Source: Fimbriimonas ginsengisoli
Lineage (GTDB): Bacteria > Armatimonadota > Fimbriimonadia > Fimbriimonadales > Fimbriimonadaceae
DNA length: 44,680 nucleotides
Direction: 5' to 3'
Assembly (NCBI GenBank): GCA_016179045.1
Contig: JACOSL010000027.1
Location: forward strand, 1-44,680
The translations under genes and the position numbers were made by a program. Below are positions 1 through 44,680 of this stretch, one piece after another. Under the pieces are notes generated by a model that did not search any database, was not told where the DNA came from, and saw nothing but the letters and a program-made list of their open reading frames with translations. Every line of letters starts with the position of its first letter. Position 1 is the first letter of the stretch.

Positions 1-97
1 GGGGTGGGTGGCTGCATCATCCCATCCTATCCGCCGGAGATCCCCCCTCATATCACCCAGGTTCGTGTAGCCTCAACGCCCCGCGAGTAGACTCTGG

Positions 98-1648
98 GTG
101 ACGATGAGCGCCACGTTCCTCGAACTCCCGCGCGATTCCAACCAGGCCCTCGGCATCGGCCGCTACGCGGTGGATTTCCTCGCCGGCAAGCTGGGCCCGG
201 GGCCGTCGCGGGTGGTGCTCGAGCGCACGCGCCTGTTCCACACCGACGCCGTGCTCTGCGGCTCCTCCGCGCTCGCCCTCGAAACCAACGCGCCCACGTT
301 GCTGCGCCGGGAGGCGCTCGAATACCCAGACGCGCCCGGCGCAACCGTCCTCGGGGGGCGGCAGCGCGTGAAGGCGGAAAAGGCGGTGGTCGCCAACTGC
401 AGCGCCGTGCGCGAATGGGACAGCAACGGCACCAACTTTGGCTACAACCCCGCCCTCGGCCATACGGCGGGCGAGTTCGGCCACAACGACTACTATCCGG
501 TCGTGATCGGGGCCTGCCAGCAGACCGGGCTCGGCGGAGAGCGGGCGCTGCTCGCCATGGTCTGCCTCGACGAAATCCGCGGGCGGCTCGCCGAGGTGTT
601 CAGCCTCAAGACCTATAAGATCGACCACGTCGTGCATGGCGCGATCGCCTCCGCCGCCGTGTATGGCGCGCTGATGGGGGCGAGCCCCGAGCAGATCGAG
701 AGCGCGATCGGCATGGTGGTCGCCCACTACGTGCCTTGGCGGGCGATCCGGGCGGGCAAGCAGCTGAGCGATTCGAAAGGGGCGAGCGCAGCGATCAGTG
801 CGGAGGCGGCGGTGCTTTCGATGAAGCGCGCGCTGGCCGGCTTTATCGGCCCCGGCAACATCTTCCGCAATCCCGAAAGCCTGTTCCGCCAGTTCGTGCC
901 GACGGGGGGCGAATCGCCGTTCGATCTCGTGCTCAGCCATTCGGGAGACGACTTCGCGGTGATGGGGATGCACTTCAAGCTGGGGCTGTACGAGCACCAG
1001 TCGGCCGGCGCTTTGCAAGGCCTCCTGAACCTGATCGAAGCCCACGCCGACCTGCTCGCCCCCGGGCGCATCGCGCGCATCAAGATCAAGGCCTATGAGC
1101 CCGCCTTTGGCATCATCGGCGATCCCGCCAAGCGCGATCCGCAAACCCGGCAGTCAGCCGATCACTCGATGGTGTATATCGTCGCCACGATGCTGCGCAA
1201 GGCGGTCGAGGCCGGTCTGCCGGCGGGTCAGGGGACGGATGGGCTTTGGAAGGCGCTGATGCTGATGCCGGAGGACTATAGCCGGGCAGCGATCGCCCAC
1301 CCCAAGACGCGCGAGTTGATGGCGAGGATCGAATTCGAGCACGGCGGAACGGAATACGACGCCCGGTACCCGGACGGAATCCCGACCTCGGTGGCGATCA
1401 TCGACTCTTCGGGTAGGGAAGTCGATAGCGGGCTCGTCATGTATCCAGCCGGGCACGCGCGGAACGTGGAGGCCGATCTCGCCGGCATTCTGGAGGCTAA
1501 GTTTGAACGCATGGCGGCGCTCGCCGTGCCCGATGGGCACGATTCGGCCGCGCTGATCAACCGCTTGGGGGCCCTGGGCTCGCTCGACGCGGATGGACTG
1601 CTAGGGCTGTACGACTTTCCGATCGCGAGCCGGCCTGGCGTCGACTAG
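98..1648 (+). CDS. MmgE/PrpD family protein (2-methylcitrate dehydratase-like)
   Basis: A 516-residue cytosolic protein of the MmgE/PrpD family, whose members dehydrate 2-methylcitrate or related tricarboxylic acids. Family-like stretches are HTAGEFGHNDYYPVVIGAC near residue 125 and the SDSKGASAAISAEAA region near residue 230, followed by a C-terminal lid with a YPDGIP segment. Length is slightly above the usual 450-490. The start is either GTG 98 or the in-frame ATG at 104; ATG 104 is equally good. No methylcitrate synthase or methylisocitrate lyase lies nearby, so the exact substrate is not shown by context. The gene ends tail-to-tail with the next one, sharing CTAG at 1645-1648. Confidence 0.85.
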   Translation: MTMSATFLELPRDSNQALGIGRYAVDFLAGKLGPGPSRVVLERTRLFHTDAVLCGSSALALETNAPTLLRREALEYPDAPGATVLGGRQRVKAEKAVVANCSAVREWDSNGTNFGYNPALGHTAGEFGHNDYYPVVIGACQQTGLGGERALLAMVCLDEIRGRLAEVFSLKTYKIDHVVHGAIASAAVYGALMGASPEQIESAIGMVVAHYVPWRAIRAGKQLSDSKGASAAISAEAAVLSMKRALAGFIGPGNIFRNPESLFRQFVPTGGESPFDLVLSHSGDDFAVMGMHFKLGLYEHQSAGALQGLLNLIEAHADLLAPGRIARIKIKAYEPAFGIIGDPAKRDPQTRQSADHSMVYIVATMLRKAVEAGLPAGQGTDGLWKALMLMPEDYSRAAIAHPKTRELMARIEFEHGGTEYDARYPDGIPTSVAIIDSSGREVDSGLVMYPAGHARNVEADLAGILEAKFERMAALAVPDGHDSAALINRLGALGSLDADGLLGLYDFPIASRPGVD

Positions 1649-2199
1649 CTTGGGCGCGCGGTGGCCGCTTTGACCTGCGCCTCGATCTGGGCGACGTGGC
1701 GCTTGGCGTGGGCCTCTTGAATGGCGAAGCAATCGGCCAGGTTCATCGTGATGAACGACACGATGGGGTTGCGGATCGTGGCCGAGCCAAGGTCCATGCC
1801 CTTGCAGCCCTCGGCGATCGCGATGATGTCCTCAAAGGCGTTCTTGAAGCGGTCAAGAACCTCGGGGCCGTAGGGTCCGGGGCCAGGAACGAGCTTCTTA
1901 GGCATCGGCCCCTTGCCATCTGGGCCGGCCGCCTTGATTATCAGTTTGCCGAAGAAGGTGAAGTGGAGGGCCTTGTCGGCGGTGGATTTCTTCGCCTTCA
2001 CGAGCGCGTGGTTCATTGGGCTGACATAGCCTTCCGCGCCGAGGGCCAGATGCTCGAGGATCTGGCCGATGCTAAGGACGGCGCCCGCCGGCCTCGCGTT
2101 GATCGCGGTCGCGTCGAGCCCCTTGACCGCGTTTTCGGCTCGGTGCAGATAGGCGCGCACCCGGGTCGGGTAATCCCCAAGGAACTCGGCGGAGGTCAT
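1645..2199 (-). CDS. DinB-like / DUF1569-type protein
   Basis: A 184-residue protein resembling the DinB/YfiT four-helix-bundle superfamily, which includes metal-dependent thiol transferases and many uncharacterised stress proteins. Seen: an N-terminal helix with RVRAYLHRAENAVKGL, the segment GQILEHLALG near residue 45 (position of the first metal-binding His in the fold) and a C-terminal EAHAKRHVAQIEAQV helix carrying further His residues. No signal peptide or membrane segment. It runs leftward 7 bp after the acetyltransferase gene and is probably co-transcribed with it. Substrate unknown; the family call rests on the pattern of helices and histidines. Confidence 0.7.
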   Translation of the reverse strand: MTSAEFLGDYPTRVRAYLHRAENAVKGLDATAINARPAGAVLSIGQILEHLALGAEGYVSPMNHALVKAKKSTADKALHFTFFGKLIIKAAGPDGKGPMPKKLVPGPGPYGPEVLDRFKNAFEDIIAIAEGCKGMDLGSATIRNPIVSFITMNLADCFAIQEAHAKRHVAQIEAQVKAATARPS

Positions 2200-2206
2200 G
2201 CCGCCA

Positions 2207-3145
2207 TTATGTCGCCAGGTCGAGCGACATCGCGGTGTAGCGCCTAGTTACCGCAAATCCGTGGGCCTCATAGAATGAGGCGAGTACGGTCCAGTCGATG
2301 ATGCAGCGGCGCGCGCCCCGGTCGCGCAGGCGCTCTAGCGCCGAGCCGAGAAGCGCATCGCCGAGGCCGCGCCCGCGAAGCGCCTTCACCACTCCGATCG
2401 GACCAAGGCTGCACCAGTTGGGGCCGAGCGAGGCGCGCCAAACCGCTCCCCCGAGCGGCAGTTTCGCCCCCTCCTGCTGAAGCAAGGCGAATCCGCTGAG
2501 CGAGCCATCGACGAACAGGCCGAACACGCACTCCGGCCCTTCGCGCCGTGCCTTATCGGTGACGTCGAAACGCCATCGAGGCGAAAACTCGTCCTTTAGC
2601 AGCCGGTCGAGGGTCTTCATGTCCGCCTCATCGAGCGGCCGGAAGGCAGAGCCCTCGGGGAGCGGGCGCGGCCTGTAGTCCTGCAAGTCCCGCTCGAGGT
2701 CGAATATCTCGCCGCCACGTCGAAAGCCGACGCGCTCCAAGCTGGCGCGCAATCCGAGGGCATCGTCCGGGCAACCGGGCAGGAGGTGCCTTGAATCCTG
2801 TCCCAGCACCAGTCGGGTCGCCCCTCGTCGCCTCACGGCATCGATTGACGCGCGAAGGGCTTCGTCGCCTGAGTCGGGGCTCGCGCACGCGAACGCGCAG
2901 AGGTGAGCATGGCGCGCTTCACCGCCCGGATACAGCGTTGGAGTCGCTGAGGACTTGATAAGGGAACAAGCCACGAAACTTGCCCCATCGGCCACCGCAA
3001 AGGAAGCATCGAAGTCAAATGCGGGCGAATCGACCGTATGGAGGCGGAGCATCTCCAGGTCGAGCCGAAAGCGCGCGGGGTAGAAGCGATTCCAAAGGCC
3101 CTCGACCTCCGGCAAGTCGGCGCTCTGAAAGCGCCGGATCGCCAT
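2207..3145 (-). CDS. GNAT family N-acetyltransferase, probably two-domain
   Basis: A 312-residue protein whose C-terminal half has a clear GNAT acetyl-CoA-binding signature, GPIGVVKALRGRGLGDALL (the R-G-x-G-L-G loop), followed by a beta strand with IDWT and the closing YEAHGF element. The N-terminal half starts IRRFQSADLPEVEGLWNRF, which looks like a second, degenerate GNAT domain. Such tandem proteins usually transfer an acetyl group to an amine, but the acceptor cannot be told. The ATG overlaps the stop of the upstream gene by one base (TGATG), so translation is probably coupled. Confidence 0.82.
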   Translation of the reverse strand: MAIRRFQSADLPEVEGLWNRFYPARFRLDLEMLRLHTVDSPAFDFDASFAVADGASFVACSLIKSSATPTLYPGGEARHAHLCAFACASPDSGDEALRASIDAVRRRGATRLVLGQDSRHLLPGCPDDALGLRASLERVGFRRGGEIFDLERDLQDYRPRPLPEGSAFRPLDEADMKTLDRLLKDEFSPRWRFDVTDKARREGPECVFGLFVDGSLSGFALLQQEGAKLPLGGAVWRASLGPNWCSLGPIGVVKALRGRGLGDALLGSALERLRDRGARRCIIDWTVLASFYEAHGFAVTRRYTAMSLDLAT

Positions 3146-3660
3146 CAGGCCTTGGCGGCCAGATGCCGAAGATGCTCGCCGTACAGCATCAGCGCCTCGC
3201 GGGTGCGTTGGATGCGGCTGATCATCCCCCCGTCGTCGCTCCTCAGGAAAGCCTCGACGGTGGGCGGCGCGACGAGCGCCTCGAAGGCGTCGGCCGAGGC
3301 GCCAAACGCCAGCCCCTGCTCGGCATCCTCCGCGCTATACCTAAGGAAGGCGACGACAAAGCGCCTCAGATTGGGATAGTTGTCCTTGATCCAGGTGCGC
3401 AACCGCTGATATTCGCGCTCGAGGTTGGCCGACGGCCCGAGTTGGGCGGCATCGCACAGAGTCTCGATTAGCTCCTCATAGTGGCCGTAAAACACGATGA
3501 GTTCGGTCTGGCGCTCCTCGACCGGTGGCATAGAAGCGACCGCCACGTTCTCGCGCCGATCTCGCACGCCGAGCAGCACGCGGGTGGCCATCGAACGGGC
3601 CACTTCGAGCGCCGACCGGCCCCGGAGGCCCAATCTTCCATGTACCCGCTCAGCTGCCAT
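3145..3660 (-). CDS. Unknown small helical protein
   Basis: I do not recognise this 171-residue protein. It is predicted soluble and mostly helical, rich in Arg, Leu and Glu, with segments HYEELIETLCDAAQLGPSA and a tail TREALMLYGEHLRHLAAKA. An upstream in-frame start at 3687 exists, but ATG 3660 is preceded at six bases by AAGGAGG (3667-3673), so 3660 is preferred. The gene overlaps the DUF1844 gene by 11 bp and the acetyltransferase by 1 bp, making a compact leftward operon. Confidence 0.7.
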   Translation of the reverse strand: MAAERVHGRLGLRGRSALEVARSMATRVLLGVRDRRENVAVASMPPVEERQTELIVFYGHYEELIETLCDAAQLGPSANLEREYQRLRTWIKDNYPNLRRFVVAFLRYSAEDAEQGLAFGASADAFEALVAPPTVEAFLRSDDGGMISRIQRTREALMLYGEHLRHLAAKA

Positions 3661-3949
3661 CACCCGCCTCCTTGCGCTTTTCAACATAGTTGAGCCGCAA
3701 ATCTCTCACTAATCCGTTCATCCGCCGCCTGTCGTCTTCGTCGAGCTTGGGGTCGACGACCGTCGCGAGATAGGCAACCAGATCGATTGCCGTCTTCGCC
3801 TGATCTAGGTCCTTCTCGATTTTGCCGGTCACGGGGTCGGGCTGAAGCCCGAGCTTGCACCAAGCGATGCCCGCCAATTGCTCGGCCATCACCGCCGCGA
3901 GCAGATGCACATCGATCGGTTCCTTCGGCTCGCCGGCGGCCTTGTCCAT
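3650..3949 (-). CDS. DUF1844 domain protein
   Basis: A small (about 99 aa) conserved protein of unknown function. The run LLAAVMAEQLAGIAWCKLGL, then PDPVTGKIEKDLDQAKTAID, then DEDDRRRMNGLVRDLRLNYV is the characteristic order of the DUF1844 family. The open frame extends to a TTG at 4024, which would add 25 residues of low-complexity sequence; ATG 3949 (MDKAAGEPKEPID) gives the usual family length. It lies head-to-head with trxB (start 4046), so the short region between holds divergent promoters. It is the first gene of the leftward group. Confidence 0.72.
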   Translation of the reverse strand: MDKAAGEPKEPIDVHLLAAVMAEQLAGIAWCKLGLQPDPVTGKIEKDLDQAKTAIDLVAYLATVVDPKLDEDDRRRMNGLVRDLRLNYVEKRKEAGDGS

Positions 3950-4045
3950 CTCCGTGGGACCAGACGCGCGCGCGTCGCCCAAAGTCGTGCCGATTTCTCT
4001 CCTTCGGGCGACGTAGATGCCCAAGGGTAATCTGCACGCCTCCCA

Positions 4046-4996
4046 ATGGACAACCAGGTTGAAAACGTCATCGTCGTCGGCTCCGGCCCGGCGGGATACA
4101 CCGCCGCGCTCTACGCGGCCCGCGCCGATTTGAAGCCTCTCCTGCTCGCCGGCCCCGAGCCGGGCGGCCAGTTGATGATCACGACCGACGTCGAGAACTA
4201 TCCCGGCTTCCCGGACGGCGTGCTAGGGCCGCCGCTGATGGAGCTTTTTCAGAAGCAAGCCGAGCGGTTCGGCGCCCGCGTGCTCTTCGAAACGGTGTCG
4301 AAGGCGGACCTCTCCAAGCGCCCGTTTCGGATCTGGTCGGAAGGAGCCGAGCGCCAAGCTCAAACCCTGATCATCGCCACCGGCGCTTCCGCGAAGTGGC
4401 TGGGCCTGGAGTCCGAGCAGACCTTTGGTGGCCACGGGGTGAGCGCCTGCGCCACCTGCGACGGGTTCTTCTTCCGGGGCAAAGAGGTGCTGGTGGTGGG
4501 CGGAGGAGACACTGCGATGGAAGAAGCGAGCTACTTGACCCGCCACTGCTCGAAAGTGCTGCTTGCGCACCGGCGCCAGGCGTTCCGGGCGAGCAAAATC
4601 ATGCAGGATCGCGTTCTCAGCAATCCCAAGATCGAAGTGCTGTGGAACACGGAGGTCGACGAGATCCTCGGCGAATGCACGCCGATTAAGAAGGTGACGG
4701 GTGTGCGCCTGCGCGACGCCGTATCGGGCGCGACCAAGGAGCGTCCCATCGATGGAGTGTTCGTCGCGATCGGCCACAGGCCGAACAGCTCGGTATTCGC
4801 CGGATTCCTCGACATGGATGCGGTCGGGTACGTCAAGACGCAGGCCGGTTCGACTCGAACCAACGTGCCGGGAGTGTTCGTTGCGGGCGACGTTGCCGAT
4901 AGCGTTTACCGGCAGGCGGTGACCGCCGCCGGAACGGGCTGCATGGCGGCGATGGACGCCGAGCGCTTCCTCGAGGCCGAAGGCCCGCACGCATGA
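4046..4996 (+). CDS. trxB: Thioredoxin-disulfide reductase
   Basis: NADPH:thioredoxin reductase, 316 residues as is usual for the low-Mr enzyme. The FAD-binding GSGPAGY is at residues 12-18, the redox-active CATC at 135-138 within a SACATCDG context, the NADPH-binding GGGDTA at 152-157, and the C-terminal FAD contact [21 protein letters not shown] follows. It keeps cytosolic thioredoxin reduced. The stop overlaps the next start as ATGA (4993-4996), so the secreted protein downstream is likely translated in a coupled way. Confidence 0.96.
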
Positions 4997-6072
4997 TCGG
5001 GTGCCTGGCGGGGTTGGCCCTGCTGCTGGCACGCCAGGACTTGCACCACGGGCTCATCCTTCCCAACCGCACTGGCCGCGCACCCATCGTCATGCTCGCT
5101 CCCGCCGAGCAGCGGCTAGATCCCCCCAAGCTCTCACCAAAGCAGGGTTGGATGTTCGAGTGGGTGGTGCGCGGATACGCACAACTTAGCGTCAATAACA
5201 TGGTTGAATCGCCAAGGCTGCGGGTCTTTTCGCAAGAGCATCGAGACGAGGGCGATCCTGCCCTCCCGGTCGCCCGGATGCTGATGAGACTTTGGGAGAT
5301 GAACGTGCGCGAATACCGGGTCGACCATGCTTATAAATACAATGCGCAGCTTGTGGACTTCTACTTATGCTATGGCGGCAAGGCAGGAGGCGAGCAGCTA
5401 TTCGGGCGGGACGACGAGGGTGGCAAGCCCCACGACGTCAACACGGTTTACATATATGACCTGCGGAGCTTTTCGAGCCCGGTCGAAATGGCGCGTGAGC
5501 TCTCCCACGAATACGGCCACGCTTCGCTTCCGCCTGTGGGCGGCTATACCGCTCCCGAGAACTGGGCGAACGGCTACTTGGGCGAGAAGCTGTATCTGCG
5601 CTACTTGCGCGACGCGATTGCGGCAAAGAGACTCGACCCGGACGACGCGTTAGGCGCGAACCTGCCTTCCTTGAACCTATGGGTGCGCCGCAACGTCGAT
5701 CCGCTCGTGTTGCGGTCGGCGACGGGTGATAAGCCATCCACGGCGCTCGCCGCCAGGGGAAGCGTCGGAATGGAGGCGTTCATCGGCCTAGTTCTCTACG
5801 TTCAAACCCTGTTGCCACCGCGCGCATTCGCGATGGCGCTGTGGGGAATCGGCTCGACGAAGGCGGAGGACTTTCTCGATTCCACTGTGACCGCCGTCTC
5901 CTCGATGAAGTCGGTCACTTTCCGAATCCCCGCCGTCGTGAAAGGCAAGTCGATTTGGCTGCCCATAGGCAAGGGCGAACTTGCAGGCGGGACGATCACC
6001 GAGCGTGATGGGAATTGGGCCAAAGTGAAGCCAAGCGGTAAGGGCCCGATTCGAGTGACCAATCCGGGCTAA
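4993..6072 (+). CDS. Secreted HExxH-motif protein, putative zinc metallopeptidase
   Basis: A 359-residue protein of no recognised family. A short hydrophobic N-terminus ([11 protein letters not shown]) looks like a signal or anchor. Residues 171-176 read SHEYGH, a zinc-binding HExxH, preceded by a helix-like VEMAREL. Glu198 in [10 protein letters not shown] lies 22 residues beyond the second His and could be the third ligand, as in gluzincins; Glu189 is an alternative. The C-terminus is a short beta-rich domain ([20 protein letters not shown]). Overlap with trxB suggests co-expression; a functional tie to thiol chemistry is not shown. Protease activity is inference from the motif only. Confidence 0.65.
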
Positions 6073-6090
6073 GCGGGCATAATCCGGTGC

Positions 6091-7449
6091 GTGAACCGAT
6101 GGGGCTGGGGGCTGCTTGTCGTCGTCCTCGCCTGCTTGCCGATCCTGGCTCGCCGCTCGACGTCGCCCGCCCTGCTGCGCGATACCGACACATCGGAGTT
6201 GCTCAAGGCCGTTCGCCTACGCCATTCGCCTCTGAGTTGGTTCCTCGGCGACTGGCCGCTGCAAAATCACTTCTACCGCCCTGTCGTCGCCATCTCGTTT
6301 GAAGTCGACTCGGCCGTCTACGGGGATCGGGCGGCGGGATATGGCCTGACGAACTCATTGCTTTGTGTGGGGTGCTTGCTTGCCTTGTTCTGGTTCTGCG
6401 CCGAACTGACAGGATCGCTCAGCCTCAGCCTGATCGCCGCTTTCGTCTTTGCTCTGTGGAACATCGATTCGGGCGCCGTGGTTGCGCCTGGCGCTGCCTG
6501 GGCCTCCGGCGGGATCGCCTCGATGGGACTCATTCGCCATGGATTGAGGGTGCGGCACTGGCTGCCCGCCTCGCTATGCCTTGCTTTCCTTTCGTACGAA
6601 CTCGGCGGCATCGCCGCCTTGTCCTTTCGAATGTCGTGGTGGCTGCCTGGGCGAACCGCCTCGCTGATGGCCCTCTTCGCTCTGATTTCCCTTGCCTCGT
6701 ACGCTAGGCTCGAACGGATTGGTCCTGATCGCATGCCTCCCCGCGAGCCCACGGCGACCGATCTTCCTGCCACGCGGACGAGCGGGGCCCCGTCTCAGGC
6801 GACGGGACGTGAGTGGCTCTGGGCCCTGCTTAGTCTGGCCTGCCTAGCACTGGCGCTGGCGAGCTATGAGCAGGCGGTCGTGCTGCCGGTGGCGCTCCTC
6901 GGAGTTGGGCTCCTGTTTCAACTTGGGGGGCACCGCATTCGATGGCCTTGGCACGCGGCCTCCTGGGCTTTGCTGTTGCTCTACCTGGCGATTCGCAAAC
7001 TCGTTCTTCCCGCGGGCGTTTCGGGCTACCAATTGCAGCAGTTTCGTCACGGGGTCACGGTTGCCTGGTCGATCGCTCGTTACGTCTTTCCGGCCAGCTT
7101 CGATGCTCGCGACCTGCTCTTCGGAGGGCTCTCGGGAGCCTTGTTGCTGAGTCTGGAGCCGCTACGGCAGGCTTGGGCCGTCTCCGCGAACGTGGTCGCA
7201 TACCTGCAGATTCGGCGTCGGCTGTGGGTAGGGCTCTGCGCTTACGCGCTTTCGGTCGGTTCGTTCCTCCCGATGGCCTGGCTTAAGCCGTTCGAGCATT
7301 ACCATTACCTGCCGATGGCGTTCAGGGCGCTGTTCGTCGCCGTGCTGGCAGCGGTGTGCTTCGACCTGTCCGTTACCGCGGTGTCGCCCCGAGCGCGGCA
7401 AGCGCCGCCACGGCCTTCTCCCGCACCTGGTTCGCTTCTTCGTCCGTAA
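6091..7449 (+). CDS. Polytopic membrane protein, GT-C glycosyltransferase-like
   Basis: A 452-residue integral membrane protein starting at GTG, with roughly ten hydrophobic segments. The first extracytoplasmic loop contains LRDTDTSELLK and later NHFYRPVVAISFEVDSAVYG followed by GYGLTNSLL. That order (acidic loop, YRP, then a small-residue helix with a TN pair) resembles GT-C-fold glycosyltransferases of the PMT/TMTC kind, which use lipid-linked sugars. I cannot name the substrate. The last about 25 codons (Pro/Arg-rich) overlap the antisense 3' end of pheT by 77 bp and are probably not conserved. Confidence 0.6.
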   Translation: MNRWGWGLLVVVLACLPILARRSTSPALLRDTDTSELLKAVRLRHSPLSWFLGDWPLQNHFYRPVVAISFEVDSAVYGDRAAGYGLTNSLLCVGCLLALFWFCAELTGSLSLSLIAAFVFALWNIDSGAVVAPGAAWASGGIASMGLIRHGLRVRHWLPASLCLAFLSYELGGIAALSFRMSWWLPGRTASLMALFALISLASYARLERIGPDRMPPREPTATDLPATRTSGAPSQATGREWLWALLSLACLALALASYEQAVVLPVALLGVGLLFQLGGHRIRWPWHAASWALLLLYLAIRKLVLPAGVSGYQLQQFRHGVTVAWSIARYVFPASFDARDLLFGGLSGALLLSLEPLRQAWAVSANVVAYLQIRRRLWVGLCAYALSVGSFLPMAWLKPFEHYHYLPMAFRALFVAVLAAVCFDLSVTAVSPRARQAPPRPSPAPGSLLRP

Positions 7450-9412
7450 GGTTGCCTCCGAACTTGCGGAGTTGGAGCGCGAGCCCAAGCGAGTGCATCC
7501 CAGCCGGAATCCCCTTCCCGTCGTACACGTCGAACAGCCAGTGCCTCTCGAGTAGCTCGCCGCAGGCGGCCACTATGGATTTCTCTACCTTTTCGTACGG
7601 CAATGCCTTAGCGATGAGGATTGCGATGTCCCGTCGGACGGCGGGGTTGCGGCTAATCGGGCGGTAGGTCGCTGAGTCGGAAGCTGCGTTGCAGAGAGCG
7701 TCTATGTCGAGCTCGGCCATGACCGTGCTTTCTGGCAAGGAGATCGTCTCGGCGATGGCCGGGTGAATCTGGCCGAGAACGCCGATCGGCTTACCGCAAC
7801 AAGACAGCATGGCCTGACGGGTCGGATGAAGACGGGGATCGGTGGTCGATGGTGACTCGAGCTTCAGTGCAGCCCCGATCGTCATGGCAACCTCGAGCAG
7901 TGCGCCCTTCAAGCTGAAAAAGTCCGCTTGTGGCGCCACTTCGTGCTGACGATTGGGGGGACAAAGCGCGCCAACGCTGAGCAATGCGACGTTGCGATGT
8001 TCGACCGGGCCATCTCCCCCGCCCGCAATGACACGGCCGACCTCGAACAGGTGCAGGTCGCTGCCTTCGTTGCGAACGGCGGCGTCGGCCAGGCAGGGAA
8101 GAAGCGAATTGCGCAAATATGCCATCTCGGGCGAACTGGGATGGCGCGGCCCGACTCGCGTTCCGCCACTGTCGAGGGGGTGCAGATCGCGTAAGGAATG
8201 GCTCATGAGTTGAGAGAACCCAAGCCGGACGATGCAGTCTCGAACCTGGTCGACGCGCGCCTCGAGACCGAACACCCCGCCCTGCAGGGTCGCCCCATGT
8301 GGCAGGCATTCGGGGATTTTCTCGTAGCCGTGAACTCGCCCAAGCTCCTCGATCACGTCGCATTCGCGAACGACGTCGGGACGCCATGAGGGCGGGGTCT
8401 CAATGAGCGGCTCGCCATCGCCCGACACCTGAAAACCGAGGTTCTCTAGATACGATTTCGCCTGCGCGGGCTCGATGTCCATGCCGAGCAGGCGATTCGC
8501 CTGGCTTAGGCTCAGTTCGATGCTCAGCGGATCATGGCGGCCCGGGTAGACGTCGACTAAGCCGCTCGAGGATGCCGGGCTGCCGGATTCCGAGAGGAGC
8601 TGCGCGAAGCGGTTCAGCGCGGCGACCACGCCCTCGGGATCGACGCTTCGCTCGAATCGGTACGAAGCCTCAGTGGAGAGCCCAAGTTGTTTCCTAGTGC
8701 GGCGAACCGAACCGGCGTCGAAATGGGCGGATTCGAGGAGCACCTGGCTGGTCCGAGCCGAAACCTCCGTGTCGAGGCCGCCCATGATTCCCGCCGCCGC
8801 CACCAGACGCCTGGCGTCGCAGATCATCATCTGCCCAGGCGCAAGCTCCCGCTCGACTCCGTCGAGGGTGGTGAGCTTCTCGCCCTTCCGTGCGCCGCGC
8901 ACGACGATGCGGCCTCCTTCCAGTTTCGCGAGGTCGAAGGCGTGCATCGGCTGGCCGAGCTCGAGCATCACGTAGTTGCTGAGGTCCACGAGCAGGCTGA
9001 TCGGCCGCATGCCCGCCTGGCGAAGACGCTTCTTAATCCAATCGGGAGCGTCGCCGTTGGCGACTCCGGCGAACAGGAGGCACGCATACCGGCAGCAGTC
9101 GGGCGTCTCGATCGTGACCAGCCCCTCGCCTCCCTCGGGTGGCGCGCCGGCCTCCGCGAATCGCGCCGACGCTCGCTCGTAAAGGATGGTGGGCGTCGCG
9201 TGCGGCTCCTTTGCGAGCACCTCACGCGCCAAGCCGAAGGCGGAGAGACCGTCGCCACGGTTCGACATCACCTTGACGTTTAGCACCGGCTCGCCTTCGA
9301 CCGTCTCCAGTTCTTCGAGCTCGAAGCCAGCCATCGTCAGCAGATCGCCAGTCTGCGAGGCATCCAGCTTTGTCTCGACGAAGTCGAGCAGCATGCGATA
9401 GGGAAGCTTCAT
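7373..9412 (-). CDS. pheT: Phenylalanine--tRNA ligase beta subunit, short form lacking the B2 OB domain
   Basis: Beta subunit of the (alpha-beta)2 PheRS that charges tRNA-Phe. At 679 residues it is about 100 shorter than most bacterial PheT. Residues 1-40 are the first half of domain B1 (YRMLLDFVETKLD, LLTMAGFELEELETVEG). Residues 41-66 continue directly with the second half of B1 (EPVLNVKVMSNRGDGLSAFG, then LAREV). The inserted EMAPII-like OB domain B2 that normally separates them is absent. B3/B4 editing, B5, the catalytic-like core and the C-terminal ferredoxin-fold anticodon-binding domain (YRPISRNPAVRRDIAILI) follow. It lies 18 bp downstream of pheS. Confidence 0.93.
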   Translation of the reverse strand: MKLPYRMLLDFVETKLDASQTGDLLTMAGFELEELETVEGEPVLNVKVMSNRGDGLSAFGLAREVLAKEPHATPTILYERASARFAEAGAPPEGGEGLVTIETPDCCRYACLLFAGVANGDAPDWIKKRLRQAGMRPISLLVDLSNYVMLELGQPMHAFDLAKLEGGRIVVRGARKGEKLTTLDGVERELAPGQMMICDARRLVAAAGIMGGLDTEVSARTSQVLLESAHFDAGSVRRTRKQLGLSTEASYRFERSVDPEGVVAALNRFAQLLSESGSPASSSGLVDVYPGRHDPLSIELSLSQANRLLGMDIEPAQAKSYLENLGFQVSGDGEPLIETPPSWRPDVVRECDVIEELGRVHGYEKIPECLPHGATLQGGVFGLEARVDQVRDCIVRLGFSQLMSHSLRDLHPLDSGGTRVGPRHPSSPEMAYLRNSLLPCLADAAVRNEGSDLHLFEVGRVIAGGGDGPVEHRNVALLSVGALCPPNRQHEVAPQADFFSLKGALLEVAMTIGAALKLESPSTTDPRLHPTRQAMLSCCGKPIGVLGQIHPAIAETISLPESTVMAELDIDALCNAASDSATYRPISRNPAVRRDIAILIAKALPYEKVEKSIVAACGELLERHWLFDVYDGKGIPAGMHSLGLALQLRKFGGNLTDEEANQVREKAVAALAALGATPR

Positions 9413-9430
9413 GTTCCGCGCGCTCCGTCG

Positions 9431-10429
9431 CTAGCCATGAAATTGCCCCAGGAAGCGAAGGTCATTTTCAAGGAAGGGCCGCAGGTCCTCGATGCCGTGG
9501 GCGATCATTGGAATCCGCTCGACCCCCAACCCGAATGCGAAGCCCGAATACCGCTTCGTGTCGATGTCGTATCTCTCGAGGATGTTTGGATGGATGAGAC
9601 CCGCCCCGCCAAGTTCCAACCACTGGCCGCCGAAAACCTTTGGCGACGAGATCGCATAGTCGACGCCCGGCTCGACGAACGGGAAGAAATCGGGCCGGAA
9701 GCGCACCTTGACCTCGCCCCCAAACATGGAGCGGGCGAAGTGACCGAGCGTGCCCTTGAGGTCGGCCATGCTGATGCCCTCGTCGACCATGAACGCATCA
9801 ACCTGGTGGAAGGTATGCGAGTGGGTGCGATCCACCGCCTCGTTGCGGAAGCAGCGGCCGATCGCGAACGCGCGTAGCGGAGGCTTGGTCACTTCGAAGA
9901 TCCGGCCTTGCAGCGCGGTGGCCTGTGTTCGCAAGAGGCGCTCGTCATCGATCCAGAACGTGTCCTGCTCGTCCATCGCGGGGTGGTCCTTCGGATAGTT
10001 GAGCGCGTCGAAGTTGTATTTGGCCAGCTCGAGATCGGGCGACTCGTGGTATTGAAAGCCGAGCCCGGAGAGCACCGCCTTGATCTTGTTCATCGCTTGC
10101 TGAAGCACATGCTGTTGGCCGGATCGCCACAGCCTGCCTGGCATCGTGACGTCTATGCGCTCAGCTTCGAACTGGGATGCATGCTCGGTTGACTTAAGTT
10201 CGCGTTCGCGTGACTCGATCAGCGCCTGCAGGCGCTGCTTAATCTCGTTGACTTTCTGACCAAACAGGGGCTTTTCCGCCGCGGGCAAGGCGCCGATCAG
10301 CCGTGTCACTCCGGTGACGAGGCCGCTCTTACCCAGGTACTTGATCTCGAGATCTCGCAACTCGGCCGAGCGAGCGGCAGCACCAATCTCCGCCGTCGCC
10401 TCCGCCTCTAGTTCTTCGACCGTGCGCAT
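9431..10429 (-). CDS. pheS: Phenylalanine--tRNA ligase alpha subunit
   Basis: Catalytic alpha subunit of PheRS, 332 residues, close to the usual length. An N-terminal coiled coil (residues 1-90) precedes the class II core. Motif 2 is visible as FAIGRCFRNEAVDRTHSHTF, then HQVDAFMVDEG; FRPDFFPFVEPG and the motif 3 region GFAFGLGVERIPMIAHGI follow. It is the first gene of a leftward pheS-pheT operon. Its start at 10429 lies 50 bp from the end of the cyclase-like gene, which is oriented the same way. Confidence 0.96.
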   Translation of the reverse strand: MRTVEELEAEATAEIGAAARSAELRDLEIKYLGKSGLVTGVTRLIGALPAAEKPLFGQKVNEIKQRLQALIESRERELKSTEHASQFEAERIDVTMPGRLWRSGQQHVLQQAMNKIKAVLSGLGFQYHESPDLELAKYNFDALNYPKDHPAMDEQDTFWIDDERLLRTQATALQGRIFEVTKPPLRAFAIGRCFRNEAVDRTHSHTFHQVDAFMVDEGISMADLKGTLGHFARSMFGGEVKVRFRPDFFPFVEPGVDYAISSPKVFGGQWLELGGAGLIHPNILERYDIDTKRYSGFAFGLGVERIPMIAHGIEDLRPFLENDLRFLGQFHG

Positions 10430-10479
10430 CGACCACTAAGTAAGGCCGATGCGCGGGCCCGATTGCAACCGGGATGGCC

Positions 10480-11736
10480 TCACGATTGCGCGGGCCTCGG
10501 TAGGGGCGGCGTCGGCGAAGGGGCGAAAGCGGCGATGCTGCGTGGCACCCACGCTACGCCGGAGATCTCGCCGGCTTCAACTCGGGTAGTGCCGATGGAC
10601 GCGGCTCCTCCAGGAAGTTGGGCGGCAGCCTCTTCGCTGACCGCAAGCCCTCCAATCGGGCAAACCTTTTGCAAGTGGGCGGCCACGTCGATCACGTGGG
10701 CGAAGCTGACGCTTGTGAGGTCGCCCGCGTCGGGGGCTACGACCGGTCCTGCATGGACGCCGGCACGCAGCCTGAGAGGCACGCCGATCTTATTGCGCAA
10801 TGCGTTGAACTCGAGGATGCCGACCTGCAGATTGCGGCCGGCGCCGACCGCCTGCTGGGCCGTGTCGAACGCACAAATCATGCCGTCGCCCGCCGTCGAG
10901 TGCACTCGGCCGCCATAGCGCCGCGCGACCATGTCTACGAATCGGTGATATTCGGTGAACGTGAACTCCACGTTGAGAGGGTCTGCATCCCTCTTCATCT
11001 GGGTCGAGCCAACTACGTCCACGCTCAAGAATGCGGCGCTCTGCTCGCCCGAACGAAGCTTGTCCTGAAGCTCGACGAGTTGGGAGAGAAGTTCGCGCCG
11101 CTCATTGCTGCGATCCTTGAGCCCGAGAAGGTGATGGTTGTGGCTGACGACCAGTTGCAAGAGCGACCCTCCAATGAGCCCCAGCCCCGCCCAGAAGATG
11201 ATCCAGTACGAACTGGATTCCGGCAGGTTAAGAATGAAGCCGAATATTTGGTACACGGGGAACCAGCCCGCCCCGAGGATCACTCCCGCGACCGCCGCCG
11301 TGCGCAGGTTGCGGCAGATCGCCAAGTTGTACAGTCCAAACATGGCGAAGCAGATTCCGAGCAGATCCATTAGCGCACCGGGGTTCGGCAAGGTACTTCG
11401 CGCGGCAAGGTAACGCCCAAAAACGCCGAAGGCCTGAGCGAATCCGATGCCAGCCGCCATGAGGCCGCTCGTGACCCATCGCTTTACGCTTGGTTCGAGG
11501 CTGAGAAAGGTTGATCGCCAGCGGTAGAGCACGCCCTTGCGCGCGGTTTCGCCGCGCACCTTGACCGCAACTCGCACCGCCTCTTCTGGGATGCCGGTCG
11601 CTTCCGCGATAGCGAGGATGGCGGAATCGTCGAGCACGCCCCCGTTGGTCGCGCGTAACCGCTCTGCGAGATCGAGGAGTTGTTCGATCCCGTGCTCGGT
11701 GATATAGGCGTCGGCCGTAACTTGCTGGCTGAGCAA
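10480..11736 (-). CDS. Membrane protein with a degenerate class III nucleotide-cyclase domain
   Basis: A 418-residue protein. Residues 1-65 are a soluble region with a ILAIAEATGIPEEAVRVAV helix pair; about four hydrophobic helices span 90-200; a short coiled linker follows; residues 234-400 are a class III adenylate/guanylate cyclase homology domain. The metal-binding aspartates are present (Asp240 in FLSVDVVGST and Asp284 in TAGDG). The purine-selecting Lys position appears to be Ser280, and the transition-state Asn/Arg pair aligns with Asp350 and His354 (VIDVAAHLQ). Catalysis is therefore doubtful; it may sense or bind a nucleotide instead. Confidence 0.78.
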   Translation of the reverse strand: MLSQQVTADAYITEHGIEQLLDLAERLRATNGGVLDDSAILAIAEATGIPEEAVRVAVKVRGETARKGVLYRWRSTFLSLEPSVKRWVTSGLMAAGIGFAQAFGVFGRYLAARSTLPNPGALMDLLGICFAMFGLYNLAICRNLRTAAVAGVILGAGWFPVYQIFGFILNLPESSSYWIIFWAGLGLIGGSLLQLVVSHNHHLLGLKDRSNERRELLSQLVELQDKLRSGEQSAAFLSVDVVGSTQMKRDADPLNVEFTFTEYHRFVDMVARRYGGRVHSTAGDGMICAFDTAQQAVGAGRNLQVGILEFNALRNKIGVPLRLRAGVHAGPVVAPDAGDLTSVSFAHVIDVAAHLQKVCPIGGLAVSEEAAAQLPGGAASIGTTRVEAGEISGVAWVPRSIAAFAPSPTPPLPRPAQS

Positions 11737-11828
11737 GGCGGGTTCCCTCTAGCCAAGGATTGTACTTGAGCGCTCGCTTGGCCGCATTTCGGATGCGCTC
11801 GCGCACTAGCTGTAGAATGCTACGAACC

Positions 11829-13046
11829 ATGCCGCCGAGCCGCTACGAGTCCGCGGTCGAAACGTCGAGCGCGGGCCTTGCCCTTGAGTTCGCCCTCTTG
11901 GCGGTGCTCGGCCTGGGGCTAGAAACTGCCTACCGGCCCTCCGCTGCCCTCGCCCATGCGTCGATCGAGGCGATCCAGGCTAGTCCGGTTCTCAGATGGG
12001 TAATGGCATCCCACCACTGGGGCGCCGCCGTGCTGTTCTTGCACGCGGGCGGACAGCTCAGCTTTCAGCTTTGGAGCGGCTCGTATGGGCGCGCCTTTCG
12101 ACGCTCATGGTTCCTTGCACTGGGCATGGCGTTGGCGGGGGCCGGATTTTTGGTCACGGGCAACCTTCTGCCCTTCGATCGCCACGGGGTGCAGACCGCG
12201 ATGATCGAAAGCTCGGTGGCTTCGCGCGTGCCGGTAGCGGGCCACGCCGTAGCCGGATTGATGCGCGGCGGTCCTTTATTTACGGGCGGCGCGCTTCCTG
12301 CCTGGCACGGCTTCCACGCGATCGCATTGCCGCTATTAGGGTTAACGGCGATCGCCCTCTGGCTAGCTGGGAAACCTCGTCCCAGATGGCGTCTGGCGTT
12401 CGTTCCGGTGGTGCTGGTGGCGATGTTGGCGCTGGTCCCCGTGCCGACCGGATCGGCCGCCACGGCGGCCGATCTCGCGACTTATGACGCCCGGCCCGGG
12501 TGGTATGTGTGGCCGATGCATGGGCTGCTCGATGCGTTCTCACGCATCGACCCAAGCCTGGGTTGGGTCGGATCGGCCCTCGCGCCCGCGCTGCTCGTCG
12601 GGTTCTTGGCGAGCCTCGCCTTGTTCTCCAAGTTCTGGACCGTGGCGAGGGTTCGCGGAACAACGATCTGCGCGGCCCTGTTGATTGCGGCGACGACTAT
12701 TCTCTATGGTGGCTCGCCAGCGCCGATCCTCGGAAATCGCGATCCCGTGGGAGGTGGGGCGTCTGAGGCAAGCGGGAAGGTCTCGATCCCGGTCGACGCG
12801 GTGCTTGCCGCTCGGGGCCGCACGTTGTTCAACTCGATGCCTTGCGCGGGGTGCCACGGTAAAAATGCCCGCGGGACCGAAGACGCCCCCAATCTATTCG
12901 ACCCAAGGCGGAGGCACTTCGACCCCGATTGGGTCATGCGCTTCGTGCGGAATCCGCGCTCAATCCGTCCAGGCTCGACGATGCCCGCGTTCCCGAGGCT
13001 GACCGACGACGAACTCCGGGCAATCGCCGAGTTCATTCGCTCTTGA
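11829..13046 (+). CDS. Fused cytochrome b6 / subunit IV / cytochrome c protein
   Basis: A 405-residue membrane protein joining three parts that are usually separate. Residues 15-180 match cytochrome b6: helix B with SHHW (His62), GNLLPFDRHG and LMRGG segments, and helix D with GFHAIALPLL (His163). Residues 185-290 resemble subunit IV, with PGWY at 223-226 where PEWY is expected. Residues 325-405 are a cytochrome c domain with CAGCH at 339-343 and a likely axial Met385 in STMPAF. The second-heme ligand positions hold Gln76 and Trp178 rather than His. ATG 11829 is chosen over an upstream TTG because the added residues look non-coding. No Rieske gene is nearby. It probably moves electrons from quinol to the attached heme c, but not by a normal Q cycle. 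Confidence 0.8.
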   Translation: MPPSRYESAVETSSAGLALEFALLAVLGLGLETAYRPSAALAHASIEAIQASPVLRWVMASHHWGAAVLFLHAGGQLSFQLWSGSYGRAFRRSWFLALGMALAGAGFLVTGNLLPFDRHGVQTAMIESSVASRVPVAGHAVAGLMRGGPLFTGGALPAWHGFHAIALPLLGLTAIALWLAGKPRPRWRLAFVPVVLVAMLALVPVPTGSAATAADLATYDARPGWYVWPMHGLLDAFSRIDPSLGWVGSALAPALLVGFLASLALFSKFWTVARVRGTTICAALLIAATTILYGGSPAPILGNRDPVGGGASEASGKVSIPVDAVLAARGRTLFNSMPCAGCHGKNARGTEDAPNLFDPRRRHFDPDWVMRFVRNPRSIRPGSTMPAFPRLTDDELRAIAEFIRS

Positions 13047-13140
13047 TACGCCCGGAGAGCCCGGCGCCCTAGCCTCCCGGTGATAAACTAGTCGCCCTCC
13101 CGATGCGCCACTCGCCGATCTCACTAGGTTGGGTTCTCAG

Positions 13141-14100
13141 ATGACGATCATTGTCCTCGGCATGCCTCGATCGGGTACTTCGCTGCTCGCCAAGCTCCTT
13201 TTGGACTGCGGGCTCGACTTTGGGACCCTGGCCGAGATGGCCAGGCCACACGAACTGGACAACCCGGACGGATATTGGGAGAACGTCCGCGTCATCAACC
13301 TGAATAAGGCGATCTTAGCGGTGCTCGGAGGGTCCGAGGTGGCCCCGCCCAACGTGAGCCCCGGGTGGAGCAAGGACCCCAAGATGCGCGATCTCAAGCG
13401 GAAGGCGCGCGATTTGGTTGCCGACCTGAGCGGGCCTCCGTACTGGGGATGGAAGGACCCCCGGACGATGCTCACCCTTGAACTCTGGCAGGCCGTATTG
13501 CCCGACGCGCGGTACGCGTTCATCTTCCGAAATCCGTTTGAAGTTGCGCTGTCCTTTGCCAAGCGCAACGACTATCTGAGGCAGCAGGACTTCGTCGGCC
13601 TTCATCACTCGGTGATGCTCTGGCGCCTGTATCACGAGGTGGCGCTGCCGCTGCTGCCCCCGGATAGAACGGTCTTCGTGTCCTATGGCAGGCTCATGAG
13701 CGATTGCGCGGCCGAGCTTCCGAGGATAGTCGAGGCGACCGGCTTGCCCGCTACGGAGGGCCAGATCGTCGCCGCCCGGCAAAGCGTCAAGCCGGAGCTT
13801 TATCGGAACCGCTTTCCCGACTCGCTGATACGCGAATCGCCCGCCGCCGAAGTGGTCCGAGATATATGGGAGCGGCTCGTTAAGCTCGCTGGTGAGCCGG
13901 AAGCGTCGGAAACCAGCGATGGCGAGCAGGTGCGCATGGTGCGCGCCCTCTTTGAAGCGGCCTTCAAGCATTTGGGCTCTGCCGATGACCAGGTCGAGGT
14001 GTGGCGTGATCGGGCATTCCAACTGCACGCCTACGCTAGAAAACTGGAAACCCAGCTTGGCATCCGCCCAAGCGAACAGACCGGCCTCGCGCCGAAGTAG
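13141..14100 (+). CDS. Sulfotransferase family protein (copy 1)
   Basis: A 319-residue protein with the 5'-phosphosulfate-binding loop GMPRSGTSLLAKLL at residues 7-20 and the 3'-phosphate-binding segment FIFRNPFEVALSFAKRNDY. Both are hallmarks of PAPS-dependent sulfotransferases that sulfate sugars, lipids or proteins. A WGWKDPRTM segment between them may contact the acceptor. ATG 13141 directly begins the beta strand TIIVLG leading to the P-loop. A close paralogue follows 138 bp downstream in the same orientation, so this is a tandem duplication. The acceptor is unknown. Confidence 0.85.
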   Translation: MTIIVLGMPRSGTSLLAKLLLDCGLDFGTLAEMARPHELDNPDGYWENVRVINLNKAILAVLGGSEVAPPNVSPGWSKDPKMRDLKRKARDLVADLSGPPYWGWKDPRTMLTLELWQAVLPDARYAFIFRNPFEVALSFAKRNDYLRQQDFVGLHHSVMLWRLYHEVALPLLPPDRTVFVSYGRLMSDCAAELPRIVEATGLPATEGQIVAARQSVKPELYRNRFPDSLIRESPAAEVVRDIWERLVKLAGEPEASETSDGEQVRMVRALFEAAFKHLGSADDQVEVWRDRAFQLHAYARKLETQLGIRPSEQTGLAPK

Positions 14101-14238
14101 AAAAACGGGCGGGACCTGGGAACGAGCATCGCCTGCCCCTCCGTACACCCTTTCATGAGCCCGGGACGCTGGCAGGGCGGCCTAGTTGACTCGCCCCCGT
14201 TTTCGCCGATTTGATGCGTTTCACGGGCGGGCTTATGA

Positions 14239-15201
14239 ATGACGACTATCGTGCTTGGCATGGCCCGATCGGGTACGTCATTGCTCGCCAAGCTGCTCCT
14301 GGACTGTGGGCTCTACTTTGGACCCCTCCACAAGTTCGTCAAGCCGCACGCTGTCGACAACCCAGATGGGTACTGGGAAAAGGTCGGCATCGTCAGGCTG
14401 AATCGGGCGATTCTTGCAACCCTGGGCGGTTCCGATGCGGCCCCTCCTCCGTTGAGCCCAGGGTGGAGCCACGACCCCAGGCTCGAAGACCTAAGACGCA
14501 AGGCTGGCGCTTTGGTTTCGGAGTTCGACGGTGCGCCCTACTGGGGGTGGAAAGACCCGCAAACGATGCTGACGCTCGAACTGTGGCAGCAGGTTGTGCC
14601 CGATGCCCGGTATGCGTTCATCTTCCGAAATCCGCTCGAGGTGGCGATGTCCTTCGTGAGACGCAACGACTACCGGCTGGCGAACGAGGAGTTCTTCGAC
14701 CTCCATCGGGCCCTGATGCTCTGGCGTCACCATCACGACCTGGTGCTCGCGTTGCTGCCTCCCGAGCGGACGGTCTTCGTGTCTTACCGCAAGCTCATGA
14801 GCGATAGCGCATCAGAGCTTCCGAGGATCGTTCAGGCGACGGGTTTGCCCGCGACCGAAGAGCAGGTCGCCGCTGCCAGGCAAAGCGTCAAGCCAGAACT
14901 TTACCGGAATCGGTTTTCGGCATCGCTCGTCCGCGAATTGTCCGCGGCCGAACCGGTCCGAGAGCTCTACGAGCGGCTGACCCATCTGGCAGGCGCGGCC
15001 GATGAATCGAACCCAAACTCGGAGGAGCGGGAGGCGATGGCGCGCATCCTGTTCGAGGAAGCCTACCGAGATCTGAGTGTGGCCGACCGGGAGCTTGCGT
15101 CCTGGCGCACTCGGGCGTTCCAACTGCACGCGTACGCCAAGAGGCTTGAGGCGCAGCTAGGCGTGGGCCCGGGCGAGGGCGGCGGCACTGTGCCGAAGTA
15201 G
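14239..15201 (+). CDS. Sulfotransferase family protein (copy 2)
   Basis: A 320-residue paralogue of the preceding gene, aligning over its whole length. The P-loop is GMARSGTSLLAKLLLDCG, where copy 1 has Pro instead of Ala. The 3'-phosphate segment is FRNPLEVAMSFVRRNDY and the middle WGWKDPQTMLTLELWQ is nearly unchanged. The blocks that differ most are residues 20-35, the SHDPRLEDLRRK region and the C-terminal 70 residues, which could reflect a different acceptor. The shared tail RTRAFQLHAYAKRLEAQLG looks helical and may mediate dimerisation. Confidence 0.85.
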   Translation: MTTIVLGMARSGTSLLAKLLLDCGLYFGPLHKFVKPHAVDNPDGYWEKVGIVRLNRAILATLGGSDAAPPPLSPGWSHDPRLEDLRRKAGALVSEFDGAPYWGWKDPQTMLTLELWQQVVPDARYAFIFRNPLEVAMSFVRRNDYRLANEEFFDLHRALMLWRHHHDLVLALLPPERTVFVSYRKLMSDSASELPRIVQATGLPATEEQVAAARQSVKPELYRNRFSASLVRELSAAEPVRELYERLTHLAGAADESNPNSEEREAMARILFEEAYRDLSVADRELASWRTRAFQLHAYAKRLEAQLGVGPGEGGGTVPK

Positions 15202-15219
15202 GCGCTGACTGCGGGTGGT

Positions 15220-15984
15220 CTAACCACATCCCGTCGGCGGAGGGGGCGGGGTGTCGGTGGAGCGCGTCAGGATGACCGAGCCGGGCAGAACATTCGTGCC
15301 GCCGCTTAGCGGGCTCGGCAGTGGCGCGGTGCAGGTGGAAATCGTAGGCGCGTAGATCAGGGACAAGTAGCCGTAAGACCGGTAATAGGTGAGCGGCGGG
15401 ATCGAAGCCGAATCAAGATGGAACCGGGTCGCCGTGCCGGGCACCGAGGCAATGAACGAGCCGGAGAAGTCGCTCGTGACCTCGCCCACCTGCGCGCTCA
15501 CGGCGTCATAGAACCAGATGTGGATGTCGGTGATGCCAGTCCCAATGAAGGCGGTCACGACCCGGCCTTGCACCCGTGGCTGGACCGGCGTCACCTTGTA
15601 TTCGGTCGAGTAAAACGTGCCCCCGAAAGTGGCCCCCATCGTGAATTTGGTCGCACCGGCCGAGCCCGCTGCGAACGCTCCGGTCCCCGGAGTGAGCGCC
15701 CCCGAGCCGCCCCCGAGGTCGCTCGTCGCCCAGCCCCCAACGGTTGTGGTGGTCCGGACGCCGCTCTGCGTGTAGTTCACGATCAGGAACTGCACCGAGT
15801 CGCCCGATTGCAGGTTCAGCGCGTCGATCACGGTCGCCGCGTCGGTGGTGGCCGCGCTGCCCGGGAAGATGGCTTCGACTCGGGTGAGAAGGATGGGATC
15901 GCCGACTGCGCCGCCGCCCCCGCCTCCGCCGCACGACGACAGGCAGATCGAGGCGAAAACCAATGGGAGAAAGGTGCGTCGCAT
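15220..15984 (-). CDS. Lipoprotein of unknown function with a Gly-rich anchor
   Basis: A 254-residue exported protein. The chosen ATG 15984 starts a classical lipoprotein signal (MRRTFLPLVFASICLSSC) with lipobox LSSC, followed by a seven-glycine tether. The remainder is Thr/Ser/Gly-rich and beta-strand-like (SGVRTTTTVGGWATSDLGG), ending in a proline tract TPPPPPTGCG. An in-frame start at 16035 would put 17 extra residues before the signal and is less likely. I do not recognise a family; an envelope-surface role is all that can be inferred. Confidence 0.68.
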   Translation of the reverse strand: MRRTFLPLVFASICLSSCGGGGGGGAVGDPILLTRVEAIFPGSAATTDAATVIDALNLQSGDSVQFLIVNYTQSGVRTTTTVGGWATSDLGGGSGALTPGTGAFAAGSAGATKFTMGATFGGTFYSTEYKVTPVQPRVQGRVVTAFIGTGITDIHIWFYDAVSAQVGEVTSDFSGSFIASVPGTATRFHLDSASIPPLTYYRSYGYLSLIYAPTISTCTAPLPSPLSGGTNVLPGSVILTRSTDTPPPPPTGCG

Positions 15985-16034
15985 GGCTGGGCGGCTCTTG
16001 CCGAGTGGGGGTCTGGATGTAAGCCCCGCGATCA

Positions 16035-16475
16035 TTAGACTGATCTACCCTCGGCTTCGGTTCGCCGCAGTCTGGAGGTTCGGAAGGCGTGCGGCAGCAA
16101 ATCCGACAGGCTGAACACCCTGGGGTGGCCCTCATCGGCGGCGAGCGCCACTCCCAGGCTCGACGCATCGGCCGGGGCGAACTCGATTAGGGTCTGCAGG
16201 CACAGGCCGCAAGGCGGCGCGCCGTCTCTTGTGGCAACCGCGAGGGCCGCGATTTCGCGCGAGCCCGCCGCCACCATCCGCGCAACGGCCACCCGTTCCG
16301 CGCATAGGCTAAGGCCGTACGAGGCGTTCTCGACGTTGCAGCCAGTCCACACGCGGCCCTCCGCGTCGAGGATGGCGGCGCCCACCGCGTAGCCGCTGTA
16401 CGGCGCATAGGCCCGCGACCGCGCCTCGCGGGCACGCTCGATCAGATCATTCCAGAGGGCCTGATCGGACTTCAT
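16035..16475 (-). CDS. cdd: Cytidine deaminase
   Basis: A 146-residue zinc enzyme of pyrimidine salvage that converts cytidine or deoxycytidine to uridine forms. The nucleoside-binding segment is PYSGYAVGAAI. The zinc/catalytic motifs are NVENASYGLSLCAERVA (catalytic Glu next to the first Cys) and PPCGLCLQTLIEFA (two further Cys). Length fits the tetrameric homologues. The ATG overlaps the mutS2 stop as ATGA (16472-16475), so the two are translationally coupled. Confidence 0.93.
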   Translation of the reverse strand: MKSDQALWNDLIERAREARSRAYAPYSGYAVGAAILDAEGRVWTGCNVENASYGLSLCAERVAVARMVAAGSREIAALAVATRDGAPPCGLCLQTLIEFAPADASSLGVALAADEGHPRVFSLSDLLPHAFRTSRLRRTEAEGRSV

Positions 16476-18802
16476 TTTAGAGTCGCCACCGTCACGCCGT
16501 GGCCGCCTTCGCCCGGCTCGCCGTCCCGAAACGACGCCACATCCTTGTGCCGCCGCAGGCAGTCCTGGGTGAGCTTACGCAAAACGCCCTCGCCCTTGCC
16601 GTGCACGATTCGCACGGTGCTGAGCCCGGCGAGCAGCGAGTCGTCGAGGAACTTCTCCAAAATCCGCAGAGCTTCCTCGGCCCGCATCTCGCGAAGGTGC
16701 AGCTCGGTGCTCGCGGTTGCCGCTCGCTCGAAGCCGAGGTTGCGGCGCGGCGCGGTGGGTGGCGGCCTTGCGGCGGGGGTGAGCGCCCCGATCTCCACCT
16801 GCACCTTCAGGCTGCCGATCTGTACGGGCACACGCCCTCCCCGAGGCTCATCGAGCACGATGCCAGCCTGAGGATAGCCTTCGATCTTAACACTCATACC
16901 CCTCTGGATCGCGGGCGCTTCGGTGGTGGTCTTCGCTTGCGGCCGCAGCTTGCTCGTTCGGGCCTCGCCCGCCGTTTGCAGCGCGCGCAGGCGGTCGCGG
17001 GCCGCTTCGCGCGCCTGGCCTCCGCCTTGCGCCTTCAGTTCTTCGAATATCTCCGCCGCCTCAAGGCGAATTTCGCGCAAGGCACTCTCGAGTTCGGCGG
17101 CGGCGTTCGCCTGGGCCGTCTTGCGGATTTCGCTCGCTTCGGCCAGCTTGCGGGTCGCGATTTCCTCCACCTTGTGCAACTCGGCGGCACGGCGGTCGGC
17201 TTCGCTTTGCGCTTGGCGGGCGAGGCGCTGGGCTTCCTCGAGGCGCTCCAGCATTCGGGCCACATCCTGGTGCTGCTGGGACAGGTTGCCTCTCGCCCCT
17301 TCCACCACGGGCGCAGGCAGCCCGTAGCGCTCGGCAATGCGCAATGCCTGGCTCGCGCCCGGCGCACCCATCCGCAGGTGGTAGGTGGGCATGAGCGACT
17401 TGGCGTCGAACTCCATCGCCGCGTTCGTGAAGCCATCCGTCTCGTAAGCGAAAGCCTTCAACTCTCCGTAGTGGGTGCTCGCGAGCGCGCAGGCGCCGCG
17501 CGCGTGGATTTCGCTCAGGATCGATTTGGCGAGGGCGGCGCCTTCGGCGGGGTCGGTGCCGGCGCCGATCTCGTCGAGCAGCACGAGCGCCCCGGGCTGC
17601 AGCTTGCGCAGGGCCTCGGCGATGTTCTTCACGTGCCCGCTGAAGGTGGATAGCGACTGGCTGATGCTTTGCTCGTCGCCGATGTCGGCCCAGGCTTGCG
17701 CAAACGTCCCGAGCCGAAAGGCGCGCGCAGGGGGCATCAAGCCGCTTTGCGCCATCAGCACGAGCAGCCCCACCGCCTTAATCGCCACCGTCTTGCCGCC
17801 CGTGTTGGGGCCGGTAATCAGCACGCTGTCGCCCACGCCGAGCGCGATGTCGAGCGGCACCACCGTCTGGGGATCGAGCAAGGGGTGGCGGCCTCCTTCG
17901 ATCTCTACCCTCGGCGTACGCAGCCGTTCGGGCGGCGTGGCCTTAATGGCGTAGCCGAGCCGCGCCTTGGCCAGGAGCAGGTCGATCTCTCCCGAAGCGT
18001 CGATGCCCGTGGCGATATCCACCGCTTCCGCTCCCACAGCCCCCGACAACTCGCTCAGCACCCGCTCGATCTCGGCCGCTTCCGCCGCCTCGACCTCGCG
18101 CAGGGCGTTGCCCAACTGCAGCACGTCCTCTGGCTCGACGAACAGCGTCTGGCCTGTGCCGCTAGTGTCGTGAACGATGCCGCGCACCTTAGACCTGTGC
18201 TCTGCTTTCACGGGCACCACATAGCGGCCGTCTCGCACCGTGTAGATGGGATCGGAAAGCCATTCACGATGCTTGCCGCTCGTGTAGCTCTGCACGCGCT
18301 CAAGCAGCCGCGACTGCGCCGAACGCTTGCGGCGGCGCAGGGAAGCCAGTTCGGTGCTCGCCGCGTCTCGAACCTCGCCGTTGGGTTCGAGGCTTTCGTG
18401 AAGGCGCGACTCCAGGGATCGAAGCTCGGGAAGCAGGTCGCCAAGGATGGCAAGGCGACCGCCGGCGACGCCAAGCTTGGCCACTGTCTCCAGGTAGCTC
18501 TTGAGCGCTCGCATCGCCGCTAGGCTCTCGCCCACCCAGAACAGCTCCTGGCCGCCGAGCGCGCCGCCTTTGGAGGCCCTTTGCGCGGCTTGGCGCAAGT
18601 CTCTGATCGCACCCAGCGAGGGCGGGCCGGCGGCGGCAAGTGCCTGGTAGGCCCTGGCGGTCTCGGCAAGTGCCTGCCATACCGACTCCTCATCGAACCC
18701 GGGCCGCACCTCTTGGGCAAGCGCCGCGCCGAGCGCAGTTTCGCATTGCGAGACGAGGCGCTCGATGATCGCATCGAATTCCAGGACCTTGAGGGCGTGC
18801 AT
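16472..18802 (-). CDS. mutS2: Endonuclease MutS2 / recombination suppressor
   Basis: A 776-residue MutS2. Residues 1-300 are the core/lever region; Walker A GPNTGGKT is at 331-338, with the Walker B DEIGAGTDPAEGAALA and the STHYGELKAFA signature after it. A long coiled coil (EEAQRLARQAQSEADRRAAE) is followed by a KOW-like segment and a C-terminal Smr domain (LHLREMRAEEALRILEKFL, then IVHGKGEGVLRKL), which has nuclease activity in homologues. MutS2 acts on branched DNA and, in some bacteria, on collided ribosomes. ATG 18802 (MHALKVLEFDAII) matches the family N-terminus; the frame stays open 81 codons upstream, but that part looks non-coding. Confidence 0.95.
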   Translation of the reverse strand: MHALKVLEFDAIIERLVSQCETALGAALAQEVRPGFDEESVWQALAETARAYQALAAAGPPSLGAIRDLRQAAQRASKGGALGGQELFWVGESLAAMRALKSYLETVAKLGVAGGRLAILGDLLPELRSLESRLHESLEPNGEVRDAASTELASLRRRKRSAQSRLLERVQSYTSGKHREWLSDPIYTVRDGRYVVPVKAEHRSKVRGIVHDTSGTGQTLFVEPEDVLQLGNALREVEAAEAAEIERVLSELSGAVGAEAVDIATGIDASGEIDLLLAKARLGYAIKATPPERLRTPRVEIEGGRHPLLDPQTVVPLDIALGVGDSVLITGPNTGGKTVAIKAVGLLVLMAQSGLMPPARAFRLGTFAQAWADIGDEQSISQSLSTFSGHVKNIAEALRKLQPGALVLLDEIGAGTDPAEGAALAKSILSEIHARGACALASTHYGELKAFAYETDGFTNAAMEFDAKSLMPTYHLRMGAPGASQALRIAERYGLPAPVVEGARGNLSQQHQDVARMLERLEEAQRLARQAQSEADRRAAELHKVEEIATRKLAEASEIRKTAQANAAAELESALREIRLEAAEIFEELKAQGGGQAREAARDRLRALQTAGEARTSKLRPQAKTTTEAPAIQRGMSVKIEGYPQAGIVLDEPRGGRVPVQIGSLKVQVEIGALTPAARPPPTAPRRNLGFERAATASTELHLREMRAEEALRILEKFLDDSLLAGLSTVRIVHGKGEGVLRKLTQDCLRRHKDVASFRDGEPGEGGHGVTVATLK

Positions 18803-18883
18803 GGTCGCTCTGGGTTCATTCTGGCAGCCGGGCGCCGGGACCGCGCGCGACGCGCCAAGTCGGTGAGCCATCATAGAACCGTG

Positions 18884-19573
18884 ATGCTTGCCCTCATAGC
18901 CGCCGCTCTGATCCCAACTCAGATCGCTCCGCCCGCCGACGCCAAGACGGTCGAACTCATCCCGACCGACGATCTGTGGGTGTATCCGCATGCCTCCGAC
19001 CCCCAGTCGGACGACTACCTGCGCTGTTGGGGTGCGGGCGGGCACAGCGTCGGTCCCGAGGCGCAGGAGGGCGAAATCTCCTACAGCTATCTGCGGTTCG
19101 ACGTGTCCGGGTTGCCGAGCGGCAAGCTCACCGCCGTCAAGCTCGTCCTAACCCATGTCGCCAATCCTGGCTTCACCCTCGATCTAGCCAAGGCGAGCCC
19201 CCTTGAGGTTCGACCCGTTTCCGCCGCGTTCTCGGAGAAGAATTGGGTGTTCGAGAACGTGTCGTCGGTGGCCCCAAAGGGCGACAAAGACAGCCTTTAC
19301 GGGTGGGTAGCACCGAACAGCCTGCCCGAGGACGGCAAGGAGTTCACCCTGGAGATCGACTTGCTTAAGGGGCCGGGCGGCTTTGCCGCTGCGCTCGCGG
19401 CGGCCGCCAAGACGCAGGAGATGGCTTTGGCCCTCGCGCTGACCTCGACGATCGACCCATCTTCGAGCGGCATGCGCTCGGTGTACAAGGTGTTTTCCAA
19501 GGACGGCCCGAAGGAGAAGCGGCCGGTGCTGAGGCTGACTTACGAGGGCGAGATGGTCGCCATAATTCAGTGA
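18884..19573 (+). CDS. Secreted DNRLRE-like beta domain protein
   Basis: A 229-residue exported protein. ATG 18884 (or the adjacent GTG 18881) begins a signal peptide, MLALIAAALIPTQIAPPADA. The body is a single all-beta domain, with SYLRFDVSGLPSGKLTAVKL, then LVLTHV, and the end KRPVLRLTYEG, the layout of DNRLRE-type carbohydrate- or cell-surface-associated domains. It has a divergent start relative to mutS2 with an 81-bp gap, and its stop overlaps the start of the PQQ dehydrogenase gene (GTGA). The two envelope proteins are probably made together. Confidence 0.72.
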   Translation: MLALIAAALIPTQIAPPADAKTVELIPTDDLWVYPHASDPQSDDYLRCWGAGGHSVGPEAQEGEISYSYLRFDVSGLPSGKLTAVKLVLTHVANPGFTLDLAKASPLEVRPVSAAFSEKNWVFENVSSVAPKGDKDSLYGWVAPNSLPEDGKEFTLEIDLLKGPGGFAAALAAAAKTQEMALALALTSTIDPSSSGMRSVYKVFSKDGPKEKRPVLRLTYEGEMVAIIQ

Positions 19574-21078
19574 AAACCCCAATTGCAGCCGGGTTGGCGG
19601 CATTTGCCGGTATCGCGACCTTGATATGGAGTTGCGGCGACGCGCAACGGGCGGAGGCGCCGTTGCCAAAGAGGCCCAAAGCCTCGGCTAAGGGCGTCCC
19701 AGCCCCTAAGCCATACGCTTTCCGGGTGACCGTCACCCAGGTCTACATGGACAACTGCAGCCATTGTCACGGCGACAACGGCGAGGGAGGCGGCGCCGGA
19801 TCGGCAACCCTGCTCACGAAAGAGCTCTTCGACCAGGCCCACGATCGCGGCTTCTTCGATGCGATCAAGGATGGGGTGCCCGACCGCGCGATGCCGGCGT
19901 ATGGCGGCGTTTGGCCGGACAATATGATTTGGGGCCTGGTCGTTCACATACGCGAGCTGCAGGCGAAGGCTCTCCGCGCCAAGTACGGCTCTCCCAAGCC
20001 CGATGCCAAGGGCATCTACCACTCGAAGCATCACAATTTCAAGATGGAGACCGTCATCAAGGAGGGGCTGGGTCTCTCGACGCCTTGGGCAATCGATTGG
20101 CTGCCCGACGGGAAAATGCTTATCACCAACCGGCCGGGCGCACTGGTCGTATTCGAGAAAGGCGCGCTCCGGCCGGTAGAGGGGGTTCCCACCTCCATCC
20201 AACTTGGCCAGGGCGGTTTGCTCGATATCACCGTTCATCCGGACTACAAATCGAATGGCTGGATCTACATGGCCTATGCGGAGCCGGACGAGAAAGGCGC
20301 GGCGATGACCAAGATTGTGCGCGGCAAGCTCGTGTTTGGCAAACGCATCAGATGGACGAGCCAGCAGACCATCTTCCAGGCCCCTAAGGACTCCTACAAC
20401 AAGTCCGGGAATCACTTCGGAAGCCGGATCGTGTTCGACGGCAAAAGGCACATCTACTTCAGCATCGGCGAGCGAGGGCAGCAGGATCTGGCCCAGGACC
20501 CAGGCAAGCCCAACGGCAAGATTTTCCGGGTCAACGAGGATGGGACCGTGCCGCCGGATAACCCCTTCTTGGGTGGCAAGGGCCTTCCGGAAGTGTGGTC
20601 GTACGGGCACCGCAACCCTCAGGGTTTGGCCATCGACCTGAACGGCAACGTGTTCGATACCGAGCACGGACCCCGTGGCGGCGACGAATTCAATCTAATC
20701 AAGAAGGGCGCGAATTATGGCTGGCCCAAGGCCATATATTCGATCAACTACGACGACGTGCCCATGACCTTTCCTTGGCCCCGCGACGGGGTGGCCTACG
20801 AGGCGCCGCTGCTTCGATGGTTGCCATCTTGCGCCACTTGCGGCCTCGCTGTTGTGAGGGGCCCCAAGTTTGGCAAGTGGAAGGGCGACCTTCTTGCCGG
20901 CGGCCTCGCCGGCAAGAACCTGGACCGAATCCGCGTGAAGGGGGGGAAGGTTGTCGAGCACGAGGAGTTGCTGCAGGGCATGGGCCGGGTCCGGGACGTC
21001 GCCTACGGCCCCGACGGGGCGATTTACCTCGTGCTCAATGGCCCCGACGAGGTCGATCGTCTGGTCGAGGCTCCCTGA
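19570..21078 (+). CDS. Cytochrome c - PQQ-dependent sugar dehydrogenase fusion
   Basis: A 502-residue exported protein. The N-terminus has a signal ending IWSC at residue 22, a possible lipoprotein site. A cytochrome c domain follows, with CSHCH at 63-67 and a likely axial Met108 in RAMPAYG. Residues 150-500 form a six-bladed PQQ-dependent aldose dehydrogenase propeller with KSGNHFGSRIVFDG (catalytic-type His), WSYGHRNPQGLAIDLNGNVF and TEHGPRGGDEFNLI. Sugar oxidation electrons can pass to the fused heme. An extra SCATCG near residue 420 is unusual in this fold. The GTG start overlaps the previous stop. Confidence 0.87.
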   Translation: MKTPIAAGLAAFAGIATLIWSCGDAQRAEAPLPKRPKASAKGVPAPKPYAFRVTVTQVYMDNCSHCHGDNGEGGGAGSATLLTKELFDQAHDRGFFDAIKDGVPDRAMPAYGGVWPDNMIWGLVVHIRELQAKALRAKYGSPKPDAKGIYHSKHHNFKMETVIKEGLGLSTPWAIDWLPDGKMLITNRPGALVVFEKGALRPVEGVPTSIQLGQGGLLDITVHPDYKSNGWIYMAYAEPDEKGAAMTKIVRGKLVFGKRIRWTSQQTIFQAPKDSYNKSGNHFGSRIVFDGKRHIYFSIGERGQQDLAQDPGKPNGKIFRVNEDGTVPPDNPFLGGKGLPEVWSYGHRNPQGLAIDLNGNVFDTEHGPRGGDEFNLIKKGANYGWPKAIYSINYDDVPMTFPWPRDGVAYEAPLLRWLPSCATCGLAVVRGPKFGKWKGDLLAGGLAGKNLDRIRVKGGKVVEHEELLQGMGRVRDVAYGPDGAIYLVLNGPDEVDRLVEAP

Positions 21079-21158
21079 GGCACTCGGCTTGCTCCGAACG
21101 TGTCTCTGTAGCCTCGCACCAAGGTGTGGCCGAGGCATGAAAAATGAGGGGAGGGCGC

Positions 21159-22184
21159 CTAGTCGAACAAGAACACGACTTTGCCCGCCTGCCCCGCCTT
21201 CATGAGTTCCATCGCCTTGGCGAACTCGGTGTAGTGCATCTCGTGGGTGACCACGGGGCTGACGTCGAGCCCGCCGCGCAGCAACTCGCCCATCTGGACC
21301 CACGTCTGCCACAGCCTGCGCCCAACTATGCCCTGCACGTCGATGCCCTTCATGATCGCCTGGTTCACTTCGAAGGGCTGCACGTTTTCATGAAACAGCC
21401 CGAGCAGGCTCAGGCGTCCGCCTGGGCGCGTGTGGCGGACGCCGATGCCTAGCTGGCTGGGGTGGCCGGACATCTCCAGCGTGGCGTCGAACCCCCCCGG
21501 CGCCTGCTCCATCAGCTGCATTTCGATGTCGGGCGAGCGGGGATCGAGCACGCGGTCGACGCCGATCTTGCAGGCAAGATCGATCCGGTAGGGGCTGATC
21601 TCGGTGCCGACCACCTTGGCCGCCCCAAGCGCGTGGCAGATCTTCACTGCGAAAAGACCGATCGGGCCCATCCCGGTGATCAGAATCGACTGGCCCTTGA
21701 CCGGCCCCGCCATGACGGTGTGCACCGCGTTGCCGAGCGCGTCCTGAAAGGCGGCGATCCTCTTGGGCACGCTGCGGTCGGTGGGGCGGGCGTTGTCCTC
21801 GGGGATCACGACGAATTCGGCAAAGCCGCCGTCGACGTCCACCCCGAGCAGGCGCGTGTTCACGCACACGTGGCCCTGGCCCTCGCGGCACTGGCGGCAG
21901 CGCCCGCATACCACGTGCGATTCGCTTGCCACGAAGTCGCCAACTTTGCGGCTTTCGACACCGGGGCCGACCTCGACGATCGTGCCGCAGAACTCATGCC
22001 CGATGATGCGGGGCGGATGGATGCGGGAGGCGGCCCAAGGGTCCCACGAGTAGATGTGGAGGTCGGTGCCGCAGACCGAGGCGGCTTCGAGCTTGATCTT
22101 GACCGCGCCGGGCCGGACCTCGGGCTCGGGCGCGTCGACGATCTCGACCCCCGGCGCGGGCCGGACCTTCGCGATGGCTTTCAC
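21159..22184 (-). CDS. tdh: L-threonine 3-dehydrogenase
   Basis: A 341-residue zinc-dependent medium-chain dehydrogenase oxidising L-threonine to 2-amino-3-ketobutyrate, the same length as the E. coli enzyme. Catalytic zinc ligands are in ASVCGTDLHIY and GHEFCGTIVEVG. The structural zinc lobe is CGRCRQCREGQGHVC. The Rossmann loop GMGPIGLFAVKICHALGA binds NAD. The Tdh-specific DALGNAVHTVM and GLFHENVQPFEVNQAIMKG are present. No 2-amino-3-ketobutyrate ligase (kbl) flanks it here. Confidence 0.92.
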   Translation of the reverse strand: MKAIAKVRPAPGVEIVDAPEPEVRPGAVKIKLEAASVCGTDLHIYSWDPWAASRIHPPRIIGHEFCGTIVEVGPGVESRKVGDFVASESHVVCGRCRQCREGQGHVCVNTRLLGVDVDGGFAEFVVIPEDNARPTDRSVPKRIAAFQDALGNAVHTVMAGPVKGQSILITGMGPIGLFAVKICHALGAAKVVGTEISPYRIDLACKIGVDRVLDPRSPDIEMQLMEQAPGGFDATLEMSGHPSQLGIGVRHTRPGGRLSLLGLFHENVQPFEVNQAIMKGIDVQGIVGRRLWQTWVQMGELLRGGLDVSPVVTHEMHYTEFAKAMELMKAGQAGKVVFLFD

Positions 22185-22235
22185 GGAAGGCTGAGTTTAC
22201 ACGGCTGCGTTGGAGGAACCTTGAACGCGGGCGGG

Positions 22236-22886
22236 TCAGCGCGGGTGCACTTCGTGCCGAACGCTTGGGTCAGATAGGTACCACTCAGCGTCGAGAAACC
22301 GACGGGAGTGATGCAAGTTTCGCCTGAAAGTCCACTCGACCACATACGATCCAGCCCCGTCACTTCCGCACATCGTCACCGTGAGCCGCCTCCCGCCTTT
22401 TGAGATTGTCCCGCTCACGTACTCACTTGGCGCGCCCTTTTCTAGGTCGTCGTTGAACGCCGGCTCGAGCAAGTCATCAAAAAGGCGTGAGGGAACTGGC
22501 CAACGCCGGCCATCGACTGTGACCGACAGTGAAATCAACTCGGTGCGCGGACGAACATGCCGGCCCGGATCCATTCCCTTAACGCTCCCATTAATGGCAG
22601 AATCCAGGCCCTTGAAGGTGATTCGCCTCGATCCGCGCACAAAGCCCGGGTAGTGCCAAGGCAGCCAGTCGCTGTCCTTTGAGGCTGGAGATGTGACCCA
22701 TACCACCTTTCGATGACTCGCCCCGAACTTCGCCTGCTCGAAGCGAACGCTGAACGTATGGCCGTGGCCGCGCCCTCGCAATGTATACACGCGCGGCCCG
22801 TTCCAGTCCAGGCGTTGCAGGACAAGAGCCCGAGAAGGAGCTAGCGCTGGTCTAACGGCGAACAGGAAAACGAGCGACGCGCACAT
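22236..22886 (-). CDS. Exported protein of unknown function
   Basis: A 216-residue protein I do not recognise. From ATG 22886 it starts MCASLVFLFAVRPALAPSRA, a plausible signal peptide. The mature part contains paired basic and aromatic stretches (FRRNLHHSRRFLDAEWYL) and a GGRRLTVTMCGSDGAGSYVV strand region, suggesting a small beta-rich domain. The frame also opens at ATG 22940, only 9 bases past the tRNA CCA end, which is less likely to be the true start. It follows tRNA-Val on the same strand and may be read through from it. Confidence 0.55.
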   Translation of the reverse strand: MCASLVFLFAVRPALAPSRALVLQRLDWNGPRVYTLRGRGHGHTFSVRFEQAKFGASHRKVVWVTSPASKDSDWLPWHYPGFVRGSRRITFKGLDSAINGSVKGMDPGRHVRPRTELISLSVTVDGRRWPVPSRLFDDLLEPAFNDDLEKGAPSEYVSGTISKGGRRLTVTMCGSDGAGSYVVEWTFRRNLHHSRRFLDAEWYLSDPSVRHEVHPR

Positions 22887-22948
22887 ACGCGCGGTTAGTT
22901 GACGCGGCCGTCCTGGCCATGAGGTGCACGCGGTCGTCATCGGCGCGG

Positions 22949-23023
22949 TGGTGGGCGGTACAGGATTTGAACCTGTGACTTCTTCGGTGTGAACGAAGCG
23001 CTCTACCGCTGAGCTAACCGCCC
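22949..23023 (-). tRNA. tRNA-Val (anticodon CAC), CCA encoded
   Basis: Read on the minus strand, the 7-bp acceptor GGGCGGT pairs with ACCGCCC. The D arm is GCTC-AGCGGTA-GAGC, the anticodon arm CTTCG-TTCACAC-CGAAG gives anticodon CAC (reads GUG), the variable loop is AAGTC, and the T arm is ACAGG-TTCAAAT-CCTGT. The discriminator A at 22952 is followed by a genomically encoded CCA (22949-22951). All stems are fully paired. Confidence 0.97.
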
Positions 23024-23116
23024 GGGAGCGGGTGCATCATACCAGACGTGCCGCGGGTTCTCGGATGCCGCCGGACACCGTGTGCTAATCATGGGCCTTG
23101 CGCGACTGGAAGCAGC

Positions 23117-23566
23117 CTAGAAATAGAGTCTGCGCGTCTTGGGGAGCAGCAGATACAGCATCGCAAGCAAGGGCGGCAGGCCCAGCCAGAGGAATTCGCG
23201 CACGCCCGTTTGGAGGCTGAAGCGCGCGAACGGCCACGCGAGTGCGGCAAGGCAGGCCAGGCTCGCCCACCAACCGAGGCGACTCCCGGCTAGCAGGCGG
23301 AAGCCGATGAAGGAGTTCAGCAAGATTCCGACCACCCAAACGCCAACGACGATGATTGCCTGTTGCGATTCGTGAGTCTTCACGTTCTTCAGCGACAAGA
23401 ATTGGCTTGCGGATGAGACGACGGCCTTCGTTGACCAAATACCCATTCGCTGACCGTTGAGGGTGACGAGAGCCGTGGCTAGCAGGGCCACCGTCAGCAA
23501 GAAGAGTAGGACCGAGGAAACGAAGAAGTGGCTGTACGCGATCAGGCGAATGCCTGCGGGCATCAT
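23117..23566 (-). CDS. Four-helix membrane protein of unknown function
   Basis: A 149-residue integral membrane protein beginning MMPAGIRLIAYSHFFVSSV, with four hydrophobic helices (around residues 12-37, 70-90, 95-112 and 118-140). A frame extension to 23653 would add a very basic 29-residue leader and is less plausible. No catalytic motif is visible. It is divergent from the sulfotransferase at 23741. Confidence 0.55.
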   Translation of the reverse strand: MMPAGIRLIAYSHFFVSSVLLFLLTVALLATALVTLNGQRMGIWSTKAVVSSASQFLSLKNVKTHESQQAIIVVGVWVVGILLNSFIGFRLLAGSRLGWWASLACLAALAWPFARFSLQTGVREFLWLGLPPLLAMLYLLLPKTRRLYF

Positions 23567-23740
23567 CCTCGCCTTTCGGCGTCGCGATGGAATGTTAGCG
23601 ACCGCCCGATGTCGCTTGCTTTTCAACGATTGCGTTCGCGCCTGCGTCGCCACACAACGAGAGACGACCGGGACTGCCGGGGCGCGTCCGGCCCAGGAGG
23701 GGCGACTTCACGCCAAGCCGCACCTGGGTATATTCGCCGA

Positions 23741-24376
23741 ATGTCGCTGAAGGTCATAGGCGCGGAGGTCGGGAGAACCGGCACCTACTCCCTCAAGCTC
23801 GCGCTCGAGCGCTTGCTCGGAGGGCCGTGCTACCACATGGTCGAAGTGTTCGAGCAACCGGAGCATGTGCCCATGTGGCACGCCGCCGCCAAGGGCGAGG
23901 CGGTCGATTGGGATGGCCTGTTCGAGGGCTATTCGGCGGCGGTGGATTGGCCGGCCTCCGCGTTCTGGCCCGAACTGAGCCGCGCCTACCCCGAGGCGGT
24001 CATCGTGCTTTCAAAACGAAGCTCCGATTCGTGGTGGTCGAGCGCGAGCGAGACCATCTTCTCGACGATAGACGCGCGAAAGGGCGGCGATCACCCCGAC
24101 TGGTATGAGATGGTGATGGCCATCTTCGATGCCCGATTCACCTGCGATCTACAAGACCGCGAGGCGTGCGTTCGAGCCTACGAGCGCCACAACGCCGAGG
24201 TCGAGCGCACCGCACCCGCCGATCGGCTCGTGGTGTGGGAGGCGAAGGACGGCTGGGCGCCGCGGTGCAGTGCGCTTAGCATGCCCGTGCCCGATGAGCC
24301 GTTCCCCCACAGCAACACGAAGGAAGAGTTCATCGCTCGAACCGCCGCATTCCAGGCCGAAGCGGCGAGCAAGTAG
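23741..24376 (+). CDS. Sulfotransferase-like P-loop protein (Sulfotransfer_4 type)
   Basis: A 211-residue protein with the loop GAEVGRTGTYSLKLALERLL near its N-terminus, the form of the PAPS-binding loop seen in the 'NAD-dependent epimerase/sulfotransferase' group 4 family. A later PEAVIVLSKRSSDSWWSSAS segment matches the 3'-phosphate-binding R-S-x-x-x-W element. It differs clearly from the tandem pair at 13-15 kb. Acceptor unknown. Confidence 0.75.
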   Translation: MSLKVIGAEVGRTGTYSLKLALERLLGGPCYHMVEVFEQPEHVPMWHAAAKGEAVDWDGLFEGYSAAVDWPASAFWPELSRAYPEAVIVLSKRSSDSWWSSASETIFSTIDARKGGDHPDWYEMVMAIFDARFTCDLQDREACVRAYERHNAEVERTAPADRLVVWEAKDGWAPRCSALSMPVPDEPFPHSNTKEEFIARTAAFQAEAASK

Positions 24377-24412
24377 GGCTCAACAAGAGGTGCGATCCGT
24401 CATCATAGAGCC

Positions 24413-24988
24413 ATGGCAGAACGAATCACATTCTTCACTATCGCCGCCCTGGGCGCAGCGATCGCCCTCGCCGGATGCCAGCGTAGCGTGGTCGGCCCCG
24501 ATGGCAGTCGGGTCGACTCAAACGGCAACCAGACCACGATCGAGACCCCGGAGGGCAAGGCCACCTTCAACAACGATAGCGGCTCGATGCATATCCAGAC
24601 CAAGGAAGGGGCGATGGATATCACCTCCAAGAATGGAACGACCGTAGCCAAGGACTCGAAGGGAAACACAACTGAGATCAACGCTTCCGTCTCCGAACTG
24701 GACCTTGGCGTGCCGTTTTATCCAGGCAGCGCCGAGGCGCAAGGCGGGATGAAGGTGAAGCAGGAGGGCAAGACTCTCTCCCATTCGATCCGCGAAACCG
24801 CCGACGCCCCCCAGAAGGTGATCGACTTCTACACCGCCAAGCTCGGCAAGCCCGACTCGACCTTCGCGACCGGGCCCATGTCGATGGCGGTCTGGGAAAA
24901 GGACAAGAAGCGGAAGGTTTCAGTCACCGCTACGCAGGACGAGAAGAAGGACAAGACCACGGTGATGGTGTCGGTCGAGCAGTCGTAG
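24413..24988 (+). CDS. Lipoprotein of unknown function
   Basis: A 191-residue exported lipoprotein with signal MAERITFFTIAALGAAIALA and lipobox LAGC (Cys22). Residues 25-90 are a polar, repeat-like beta stretch in which D-G/N-G turns recur (GPDGSRVDSNGNQTT; KEGAMDITSKNGTT). Residues 95-190 form a small alpha/beta domain beginning LDLGVPFYPGSAEAQGG and including ADAPQKVIDFYTAKLGKP, a layout common in uncharacterised envelope proteins. Function unknown. Confidence 0.7.
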   Translation: MAERITFFTIAALGAAIALAGCQRSVVGPDGSRVDSNGNQTTIETPEGKATFNNDSGSMHIQTKEGAMDITSKNGTTVAKDSKGNTTEINASVSELDLGVPFYPGSAEAQGGMKVKQEGKTLSHSIRETADAPQKVIDFYTAKLGKPDSTFATGPMSMAVWEKDKKRKVSVTATQDEKKDKTTVMVSVEQS

Positions 24989-25007
24989 CCGATTGCCGGC
25001 AGTTGTT

Positions 25008-25086
25008 CTTCTTGGTGCGCTCGCCCCGATCTGATCGGGACTCGCTTGCCATTTCTTCCTGGGCGCCATCCATGGCGCCCCCAGTC
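25008..25086 (-). repeat. Dispersed intergenic repeat, diverged copy
   Basis: Reads as a shortened, inverted relative of the copies at 28848 and 40671. It has the same order of a GCTCGCCCCG block, an ACTCGCTTGCC block and then the hairpin GGCGCCATCCATGGCGCC at about 25067-25085, matching the family's GGACGCCA-N4-TGGCGTCC hairpin in position. Divergence is substantial. Confidence 0.55.
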
Positions 25087-25199
25087 CGACGATAGTTAGA
25101 CAACGGTCCGACAATTGTTAGGCGATCGTTCGACAATTTTCGCTAATCGTCCGGCCACCTGAGACGTCGTTCATACTTCCAGCCGGGAGGAACCTCACG

Positions 25200-25640
25200 A
25201 TGAAGTGGATCACCAGAGAGAACGCCAACGTCGACCGCATCGCCTGCCCGTGGTTGGTCAAGCGGTTCGTGGATTCCGACGCCGAGTTTTTGTATGTGCC
25301 GCGCGATGACGTCATGCGCGTCGCCGCCGAGACGGGGGCGATTCCCTACGACGTGCCGAACGTCGAGCTCGGCCACGTCGACGGGCGGTGCTCGTTCGAC
25401 AGCATCCTGCTCAAATACAAGCTGACCAGCGACCCCGCCCTTGTCGAACTCGCGAAGATCGTGCACGCCGCCGACGTGAAGGACGACAGGGAGACGAGCC
25501 CCGAGGGCCACGGGCTGTACGCCATCGCCCATGGGTTCGCGGTGGTGCATGGGTTCGACGACCACAAGAAGATCGAGCTCGAGACGCCCATGTACGACGC
25601 GCTTTACGCTTGGTGCCAGAAGAAAGTGAGCGCGCCCTAG
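25200..25640 (+). CDS. ChrB-type chromate resistance protein (C-terminal domain form)
   Basis: A 146-residue protein matching the chromate-resistance ChrB C-terminal domain: KWITRENANVDRIACPWLVK at the start, then FLYVPRDDV, AIPYDVPNVELGHVDGRCSF and YDALYAWC at the end. In characterised systems ChrB is a regulator or helper of the ChrA chromate efflux pump; the stand-alone C-terminal form is common and less understood. A strong GGGAGGAA lies upstream of the ATG. The next gene starts directly after the stop. Confidence 0.85.
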   Translation: MKWITRENANVDRIACPWLVKRFVDSDAEFLYVPRDDVMRVAAETGAIPYDVPNVELGHVDGRCSFDSILLKYKLTSDPALVELAKIVHAADVKDDRETSPEGHGLYAIAHGFAVVHGFDDHKKIELETPMYDALYAWCQKKVSAP

Positions 25641-26565
25641 GTGCTGAGGCTGACCGGGAGCATCGAGCTGCCTGCCCACGAGAAGGCGGGCGGCTTCGAT
25701 CATGCCGCGGTGCATTTGGCATCGGCCTCGCTGTTCGTCGCCCACACCTGCAACGACGCGATCGAAGTGGTCGACACCGGGCGGGATTGCCACCGAGGCA
25801 CGATCCCGGGTCATCCCGGCGTGGCGGGAGCGCTGGTGGACGAGGCGTCCGGAGTCGTGTTCACAAGCGACCGCGCGGCGGAGACCGCGAGCTTGTTTCC
25901 CCCACGACCGGCCCGCTTCGAAGACGGTCGTGAAGGTCGACGGGAAGCCAAACGGACTTGCCTACGCTCCCAAGCACCGGCTGTTGCTTGCCGCGAACGT
26001 GGGGAACCTCGACGGGTCGCCCGGCATCACCGTGTCGTTCGTCGATGTGGCCGAGGGGAAGATGGTCGCCGACGTGGATGTTCCGGGTCGAACCAGGTGG
26101 GCGGTTTACGATTCCGCGCAAGATCGGTGCTACGTAAACATCGCTGACCCCGCTCAGATATTGGTCTTCGACCCCGCCAGCCTCGCTGCGCCAATTTCGG
26201 CCATCGAAGTGAGCGCCGCCGGCCCTCACGGTCTCGACCTTGACCGCGGAACGAACAGGCTGTTCTGCGCATGCGACGACGGGGCGCTGATCGCGCTCGA
26301 TCTCGACTCGAAGCAGGAGGTCGCCAGAGCCGCCTTGGCGGGGGGCCCGGACGTCGTGTTCGTGAACGAGGCCTTCAACCGAATCTACATCGCAATCGGC
26401 GATCCTGGGGTCATCCAGGTGTTCGACACGCGGTCGCTCGCCCTAATCGAGACCGTGACTACGGAGCCCGGCGCGCACACAATCGGGTTCGATTCCAAGC
26501 GCAACAAGGTTTATGCCTTTCTGCCCGGGTCCTGTCGGGCGGACGTGTACAGCGACGCGCCGTAG
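25641..26565 (+). pseudogene. YncE-type beta-propeller protein, frameshifted
   Basis: A beta-propeller (YVTN/YncE-like) gene that starts at GTG 25641 immediately after the ChrB-type gene. Residues 1-88 (IELPAHEKAGGFDHAAVHLA, VAHTCNDAIEVVDTG, GVAGALVDEASGVVFTSDRA) read in one frame. From about 25905 the family sequence continues in the next frame (VDGKPNGLAYAPKHRLLLAA, GRTRWAVYDSAQDR, AAGPHGLDLDRGTNRLFCAC) to 26565. The switch falls on a run of five C at 25899-25903; removing one C restores a continuous product of about 307 residues. It is either a real inactivation or a sequencing error. Confidence 0.8.
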
Positions 26566-26584
26566 ATTGCAAGAGGAGGCAACC

Positions 26585-27277
26585 ATGAAAACCGTCATTT
26601 CCGCCCTAGCCACGATCGCCCTCTCGCAGGGTGGCCGCTACGCGGTCGACTTCGACAACCTCCCACCCGGTGCGATGCCCCCCAACTGGGTAGTCGCCGA
26701 GACCAACGGCAAGGGCCACACCGCGCACTGGTCGGTGGCGGCTGACGCCCACGCCAAGAGCGGCAAACGGGTGTTGCAGGTCAGGACGGATCGCAACGCG
26801 GTGGACGAGACCTTCAACCTGTGTTGGGTGGCAAAGCTCGGCTTCCGCCCCATCTCGACGGGCGAAATGCAGTCGACTTTGATGTATCTGGGGCAGTTCA
26901 CGGACGGGGAAATCCAAGTCCATCTTCGTGCCGACTCCGGCGAAATGGATCAAGGCGGTGGGATCACCTGGCGCGTCAAGGACCACGACAACTACTACCT
27001 GACCCGCTACAACCCGCTCGAAAAGAACCTGAGGCTGTACTTCGTGAAGGACGGTTCGCGCCGCACGATCGCGAGCGTCGAATCGCTCAAGGTCGGCTCG
27101 CACGCATGGTTCACGCTCGGCGTGTCCCAGCACGGCGATCTGATCAAGGTGTCGCTCAACGGCAAGAAGCTGATCGAAAAGCGCGACCGCACGTTCCGGA
27201 AGGCGGGCGGCGTGGGGCTCTGGAGTAAATCCGACGCCTCGAGTTCCTTCGACGATTTCGTCGTCAAGGCCCAATGA
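26585..27277 (+). CDS. Secreted lectin-like (concanavalin-fold) protein
   Basis: A 230-residue exported protein with start ATG 26585 preceded by AGAGGAGGCAACC. A short signal (MKTVISALATIALSQG) precedes a jelly-roll-like domain of the DUF1080/LamG type: FDNLPPGAMPPNWVV, GGGITWRVKDHDNYYLTRYN, VSLNGKKLIEKRDRTF and GVGLWSKSDASSSFDDFVV. It may bind or act on a sugar polymer. Its position between the propeller gene and the chrA remnant puts it inside the chromate-associated cluster. No catalytic residues are assigned. Confidence 0.72.
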   Translation: MKTVISALATIALSQGGRYAVDFDNLPPGAMPPNWVVAETNGKGHTAHWSVAADAHAKSGKRVLQVRTDRNAVDETFNLCWVAKLGFRPISTGEMQSTLMYLGQFTDGEIQVHLRADSGEMDQGGGITWRVKDHDNYYLTRYNPLEKNLRLYFVKDGSRRTIASVESLKVGSHAWFTLGVSQHGDLIKVSLNGKKLIEKRDRTFRKAGGVGLWSKSDASSSFDDFVVKAQ

Positions 27278-27430
27278 GCAGTAGGGCGCCATGCGATCAG
27301 CGACGTTCTCACCGTCGTAGTTTTCGGCGTTAGCATCGTAACCCGCTGGCGGGTAAACAAGGTGCCGGAACCTGTCATCGTCGCCGTTGCCGCCATTGTC
27401 GGTATCGTCTTTAAGGAGCTGCTCAAATGA
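27278..27430 (+). pseudogene. C-terminal remnant of a chromate transporter (chrA)
   Basis: No start codon follows the stop of the previous gene, but the same frame stays open for about 50 codons. It reads AISDVLTVVVFGVSIVTRW then RVNKVPEPVIVAVAAIVG then IVFKELLK before TGA 27428-27430. A hydrophobic helix, a basic W-R-x-x-K-x-PEP loop and a last helix ending at the stop is the way ChrA chromate permeases end. The stop overlaps the ATG of the next gene (ATGA), the usual arrangement between complete co-translated genes. The rest of chrA is gone. Confidence 0.68.
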
Positions 27431-28335
27431 AATCACATTCCGTAGTCAGGCTCGCGAGCCTACTCTTCGCCCTAGCGTCGAGCCTTGCCTTCGCCCAGGA
27501 TCATCAGACGCCGAGCTATTTCGAAGAAGCGTCGAAGACCATCGGTAAGACGGGCACGCTGAATCCCGACGGTTCATACCGAATCAACATCCCTCGAACC
27601 GACGTTTCGTTCAAGAATTCCCGAGGCATGCCGATCCCGGCGGATCTGGGTCTCGCAACGTACGCTGCGTTCTCGGGTGGAGAGAACGAGGCCTTCGTTG
27701 TGGGGGACGTGGCCATGCTTCAGCATGAGATCGACGGAGTCATCGATGCCCTCCGCCTGGGCGGCATCGAAGTCGTTGCGCTCCACAACCACATGACGAC
27801 CGAGTCGCCGCGCCTCTTCTATATGCACTACCAGGGCCATGGCAGGGTGGCCGACCTTGCTGCCACGCTCAAGAATGCCTTTGCTCTATTAGGCAAGCCC
27901 GCGCCGTCTGTCGAGCCTCTCGCCGCACCGGGCAAGCCCGATATCGATTGGGATGCGCTCGGGCAAGTCTTTGCGGGAAAACCTCAGAAGTTTGCGTCCG
28001 GCGTCATGCGCTGGTCGATGCCGCGCAAAGACCTCAAAATTATTCAGGACCAGCTTCCTTTCACACCAGCTATGGGCCTCGGCTCGTGGGCGGCGTTTAA
28101 CGCCTGTGAGTGCGGGCTCACGATGGTGATGGGCGACACTTGCTGTGGCAGCCGGACCGAACTTCAGACCGTGGTCGACGCTCTTCGTAAGGCGGGCATA
28201 AGCATCACCGGAATCCACAACCACGTGTTCGCCGGTTCCCAAGAAGTGCTTTTCCTGCACTTCGATGGCGAAGGCGACGCGCTCAAGATGGCGCAAGGGA
28301 TCAAGAACGGTTGGAACGCGCTCGGTTCTCACTAG
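27427..28335 (+). CDS. DUF1259 protein with two tandem domains
   Basis: A 302-residue exported protein with signal MKSHSVVRLASLLFALASSL ending before AQDH. Two copies of the DUF1259 domain follow. Copy one (residues 30-155) has PRTDVSFKNSRGMPIPADLG, FVVGDVAMLQHEIDGVIDAL and VVALHNHMTTESPRLFYMHY. Copy two (residues 180-300) has MPRKDLKIIQDQLPFTPAMG, ELQTVVDALRKAGISITGIH and NHVFAGSQEVLFLHF. DUF1259 genes often sit beside chrA; their role is not established. The second copy has an extra Cys cluster (ACECG ... DTCCG) that could bind metal. Confidence 0.82.
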   Translation: MKSHSVVRLASLLFALASSLAFAQDHQTPSYFEEASKTIGKTGTLNPDGSYRINIPRTDVSFKNSRGMPIPADLGLATYAAFSGGENEAFVVGDVAMLQHEIDGVIDALRLGGIEVVALHNHMTTESPRLFYMHYQGHGRVADLAATLKNAFALLGKPAPSVEPLAAPGKPDIDWDALGQVFAGKPQKFASGVMRWSMPRKDLKIIQDQLPFTPAMGLGSWAAFNACECGLTMVMGDTCCGSRTELQTVVDALRKAGISITGIHNHVFAGSQEVLFLHFDGEGDALKMAQGIKNGWNALGSH

Positions 28336-28369
28336 ATTTCCGTCTAAACCTTCCTACAGGAGACACGCA

Positions 28370-28735
28370 ATGAACAAGGTAACTCGACTGATAGCAATGG
28401 CAATCGCTCTTGCGATGGCGCTCCCCGCCGTCCTTTGGGCGCAGCCCAAAGGGAAGACCGTCAGCGTCAAGGGCGAAATCGTCGACCTTTGGTGCTTCCT
28501 CGAAGACGGGAGCCGTGGCGCGAAGCACAAGGACTGTGGGATGACCTGCGCCAAGGCGGGCAATCCGATCGGCATCGTCGATAAGAAGGGCAACGTCTAC
28601 GTGCTCATGGGCATCGAGGACCATCAGCCGGCCAAAGACGTGCTCATCGACAACATGGCCTCGACCGTGACGGTGACGGGGACTCTCGTCAAGAAGGGGG
28701 GCACTCAGGTCATTTACGTAAAGAAGGTCAAGTAG
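28370..28735 (+). CDS. Small periplasmic Cys/His protein
   Basis: A 121-residue exported protein; ATG 28370 follows ACAGGAGACACGCA. The signal is MNKVTRLIAMAIALAMALPA then VLWAQ. The mature part is a small beta domain (VSVKGEIVDLWCFLEDGS, then VTVTGTLVKKGGTQVIYVKK) with a C-x18-C-x3-C arrangement in WCFLEDG and HKDCGMTCAKAG, plus His. That is a plausible metal or heme site. It lies 35 bp after the DUF1259 gene and probably belongs to the same unit. Not assigned to a named family. Confidence 0.68.
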   Translation: MNKVTRLIAMAIALAMALPAVLWAQPKGKTVSVKGEIVDLWCFLEDGSRGAKHKDCGMTCAKAGNPIGIVDKKGNVYVLMGIEDHQPAKDVLIDNMASTVTVTGTLVKKGGTQVIYVKKVK

Positions 28736-28847
28736 GCGGTTCTCGTCGCCATTTCGGTTGCCATGTGGTTGGGTAGAGGTCTGATGACCGACGCTGAGAC
28801 GTGCGCGGGGGACATCGTGCGGCGGCGCCATTCGCTCGCCGTCCGTT

Positions 28848-28976
28848 GGACGCCAGGGATGGCGTCCGCCAAAGGTAGGCGAGCGAGCCCCGGGACGGGG
28901 TGAGCGAGCCAGAGAAAATAGTGTCACCCCTGCCTCACGGCGGGGGTCGCCCAGGCGGGCCGAAGCGGGGGGTGGT
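28848..28976. repeat. Dispersed intergenic repeat, copy A
   Basis: About 130 bp shared with the copy at 40671. Two paired elements are kept in both: hairpin GGACGCCA-N4-TGGCGTCC with loop GGGA here, and GGGGTGA ... TCACCCC with a roughly 20-base loop containing GCGAGCCAGAGA. The copy lies between the Cys/His gene and the DUF1697 gene. It contains no credible coding sequence. Confidence 0.75.
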
Positions 28977-28977
28977 G

Positions 28978-28996
28978 CTCCGCCCGCCGGGCGGAG
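28978..28996. other. Perfect inverted repeat (8-bp stem, 3-nt loop)
   Basis: CTCCGCCC-GCC-GGGCGGAG at the right edge of repeat copy A, 22 bp before the DUF1697 start. There is no T tract on either side, so it is not a typical intrinsic terminator for either strand. It may be part of the dispersed element. Confidence 0.5.
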
Positions 28997-29017
28997 ACGT
29001 TGAGTGGGTGGAGGGCT

Positions 29018-29569
29018 GTGACTAGCTGGGTCGCGCTGTTGCGGGCAATCAACGTCGGGGGTCGTAATCGGGTTCCGATGGCCGAGCTTCGCGATTTGGC
29101 GGTAGGCCTTGGTTTCGGTCGGGTCAGGACGTGGCTGCAGAGCGGCAACCTCGTCTTCTCGGACGATGGCAAGTCGCCCGGTGAGATCGAAGCAACGTTA
29201 GGGCGCGCGATCGAAGAGCGATTGAGCCTCAAGGTAGACGTGGTAGTGCGCTCGGCGAGCGAACTGGCGGGCGTCATCAGGTCGAACCCCTTCGCGACAG
29301 CCGCCGAGAGTGACCCGAGCCACCTGCTCGTAATGTTTCTGAAGGCCACTCCCCTTCAGGAGAAACTCGAGGCCTTGCGAGACTCAATCCGGGGGCCGGA
29401 GTTGATTGAGGCCCAGGGCCACCACCTGTATCTCGTATACCCAGCCGGGATTGGCACATCCAAGCTCACCAATGCCGTTATCGAGAGCAAACTGGGCGTA
29501 CGCGGCACGGCTCGCAATTGGAACACGGTGCTCAAGCTCGCCGACCTCGGCGGCGCCGCTACCGATTAG
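29018..29569 (+). CDS. DUF1697 family protein
   Basis: A 183-residue cytosolic protein of the DUF1697 family: WVALLRAINVGGRNRVPMAE at the start, RTWLQSGNLVFS, and a conserved end TARNWNTVLKLADL. Function is unknown. GTG 29018 is preferred because GGAGGG lies just upstream (29010-29015) and the sequence is family-like from there; a TTG at 29000 is also in frame. The stop overlaps the converging cytochrome gene by four bases (TTAG, 29566-29569). Confidence 0.83.
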   Translation: MTSWVALLRAINVGGRNRVPMAELRDLAVGLGFGRVRTWLQSGNLVFSDDGKSPGEIEATLGRAIEERLSLKVDVVVRSASELAGVIRSNPFATAAESDPSHLLVMFLKATPLQEKLEALRDSIRGPELIEAQGHHLYLVYPAGIGTSKLTNAVIESKLGVRGTARNWNTVLKLADLGGAATD

Positions 29570-30585
29570 TGAGGAGGCTTGAATGCCGCGTCCGGCACCT
29601 CGACGTTCCCCTTGGCCGTTGCGAAATTGGTGGTCGTCGCCTCGCCGTCGGGGCTCGTCACCACGATCTTGAATGGCGTCATCATGCCGTCCACGAGCCG
29701 ATAGTCTCCGTAATCCATGAAGCTTGGCAGCGAGCCCAGCACCGTCTCTCGCTGGGTCGCGACACGCGCGAGCAGCCCCGTCTCCTTATCGAAGTAGAGG
29801 TCTTCGAGCACCTTGTCGGCGGGAATGCGCCCGCGCACGACCACCGTGTCCCGTCCGTCGATCTTCTCGAAACCGGCCACGAACGGCTTCTCGTAAGCGC
29901 CGAACGGACTAGCGCCGAGGAAGAGGCGAACGGTGCGGCGCACGATGTCGCCCGAATCGCCCGGCGCAGGCTCGGCGCCATTCTCGCCGACGCGCCAAAC
30001 GGAAGAGCCGTCGCAGACGAAGCGGTTCAGACCGGCGGTCAGGGCGAACTTGCCCGTCTCGGTCTCCAGCAGTTCATAAGCCGAATCGGGCCGTCCCGCG
30101 TGAACGGAAACGCCAGACAGGCTGATCGATTTCAGGGTCGCGCCGCGCGCCTTGAGGAATTTCGAGAACACATCGTCGGTCGGCATCTCGGTGGTTGGCA
30201 TGGTGTGGCGCAAGACGAGGCCAGTCAGCGACGGCCGTCGGGCCGGGCTCGTGTGGCCGTTGTGGCAACTCGTGCAGGTCACCTCGCCTTGGCCCGCGAA
30301 GAAGGCCCGGTCGATCTGCCGCTGCATCGCAATCATCTGGCGCGCGCGCTGCTTTTGAGGCTTCTCCTCAGAAGGGAAGTCCTCGGTGTTGTGGCAAAAA
30401 ACGCACTTGACCCCAAGCGACGCGCTCATGAATCGCATCGCCGGCAGCAGTTCGCCTGCCGGAATGCCCTTGAACGATTCGATGTGTTTGTACTCCTGCT
30501 CGGTGGTCTTTCCTTCTTGGGGATAGGTGAACCCGGCCACTCCGGCCAGGCCCACCGCTAGCGCGGCGAGGGTCTTGTGATCCAT
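29566..30585 (-). CDS. Di-heme c-type cytochrome, reaction-centre-subunit-like
   Basis: A 339-residue exported protein starting at ATG 30585 (MDHKTLAALAVGLAGVAGFT). Two heme sites, CVFCH at 61-65 and CTSCH at 104-108, each follow a helix with Met residues (Met50/Met53 before the first), an arrangement like half of the tetraheme reaction-centre cytochrome family. Residues 140-335 are a beta-rich domain (AYELLETETGKFALTAGLNR, YFDKETGLLARVATQRETVL) resembling LolA/lipoprotein-sorting folds. It probably transfers electrons in the periplasm. An in-frame start at 30645 is less likely. Confidence 0.82.
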   Translation of the reverse strand: MDHKTLAALAVGLAGVAGFTYPQEGKTTEQEYKHIESFKGIPAGELLPAMRFMSASLGVKCVFCHNTEDFPSEEKPQKQRARQMIAMQRQIDRAFFAGQGEVTCTSCHNGHTSPARRPSLTGLVLRHTMPTTEMPTDDVFSKFLKARGATLKSISLSGVSVHAGRPDSAYELLETETGKFALTAGLNRFVCDGSSVWRVGENGAEPAPGDSGDIVRRTVRLFLGASPFGAYEKPFVAGFEKIDGRDTVVVRGRIPADKVLEDLYFDKETGLLARVATQRETVLGSLPSFMDYGDYRLVDGMMTPFKIVVTSPDGEATTTNFATAKGNVEVPDAAFKPPH

Positions 30586-30648
30586 GGTTCGGCGTACGAT
30601 ACCAGGGGAATGATGGTTCCCGCTTGGAGCCTGGCTGATCAACACAAC

Positions 30649-31161
30649 TCACCCGGAGAGGTAAGAATCGTCGGCGGTGACCTTGGCCCGCCAGGCGGCA
30701 ACCACGAACCACAGAACAACGAGCGCGATTCCGATGCTGTCGATAGCCACATCCGAGGCGGTTCCGCCTCGGTCCCTGACGAACGTCTGGTGCCACTCGT
30801 CGCTGCACGCAAAGAGCAACGCCGCGCCTCCGGCAATTCCAATTCGACGGTTAGCCCCCGCAACGCAGGTGAGCGCTGAGATAACGAGGCCAGTAAGGAT
30901 CGTGTACTCCAGCACGTGATACCCCTTCACGAACGCCCACCACCAGTGTCGCCAGAAGGTCGAGAATGAAGCCTCGCTGATGCCCACCGGGTTCAAGTCG
31001 GCCACTGAGTGCACGAGCCTCCTGCTTGGAATGTAGAAGCAAGAGGTGAAGAAGATGACACCCGCCCAACTGGCGACGGCTAGCCAGCGCTTCGTCACGG
31101 CACGATCCACGAGCCGACGATACACCACCCTCTTCCTAGCCTTTCTCGGACGGTTGCGCAT
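30649..31161 (-). CDS. VanZ family membrane protein
   Basis: A 170-residue membrane protein with four helices. The VanZ signature is seen in VKGYHVLEYTILTGLV and CSDEWHQTFVRDRGGTASDV, then AIDSIGI. VanZ proteins affect glycopeptide sensitivity or cell-envelope assembly in some bacteria; the general role is unclear. The N-terminal 30 residues are strongly basic. The gene is oriented leftward, ahead of the cytochrome gene, with 63 bp between. Confidence 0.83.
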   Translation of the reverse strand: MRNRPRKARKRVVYRRLVDRAVTKRWLAVASWAGVIFFTSCFYIPSRRLVHSVADLNPVGISEASFSTFWRHWWWAFVKGYHVLEYTILTGLVISALTCVAGANRRIGIAGGAALLFACSDEWHQTFVRDRGGTASDVAIDSIGIALVVLWFVVAAWRAKVTADDSYLSG

Positions 31162-31233
31162 AGGCTCTCACGGGCAGCAGTTCGGAGAGCGAATCGCTTG
31201 GGGCAAGCGGTCGGATCGAGTTGGGAGGGATGG

Positions 31234-32112
31234 TCAGTGCCCGTTCTTCTCCCCGAGGATCGCGGTGAGGGTGGCGACGAGCACGATGACGCCGCCGATC
31301 AGGCTCCAGCCGGAAAGATGCTCCTGCTTGACCACGGCGCCGAGGATCACTGCGATCACTGGAACCACGGCCCCGAGGAACGCTACGCTGCTCGTCTGCC
31401 ATCTCCCGAGCAGCCAGGCGAAGATCACGAACGCCCCCACCGATCCGGCGATGGTCAGGTAAAGCAGCGGCATGATCTGGGCCGCGGTCGAAGGGATTGC
31501 ATGCGCCTCCCCAAAAGCGGTGCTCGCCAGAAACGCCAGAGGCGCGCCCACGAAGGCGCCGATCGCGTTCGAGCCGATCGCGGATTGCTTCGGGCCGCGC
31601 TTGAGGAGAATCGCGCCGAGGACCCCGAAAATCGCCGCGCCTAGAACGGCAAGAATCGGCCACGCTGGCAGGCCCGTTTGCATTTCGTGCCAGAAGATCA
31701 CAGCCACTCCGATCACGGCGAGGACGGCGGCAATCAACTTCCTTGGCGTGAGCTGCTCAAGTCCGAACGCCCTGGCGAGCAGGGCGGCGCTGATCGGGGA
31801 GGTGGCGTAAAGCACGGCGGCGAGGCCCGAAGGCAGGCGCGTCTCCCCCCAGTACAGGAGAGAAAAGTTGATGCCCATCGTGCAAGCCCCGTATGCAACC
31901 GCCGCCTTGAACGCCTCACCCTTCGGGAACGGCTGCCGGCTTACGAGAAGCACAGCCGACAAGATGCAGCCGGCGAGTAAGAGTCGCATCGAAGCCGCCC
32001 AGACCGGGGGCATGGCCTCGTTGCTGATTCGAATGACGAGAAAGGTGCTGCCCCATATTCCCGCCGTCACGGTGAATGCGAGATAAGGAAGGAAGCGTGG
32101 TCGGCTGGCCAT
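31234..32112 (-). CDS. EamA/DMT family permease
   Basis: A 292-residue transporter with ten predicted helices arranged as two EamA repeats. The first repeat contains GIWGSTFLVIRISNEAMPPV and the hinge PSGLAAVLYATSPI; the second contains AAIFGVLGAILLKRGPKQ and SSVAFLGAVVPVIAVILGAV. This is the drug/metabolite exporter superfamily. The substrate cannot be read from the sequence. Confidence 0.88.
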   Translation of the reverse strand: MASRPRFLPYLAFTVTAGIWGSTFLVIRISNEAMPPVWAASMRLLLAGCILSAVLLVSRQPFPKGEAFKAAVAYGACTMGINFSLLYWGETRLPSGLAAVLYATSPISAALLARAFGLEQLTPRKLIAAVLAVIGVAVIFWHEMQTGLPAWPILAVLGAAIFGVLGAILLKRGPKQSAIGSNAIGAFVGAPLAFLASTAFGEAHAIPSTAAQIMPLLYLTIAGSVGAFVIFAWLLGRWQTSSVAFLGAVVPVIAVILGAVVKQEHLSGWSLIGGVIVLVATLTAILGEKNGH

Positions 32113-32243
32113 GGTTGAAGCTACCGCGCGGGGCGCTCAGGTTCGCCACCGATTACTCGACGCCGAAGTTCGCCGAATGACGGAAGCTTACCGAGCGGTG
32201 TTTCCGGCAAGCCGCCCTTGGTCCTAGCCGAAGATTCGCAAAC

Positions 32244-32795
32244 CTAGTCGCGGAACAAGTCGATGGATGGGCTCATGCTCCTGACGAAACTCAGGGTGAG
32301 CCTCTTCCCGTCGTCCGACAGTTGCGCGCGTTCGGGCAATATGAGCGCCTCCGTTGCGCTCTGCGCTCGGGGCGCAATGCTGTCGCCCGCATAGCCCATG
32401 ACCCCCATTTGTTGCATTCGGGCGAATTCGTCCTGTGCGTGCTTCAGGTCTTCGCCCTGAGCTGCTCTGTACTGGTTGACCGGCTTGCCCATATAAGTCG
32501 CGACCCTGCAGACAATCTCCTTGCCATCGACCTCCCAAGACCCTTCGATCGTGATCTCGGTCGAATCAGTGCCGGCCGCCCTGCTTGCCGATCCGCCTAG
32601 CCTGGGCACCGTAAGAACGAAGCTGTGATTGGCGCCGAGGGTGAGCGTGGCTCTTGGAAGCTCAGTCTTGATGCGAGGCGAGGCAGAGGTCGCCGCGTCT
32701 CGACGCTGCTTCCATAGGCCCACCACCTGCTCGTCGAGCGTCCGATGGCACCCACAGGTCAGACAAACAAACAAAGCGAGCCACAACCAACGCAC
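32244..32795 (-). CDS. Lipoprotein of unknown function
   Basis: A 183-residue lipoprotein with signal MRWLWLALFVCLTCGC (lipobox TCGC). The mature part has a beta-barrel-like pattern of strands (ATLTLGANHSFVLTVP, then EITIEGSWEVDGKEIVC) typical of small lipocalin-like envelope proteins, and a helical insertion AQDEFARMQQMGVMGYAGD. No family recognised. Confidence 0.65.
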   Translation of the reverse strand: MRWLWLALFVCLTCGCHRTLDEQVVGLWKQRRDAATSASPRIKTELPRATLTLGANHSFVLTVPRLGGSASRAAGTDSTEITIEGSWEVDGKEIVCRVATYMGKPVNQYRAAQGEDLKHAQDEFARMQQMGVMGYAGDSIAPRAQSATEALILPERAQLSDDGKRLTLSFVRSMSPSIDLFRD

Positions 32796-32869
32796 TTCAA
32801 CAGCTATAGCCGATCTGAGCGCACGGATGCAATGAGCGGCCCGCGGCCCGATTGGTGTTGCGAGCTGGG

Positions 32870-33301
32870 TTAGCCGGCGTGTCTACGCGCGGGCTTCTTT
32901 GGCCTACTGGCGCCTACTTGCAATGTAAAGGTCTTTGCAGGCGCCTTGGATGCCTCGAAAGACCGGACGAGCTTCAGCTTCAGCGTGCCCGAGCCCGCCG
33001 ACGCCGCCAAAAAGTGAAAAACCACGTGCTGCTTCCCGCCCGGCATCCTACCCTTGCCGGTCAACTCGGACTTGCCGGTCAGCTTCAGGCAGGCGGGCGT
33101 CTTATCAACCTGCCATTCAAAGCCGGTGCCCGGTTGAATCGCTAAGCTCACATCGAGATTGCTGCCCAGCGGCACCCTCACTTGCTTGCCGTTCTGCTTT
33201 TCGGTCGCGGTCATCCAGGGTTTGCCGTTGGGGTAGGCCATCACGGTGGCGGTGCTAAGGGCCAGGACTGAGATCGCCAGCGCGGAGAAATAACGGTTCA
33301 T
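32870..33301 (-). CDS. Chagasin-type (I42) cysteine protease inhibitor-like protein
   Basis: A 143-residue exported protein starting at ATG 33301 with signal MNRYFSALAISVLALSTATV then MA. The three loops that form the inhibitory wedge in chagasin have counterparts: QPGTGFEW (56-63) for NPTTGF, the G-rich GKGRMPGGKQHVVFHFLA for the central loop, and KLVRSFEAS for the R-P-W/F loop. The strands LTGKSELTG and AKTFTLQV complete an Ig-like fold. Chagasins block papain-family (C1A) enzymes, and such a protease lies 75 bp upstream on the same strand. The tail is basic (RPKKPARRH). Confidence 0.78.
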   Translation of the reverse strand: MNRYFSALAISVLALSTATVMAYPNGKPWMTATEKQNGKQVRVPLGSNLDVSLAIQPGTGFEWQVDKTPACLKLTGKSELTGKGRMPGGKQHVVFHFLAASAGSGTLKLKLVRSFEASKAPAKTFTLQVGASRPKKPARRHAG

Positions 33302-33375
33302 AAGACGTCTGGCGAGCGCCAGCCTCCATCGAGGTCTGACGCCCGCCGACGCATTCCAGTTCAGCGATCTGTGCG

Positions 33376-34524
33376 TTAGCCTTCCGGATGAGGCTTGATC
33401 ATGAGGTCCTTGAACAGGCTCTGGTAAATGCCGTGCGGGATCACCCAGTGCACGCTCTTGGCATCGACCCACGCCGCGTGGTAGCCGACGAGGTTGCAGT
33501 TGTAGTCGATCCACATGTAACCGCGCTCGGTGCCGAAGCCGCACGTGTCGCCCCAGTTGTGGCCCCACGAGTTCTTCATGAGCCATGCGTGCTTGCTGTC
33601 GTCCCAGCCGACCAGCGTTACCGCATGGTTGATGCCCATGTTCGTCACGTGCTCGTTGTAGATGCCGCTCGTGTAGTGCTGGAAGGCCGAATCCGCCCAC
33701 ACCGCGACCGAAATCGCGCCGTGCTGCATCATCGCGTCTTTGATCTGCTGGACGCTGGGGATGCCTCCGTCCGGTATCACGAAGCCCCATGCCGCTGCGA
33801 AGTAGTAGTCCGGCTCGCCGGCCCACATCGTGTGCTGGGCGGCCGAGCCGTCGACGGCCAGATAGGGAACCTTCGCCTCAGAGGTCACGCCGTGCGCCAT
33901 CATCCAGTTGAACACCGGCATGTACCAGCCTCCCGCGCAAGTGCCGCCCCCGCTGCAGCCGAGAATCTGCTGCTCGGAGTCATCGACAAGCCGGTTGTTT
34001 CGGATCAGGTCGCTCGATTCATATGAAGAGCAGGCCGCGAAGTCCCAGCAACTTCCGCAGTAGCCTTGGTCCTTGACCGGGCTTACCCGACCCATCTGGC
34101 GCAGGTCTACTGCCGCCGAATGCGAGTTCGGCAGCAGGAAAGGCCTGTAGGACCTATTCTTATTCATGTAAGCCTTCATCGCGATCGCGTCGTGCCTGAG
34201 CAACTCGACCGCCTTCGGGCTATGCACCAGGGCCAACTCGCGAAAGTTCTTCGGCACCTTCGTCATGCCGGCAATCAGTTCGAGCGGGCGGTCGGCGGGA
34301 CCGGTGTAGCCAACCTTGAACGTGAAGTGCTTGGCCAGGATCTCGCTGCGTAGGGCGGCCAGCCGGGACTTGATCGCGGCGGGCGCCTTCGCTTCGCGAT
34401 CCTGGTAGTTGAAGATTATTTCGTTGGGTGGCGGCTTTGGCAGCGGGGGAACTTGCGCGCTTCCCAGGGTCGCGACCGCCACCAGGCTGAGCGCGACGAA
34501 TAATGTGTGAACTCGATACTTCAA
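33376..34524 (-). CDS. Papain-family (C1A) cysteine protease, exported
   Basis: A 382-residue protease. The TTG at 34524 is chosen because GGAGGG sits seven bases upstream (34532-34537) and it starts a clean signal peptide, MKYRVHTLFVALSLVAVATL, then GSAQ. An ATG at 34554 would add ten residues that contain this ribosome-binding site. Residues 25-135 are a likely pro-region. The catalytic core has Gln153 and Cys159 (KDQGYCGSCW), His300 (NMGINHAVTLVGW) and Asn318 (KNSWGHNWGD), all expected for an active enzyme. It is followed on the same strand by the chagasin-like gene. Confidence 0.9.
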   Translation of the reverse strand: MKYRVHTLFVALSLVAVATLGSAQVPPLPKPPPNEIIFNYQDREAKAPAAIKSRLAALRSEILAKHFTFKVGYTGPADRPLELIAGMTKVPKNFRELALVHSPKAVELLRHDAIAMKAYMNKNRSYRPFLLPNSHSAAVDLRQMGRVSPVKDQGYCGSCWDFAACSSYESSDLIRNNRLVDDSEQQILGCSGGGTCAGGWYMPVFNWMMAHGVTSEAKVPYLAVDGSAAQHTMWAGEPDYYFAAAWGFVIPDGGIPSVQQIKDAMMQHGAISVAVWADSAFQHYTSGIYNEHVTNMGINHAVTLVGWDDSKHAWLMKNSWGHNWGDTCGFGTERGYMWIDYNCNLVGYHAAWVDAKSVHWVIPHGIYQSLFKDLMIKPHPEG

Positions 34525-34531
34525 AATGGAA

Positions 34532-34537
34532 CCCTCC
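34532..34537 (-). promoter_or_regulatory. Ribosome-binding site supporting a TTG start
   Basis: GGAGGG on the minus strand, seven bases before TTG 34524. This spacing is near ideal and decides the start of the papain-like protease in favour of TTG. Confidence 0.6.
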
Positions 34538-34711
34538 TTCCAACATTCGAGCATGGCCGATTTTTCTCGTCGGGTGCCCGTCTTGTTAGAATGATGTTCC
34601 TGCCGGGCGTTTCGCAAAACTGTCGAAACCAGCCGTCCGAGCGGGAAGACGAAAGCTCGTGTCCGCTAGGTAACCTAGACTCGGCGGCCAGGTCGCCAGG
34701 CGAGAAAAACC

Positions 34712-35488
34712 GTGTCCGGCGCCGCCATGCGTTCCCAAGACAAGGCTGAGGACAACGCCGTCCGCCGCCAGGCGGATTCCGCGGGCGTCGATCTGGCGCG
34801 CCTGCCAGCCCACATCGCGATCATCATGGACGGAAACGGGCGCTGGGCCAAGGCGCGCGGACGCCCGCGCCTGATGGGCCACCGCGAAGGCTATCGCAAT
34901 CTGCGCAAGGTGCTCGCCGATTGCAGCGACCTCGGCATCCGCTATCTGACCGTGTACGCGTTTTCGGCCGAAAACTGGCGGCGTCCGCCCGACGAGGTCG
35001 AAGGCTTGATGAAGCTGCTCGAGCGGGCCGCGCGCGACGAACTGCGGATGATGCTGCAGAACAACGTGCGAATGCGGCTGGCGGGCAGAATCGACGAATT
35101 GTCGCCCGCCTTGCGCCGCGTCTTGCTCGATACGGTTGCCACCACCGAAGGCAACACGGGCATCGTGTTCACGCTCGCGGTCAACTATGGCGGGCGGGCG
35201 GAGATCGTGGACGCGGTCCGCGATCTGGTGGCGGCGGGCTTCGAGCCCAACGACATCACCGAGGAGCTGGTTTCCGCCCACCTCTACAACCCCGATCAGC
35301 CCGAACCCGACCTGATGATCCGCACCGCGGGCGAGGTGCGCTGGAGCAACTTCCTGCTTTGGCAAGGCGCGTACTGCGAGCTGGTGGTGTCGGATGTGCC
35401 GTGGCCGGAGTTCGGACGCAGGCAGTTGTTCGAGGCGGTTGCCACCTTCCAACACCGCACGCGCAAGTTCGGCGCGGTTGTGGAGTAG
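34712..35488 (+). CDS. uppS: Isoprenyl transferase (undecaprenyl diphosphate synthase)
   Basis: A cis-prenyltransferase that makes the C55 lipid carrier for cell-wall synthesis. Motifs in order: HIAIIMDGNGRWAKARG (catalytic Asp and P-loop), HREGYRNLR, TVYAFSAENWRRP, the dimer/product region GIVFTLAVNYGGRAEIV, and PDLMIRTAGEVRWSNFLLWQ near the end. The start is GTG 34712 or ATG 34727; both give a normal-length enzyme (258 or 253 residues). Confidence 0.95.
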   Translation: MSGAAMRSQDKAEDNAVRRQADSAGVDLARLPAHIAIIMDGNGRWAKARGRPRLMGHREGYRNLRKVLADCSDLGIRYLTVYAFSAENWRRPPDEVEGLMKLLERAARDELRMMLQNNVRMRLAGRIDELSPALRRVLLDTVATTEGNTGIVFTLAVNYGGRAEIVDAVRDLVAAGFEPNDITEELVSAHLYNPDQPEPDLMIRTAGEVRWSNFLLWQGAYCELVVSDVPWPEFGRRQLFEAVATFQHRTRKFGAVVE

Positions 35489-35494
35489 GGCCGC

Positions 35495-35863
35495 ATGGCT
35501 GACTTACCCCGCGATGGGCCAGGCTTGGACCTCGCGATGGACATGGAGGAAATCCTGATTGCTGGCGTGGGCGGCGGGTTTTTGTGCCTCGGCTCGTACC
35601 TCGCCACGCACATGGCCGCTTGGGTCGCGATTTCATGCTGGATTTGGGGCGGCTTCGATCTGCTGGTCGCTCTCTACAGGGTAGTTCTGGAGGGTGGCAC
35701 GGCCACTGGACGCCTAGTCGTTTCAGTCATCACCTTGGCGGCGCTCGGATATGTCTTCTGGTCGACTCAGACCTCCAACAGTCGGGGGAAGGAGCAGCCT
35801 TTGGAGCCTCCTCCAATCTCCTCTACGTTGAATGGGGAAGCCAGGCAACCTTCGATCACCTAG
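35495..35863 (+). CDS. Small membrane protein of unknown function
   Basis: A 122-residue protein with two or three hydrophobic helices (residues 20-52 and 72-90) and a polar, proline-rich tail ([10 protein letters not shown]). It starts 6 bp after uppS and probably shares its transcript. In many bacteria a phosphatidate cytidylyltransferase gene follows uppS; this is not that. It ends tail-to-tail with the prepilin-like gene on CTAG (35860-35863). Confidence 0.55.
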
Positions 35864-36876
35864 TCACAGAGGCTGTACCACGTGCCCGACCACGCGTTGG
35901 GATCGGAACTCGCATCGCCCGAGCGGTGGCCCTCGGGGTCGACCTTCGCTTCGTCGAAGCCCGCCGAGCCTGGGATGTGCTTTGCGTGCCCGTCGGCGAA
36001 GATCATCGACCCACCAAGCGGGTTCCAGCGGCGATAGTAGTTGAAGGGCGGCGCGCAGTCGTAGCCGTAGCGCGCGCATCCGGGGTCTTGGGAAGCCTCG
36101 AAGAAGGGGAACATCTCCAGTCGGATGATCCGGGTGCCGGCGGGGTCGTCGGCCTGCGTTTCCCTCACCAGTTGGGTCGCGTTGAAGGTTTGCGTGCGTG
36201 GGTCGTAGATGGAAAAGAAGTTGTTCTGCGACGACTCGCCCGCCACCGTCGTGAACATGCAGTGGTCGAAGCGGTAGGACGTGCCATACGCCTCCCAATA
36301 GGTTAGCGGGCTCCGCCCCTGGGCGATCAGCCCGGGGTCCTGAGGCAGATACGGACCGCCGAAGTCGAACGGGCTCTTGAACATCTCCTTGGTCTTGCCG
36401 TAGGGGAGGAGCAGCACCTCGGTGCCCTTGTGCTGGGCGGGCGCGTAGATCGTGGGGTCGCTGTTGTAGGCGTAAAAGATCGGCTCGGTGTCGTCGTAGT
36501 CGGTCAAGTACATCTTGTCGGCGAGGCCGATCTGGCGGGCGTTGCTGAAGCAGGCGGTGCTGCGGGCGGCGTCCTTGGCGCGGGCGAAGACGGGGAAGAG
36601 GATCGCGGCGAGGATCGCGATGATGGCGATCACGACGAGCAGTTCGATGAGGGTGAAGCCGGCGCGGGCTCTGCGTGGCTGCACATCCCTCCAGACGTGC
36701 CGTCTGGAGGGTTCACGACGGGCACTCTTCGCCGCGCTATCGGTTTCACTTAGCGGGACAGCCTCCAGACTGCAAGTCTGGAGGCATCGGAAACGTGCGC
36801 GGCCCCGTCTGCCGCGGCGCAGCGAAGGCAGGAGTGAACGCAAGAGGGGGTGAATCAGGAATCCGAAACGAACCAT
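35860..36876 (-). CDS. Prepilin-type N-terminal / H-X9-DG-type protein
   Basis: A type IV pilin-like protein. A basic RRARAG precedes the cleavage site [18 protein letters not shown] and a helix ending [14 protein letters not shown]. The C-terminal part contains [20 protein letters not shown], the H/DG type of end common in Armatimonadota and planctomycete families. ATG 36876 has GGAGG eight bases upstream, giving 338 residues with an 80-residue leader; part of it is encoded by the double-hairpin element at 36687-36785. A GTG at 36684 ([14 protein letters not shown]) gives a normal leader and 274 residues but lies right against a hairpin. The gene follows a TPP riboswitch. Confidence 0.82.
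36687..36785. repeat. Double-hairpin element inside the prepilin leader
   Basis: Two inverted repeats with the same stem: CCCTCCAGAC-GTGCC-GTCTGGAGGG at 36687-36711 and GCCTCCAGAC-TGCAA-GTCTGGAGGC at 36761-36785, 49 bp apart. The stems are 10 bp and only the loops and end pairs differ. The block lies within the open frame of the prepilin-like gene, before the GFTLIE cleavage site. It looks like a REP/BIME-type mobile hairpin element. Confidence 0.75.
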
Positions 36877-36884
36877 GGTCGAAA

Positions 36885-36889
36885 CCTCC
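36885..36889 (-). promoter_or_regulatory. Ribosome-binding site for the prepilin-like gene
   Basis: GGAGG on the minus strand, eight bases before ATG 36876. It supports the long-leader start. Confidence 0.5.
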
Positions 36890-36971
36890 ATGAACGCCGC
36901 CTCCGCATTCGATTGCGAAGGCTCGCCCGGAGTTCGCCCCGAGGATGCCGGGGCGGCCAGGTTCGTCTTCC

Positions 36972-37070
36972 ACAATCCCTACGCCGGAATTACCCGGATC
37001 AGGTTCCTGGGGTCATCCGCGCCTCCAGCGCGGAACTCTCAGCCTTGCGGCTCCCCCTTGCGGGCGTTGT
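36972..37070 (-). ncRNA. TPP riboswitch (THI box)
   Basis: On the minus strand the conserved THI-box blocks appear in order: GGGGGAGCCGC, AAGGCTGAGAG, a P3 hairpin CCGCGCTGGAGGCGCGG, ATGACCCCAGGAACCTGATC, CGGGTAATTCCGGCGTAGGG and a closing ATTGT. The core pyrimidine-sensing CTGAGA and the GACCC/CCTGATC/GCGTAGGGA blocks are intact. The ACAA/TTGT and CCC/GGG pairs form P1. It ends 95 bases before the start of the prepilin-like gene. A GCCCCG ... CGGGGC hairpin in that leader could be the expression platform. Confidence 0.93.
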
Positions 37071-37099
37071 TCGGCTTCATTATAGCCGGCCGGGGGGAG

Positions 37100-37126
37100 G
37101 CGACTAGCGACCAGTGACTAGTGACA
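37100..37126. repeat. Heptamer tandem repeat (GYGACYA)
   Basis: About 3.9 copies of a 7-bp unit: GCGACTA, GCGACCA, GTGACTA, GTGACA. It lies between the gyrA stop and the riboswitch. Confidence 0.6.
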
Positions 37127-37138
37127 AATGTGGTGAAG

Positions 37139-39616
37139 CTACTCGGCTGGCTCGTCGTCCTCGCCAACCGGGTCGAGGTCGCCGTCGTCTTCCTTCTGCA
37201 CGATGCGCGCGATCGAGCGCACCTGGTCGCCAGGCGCGAGGTTGATCAGCTTCACCCCTTGCGCCACCCGCCCCACCAAGCGAATTTGGCTGACCACCAG
37301 CCGGACGCTCTTGCCGCCCTGGGTCATTACCATGAGGCGGTCGTCGATATCGACCACCTCCGCCCCCACGATCAGCCCCGTCTTCGCGGTGCACTGCATG
37401 GTGAGAATGCCGCTGCCCGCGCGGCCCTGGATGCGGTAATCGTCGAGGTTCGTGCGCTTGCCGTAGCCGTGCTCGCCAACGACAAGCAGGGTGGCGGCCT
37501 CGCGCACCACGTCGGCCGAGACCACGATGTCCTCGCCCTTCAGCCGCATGGCGCGAACGCCGCCCGCCGCGCGCGAGCGCGAGGTGGCCTGCGTCTCTCG
37601 AAACCGGATCGATTGGCCGTGGCGGGTGACGAGCATGACGTCGTCTGCGCCGCGCGTCTTAAGCGCCCAGCTCAGCTCGTCGCCCTCTTCGATGTCGAAC
37701 GCGATGATGCCGTTGTTGCGGATGTTGGCGAACGCGCTCATCGGCGTGCGCTTGATCTCGCCCTGCCGGGTCACCAAGGTCAGGAATCCTTCGCCGCCCG
37801 CGATGTTCTTGACGCTCACGGTGGCGGTCACCCGCTCGCCGCCGAGGATGTTGATGTAGTTGATCACCGGCATTCCGCGGGCGTACCGCCCGCTCTCGGG
37901 GATCTCGTAGCCCTTCAGCCGGTAGACCCGCCCCCGGTCGGTGAAGAACAGAATCGTGTGGTGGGTGCTGATCTCGAAGAGGTGGGCGGGCTCGTCGTCG
38001 CCCTTATGCACGTTGGCGACGCCCTTGCCGCCACGCCGCTGCTCGCGGTAAGCATCCTTTGACACGCGCTTGATGTAGCCGTCGCGCGAAATCGAGATGA
38101 TCGCCTCTTCGTCCGGGATCAGGTCCTCTTCGGTGAACTCGCCCGCCTCACGCGGCTGGATGCGAGTGCGCCGCTCGTCGCCGAACTTGTCGCGCAAGGC
38201 CACGATTTCTTCCGTGAGCACCTGGGTGAGCCGGACCGGATCGCTGAGGATGTCCATCAGGTTCTGGCCCCGGCGAAGGGCTTCCTTGTAGTCGGCCTCC
38301 AGCTTCTGTTGTTCGAGTTGAGTAAGGCGCCTGAGCGGCATCGCGAGCACCGCGTTGGCTTGAAAGGGGGACATCTCGAACTCGCGCACCAGTTCTAGCC
38401 GGGCGGCGGCGGGGTCGGCGCTTCGGCGAACCACCGCGATCACTTCGTCCAGGAACCGCCGCGCGATCTGGAAGCCCTCGTTGAGGTGCACTTCTTCCAG
38501 GGCCCGATAAAGCTCGTGGCGCGTGCGCCGGACGATCACCTGGCGGCGATGGCGCAGATACTCGTCGAGCATCACGAGCACGGGACAGGTTCTTGGGGCC
38601 AGATCGACCAGGCCGAGCATGATCGCCCCGAAGGTCACGCGCAGGTTGGTGTGCTTGAGCAGGTAGTTGAGCGCCTTGTTCGCGTTCACGTCGCGCCGCA
38701 GCACGATCTCGATCCGCATGCCGCGCTTGTCCGAGTAGTCCTGCACCTCGGTGATTCCGTCGAACTTGCGCTCTTTTGCGATCCCGGCGATGCTCTTGAC
38801 CAGGTTCTCTTTGTTGACCTGGTAGGGCAGCTCGGTTATCACGATCATCGACTTGCCCGCATCGCCCATCTCGATGCTCGTCTTGGCCTGCAGGATGATC
38901 GAGCCGCGGCCCGTCTCGTACGCGGACCGGATGCCTTTCGTGCCCATGATCGTGCCGTAAGTGGGGAAGTCGGGGCCGGGGAGCACTTCCATCACCTCGT
39001 CGAGCGTGCTACCGGGCCGCTCGGTGCGCAGGATGAGCGCGTTGCACACCTCGGTGAGGTTGTGGGGCGGCAGGTTGGTCGCCATCCCCACCGCGATGCC
39101 CTGGCTGCCGTTGCAGAGCAGGTTCGGGAACTTGCCCGGAAACACCATCGGCTCGTTGAGGGTCTGCGCGTAGTTCGGCACCCACTCGACCGTATCCCGA
39201 TCGAGGTCCTCCATGAGTTCCATCGCGAGGGGGGTCAGGCGGCACTCGGTGTATCGCATCGCCGCGGGGGCATCGCCGTCCACGCTGCCAAAGTTGCCCT
39301 GACCCTGTACGAGCGGGTAGCGGAGCGACCAGGCCTGCGCCATCCGCACTAGGGTGGGATACACGACCGCCTCGCCGTGGGGGTGATAGTCGCCGCTGGT
39401 CTGGCCGCAGACCTTGGCGCACTTGCTGAATGCGCCGTCGGGCGCGAGATTCAACTCGCGCATCGCATAGAGGATGCGGCGCTGCACTGGCTTCAGGCCG
39501 TCGCGCACGTCGGGCAGCGCCCGGGCGATGATGACCGAAATCGCGTAGTTGACGTAGGAGCGCCCGAGCTCCTCATCGACGTTGACGACTTGGATCTGCG
39601 GTTCGAACTCGGCCAC
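37139..39616 (-). CDS. gyrA: DNA gyrase subunit A
   Basis: An 825-residue GyrA. The breakage-reunion domain numbers like the E. coli protein, with catalytic Tyr122 in AAMRYTECRLT. The quinolone-determining region reads HPHGEAVVYP at 78-87. The C-terminal DNA-wrapping propeller has the GyrA box REQRRGGKG and blades such as FFTDRGRVYRLKGYEIPE. The box separates it from ParC. The tail is acidic (KEDDGDLDPVGEDDEPAE). The gene is leftward and no gyrB lies nearby in the window. Confidence 0.96.
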   Translation of the reverse strand: MAEFEPQIQVVNVDEELGRSYVNYAISVIIARALPDVRDGLKPVQRRILYAMRELNLAPDGAFSKCAKVCGQTSGDYHPHGEAVVYPTLVRMAQAWSLRYPLVQGQGNFGSVDGDAPAAMRYTECRLTPLAMELMEDLDRDTVEWVPNYAQTLNEPMVFPGKFPNLLCNGSQGIAVGMATNLPPHNLTEVCNALILRTERPGSTLDEVMEVLPGPDFPTYGTIMGTKGIRSAYETGRGSIILQAKTSIEMGDAGKSMIVITELPYQVNKENLVKSIAGIAKERKFDGITEVQDYSDKRGMRIEIVLRRDVNANKALNYLLKHTNLRVTFGAIMLGLVDLAPRTCPVLVMLDEYLRHRRQVIVRRTRHELYRALEEVHLNEGFQIARRFLDEVIAVVRRSADPAAARLELVREFEMSPFQANAVLAMPLRRLTQLEQQKLEADYKEALRRGQNLMDILSDPVRLTQVLTEEIVALRDKFGDERRTRIQPREAGEFTEEDLIPDEEAIISISRDGYIKRVSKDAYREQRRGGKGVANVHKGDDEPAHLFEISTHHTILFFTDRGRVYRLKGYEIPESGRYARGMPVINYINILGGERVTATVSVKNIAGGEGFLTLVTRQGEIKRTPMSAFANIRNNGIIAFDIEEGDELSWALKTRGADDVMLVTRHGQSIRFRETQATSRSRAAGGVRAMRLKGEDIVVSADVVREAATLLVVGEHGYGKRTNLDDYRIQGRAGSGILTMQCTAKTGLIVGAEVVDIDDRLMVMTQGGKSVRLVVSQIRLVGRVAQGVKLINLAPGDQVRSIARIVQKEDDGDLDPVGEDDEPAE

Positions 39617-39746
39617 TGGTGTTTGGATCCCTCAGCACGCCCGCGCGATCCTTCAGATTAGGATGGGGACGCCAAGGTTATTCTACCTTCCCGGGCCGGT
39701 TGGCGGCCCGCGCCGGTTCGGGTTGGTTTGCCGTCCTCACCAGGTA

Positions 39747-40538
39747 GTGAAGGCAATTTTCGAGGCGGTTGTGCGAGGGCTGGCACTCGTTCTCGTGGTG
39801 ATGGGCGCACGCGGCGCGCTCGGTCAACAAGCCCCGAAGGACCTCGATCCGATCAATCCGGACCGTCCCGACTTCACCAACGGCACCGCGATCGTGCCGA
39901 TGGGCAAGGTGCTGCTCGAGACCGGCTATCTGAACACGAACTCGCGCGACACGCGCCTTCGCGAATTCGGCGACCATCTGCTGCTGCGGGTGCCGATCTC
40001 AGACCGGTTCGAGTGGCGCTTCGACATGGGCGGATACGCGATTCAAGATGTGGCAGGAGTGCGGGCGAGCGGCCTTGAGGACTTCACCCCCGGCTTCAAG
40101 TGGCGCTTTCGGGATGCTCGGGGCAGCCAGCCCGCCTTGGCCCTCTTTGCGGGAGTGACGCTGCCAACGGGGGCGAGCGACATTGGCAACCCGGCTCCCC
40201 AACCCAGCTTGGCCCTGTATGCAGACCGGCAGCTCACCGCGAGCACATCTCTGGGGGTTAATGTCGTGGCGACCTACACCAACGATGATGCCGGCCGCTT
40301 TACTCAATATGTTGCGAGCGCTTCTTACGGCATGCAGCTAAGCCCCCGCACCAATGGCTTCCTGGAGCTGTATTCGGTAATGCCCGAATCTAACGGCGGC
40401 CCCAACGTGGAGGTATTCGATGCCGGCCTTGGCTACCTGCTCAACAATGATACGATGGTCGATCTGCATCGGGGCGTCGGCCTCAACCGCCGGCGTCCGA
40501 ACTCGTTTTGGGGTGTTGGCGTGAGCTTCCGGTTCTAG
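39747..40538 (+). CDS. Outer-membrane-channel-like exported protein
   Basis: A 263-residue exported protein. GTG 39747 starts signal MKAIFEAVVRGLALVLVVMG, then ARGALGQ. The mature part begins INPDRPDFTNGTAIVPMGKV, then LLETGYL, a typical start for 'transporter/Phenol_MetA_deg'-type outer membrane barrels, and ends SFWGVGVSFRF with a terminal Phe. Alternating strands (FEWRFDMGGYAIQDV, FLELYSVMPES) fit a 12-14 strand barrel. The real substrate is unknown. Confidence 0.7.
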   Translation: MKAIFEAVVRGLALVLVVMGARGALGQQAPKDLDPINPDRPDFTNGTAIVPMGKVLLETGYLNTNSRDTRLREFGDHLLLRVPISDRFEWRFDMGGYAIQDVAGVRASGLEDFTPGFKWRFRDARGSQPALALFAGVTLPTGASDIGNPAPQPSLALYADRQLTASTSLGVNVVATYTNDDAGRFTQYVASASYGMQLSPRTNGFLELYSVMPESNGGPNVEVFDAGLGYLLNNDTMVDLHRGVGLNRRRPNSFWGVGVSFRF

Positions 40539-40670
40539 GGGTCGTCGAACGGTGGTCTAACAGTGGCCGAACGACGTTCGAAAGTGGTCAGCTTGGTCAA
40601 CCGCTGAGTCCCGACCAGGGCGAGTGCATTGTGCGCTGCATACCCTTAGATCTTGCCGAGCGGTCAACAC

Positions 40671-40806
40671 AAGGACGCCACTGATGGCGTCCGCAAAGGA
40701 ATCGGTGAGCGAACCCCGGGATGGGGTGAGCGAGCCAGAGAGAAGAACATCACCCCTGCCATTCGGGCGGGGGTCGGTGAGGCGCGCGCCGAACCGGGGG
40801 GTGGAC
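40671..40806. repeat. Dispersed intergenic repeat, copy B
   Basis: Counterpart of copy A at 28848. The hairpin GGACGCCA-CTGA-TGGCGTCC (40673-40692) keeps the stem but changes the loop, and GGGGTGA ... TCACCCC is kept, around GCGAGCCAGAGA. It sits in a 340-bp gap (40539-40878) where I see no gene. The left part of that gap holds only short imperfect repeats of TGGTCTAAC/TGGCCGAAC type. Confidence 0.78.
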
Positions 40807-40878
40807 GACAGCCAGTGATGGCAAGAACACGGAGTGCGTCTTGCAATCCGTGCAAGTCCGCCACGGTAGATTAGCGGC

Positions 40879-41371
40879 ATGGCAACGGGCAGGCTCGTGG
40901 TCGGCGTGAGCGGCGCAAGCGGGGCGATCTACGCCCAGCGCTTCCTGCGCCAAGCTGCCCGCTTGTACCAAGAAGTCTTCCTTACCCTCAGCGAGCAGGC
41001 GATCCAAGTCGCGGCGACCGAGCTTTGCGTGACCCTCGACCGATCTGCATTCTCGACCAAGAAGTGGTTAGGCGAGGAATTCAAGAACATTAGGCTACTG
41101 AACGAAAGGGACTACTTCACGCCTCCCGCGAGCGGCTCTTTCACCCACGACGGCATGGTGATCGTTCCGTGCTCGATGGGCACGGCGGGGCGGATCGCCA
41201 ACGGCATCAGCGACGACCTCTTGACCCGCTCCGCGGACGTGTGCCTAAAGGAACGGCGGCCTCTCATCCTAGTTCCTCGCGAGATAGCTGGCCGACTCGG
41301 TGGTGGCGCGCATCCTCCAAGCCCTCGGTCAGGATCAGAGCTTGTTCAAGCCGTGGATGCAAACGGATTGA
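40879..41371 (+). pseudogene. ubiX: Flavin prenyltransferase UbiX, internally deleted
   Basis: UbiX prenylates FMN for UbiD-type decarboxylases. Residues 1-135 are normal: RLVVGVSGASGAIYAQRFLR, SGSFTHDGMVIVPCSMGTAG and DVCLKERRPLILVPRE. After PRE (41283) the expected segment of about 40 residues, including the F-Y-x-R-P region that helps bind the prenyl donor, is missing. The true C-terminus, LADSVVARILQALGQDQSLF then KPWMQTD and TGA 41369-41371, continues in another frame. The remaining frame runs on into the next gene, giving an apparent fusion of 466 residues. Confidence 0.78.
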
Positions 41372-42279
41372 AGCGCAAGATCGTCGTCGCGGGTGGAGAC
41401 GGGTTCCTCGGCGGCGCGCTCGTGTCGCACCTCAGACAGGCAGGCTATGACGTCGTCGCGCTGGTTCGTCGACAACCGACAGCCGGGCAGATGCAATGGG
41501 ATGGCAAAACCCTCGGCCCGTGGACTGAGGCGCTCAGCGAGGCGAAGGCGGTCGTGAACCTCACCGGTTCGTCGATCGCAGTCCGGTGGTCCAGGTCCAA
41601 CGTGGAGCGGATCAGTGCGTCCCGGCTCGAGCCCACCCGTGCGATCGCTCAGGCGATCGCCGCCGGCCCTGCGCCGTCTGGCGTTTGGATCAACGCCTCG
41701 GGAATCGGCTACGGCGACACCGGAGATCGTGAGGTTGACGAACGAACGCCGCTCGGGCAAGGCTTCCTGGCTGAGCTTTGCGCGGCCTGGGAACGCGAGA
41801 TGTTGCATAAGCCGGGTTGCCGCACCGTTGCCCTTCGGATGGGTCCGGTGCTCTCGAACGAAGGCGGCCTACTCCCACAGCTGGCAACCCTCAGCAAGTG
41901 GGGCCTTGCTGGGAGGGCGGGCGACGGGCGTCAGTACGTCCCTTGGGTTCACCTCGACGACCTTCTCAACCTTATCCTCTGGATAATCGACACTCCGGTC
42001 GAGGGCCCGCTTCACGCAACTGCGCCCAATCCGGTCTCGAATGCCGAATTCATGGCCGAAATTCGGCGCAGGCTCCGCCGTCCGTGGTCGCCGCCCGTTC
42101 CCGCCTTCGCGGTACGTCTGATTGGTAAGCTGCACGGCCCCGATGCCGAGTTGACCCTATCGAGCAATCGGGTCATCCCGCGCGCCGCGCTCGACCATGG
42201 GTTCGCCTTTCGCTTTCCGACGCTTGGTTCAGCGCTGGACGATCTACTGGGCCCCAAAGCTCGCTCTGGTACCCTATAA
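41368..42279 (+). CDS. TIGR01777-type NAD(P)-dependent epimerase
   Basis: A 303-residue Rossmann-fold protein (YfcH/SDR39U1 family). TTG 41368 begins MKRKIVVAGGDGFLGGALVS, containing the nucleotide-binding GGxGFLG. Then come VVNLTGSSIAVRWS, ASGIGYGDTGD, VALRMGPVLSNEGGLLPQLA and YVPWVHLDDLLNLILWII, the family order. The start overlaps the ubiX stop as TTGA. The frame is open to 40879, so an automatic call could fuse it to ubiX; homologues begin where placed here. Function of the family is not well known. Confidence 0.78.
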   Translation: MKRKIVVAGGDGFLGGALVSHLRQAGYDVVALVRRQPTAGQMQWDGKTLGPWTEALSEAKAVVNLTGSSIAVRWSRSNVERISASRLEPTRAIAQAIAAGPAPSGVWINASGIGYGDTGDREVDERTPLGQGFLAELCAAWEREMLHKPGCRTVALRMGPVLSNEGGLLPQLATLSKWGLAGRAGDGRQYVPWVHLDDLLNLILWIIDTPVEGPLHATAPNPVSNAEFMAEIRRRLRRPWSPPVPAFAVRLIGKLHGPDAELTLSSNRVIPRAALDHGFAFRFPTLGSALDDLLGPKARSGTL

Positions 42280-42314
42280 GGAAGCTGGGCTCGGTTGGAG
42301 CCCCTGAACCGGCT

Positions 42315-43610
42315 ATGCAGATCACCCGCGAAGACCTCAACCCTTGCACCGTCAAGCTCGACATCGTCTGCGACCGCGCGGAGGTTGAAAAGGGCTTCGC
42401 GAAGGCGGTTAGGGCCTTGAGCACGCGCGTGAAGATCCCCGGCTTCCGGCCGGGCCATGCTCCCGTGCATCTGGTCGAAGCCGCGCTCGATCCAGCCATC
42501 CTGCGCGAGGAAGCGGTCGAGCAAATAGTTAGGGAAACTTATCAAAAGGTGCTTACCGAGCAGGCGATCGTCCCCGATCCAAGCGTCACAGTTCGGTTCG
42601 AGCTGGAGAAGGCGAGCAAGGAAGAAGGCGTCTGCCAATTCTGGGTCAAAGTCCCCCTCCCTCCGAAAGTAGAACTTGGCGATCTCGACGGGTTGACCTA
42701 CGAAGCGCCCGACGCAGAGCCGACTGACCAAGAGGTGGACCATCAGATCGAAGAGCTTCGGCGGAAGCGTTCGACGCGCGAGGCGGTCACCGATCGCGGC
42801 GCCCAAGAAGGGGATATCTGCGTTCTCAATATCAAAGAGGATGGCGTCGCCGGCGAAGGTCGCACATTCATGACCGTGGTCGGCCAAACCTTCGCGCAGC
42901 TCGACCTGGCCCTCGAAGGCATGCGGGCCGAGGAAATGAAGAGCCTGAGCGTCACCTTTCCCCCGAACTTTCAGGAGAAGGACTGGGCGGACAAGACGGT
43001 CGATGTGCAGCTCACGCTCAATTCGGTGAGCGCGGTGAGGCTCCCCGAGTTGGATGAGAACTTCGCCAAGGCGCTCAAATCCGACAGTCCGGAGGCGTTG
43101 CGAGACCAGGTCAGGAAGCTCATCGGCGAGGCCAAGGCGGAGGCCTCGCGCGAAATCGCGACCGAAAAGCTGTTCGACGAGCTGCTCGCCCGAAGCACGG
43201 TGAATGTCTCGGACGGCATGTGGGAGGCTCTGGCCGAGCGGCGCATGAGGGAAACGGCGGAAGAGCAAGCAAAGGCAGGCAAGACCCTCGAGCAGTACGC
43301 CCAGGAGATGGGCATGACGCTCGAACAGTTCAGCGAGGCTTGGCGTGAGAAGGCGAGGACGAGCATCGAGCGCGCGCTCGTCGTGCGCGAAGTGTACGCA
43401 AGGGAGAAGATGTCGCTCGGCGATGCCGATTTGAATAGGGAGTTGGTGGAGATGGCGCGCGAGTTTGCTATCAGCCCCGTCGAGCTTCTCGAAATCCTGA
43501 AGAAGAATCAGGCGATCGAGGAACTCAGGTTCCGGGCTCTCTCGCGTATGGTCGGTGACTTTTTGATTGAGCGCGCCCAGGCGCGCGAACCTGCGGGGGC
43601 GGTGTCTTAA
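42315..43610 (+). CDS. tig: Trigger factor, ribosome-associated chaperone
   Basis: A 431-residue trigger factor that meets nascent chains at the ribosome exit. The ribosome-binding loop is KIPGFRPGHAPVHLVE near residue 45. A PPIase-type domain spans about 150-240 (REAVTDRGAQEGDICVLNIK, and GQTFAQLDLALEG), and the helical chaperone domain follows (RRMRETAEEQAKAGKTLEQY). First gene of the tig-clpP-clpX run, as in many bacteria. Confidence 0.95.
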   Translation: MQITREDLNPCTVKLDIVCDRAEVEKGFAKAVRALSTRVKIPGFRPGHAPVHLVEAALDPAILREEAVEQIVRETYQKVLTEQAIVPDPSVTVRFELEKASKEEGVCQFWVKVPLPPKVELGDLDGLTYEAPDAEPTDQEVDHQIEELRRKRSTREAVTDRGAQEGDICVLNIKEDGVAGEGRTFMTVVGQTFAQLDLALEGMRAEEMKSLSVTFPPNFQEKDWADKTVDVQLTLNSVSAVRLPELDENFAKALKSDSPEALRDQVRKLIGEAKAEASREIATEKLFDELLARSTVNVSDGMWEALAERRMRETAEEQAKAGKTLEQYAQEMGMTLEQFSEAWREKARTSIERALVVREVYAREKMSLGDADLNRELVEMAREFAISPVELLEILKKNQAIEELRFRALSRMVGDFLIERAQAREPAGAVS

Positions 43611-43682
43611 GGCTGGACGCCGCTGGCCCCAAGTGCCATGCAAGAGGCTAGAGACAAGGAGCTACGAGGAGAAGAGTATCCA

Positions 43683-44267
43683 ATGGGAATCCCCTACGTC
43701 ATCGAGCAGACCGCCCGCGGCGAGCGCAGCTACGACCTTTGGTCGAGGCTCCTCAAAGATCGCATCGTCTTCCTTGGCCTTCCGATCGACGACTACGTCG
43801 CCAACCTGATCGTCGCGCAGCTTCTATTCCTCGAGAAAGAAGACCCTGACAAGGATGTGGATTTTTACGTCAACTCGCCGGGTGGCTCGGTAAGTGCGGG
43901 GCTGGCGATCTACGACACGATGCAGATCATAAAGCCCGATGTTGCGACAATATGTGTGGGCCAGGCCGCCTCGATGGGAGCGGTGCTGCTTGCGGGCGGC
44001 GCCAAAGGCAAGCGGTCCTGCCTCAAATATGCGCGGATCATGATCCACCAGGTCACCGCCGGGTTCCAAGGCACGACCGCCGACATCAATGTGCAGGCCG
44101 CCGAGATCAACCGAAACATGGACGTTCTCATCAACGTTTTGGCAAAGCACACGAACAAGGATCAGGAGAAAGTCCGCAAGGATTGTGACCGCGACTATTG
44201 GATGTCGGCCGAAGAAGCCGTAACATATGGGATAGTGGACAACGTCCTGGAGCCGGGCACGCGCTGA
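43683..44267 (+). CDS. clpP: ATP-dependent Clp protease proteolytic subunit
   Basis: A 194-residue serine protease subunit. ATG 43683 ([20 protein letters not shown]) matches the family N-terminus and has a GGAG-type site at 43666-43674; an in-frame ATG at 43638 would add 15 residues. The triad is Ser97 ([11 protein letters not shown]), His122 ([10 protein letters not shown]) and Asp171 (DCDRDYWMS). ClpP 14-mers degrade substrates fed by ClpX, encoded 23 bp downstream. Confidence 0.96.
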
Positions 44268-44290
44268 TCTGCAGCTAAGGCGAACCGTTT

Positions 44291-44680
44291 ATGGCCAAGA
44301 CCCTCGAACGACGCGACCAGTGCTGCCTCTGCGGCAAGACGAAGGAGCAGGTTAAAAAGCTCATCGTCGGCCTCCACGGAGCCGTCTGCTCGGACTGCAT
44401 CGACCTGTGCAACGACATCCTGCACAACGAATCGGACCGGGGGATTCCGACAAGCCCGACCGTCGTTAGGCCAACCACCGTCGCCAGCTTGGCGTCCACC
44501 GTGCCGAAGCCAAAGGAGATCGTCCAGTTCCTCAACGGCTACGTCGTGGGTCAGGAACCGGCCAAGCGCGCCCTGTCGGTGGCGGTTTACAACCACTACA
44601 AGCGGATCAACGACAAGAGCGACGACGAGGTCGAGCTCCAGAAGAGCAACATCCTCATGGTCGGCCCGACCGGCTCCGGC
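44291..44680 (+). CDS. clpX: ATP-dependent Clp protease ATPase subunit ClpX, N-terminal part
   Basis: Cut by the window end after 130 codons. It starts [20 protein letters not shown]. The N-terminal zinc finger has CxxC pairs at CCLCGK and CSDCIDLC. A Ser/Pro/Thr linker and [20 protein letters not shown] then lead into the AAA+ domain; the last codons are the Walker A (MVGPTGSG). ClpX unfolds substrates and binds the ClpP ring. Confidence 0.95.

Follow-up and report, generated by a model that had tools for sequence, protein, structure and literature searches.

The window analysed here, a 44,680-nucleotide stretch of contig JACOSL010000027.1 from Fimbriimonas ginsengisoli (GCA_016179045.1), carries on its forward strand a gene (11829-13046) for a 405-residue protein that joins a cytochrome b and a mono-heme cytochrome c in one piece. 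Residues 1-297 resemble cytochrome b6 followed by subunit IV. A linker (residues 300-323; 12726-12797, forward strand), with pLDDT below 50 at residues 309-317 of the predicted model, leads to the cytochrome c domain (12798-13043, forward strand), in which the CxxCH motif (339-343) and the axial Met385 were found in all 67 homologues. An electron acceptor of the c/c1/f type is present as this fused domain. The protein scored above the curated cut-off of the cytochrome b superfamily profile PF00033, and the fold agrees, the predicted model being a cytochrome b fold of high confidence (pLDDT 87.9) from which seven membrane helices were read. The best NCBIfam match, ExtP b-type cytochrome NF040969, lay far under its cut-off (60.5 bits against 290), and cytochrome b6 PRK03735/NF002990 did not reach its curated cut-off either (54.4 against 325). 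Across 29 sequences with 28-41% identity to the window protein, 20 positions were invariant.

Homologues were collected by three protein searches and by genome searches covering relatives and members of the same phylum. Twelve named loci came from Armatimonadota assemblies labelled Fimbriimonadaceae, Fimbriimonadales, Fimbriimonadia, Chthonomonas, Chthonomonadaceae or Armatimonadetes, and the remaining homologues from metagenome sources; a scan of viral contigs returned no relative. After removal of fragments and near-copies, the final set held 67 family rows and 64 rows of other cytochromes b. Rows above 90% identity were removed, which took the larger family set from 73 to 67 and the smaller tree from 45 to 41, and the other cytochromes b were reduced likewise to 64. 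Also left out were L021, L022, L028, a ring hydroxylase (L002), the window's own rows (L003, L075), a gene read in two frames (L092), fragments or a duplicate (P0002, P0015, P0019, P0059, P0073), unaligned rows (P0022, P0025, P0026), and repeats or near-copies of genomes already present or a match to the c domain (L032, L071, L072, L074, L078, L079, L084, L090, L093, L096, L050-L061). Rows L099-L110 were obtained afterwards and stand outside the alignment; L007 was kept together with the run-on tail of its reading frame.

Of the four His ligands that are the rule in Rieske/cytochrome b complexes, the window protein has two. The first ligands of helices B and D to heme b_L/b_p, His62 (12012-12014, forward strand, as are all residues located below) and His163 (12315-12317), were found in 67 of 67 homologues. 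Gln76 (12054-12056) occupies the site of the second helix-B His, a ligand of b_H/b_n, and His occurs there in 13 of 67. Its helix-D counterpart is replaced by Trp178 (12360-12362), a position at which His was found in none of the 67 and Pro in 23. In the comparison set of other cytochromes b, the second helix-B His was present in 64 of 64 and the second helix-D His in 62 of 64. With the helix-D His absent throughout and the b_L ligands universal, at most one bis-His b heme is therefore left. A further b heme with single or unusual ligands is possible, and the helix-B His of the 13 homologues counts in the same way. The remaining site lies on the quinol side, and b_L alone does not span the membrane.

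Other sources of a second heme were considered and rejected. Neither His63 nor His72 is conserved, and the partner in helix D is missing; a heme c_n of the b6f kind was set aside because no Cys of the first helix is conserved. Nor is the window gene an isolated degenerate copy, as loss of the b_H site is family-wide. An HxxxH pair at helix-B positions 72 and 76 occurs in 11 of 67 homologues, and the window protein retains the first His of it only.

The initial annotation had read the locus as a single 405-residue protein spanning b6, subunit IV and a CxxCH domain, which profile, fold and alignment bear out. Its proposal that the b_n/b_H ligands were lost and those of b_p/b_L kept holds across the family, and an ancestral cytochrome b that oxidised quinol is likewise supported. 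The search for the same pattern in relatives, which it proposed as a check, bears out conservation of the loss, with the second helix-D His in none of the homologues and the second helix-B His in 13.

On the quinol-oxidation side, the Qo motif reads PGWY (223-226; 12495-12506), with Gly in place of the acidic second residue of PEWY or PDWY. Glu was found at this position in 31 of the 67 homologues and in none of the 36 rows that group with the window protein in the tree. E295, Y147, M154 and Y302 are among the Qo residues modelled around bound quinol in Rhodobacter capsulatus bc1 (PMC10583091); motif alignment places them at 224, 112, 119 and 231, which are Gly, Asn, His and His here. Asn112 (12162-12164), assigned by motif to the place of Tyr147, is His in 33 and Asn in 32 homologues, or 65 of 67. 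His119 (12183-12185), assigned in the same manner to the place of Met154, is His in 39 and Asn in 25 of 67. Eight residues past the Met154 position lies Glu127 (12207-12209), which, together with His231 (12519-12521) at the place of Tyr302, is present in 67 of 67 family members. In the 64 other cytochromes b, position 127 was Gly in 50, and position 231 was Gln in 25, Phe in 20 and Tyr in 15 (60 in sum), with a single His. Position 127 presumably faces the Qo pocket, as Ile146 does in bovine structures.

As the family was defined by Glu127 and His231, the frequency of 67 of 67 for these two residues is circular. An independent division of the 131 distinct rows was made by the second helix-D His. 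This residue was missing from 69 rows, namely the 67 family rows, P0020 and P0103, and 67 of the 69 have both Glu127 and His231. None of the 62 rows with the second helix-D His has both, although single occurrences were found (Glu127 in P0069 and P0072, His231 in L098). These distributions suggest that proton-accepting residues were gained at or near Qo positions as the Qo Glu went, and that the pocket was probably not simply abandoned. P0069 and P0072 are two-heme cytochromes b with Glu at 127 and PLWY in place of PEWY; a shift of Glu may have taken place in another lineage too.

On the quinone-reduction side, the connection between helices D and E is shortened (residues 179-206; 12363-12446), and the FxP...KD-like motif of close canonical relatives was not found in it. 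The stretch from His163 to Trp225 had a median of 67 residues in 46 family rows, compared with 85 in 16 canonical rows. Of these 16 close relatives 12 have the motif, and among the 46 family rows only L091 and P0020 do. In the larger set, the motif was found in 0 of 36 Glu-less family rows and in 25 of 31 Glu-keeping rows, but it matches only 23 of the 64 other cytochromes b, which makes a missing motif a weak test. The form in the Glu-keeping rows is YYPxHMARE or similar. The window's clade would thus appear to be without the quinone-reduction motif and the sister clade to retain a form of it, with the motif seemingly too narrow to serve as a general marker of the site.

The order of the losses was examined on two trees. 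In the careful tree of 62 rows, 16 canonical cytochromes b split from the rest (100/96), with P0020 as sister; there followed a grade of Glu-keeping mono-heme proteins (L017, L091, L014, L009, L015) and then 40 Glu-less rows (100/98). On the larger tree the mono-heme state required one change and the loss of Glu one change. This tree was built quickly and has long branches, L014 and L017 among them; the smaller careful tree gives the same order of events. The second helix-B His occurs in 13 rows nested within the family, with six changes on the tree, and may reflect regain or repeated loss. The tree order suggests that loss of the heme site is older and that the Qo Glu was lost later, once. 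P0020, a protein of 552 residues with PEWY, the helix-B His, Gln for the helix-D His, Glu127, Asn at 231 and two CxxCH motifs, is possibly an earlier intermediate, as judged from its residues. The initial annotation had proposed a coordinated loss of heme and Qo Glu, which does not fit the trees, nor the 31 of 67 mono-heme proteins that still have the Glu. Its suggestion of a passive conduit found no support either, in view of the new family-wide protonatable residues Glu127 and His231 and of the remaining heme, which is on the quinol side and does not cross the membrane.

No bc-type Rieske match and no second cytochrome b were found in the window genome, in which the b-c gene is the single cytochrome b match. 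With the genome at 92.7% completeness, a Rieske gene may have been missed. Its only Rieske-domain match has the CTHRG/CRYHG motif and the length of ring-hydroxylating oxygenases. The bc-type Rieske query also found nothing in G025, G027, G030 and G038, all of which carry the b-c gene, and in total 9 of 25 b-c genomes gave no bc-type Rieske (G000, G025, G027, G030, G038, G039, G089, G167 and G172, the window's own included). A second Rieske match of G039 was classed by its length and by its absence under the bc-type query, and G172, 98% complete, had no Rieske-domain match whatever. By coordinates, 23 of the 25 genomes had no Rieske match near the gene, some of the genes lying close to contig ends. 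Additional small Rieske genes were seen both where the b-c gene is present and where it is absent; two of the small proteins (L134, L142; G162, G232) have CPCHNGA replacing the usual CPCHG.

The other two of the 25 genomes, G180 and G221, belong to the sister clade, and each of them has a Rieske frame, with CTHAGC...CPCH, that runs into the start of the b-c gene. At L111 (around 10892-11077, reverse strand) the Rieske frame ends at 10892 and the b-c gene occupies 9483-10895; at L099 the corresponding positions are 1040-1501 and 1498-2904. This Rieske/cytochrome b pair is predicted to contain one b heme. The mono-heme proteins L009, L014, L015 and L017 (G013, G039, G027 and G025) keep PEWY and have no adjoining Rieske match. 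Three of these genomes, G039, G027 and G025, also gave no bc-type Rieske, G013 being the exception. At the one canonical locus read in detail, the cytochrome b of G018 (L048) is clustered with genes for Rieske, iron-sulfur/cytochrome c and molybdopterin oxidoreductase proteins.

Elsewhere in the window genome, one cluster holds alternative complex III (ACIII)-like genes (NrfD, an iron-sulfur/molybdopterin-type subunit and a frame with five CxxCH motifs) together with genes for a caa3-type oxidase. NrfD was matched in 39 of 41 genomes and COX1 in 40 of 41; G027, which carries the b-c gene and is 96% complete in 480 contigs, matched neither. A full-length one-piece copy of the b-c gene was found in 15 of the 41 genomes, the window's included, and not in the other 26; the full-length match of G004 is a fusion of the canonical kind, with all four His. 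On this distribution the b-c gene appears to be auxiliary. The quinones of cultured F. ginsengisoli are menaquinones, MK-11 and MK-10 (PMC4072686).

We consider it somewhat probable that the 405-residue protein is a Rieske-free menaquinol:cytochrome c oxidoreductase that operates with a single b_L heme and without a Q-cycle. Quinol oxidation by the b-c protein would have continued, we infer, and its role would presumably be auxiliary to the chain of alternative complex III and caa3. Menaquinol would bind in a rebuilt Qo pocket, where Glu127 and His231, with His119, would deprotonate the quinol in place of the lost PEWY Glu and of the Rieske His. On the outer side, the tethered heme c would receive both electrons, by way of heme b_L and/or directly; it would move in after the manner of the Rieske head of bc1 and hand them on to the caa3 oxidase. 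Because there would be no b_H, no electron would be recycled, and energy conservation would therefore be limited to proton release on the outer side and to the oxidase. The enzyme would serve as an auxiliary route, or one for overflow, alongside the ACIII-like genes of the same genome. The b_H knockout of R. capsulatus is reportedly a point mutant of bc1 in which the Rieske protein and the Qo Glu are present. In this laboratory mutant reduction of heme b_L was still seen (PMC4330944), and a protein with b_L only can therefore be redox active. Several points count against the oxidoreductase reading: neither the Qo Glu nor the Qo Tyr is left, a one-heme site without bifurcation must cope with semiquinone, ACIII would already fill this role, and 26 of the 41 genomes have no full-length copy. 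As to its origin, we suggest tentatively, and with some doubt, a stepwise end of bifurcation, in which b_H and the Q-cycle were lost first with Rieske present, then the Rieske protein, then the Qo Glu. The end product would be a single-gene enzyme, with the tethered cytochrome c replacing the Rieske head and the Glu/His set in the old Qo pocket replacing its chemistry.

The protein could instead be a degenerate Rieske/cytochrome b enzyme, in which a Rieske protein encoded elsewhere is the first acceptor and b_L takes the second electron and returns it to heme c. The sister clade, with its Qo Glu and overlapping Rieske gene, is in keeping with this, as are the further small Rieske proteins of several b-c genomes. 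However, nine of 25 b-c genomes, the window's among them, gave no bc-type Rieske, the small Rieske genes occur regardless of the b-c gene, and 23 of 25 genomes have none near it; we regard this explanation as rather unlikely. A different kind of new function would be a metal or substrate site built from His119, His231 and Glu127 in the former Qo pocket and acting on something other than quinol. Potential metal-binding residues were indeed gained at pocket positions as the Qo Glu was lost, but Asn replaces His119 in 25 of the 67 homologues and no precedent was met in the literature searched, which makes such a site improbable.

A role in redox sensing or electron relay, rather than as a respiratory enzyme, seemed equally improbable; the b heme would then read the state of the quinone pool and signal, perhaps, to a cyclase. 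The divergent neighbour of the b-c gene (10480-11736, reverse strand), noted for context, encodes a membrane protein with a class III nucleotidyl cyclase domain, and a relative is likewise divergent to the b-c gene in 11 of the 28 other genomes examined, a count that may be low as several upstream flanks were short (475 to 1650 bases) and that includes G196, which did not match the cyclase motif. Cyclase relatives were matched in 32 of 41 genomes, however, some across the cyclase domain only, and many of these genomes are without the b-c gene. An obligate partnership was rejected on this ground; the cyclase looks like a core gene and a chance neighbour, and the attached heme c domain, with all its ligands, also speaks against a sensor. 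Least credible of all is a decaying relic without function. The patchy distribution of the full-length copy (15 of 41 genomes) would agree with decay, as would the G128 gene in two frames, but the frames are open, 20 positions are invariant in 29 sequences, and the c-heme and b_L ligands are universal. The G128 gene (L092) is either broken or the product of an assembly error.

Our preferred reading, the Rieske-free oxidoreductase, sets the protein beside several known systems. With cytochrome b6 plus subunit IV of b6f and with the cytochrome b of bc1 (PF00033), it has in common the fold of residues 1-297, the b_L/b_p ligands and the Qo WY. It differs from them in its one b heme site, its lack of a quinone-reduction motif and of the Qo Glu, the fused heme c, the absence of any Rieske partner among the genes found, and the seven membrane helices of the predicted model. 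Fusions of cytochrome b and cytochrome c are known in Bradyrhizobium and Planctomycetes (PMC4013037). The fusions L018, L094, L095 and L097 likewise hold b and c in one chain, but keep all four b-heme His and PEWY. The sister mono-heme clade (L091/G180, L099/G221 and most of P0028-P0054) shares the loss of b_H ligands, Glu127, His231 and the fused mono-heme c; it differs in keeping the Qo Glu (A/S/PEWY) and, in both genomes read, in the Rieske gene at the start. Alternative complex III, an unrelated NrfD/multiheme complex, would be expected to carry out the same overall reaction, passing electrons from quinol to cytochrome c with neither Rieske nor Q-cycle. The b_H knockout of R. capsulatus resembles the window protein in having b_L without b_H, but is an artificial laboratory mutant.

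In the literature, searched by title and abstract opening, no description of such a protein was found. Bifurcation and short-circuit at Qo, and the roles of the Qo Glu, the Rieske protein and b_H, have been argued largely from laboratory mutants. The family resembles a natural series of intermediate forms: two b hemes; one with Rieske and Glu; one with Glu and no Rieske found; and one with neither. As a test object for quinol oxidation, a one-gene, two-heme protein of about 405 residues would be far simpler than the bc1 dimer. If the reading were confirmed, it would mean that the Q-cycle can be given up where the main flux passes through a different quinol oxidase.

The possibility that the gene belongs to a respiratory operon was considered and rejected. 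The window neighbours are PheST, sulfotransferases and MutS2, and those in the scanned relatives are topoisomerase, histidine kinase, LytR-CpsA-Psr, PilZ and other unrelated genes. The two sulfotransferase-like genes (13129-14100 and 14239-15201, forward strand) lie between the b-c gene and a gene for a glycine-rich hypothetical protein (15220-16035), relatives of which were found near the b-c gene in several other genomes.
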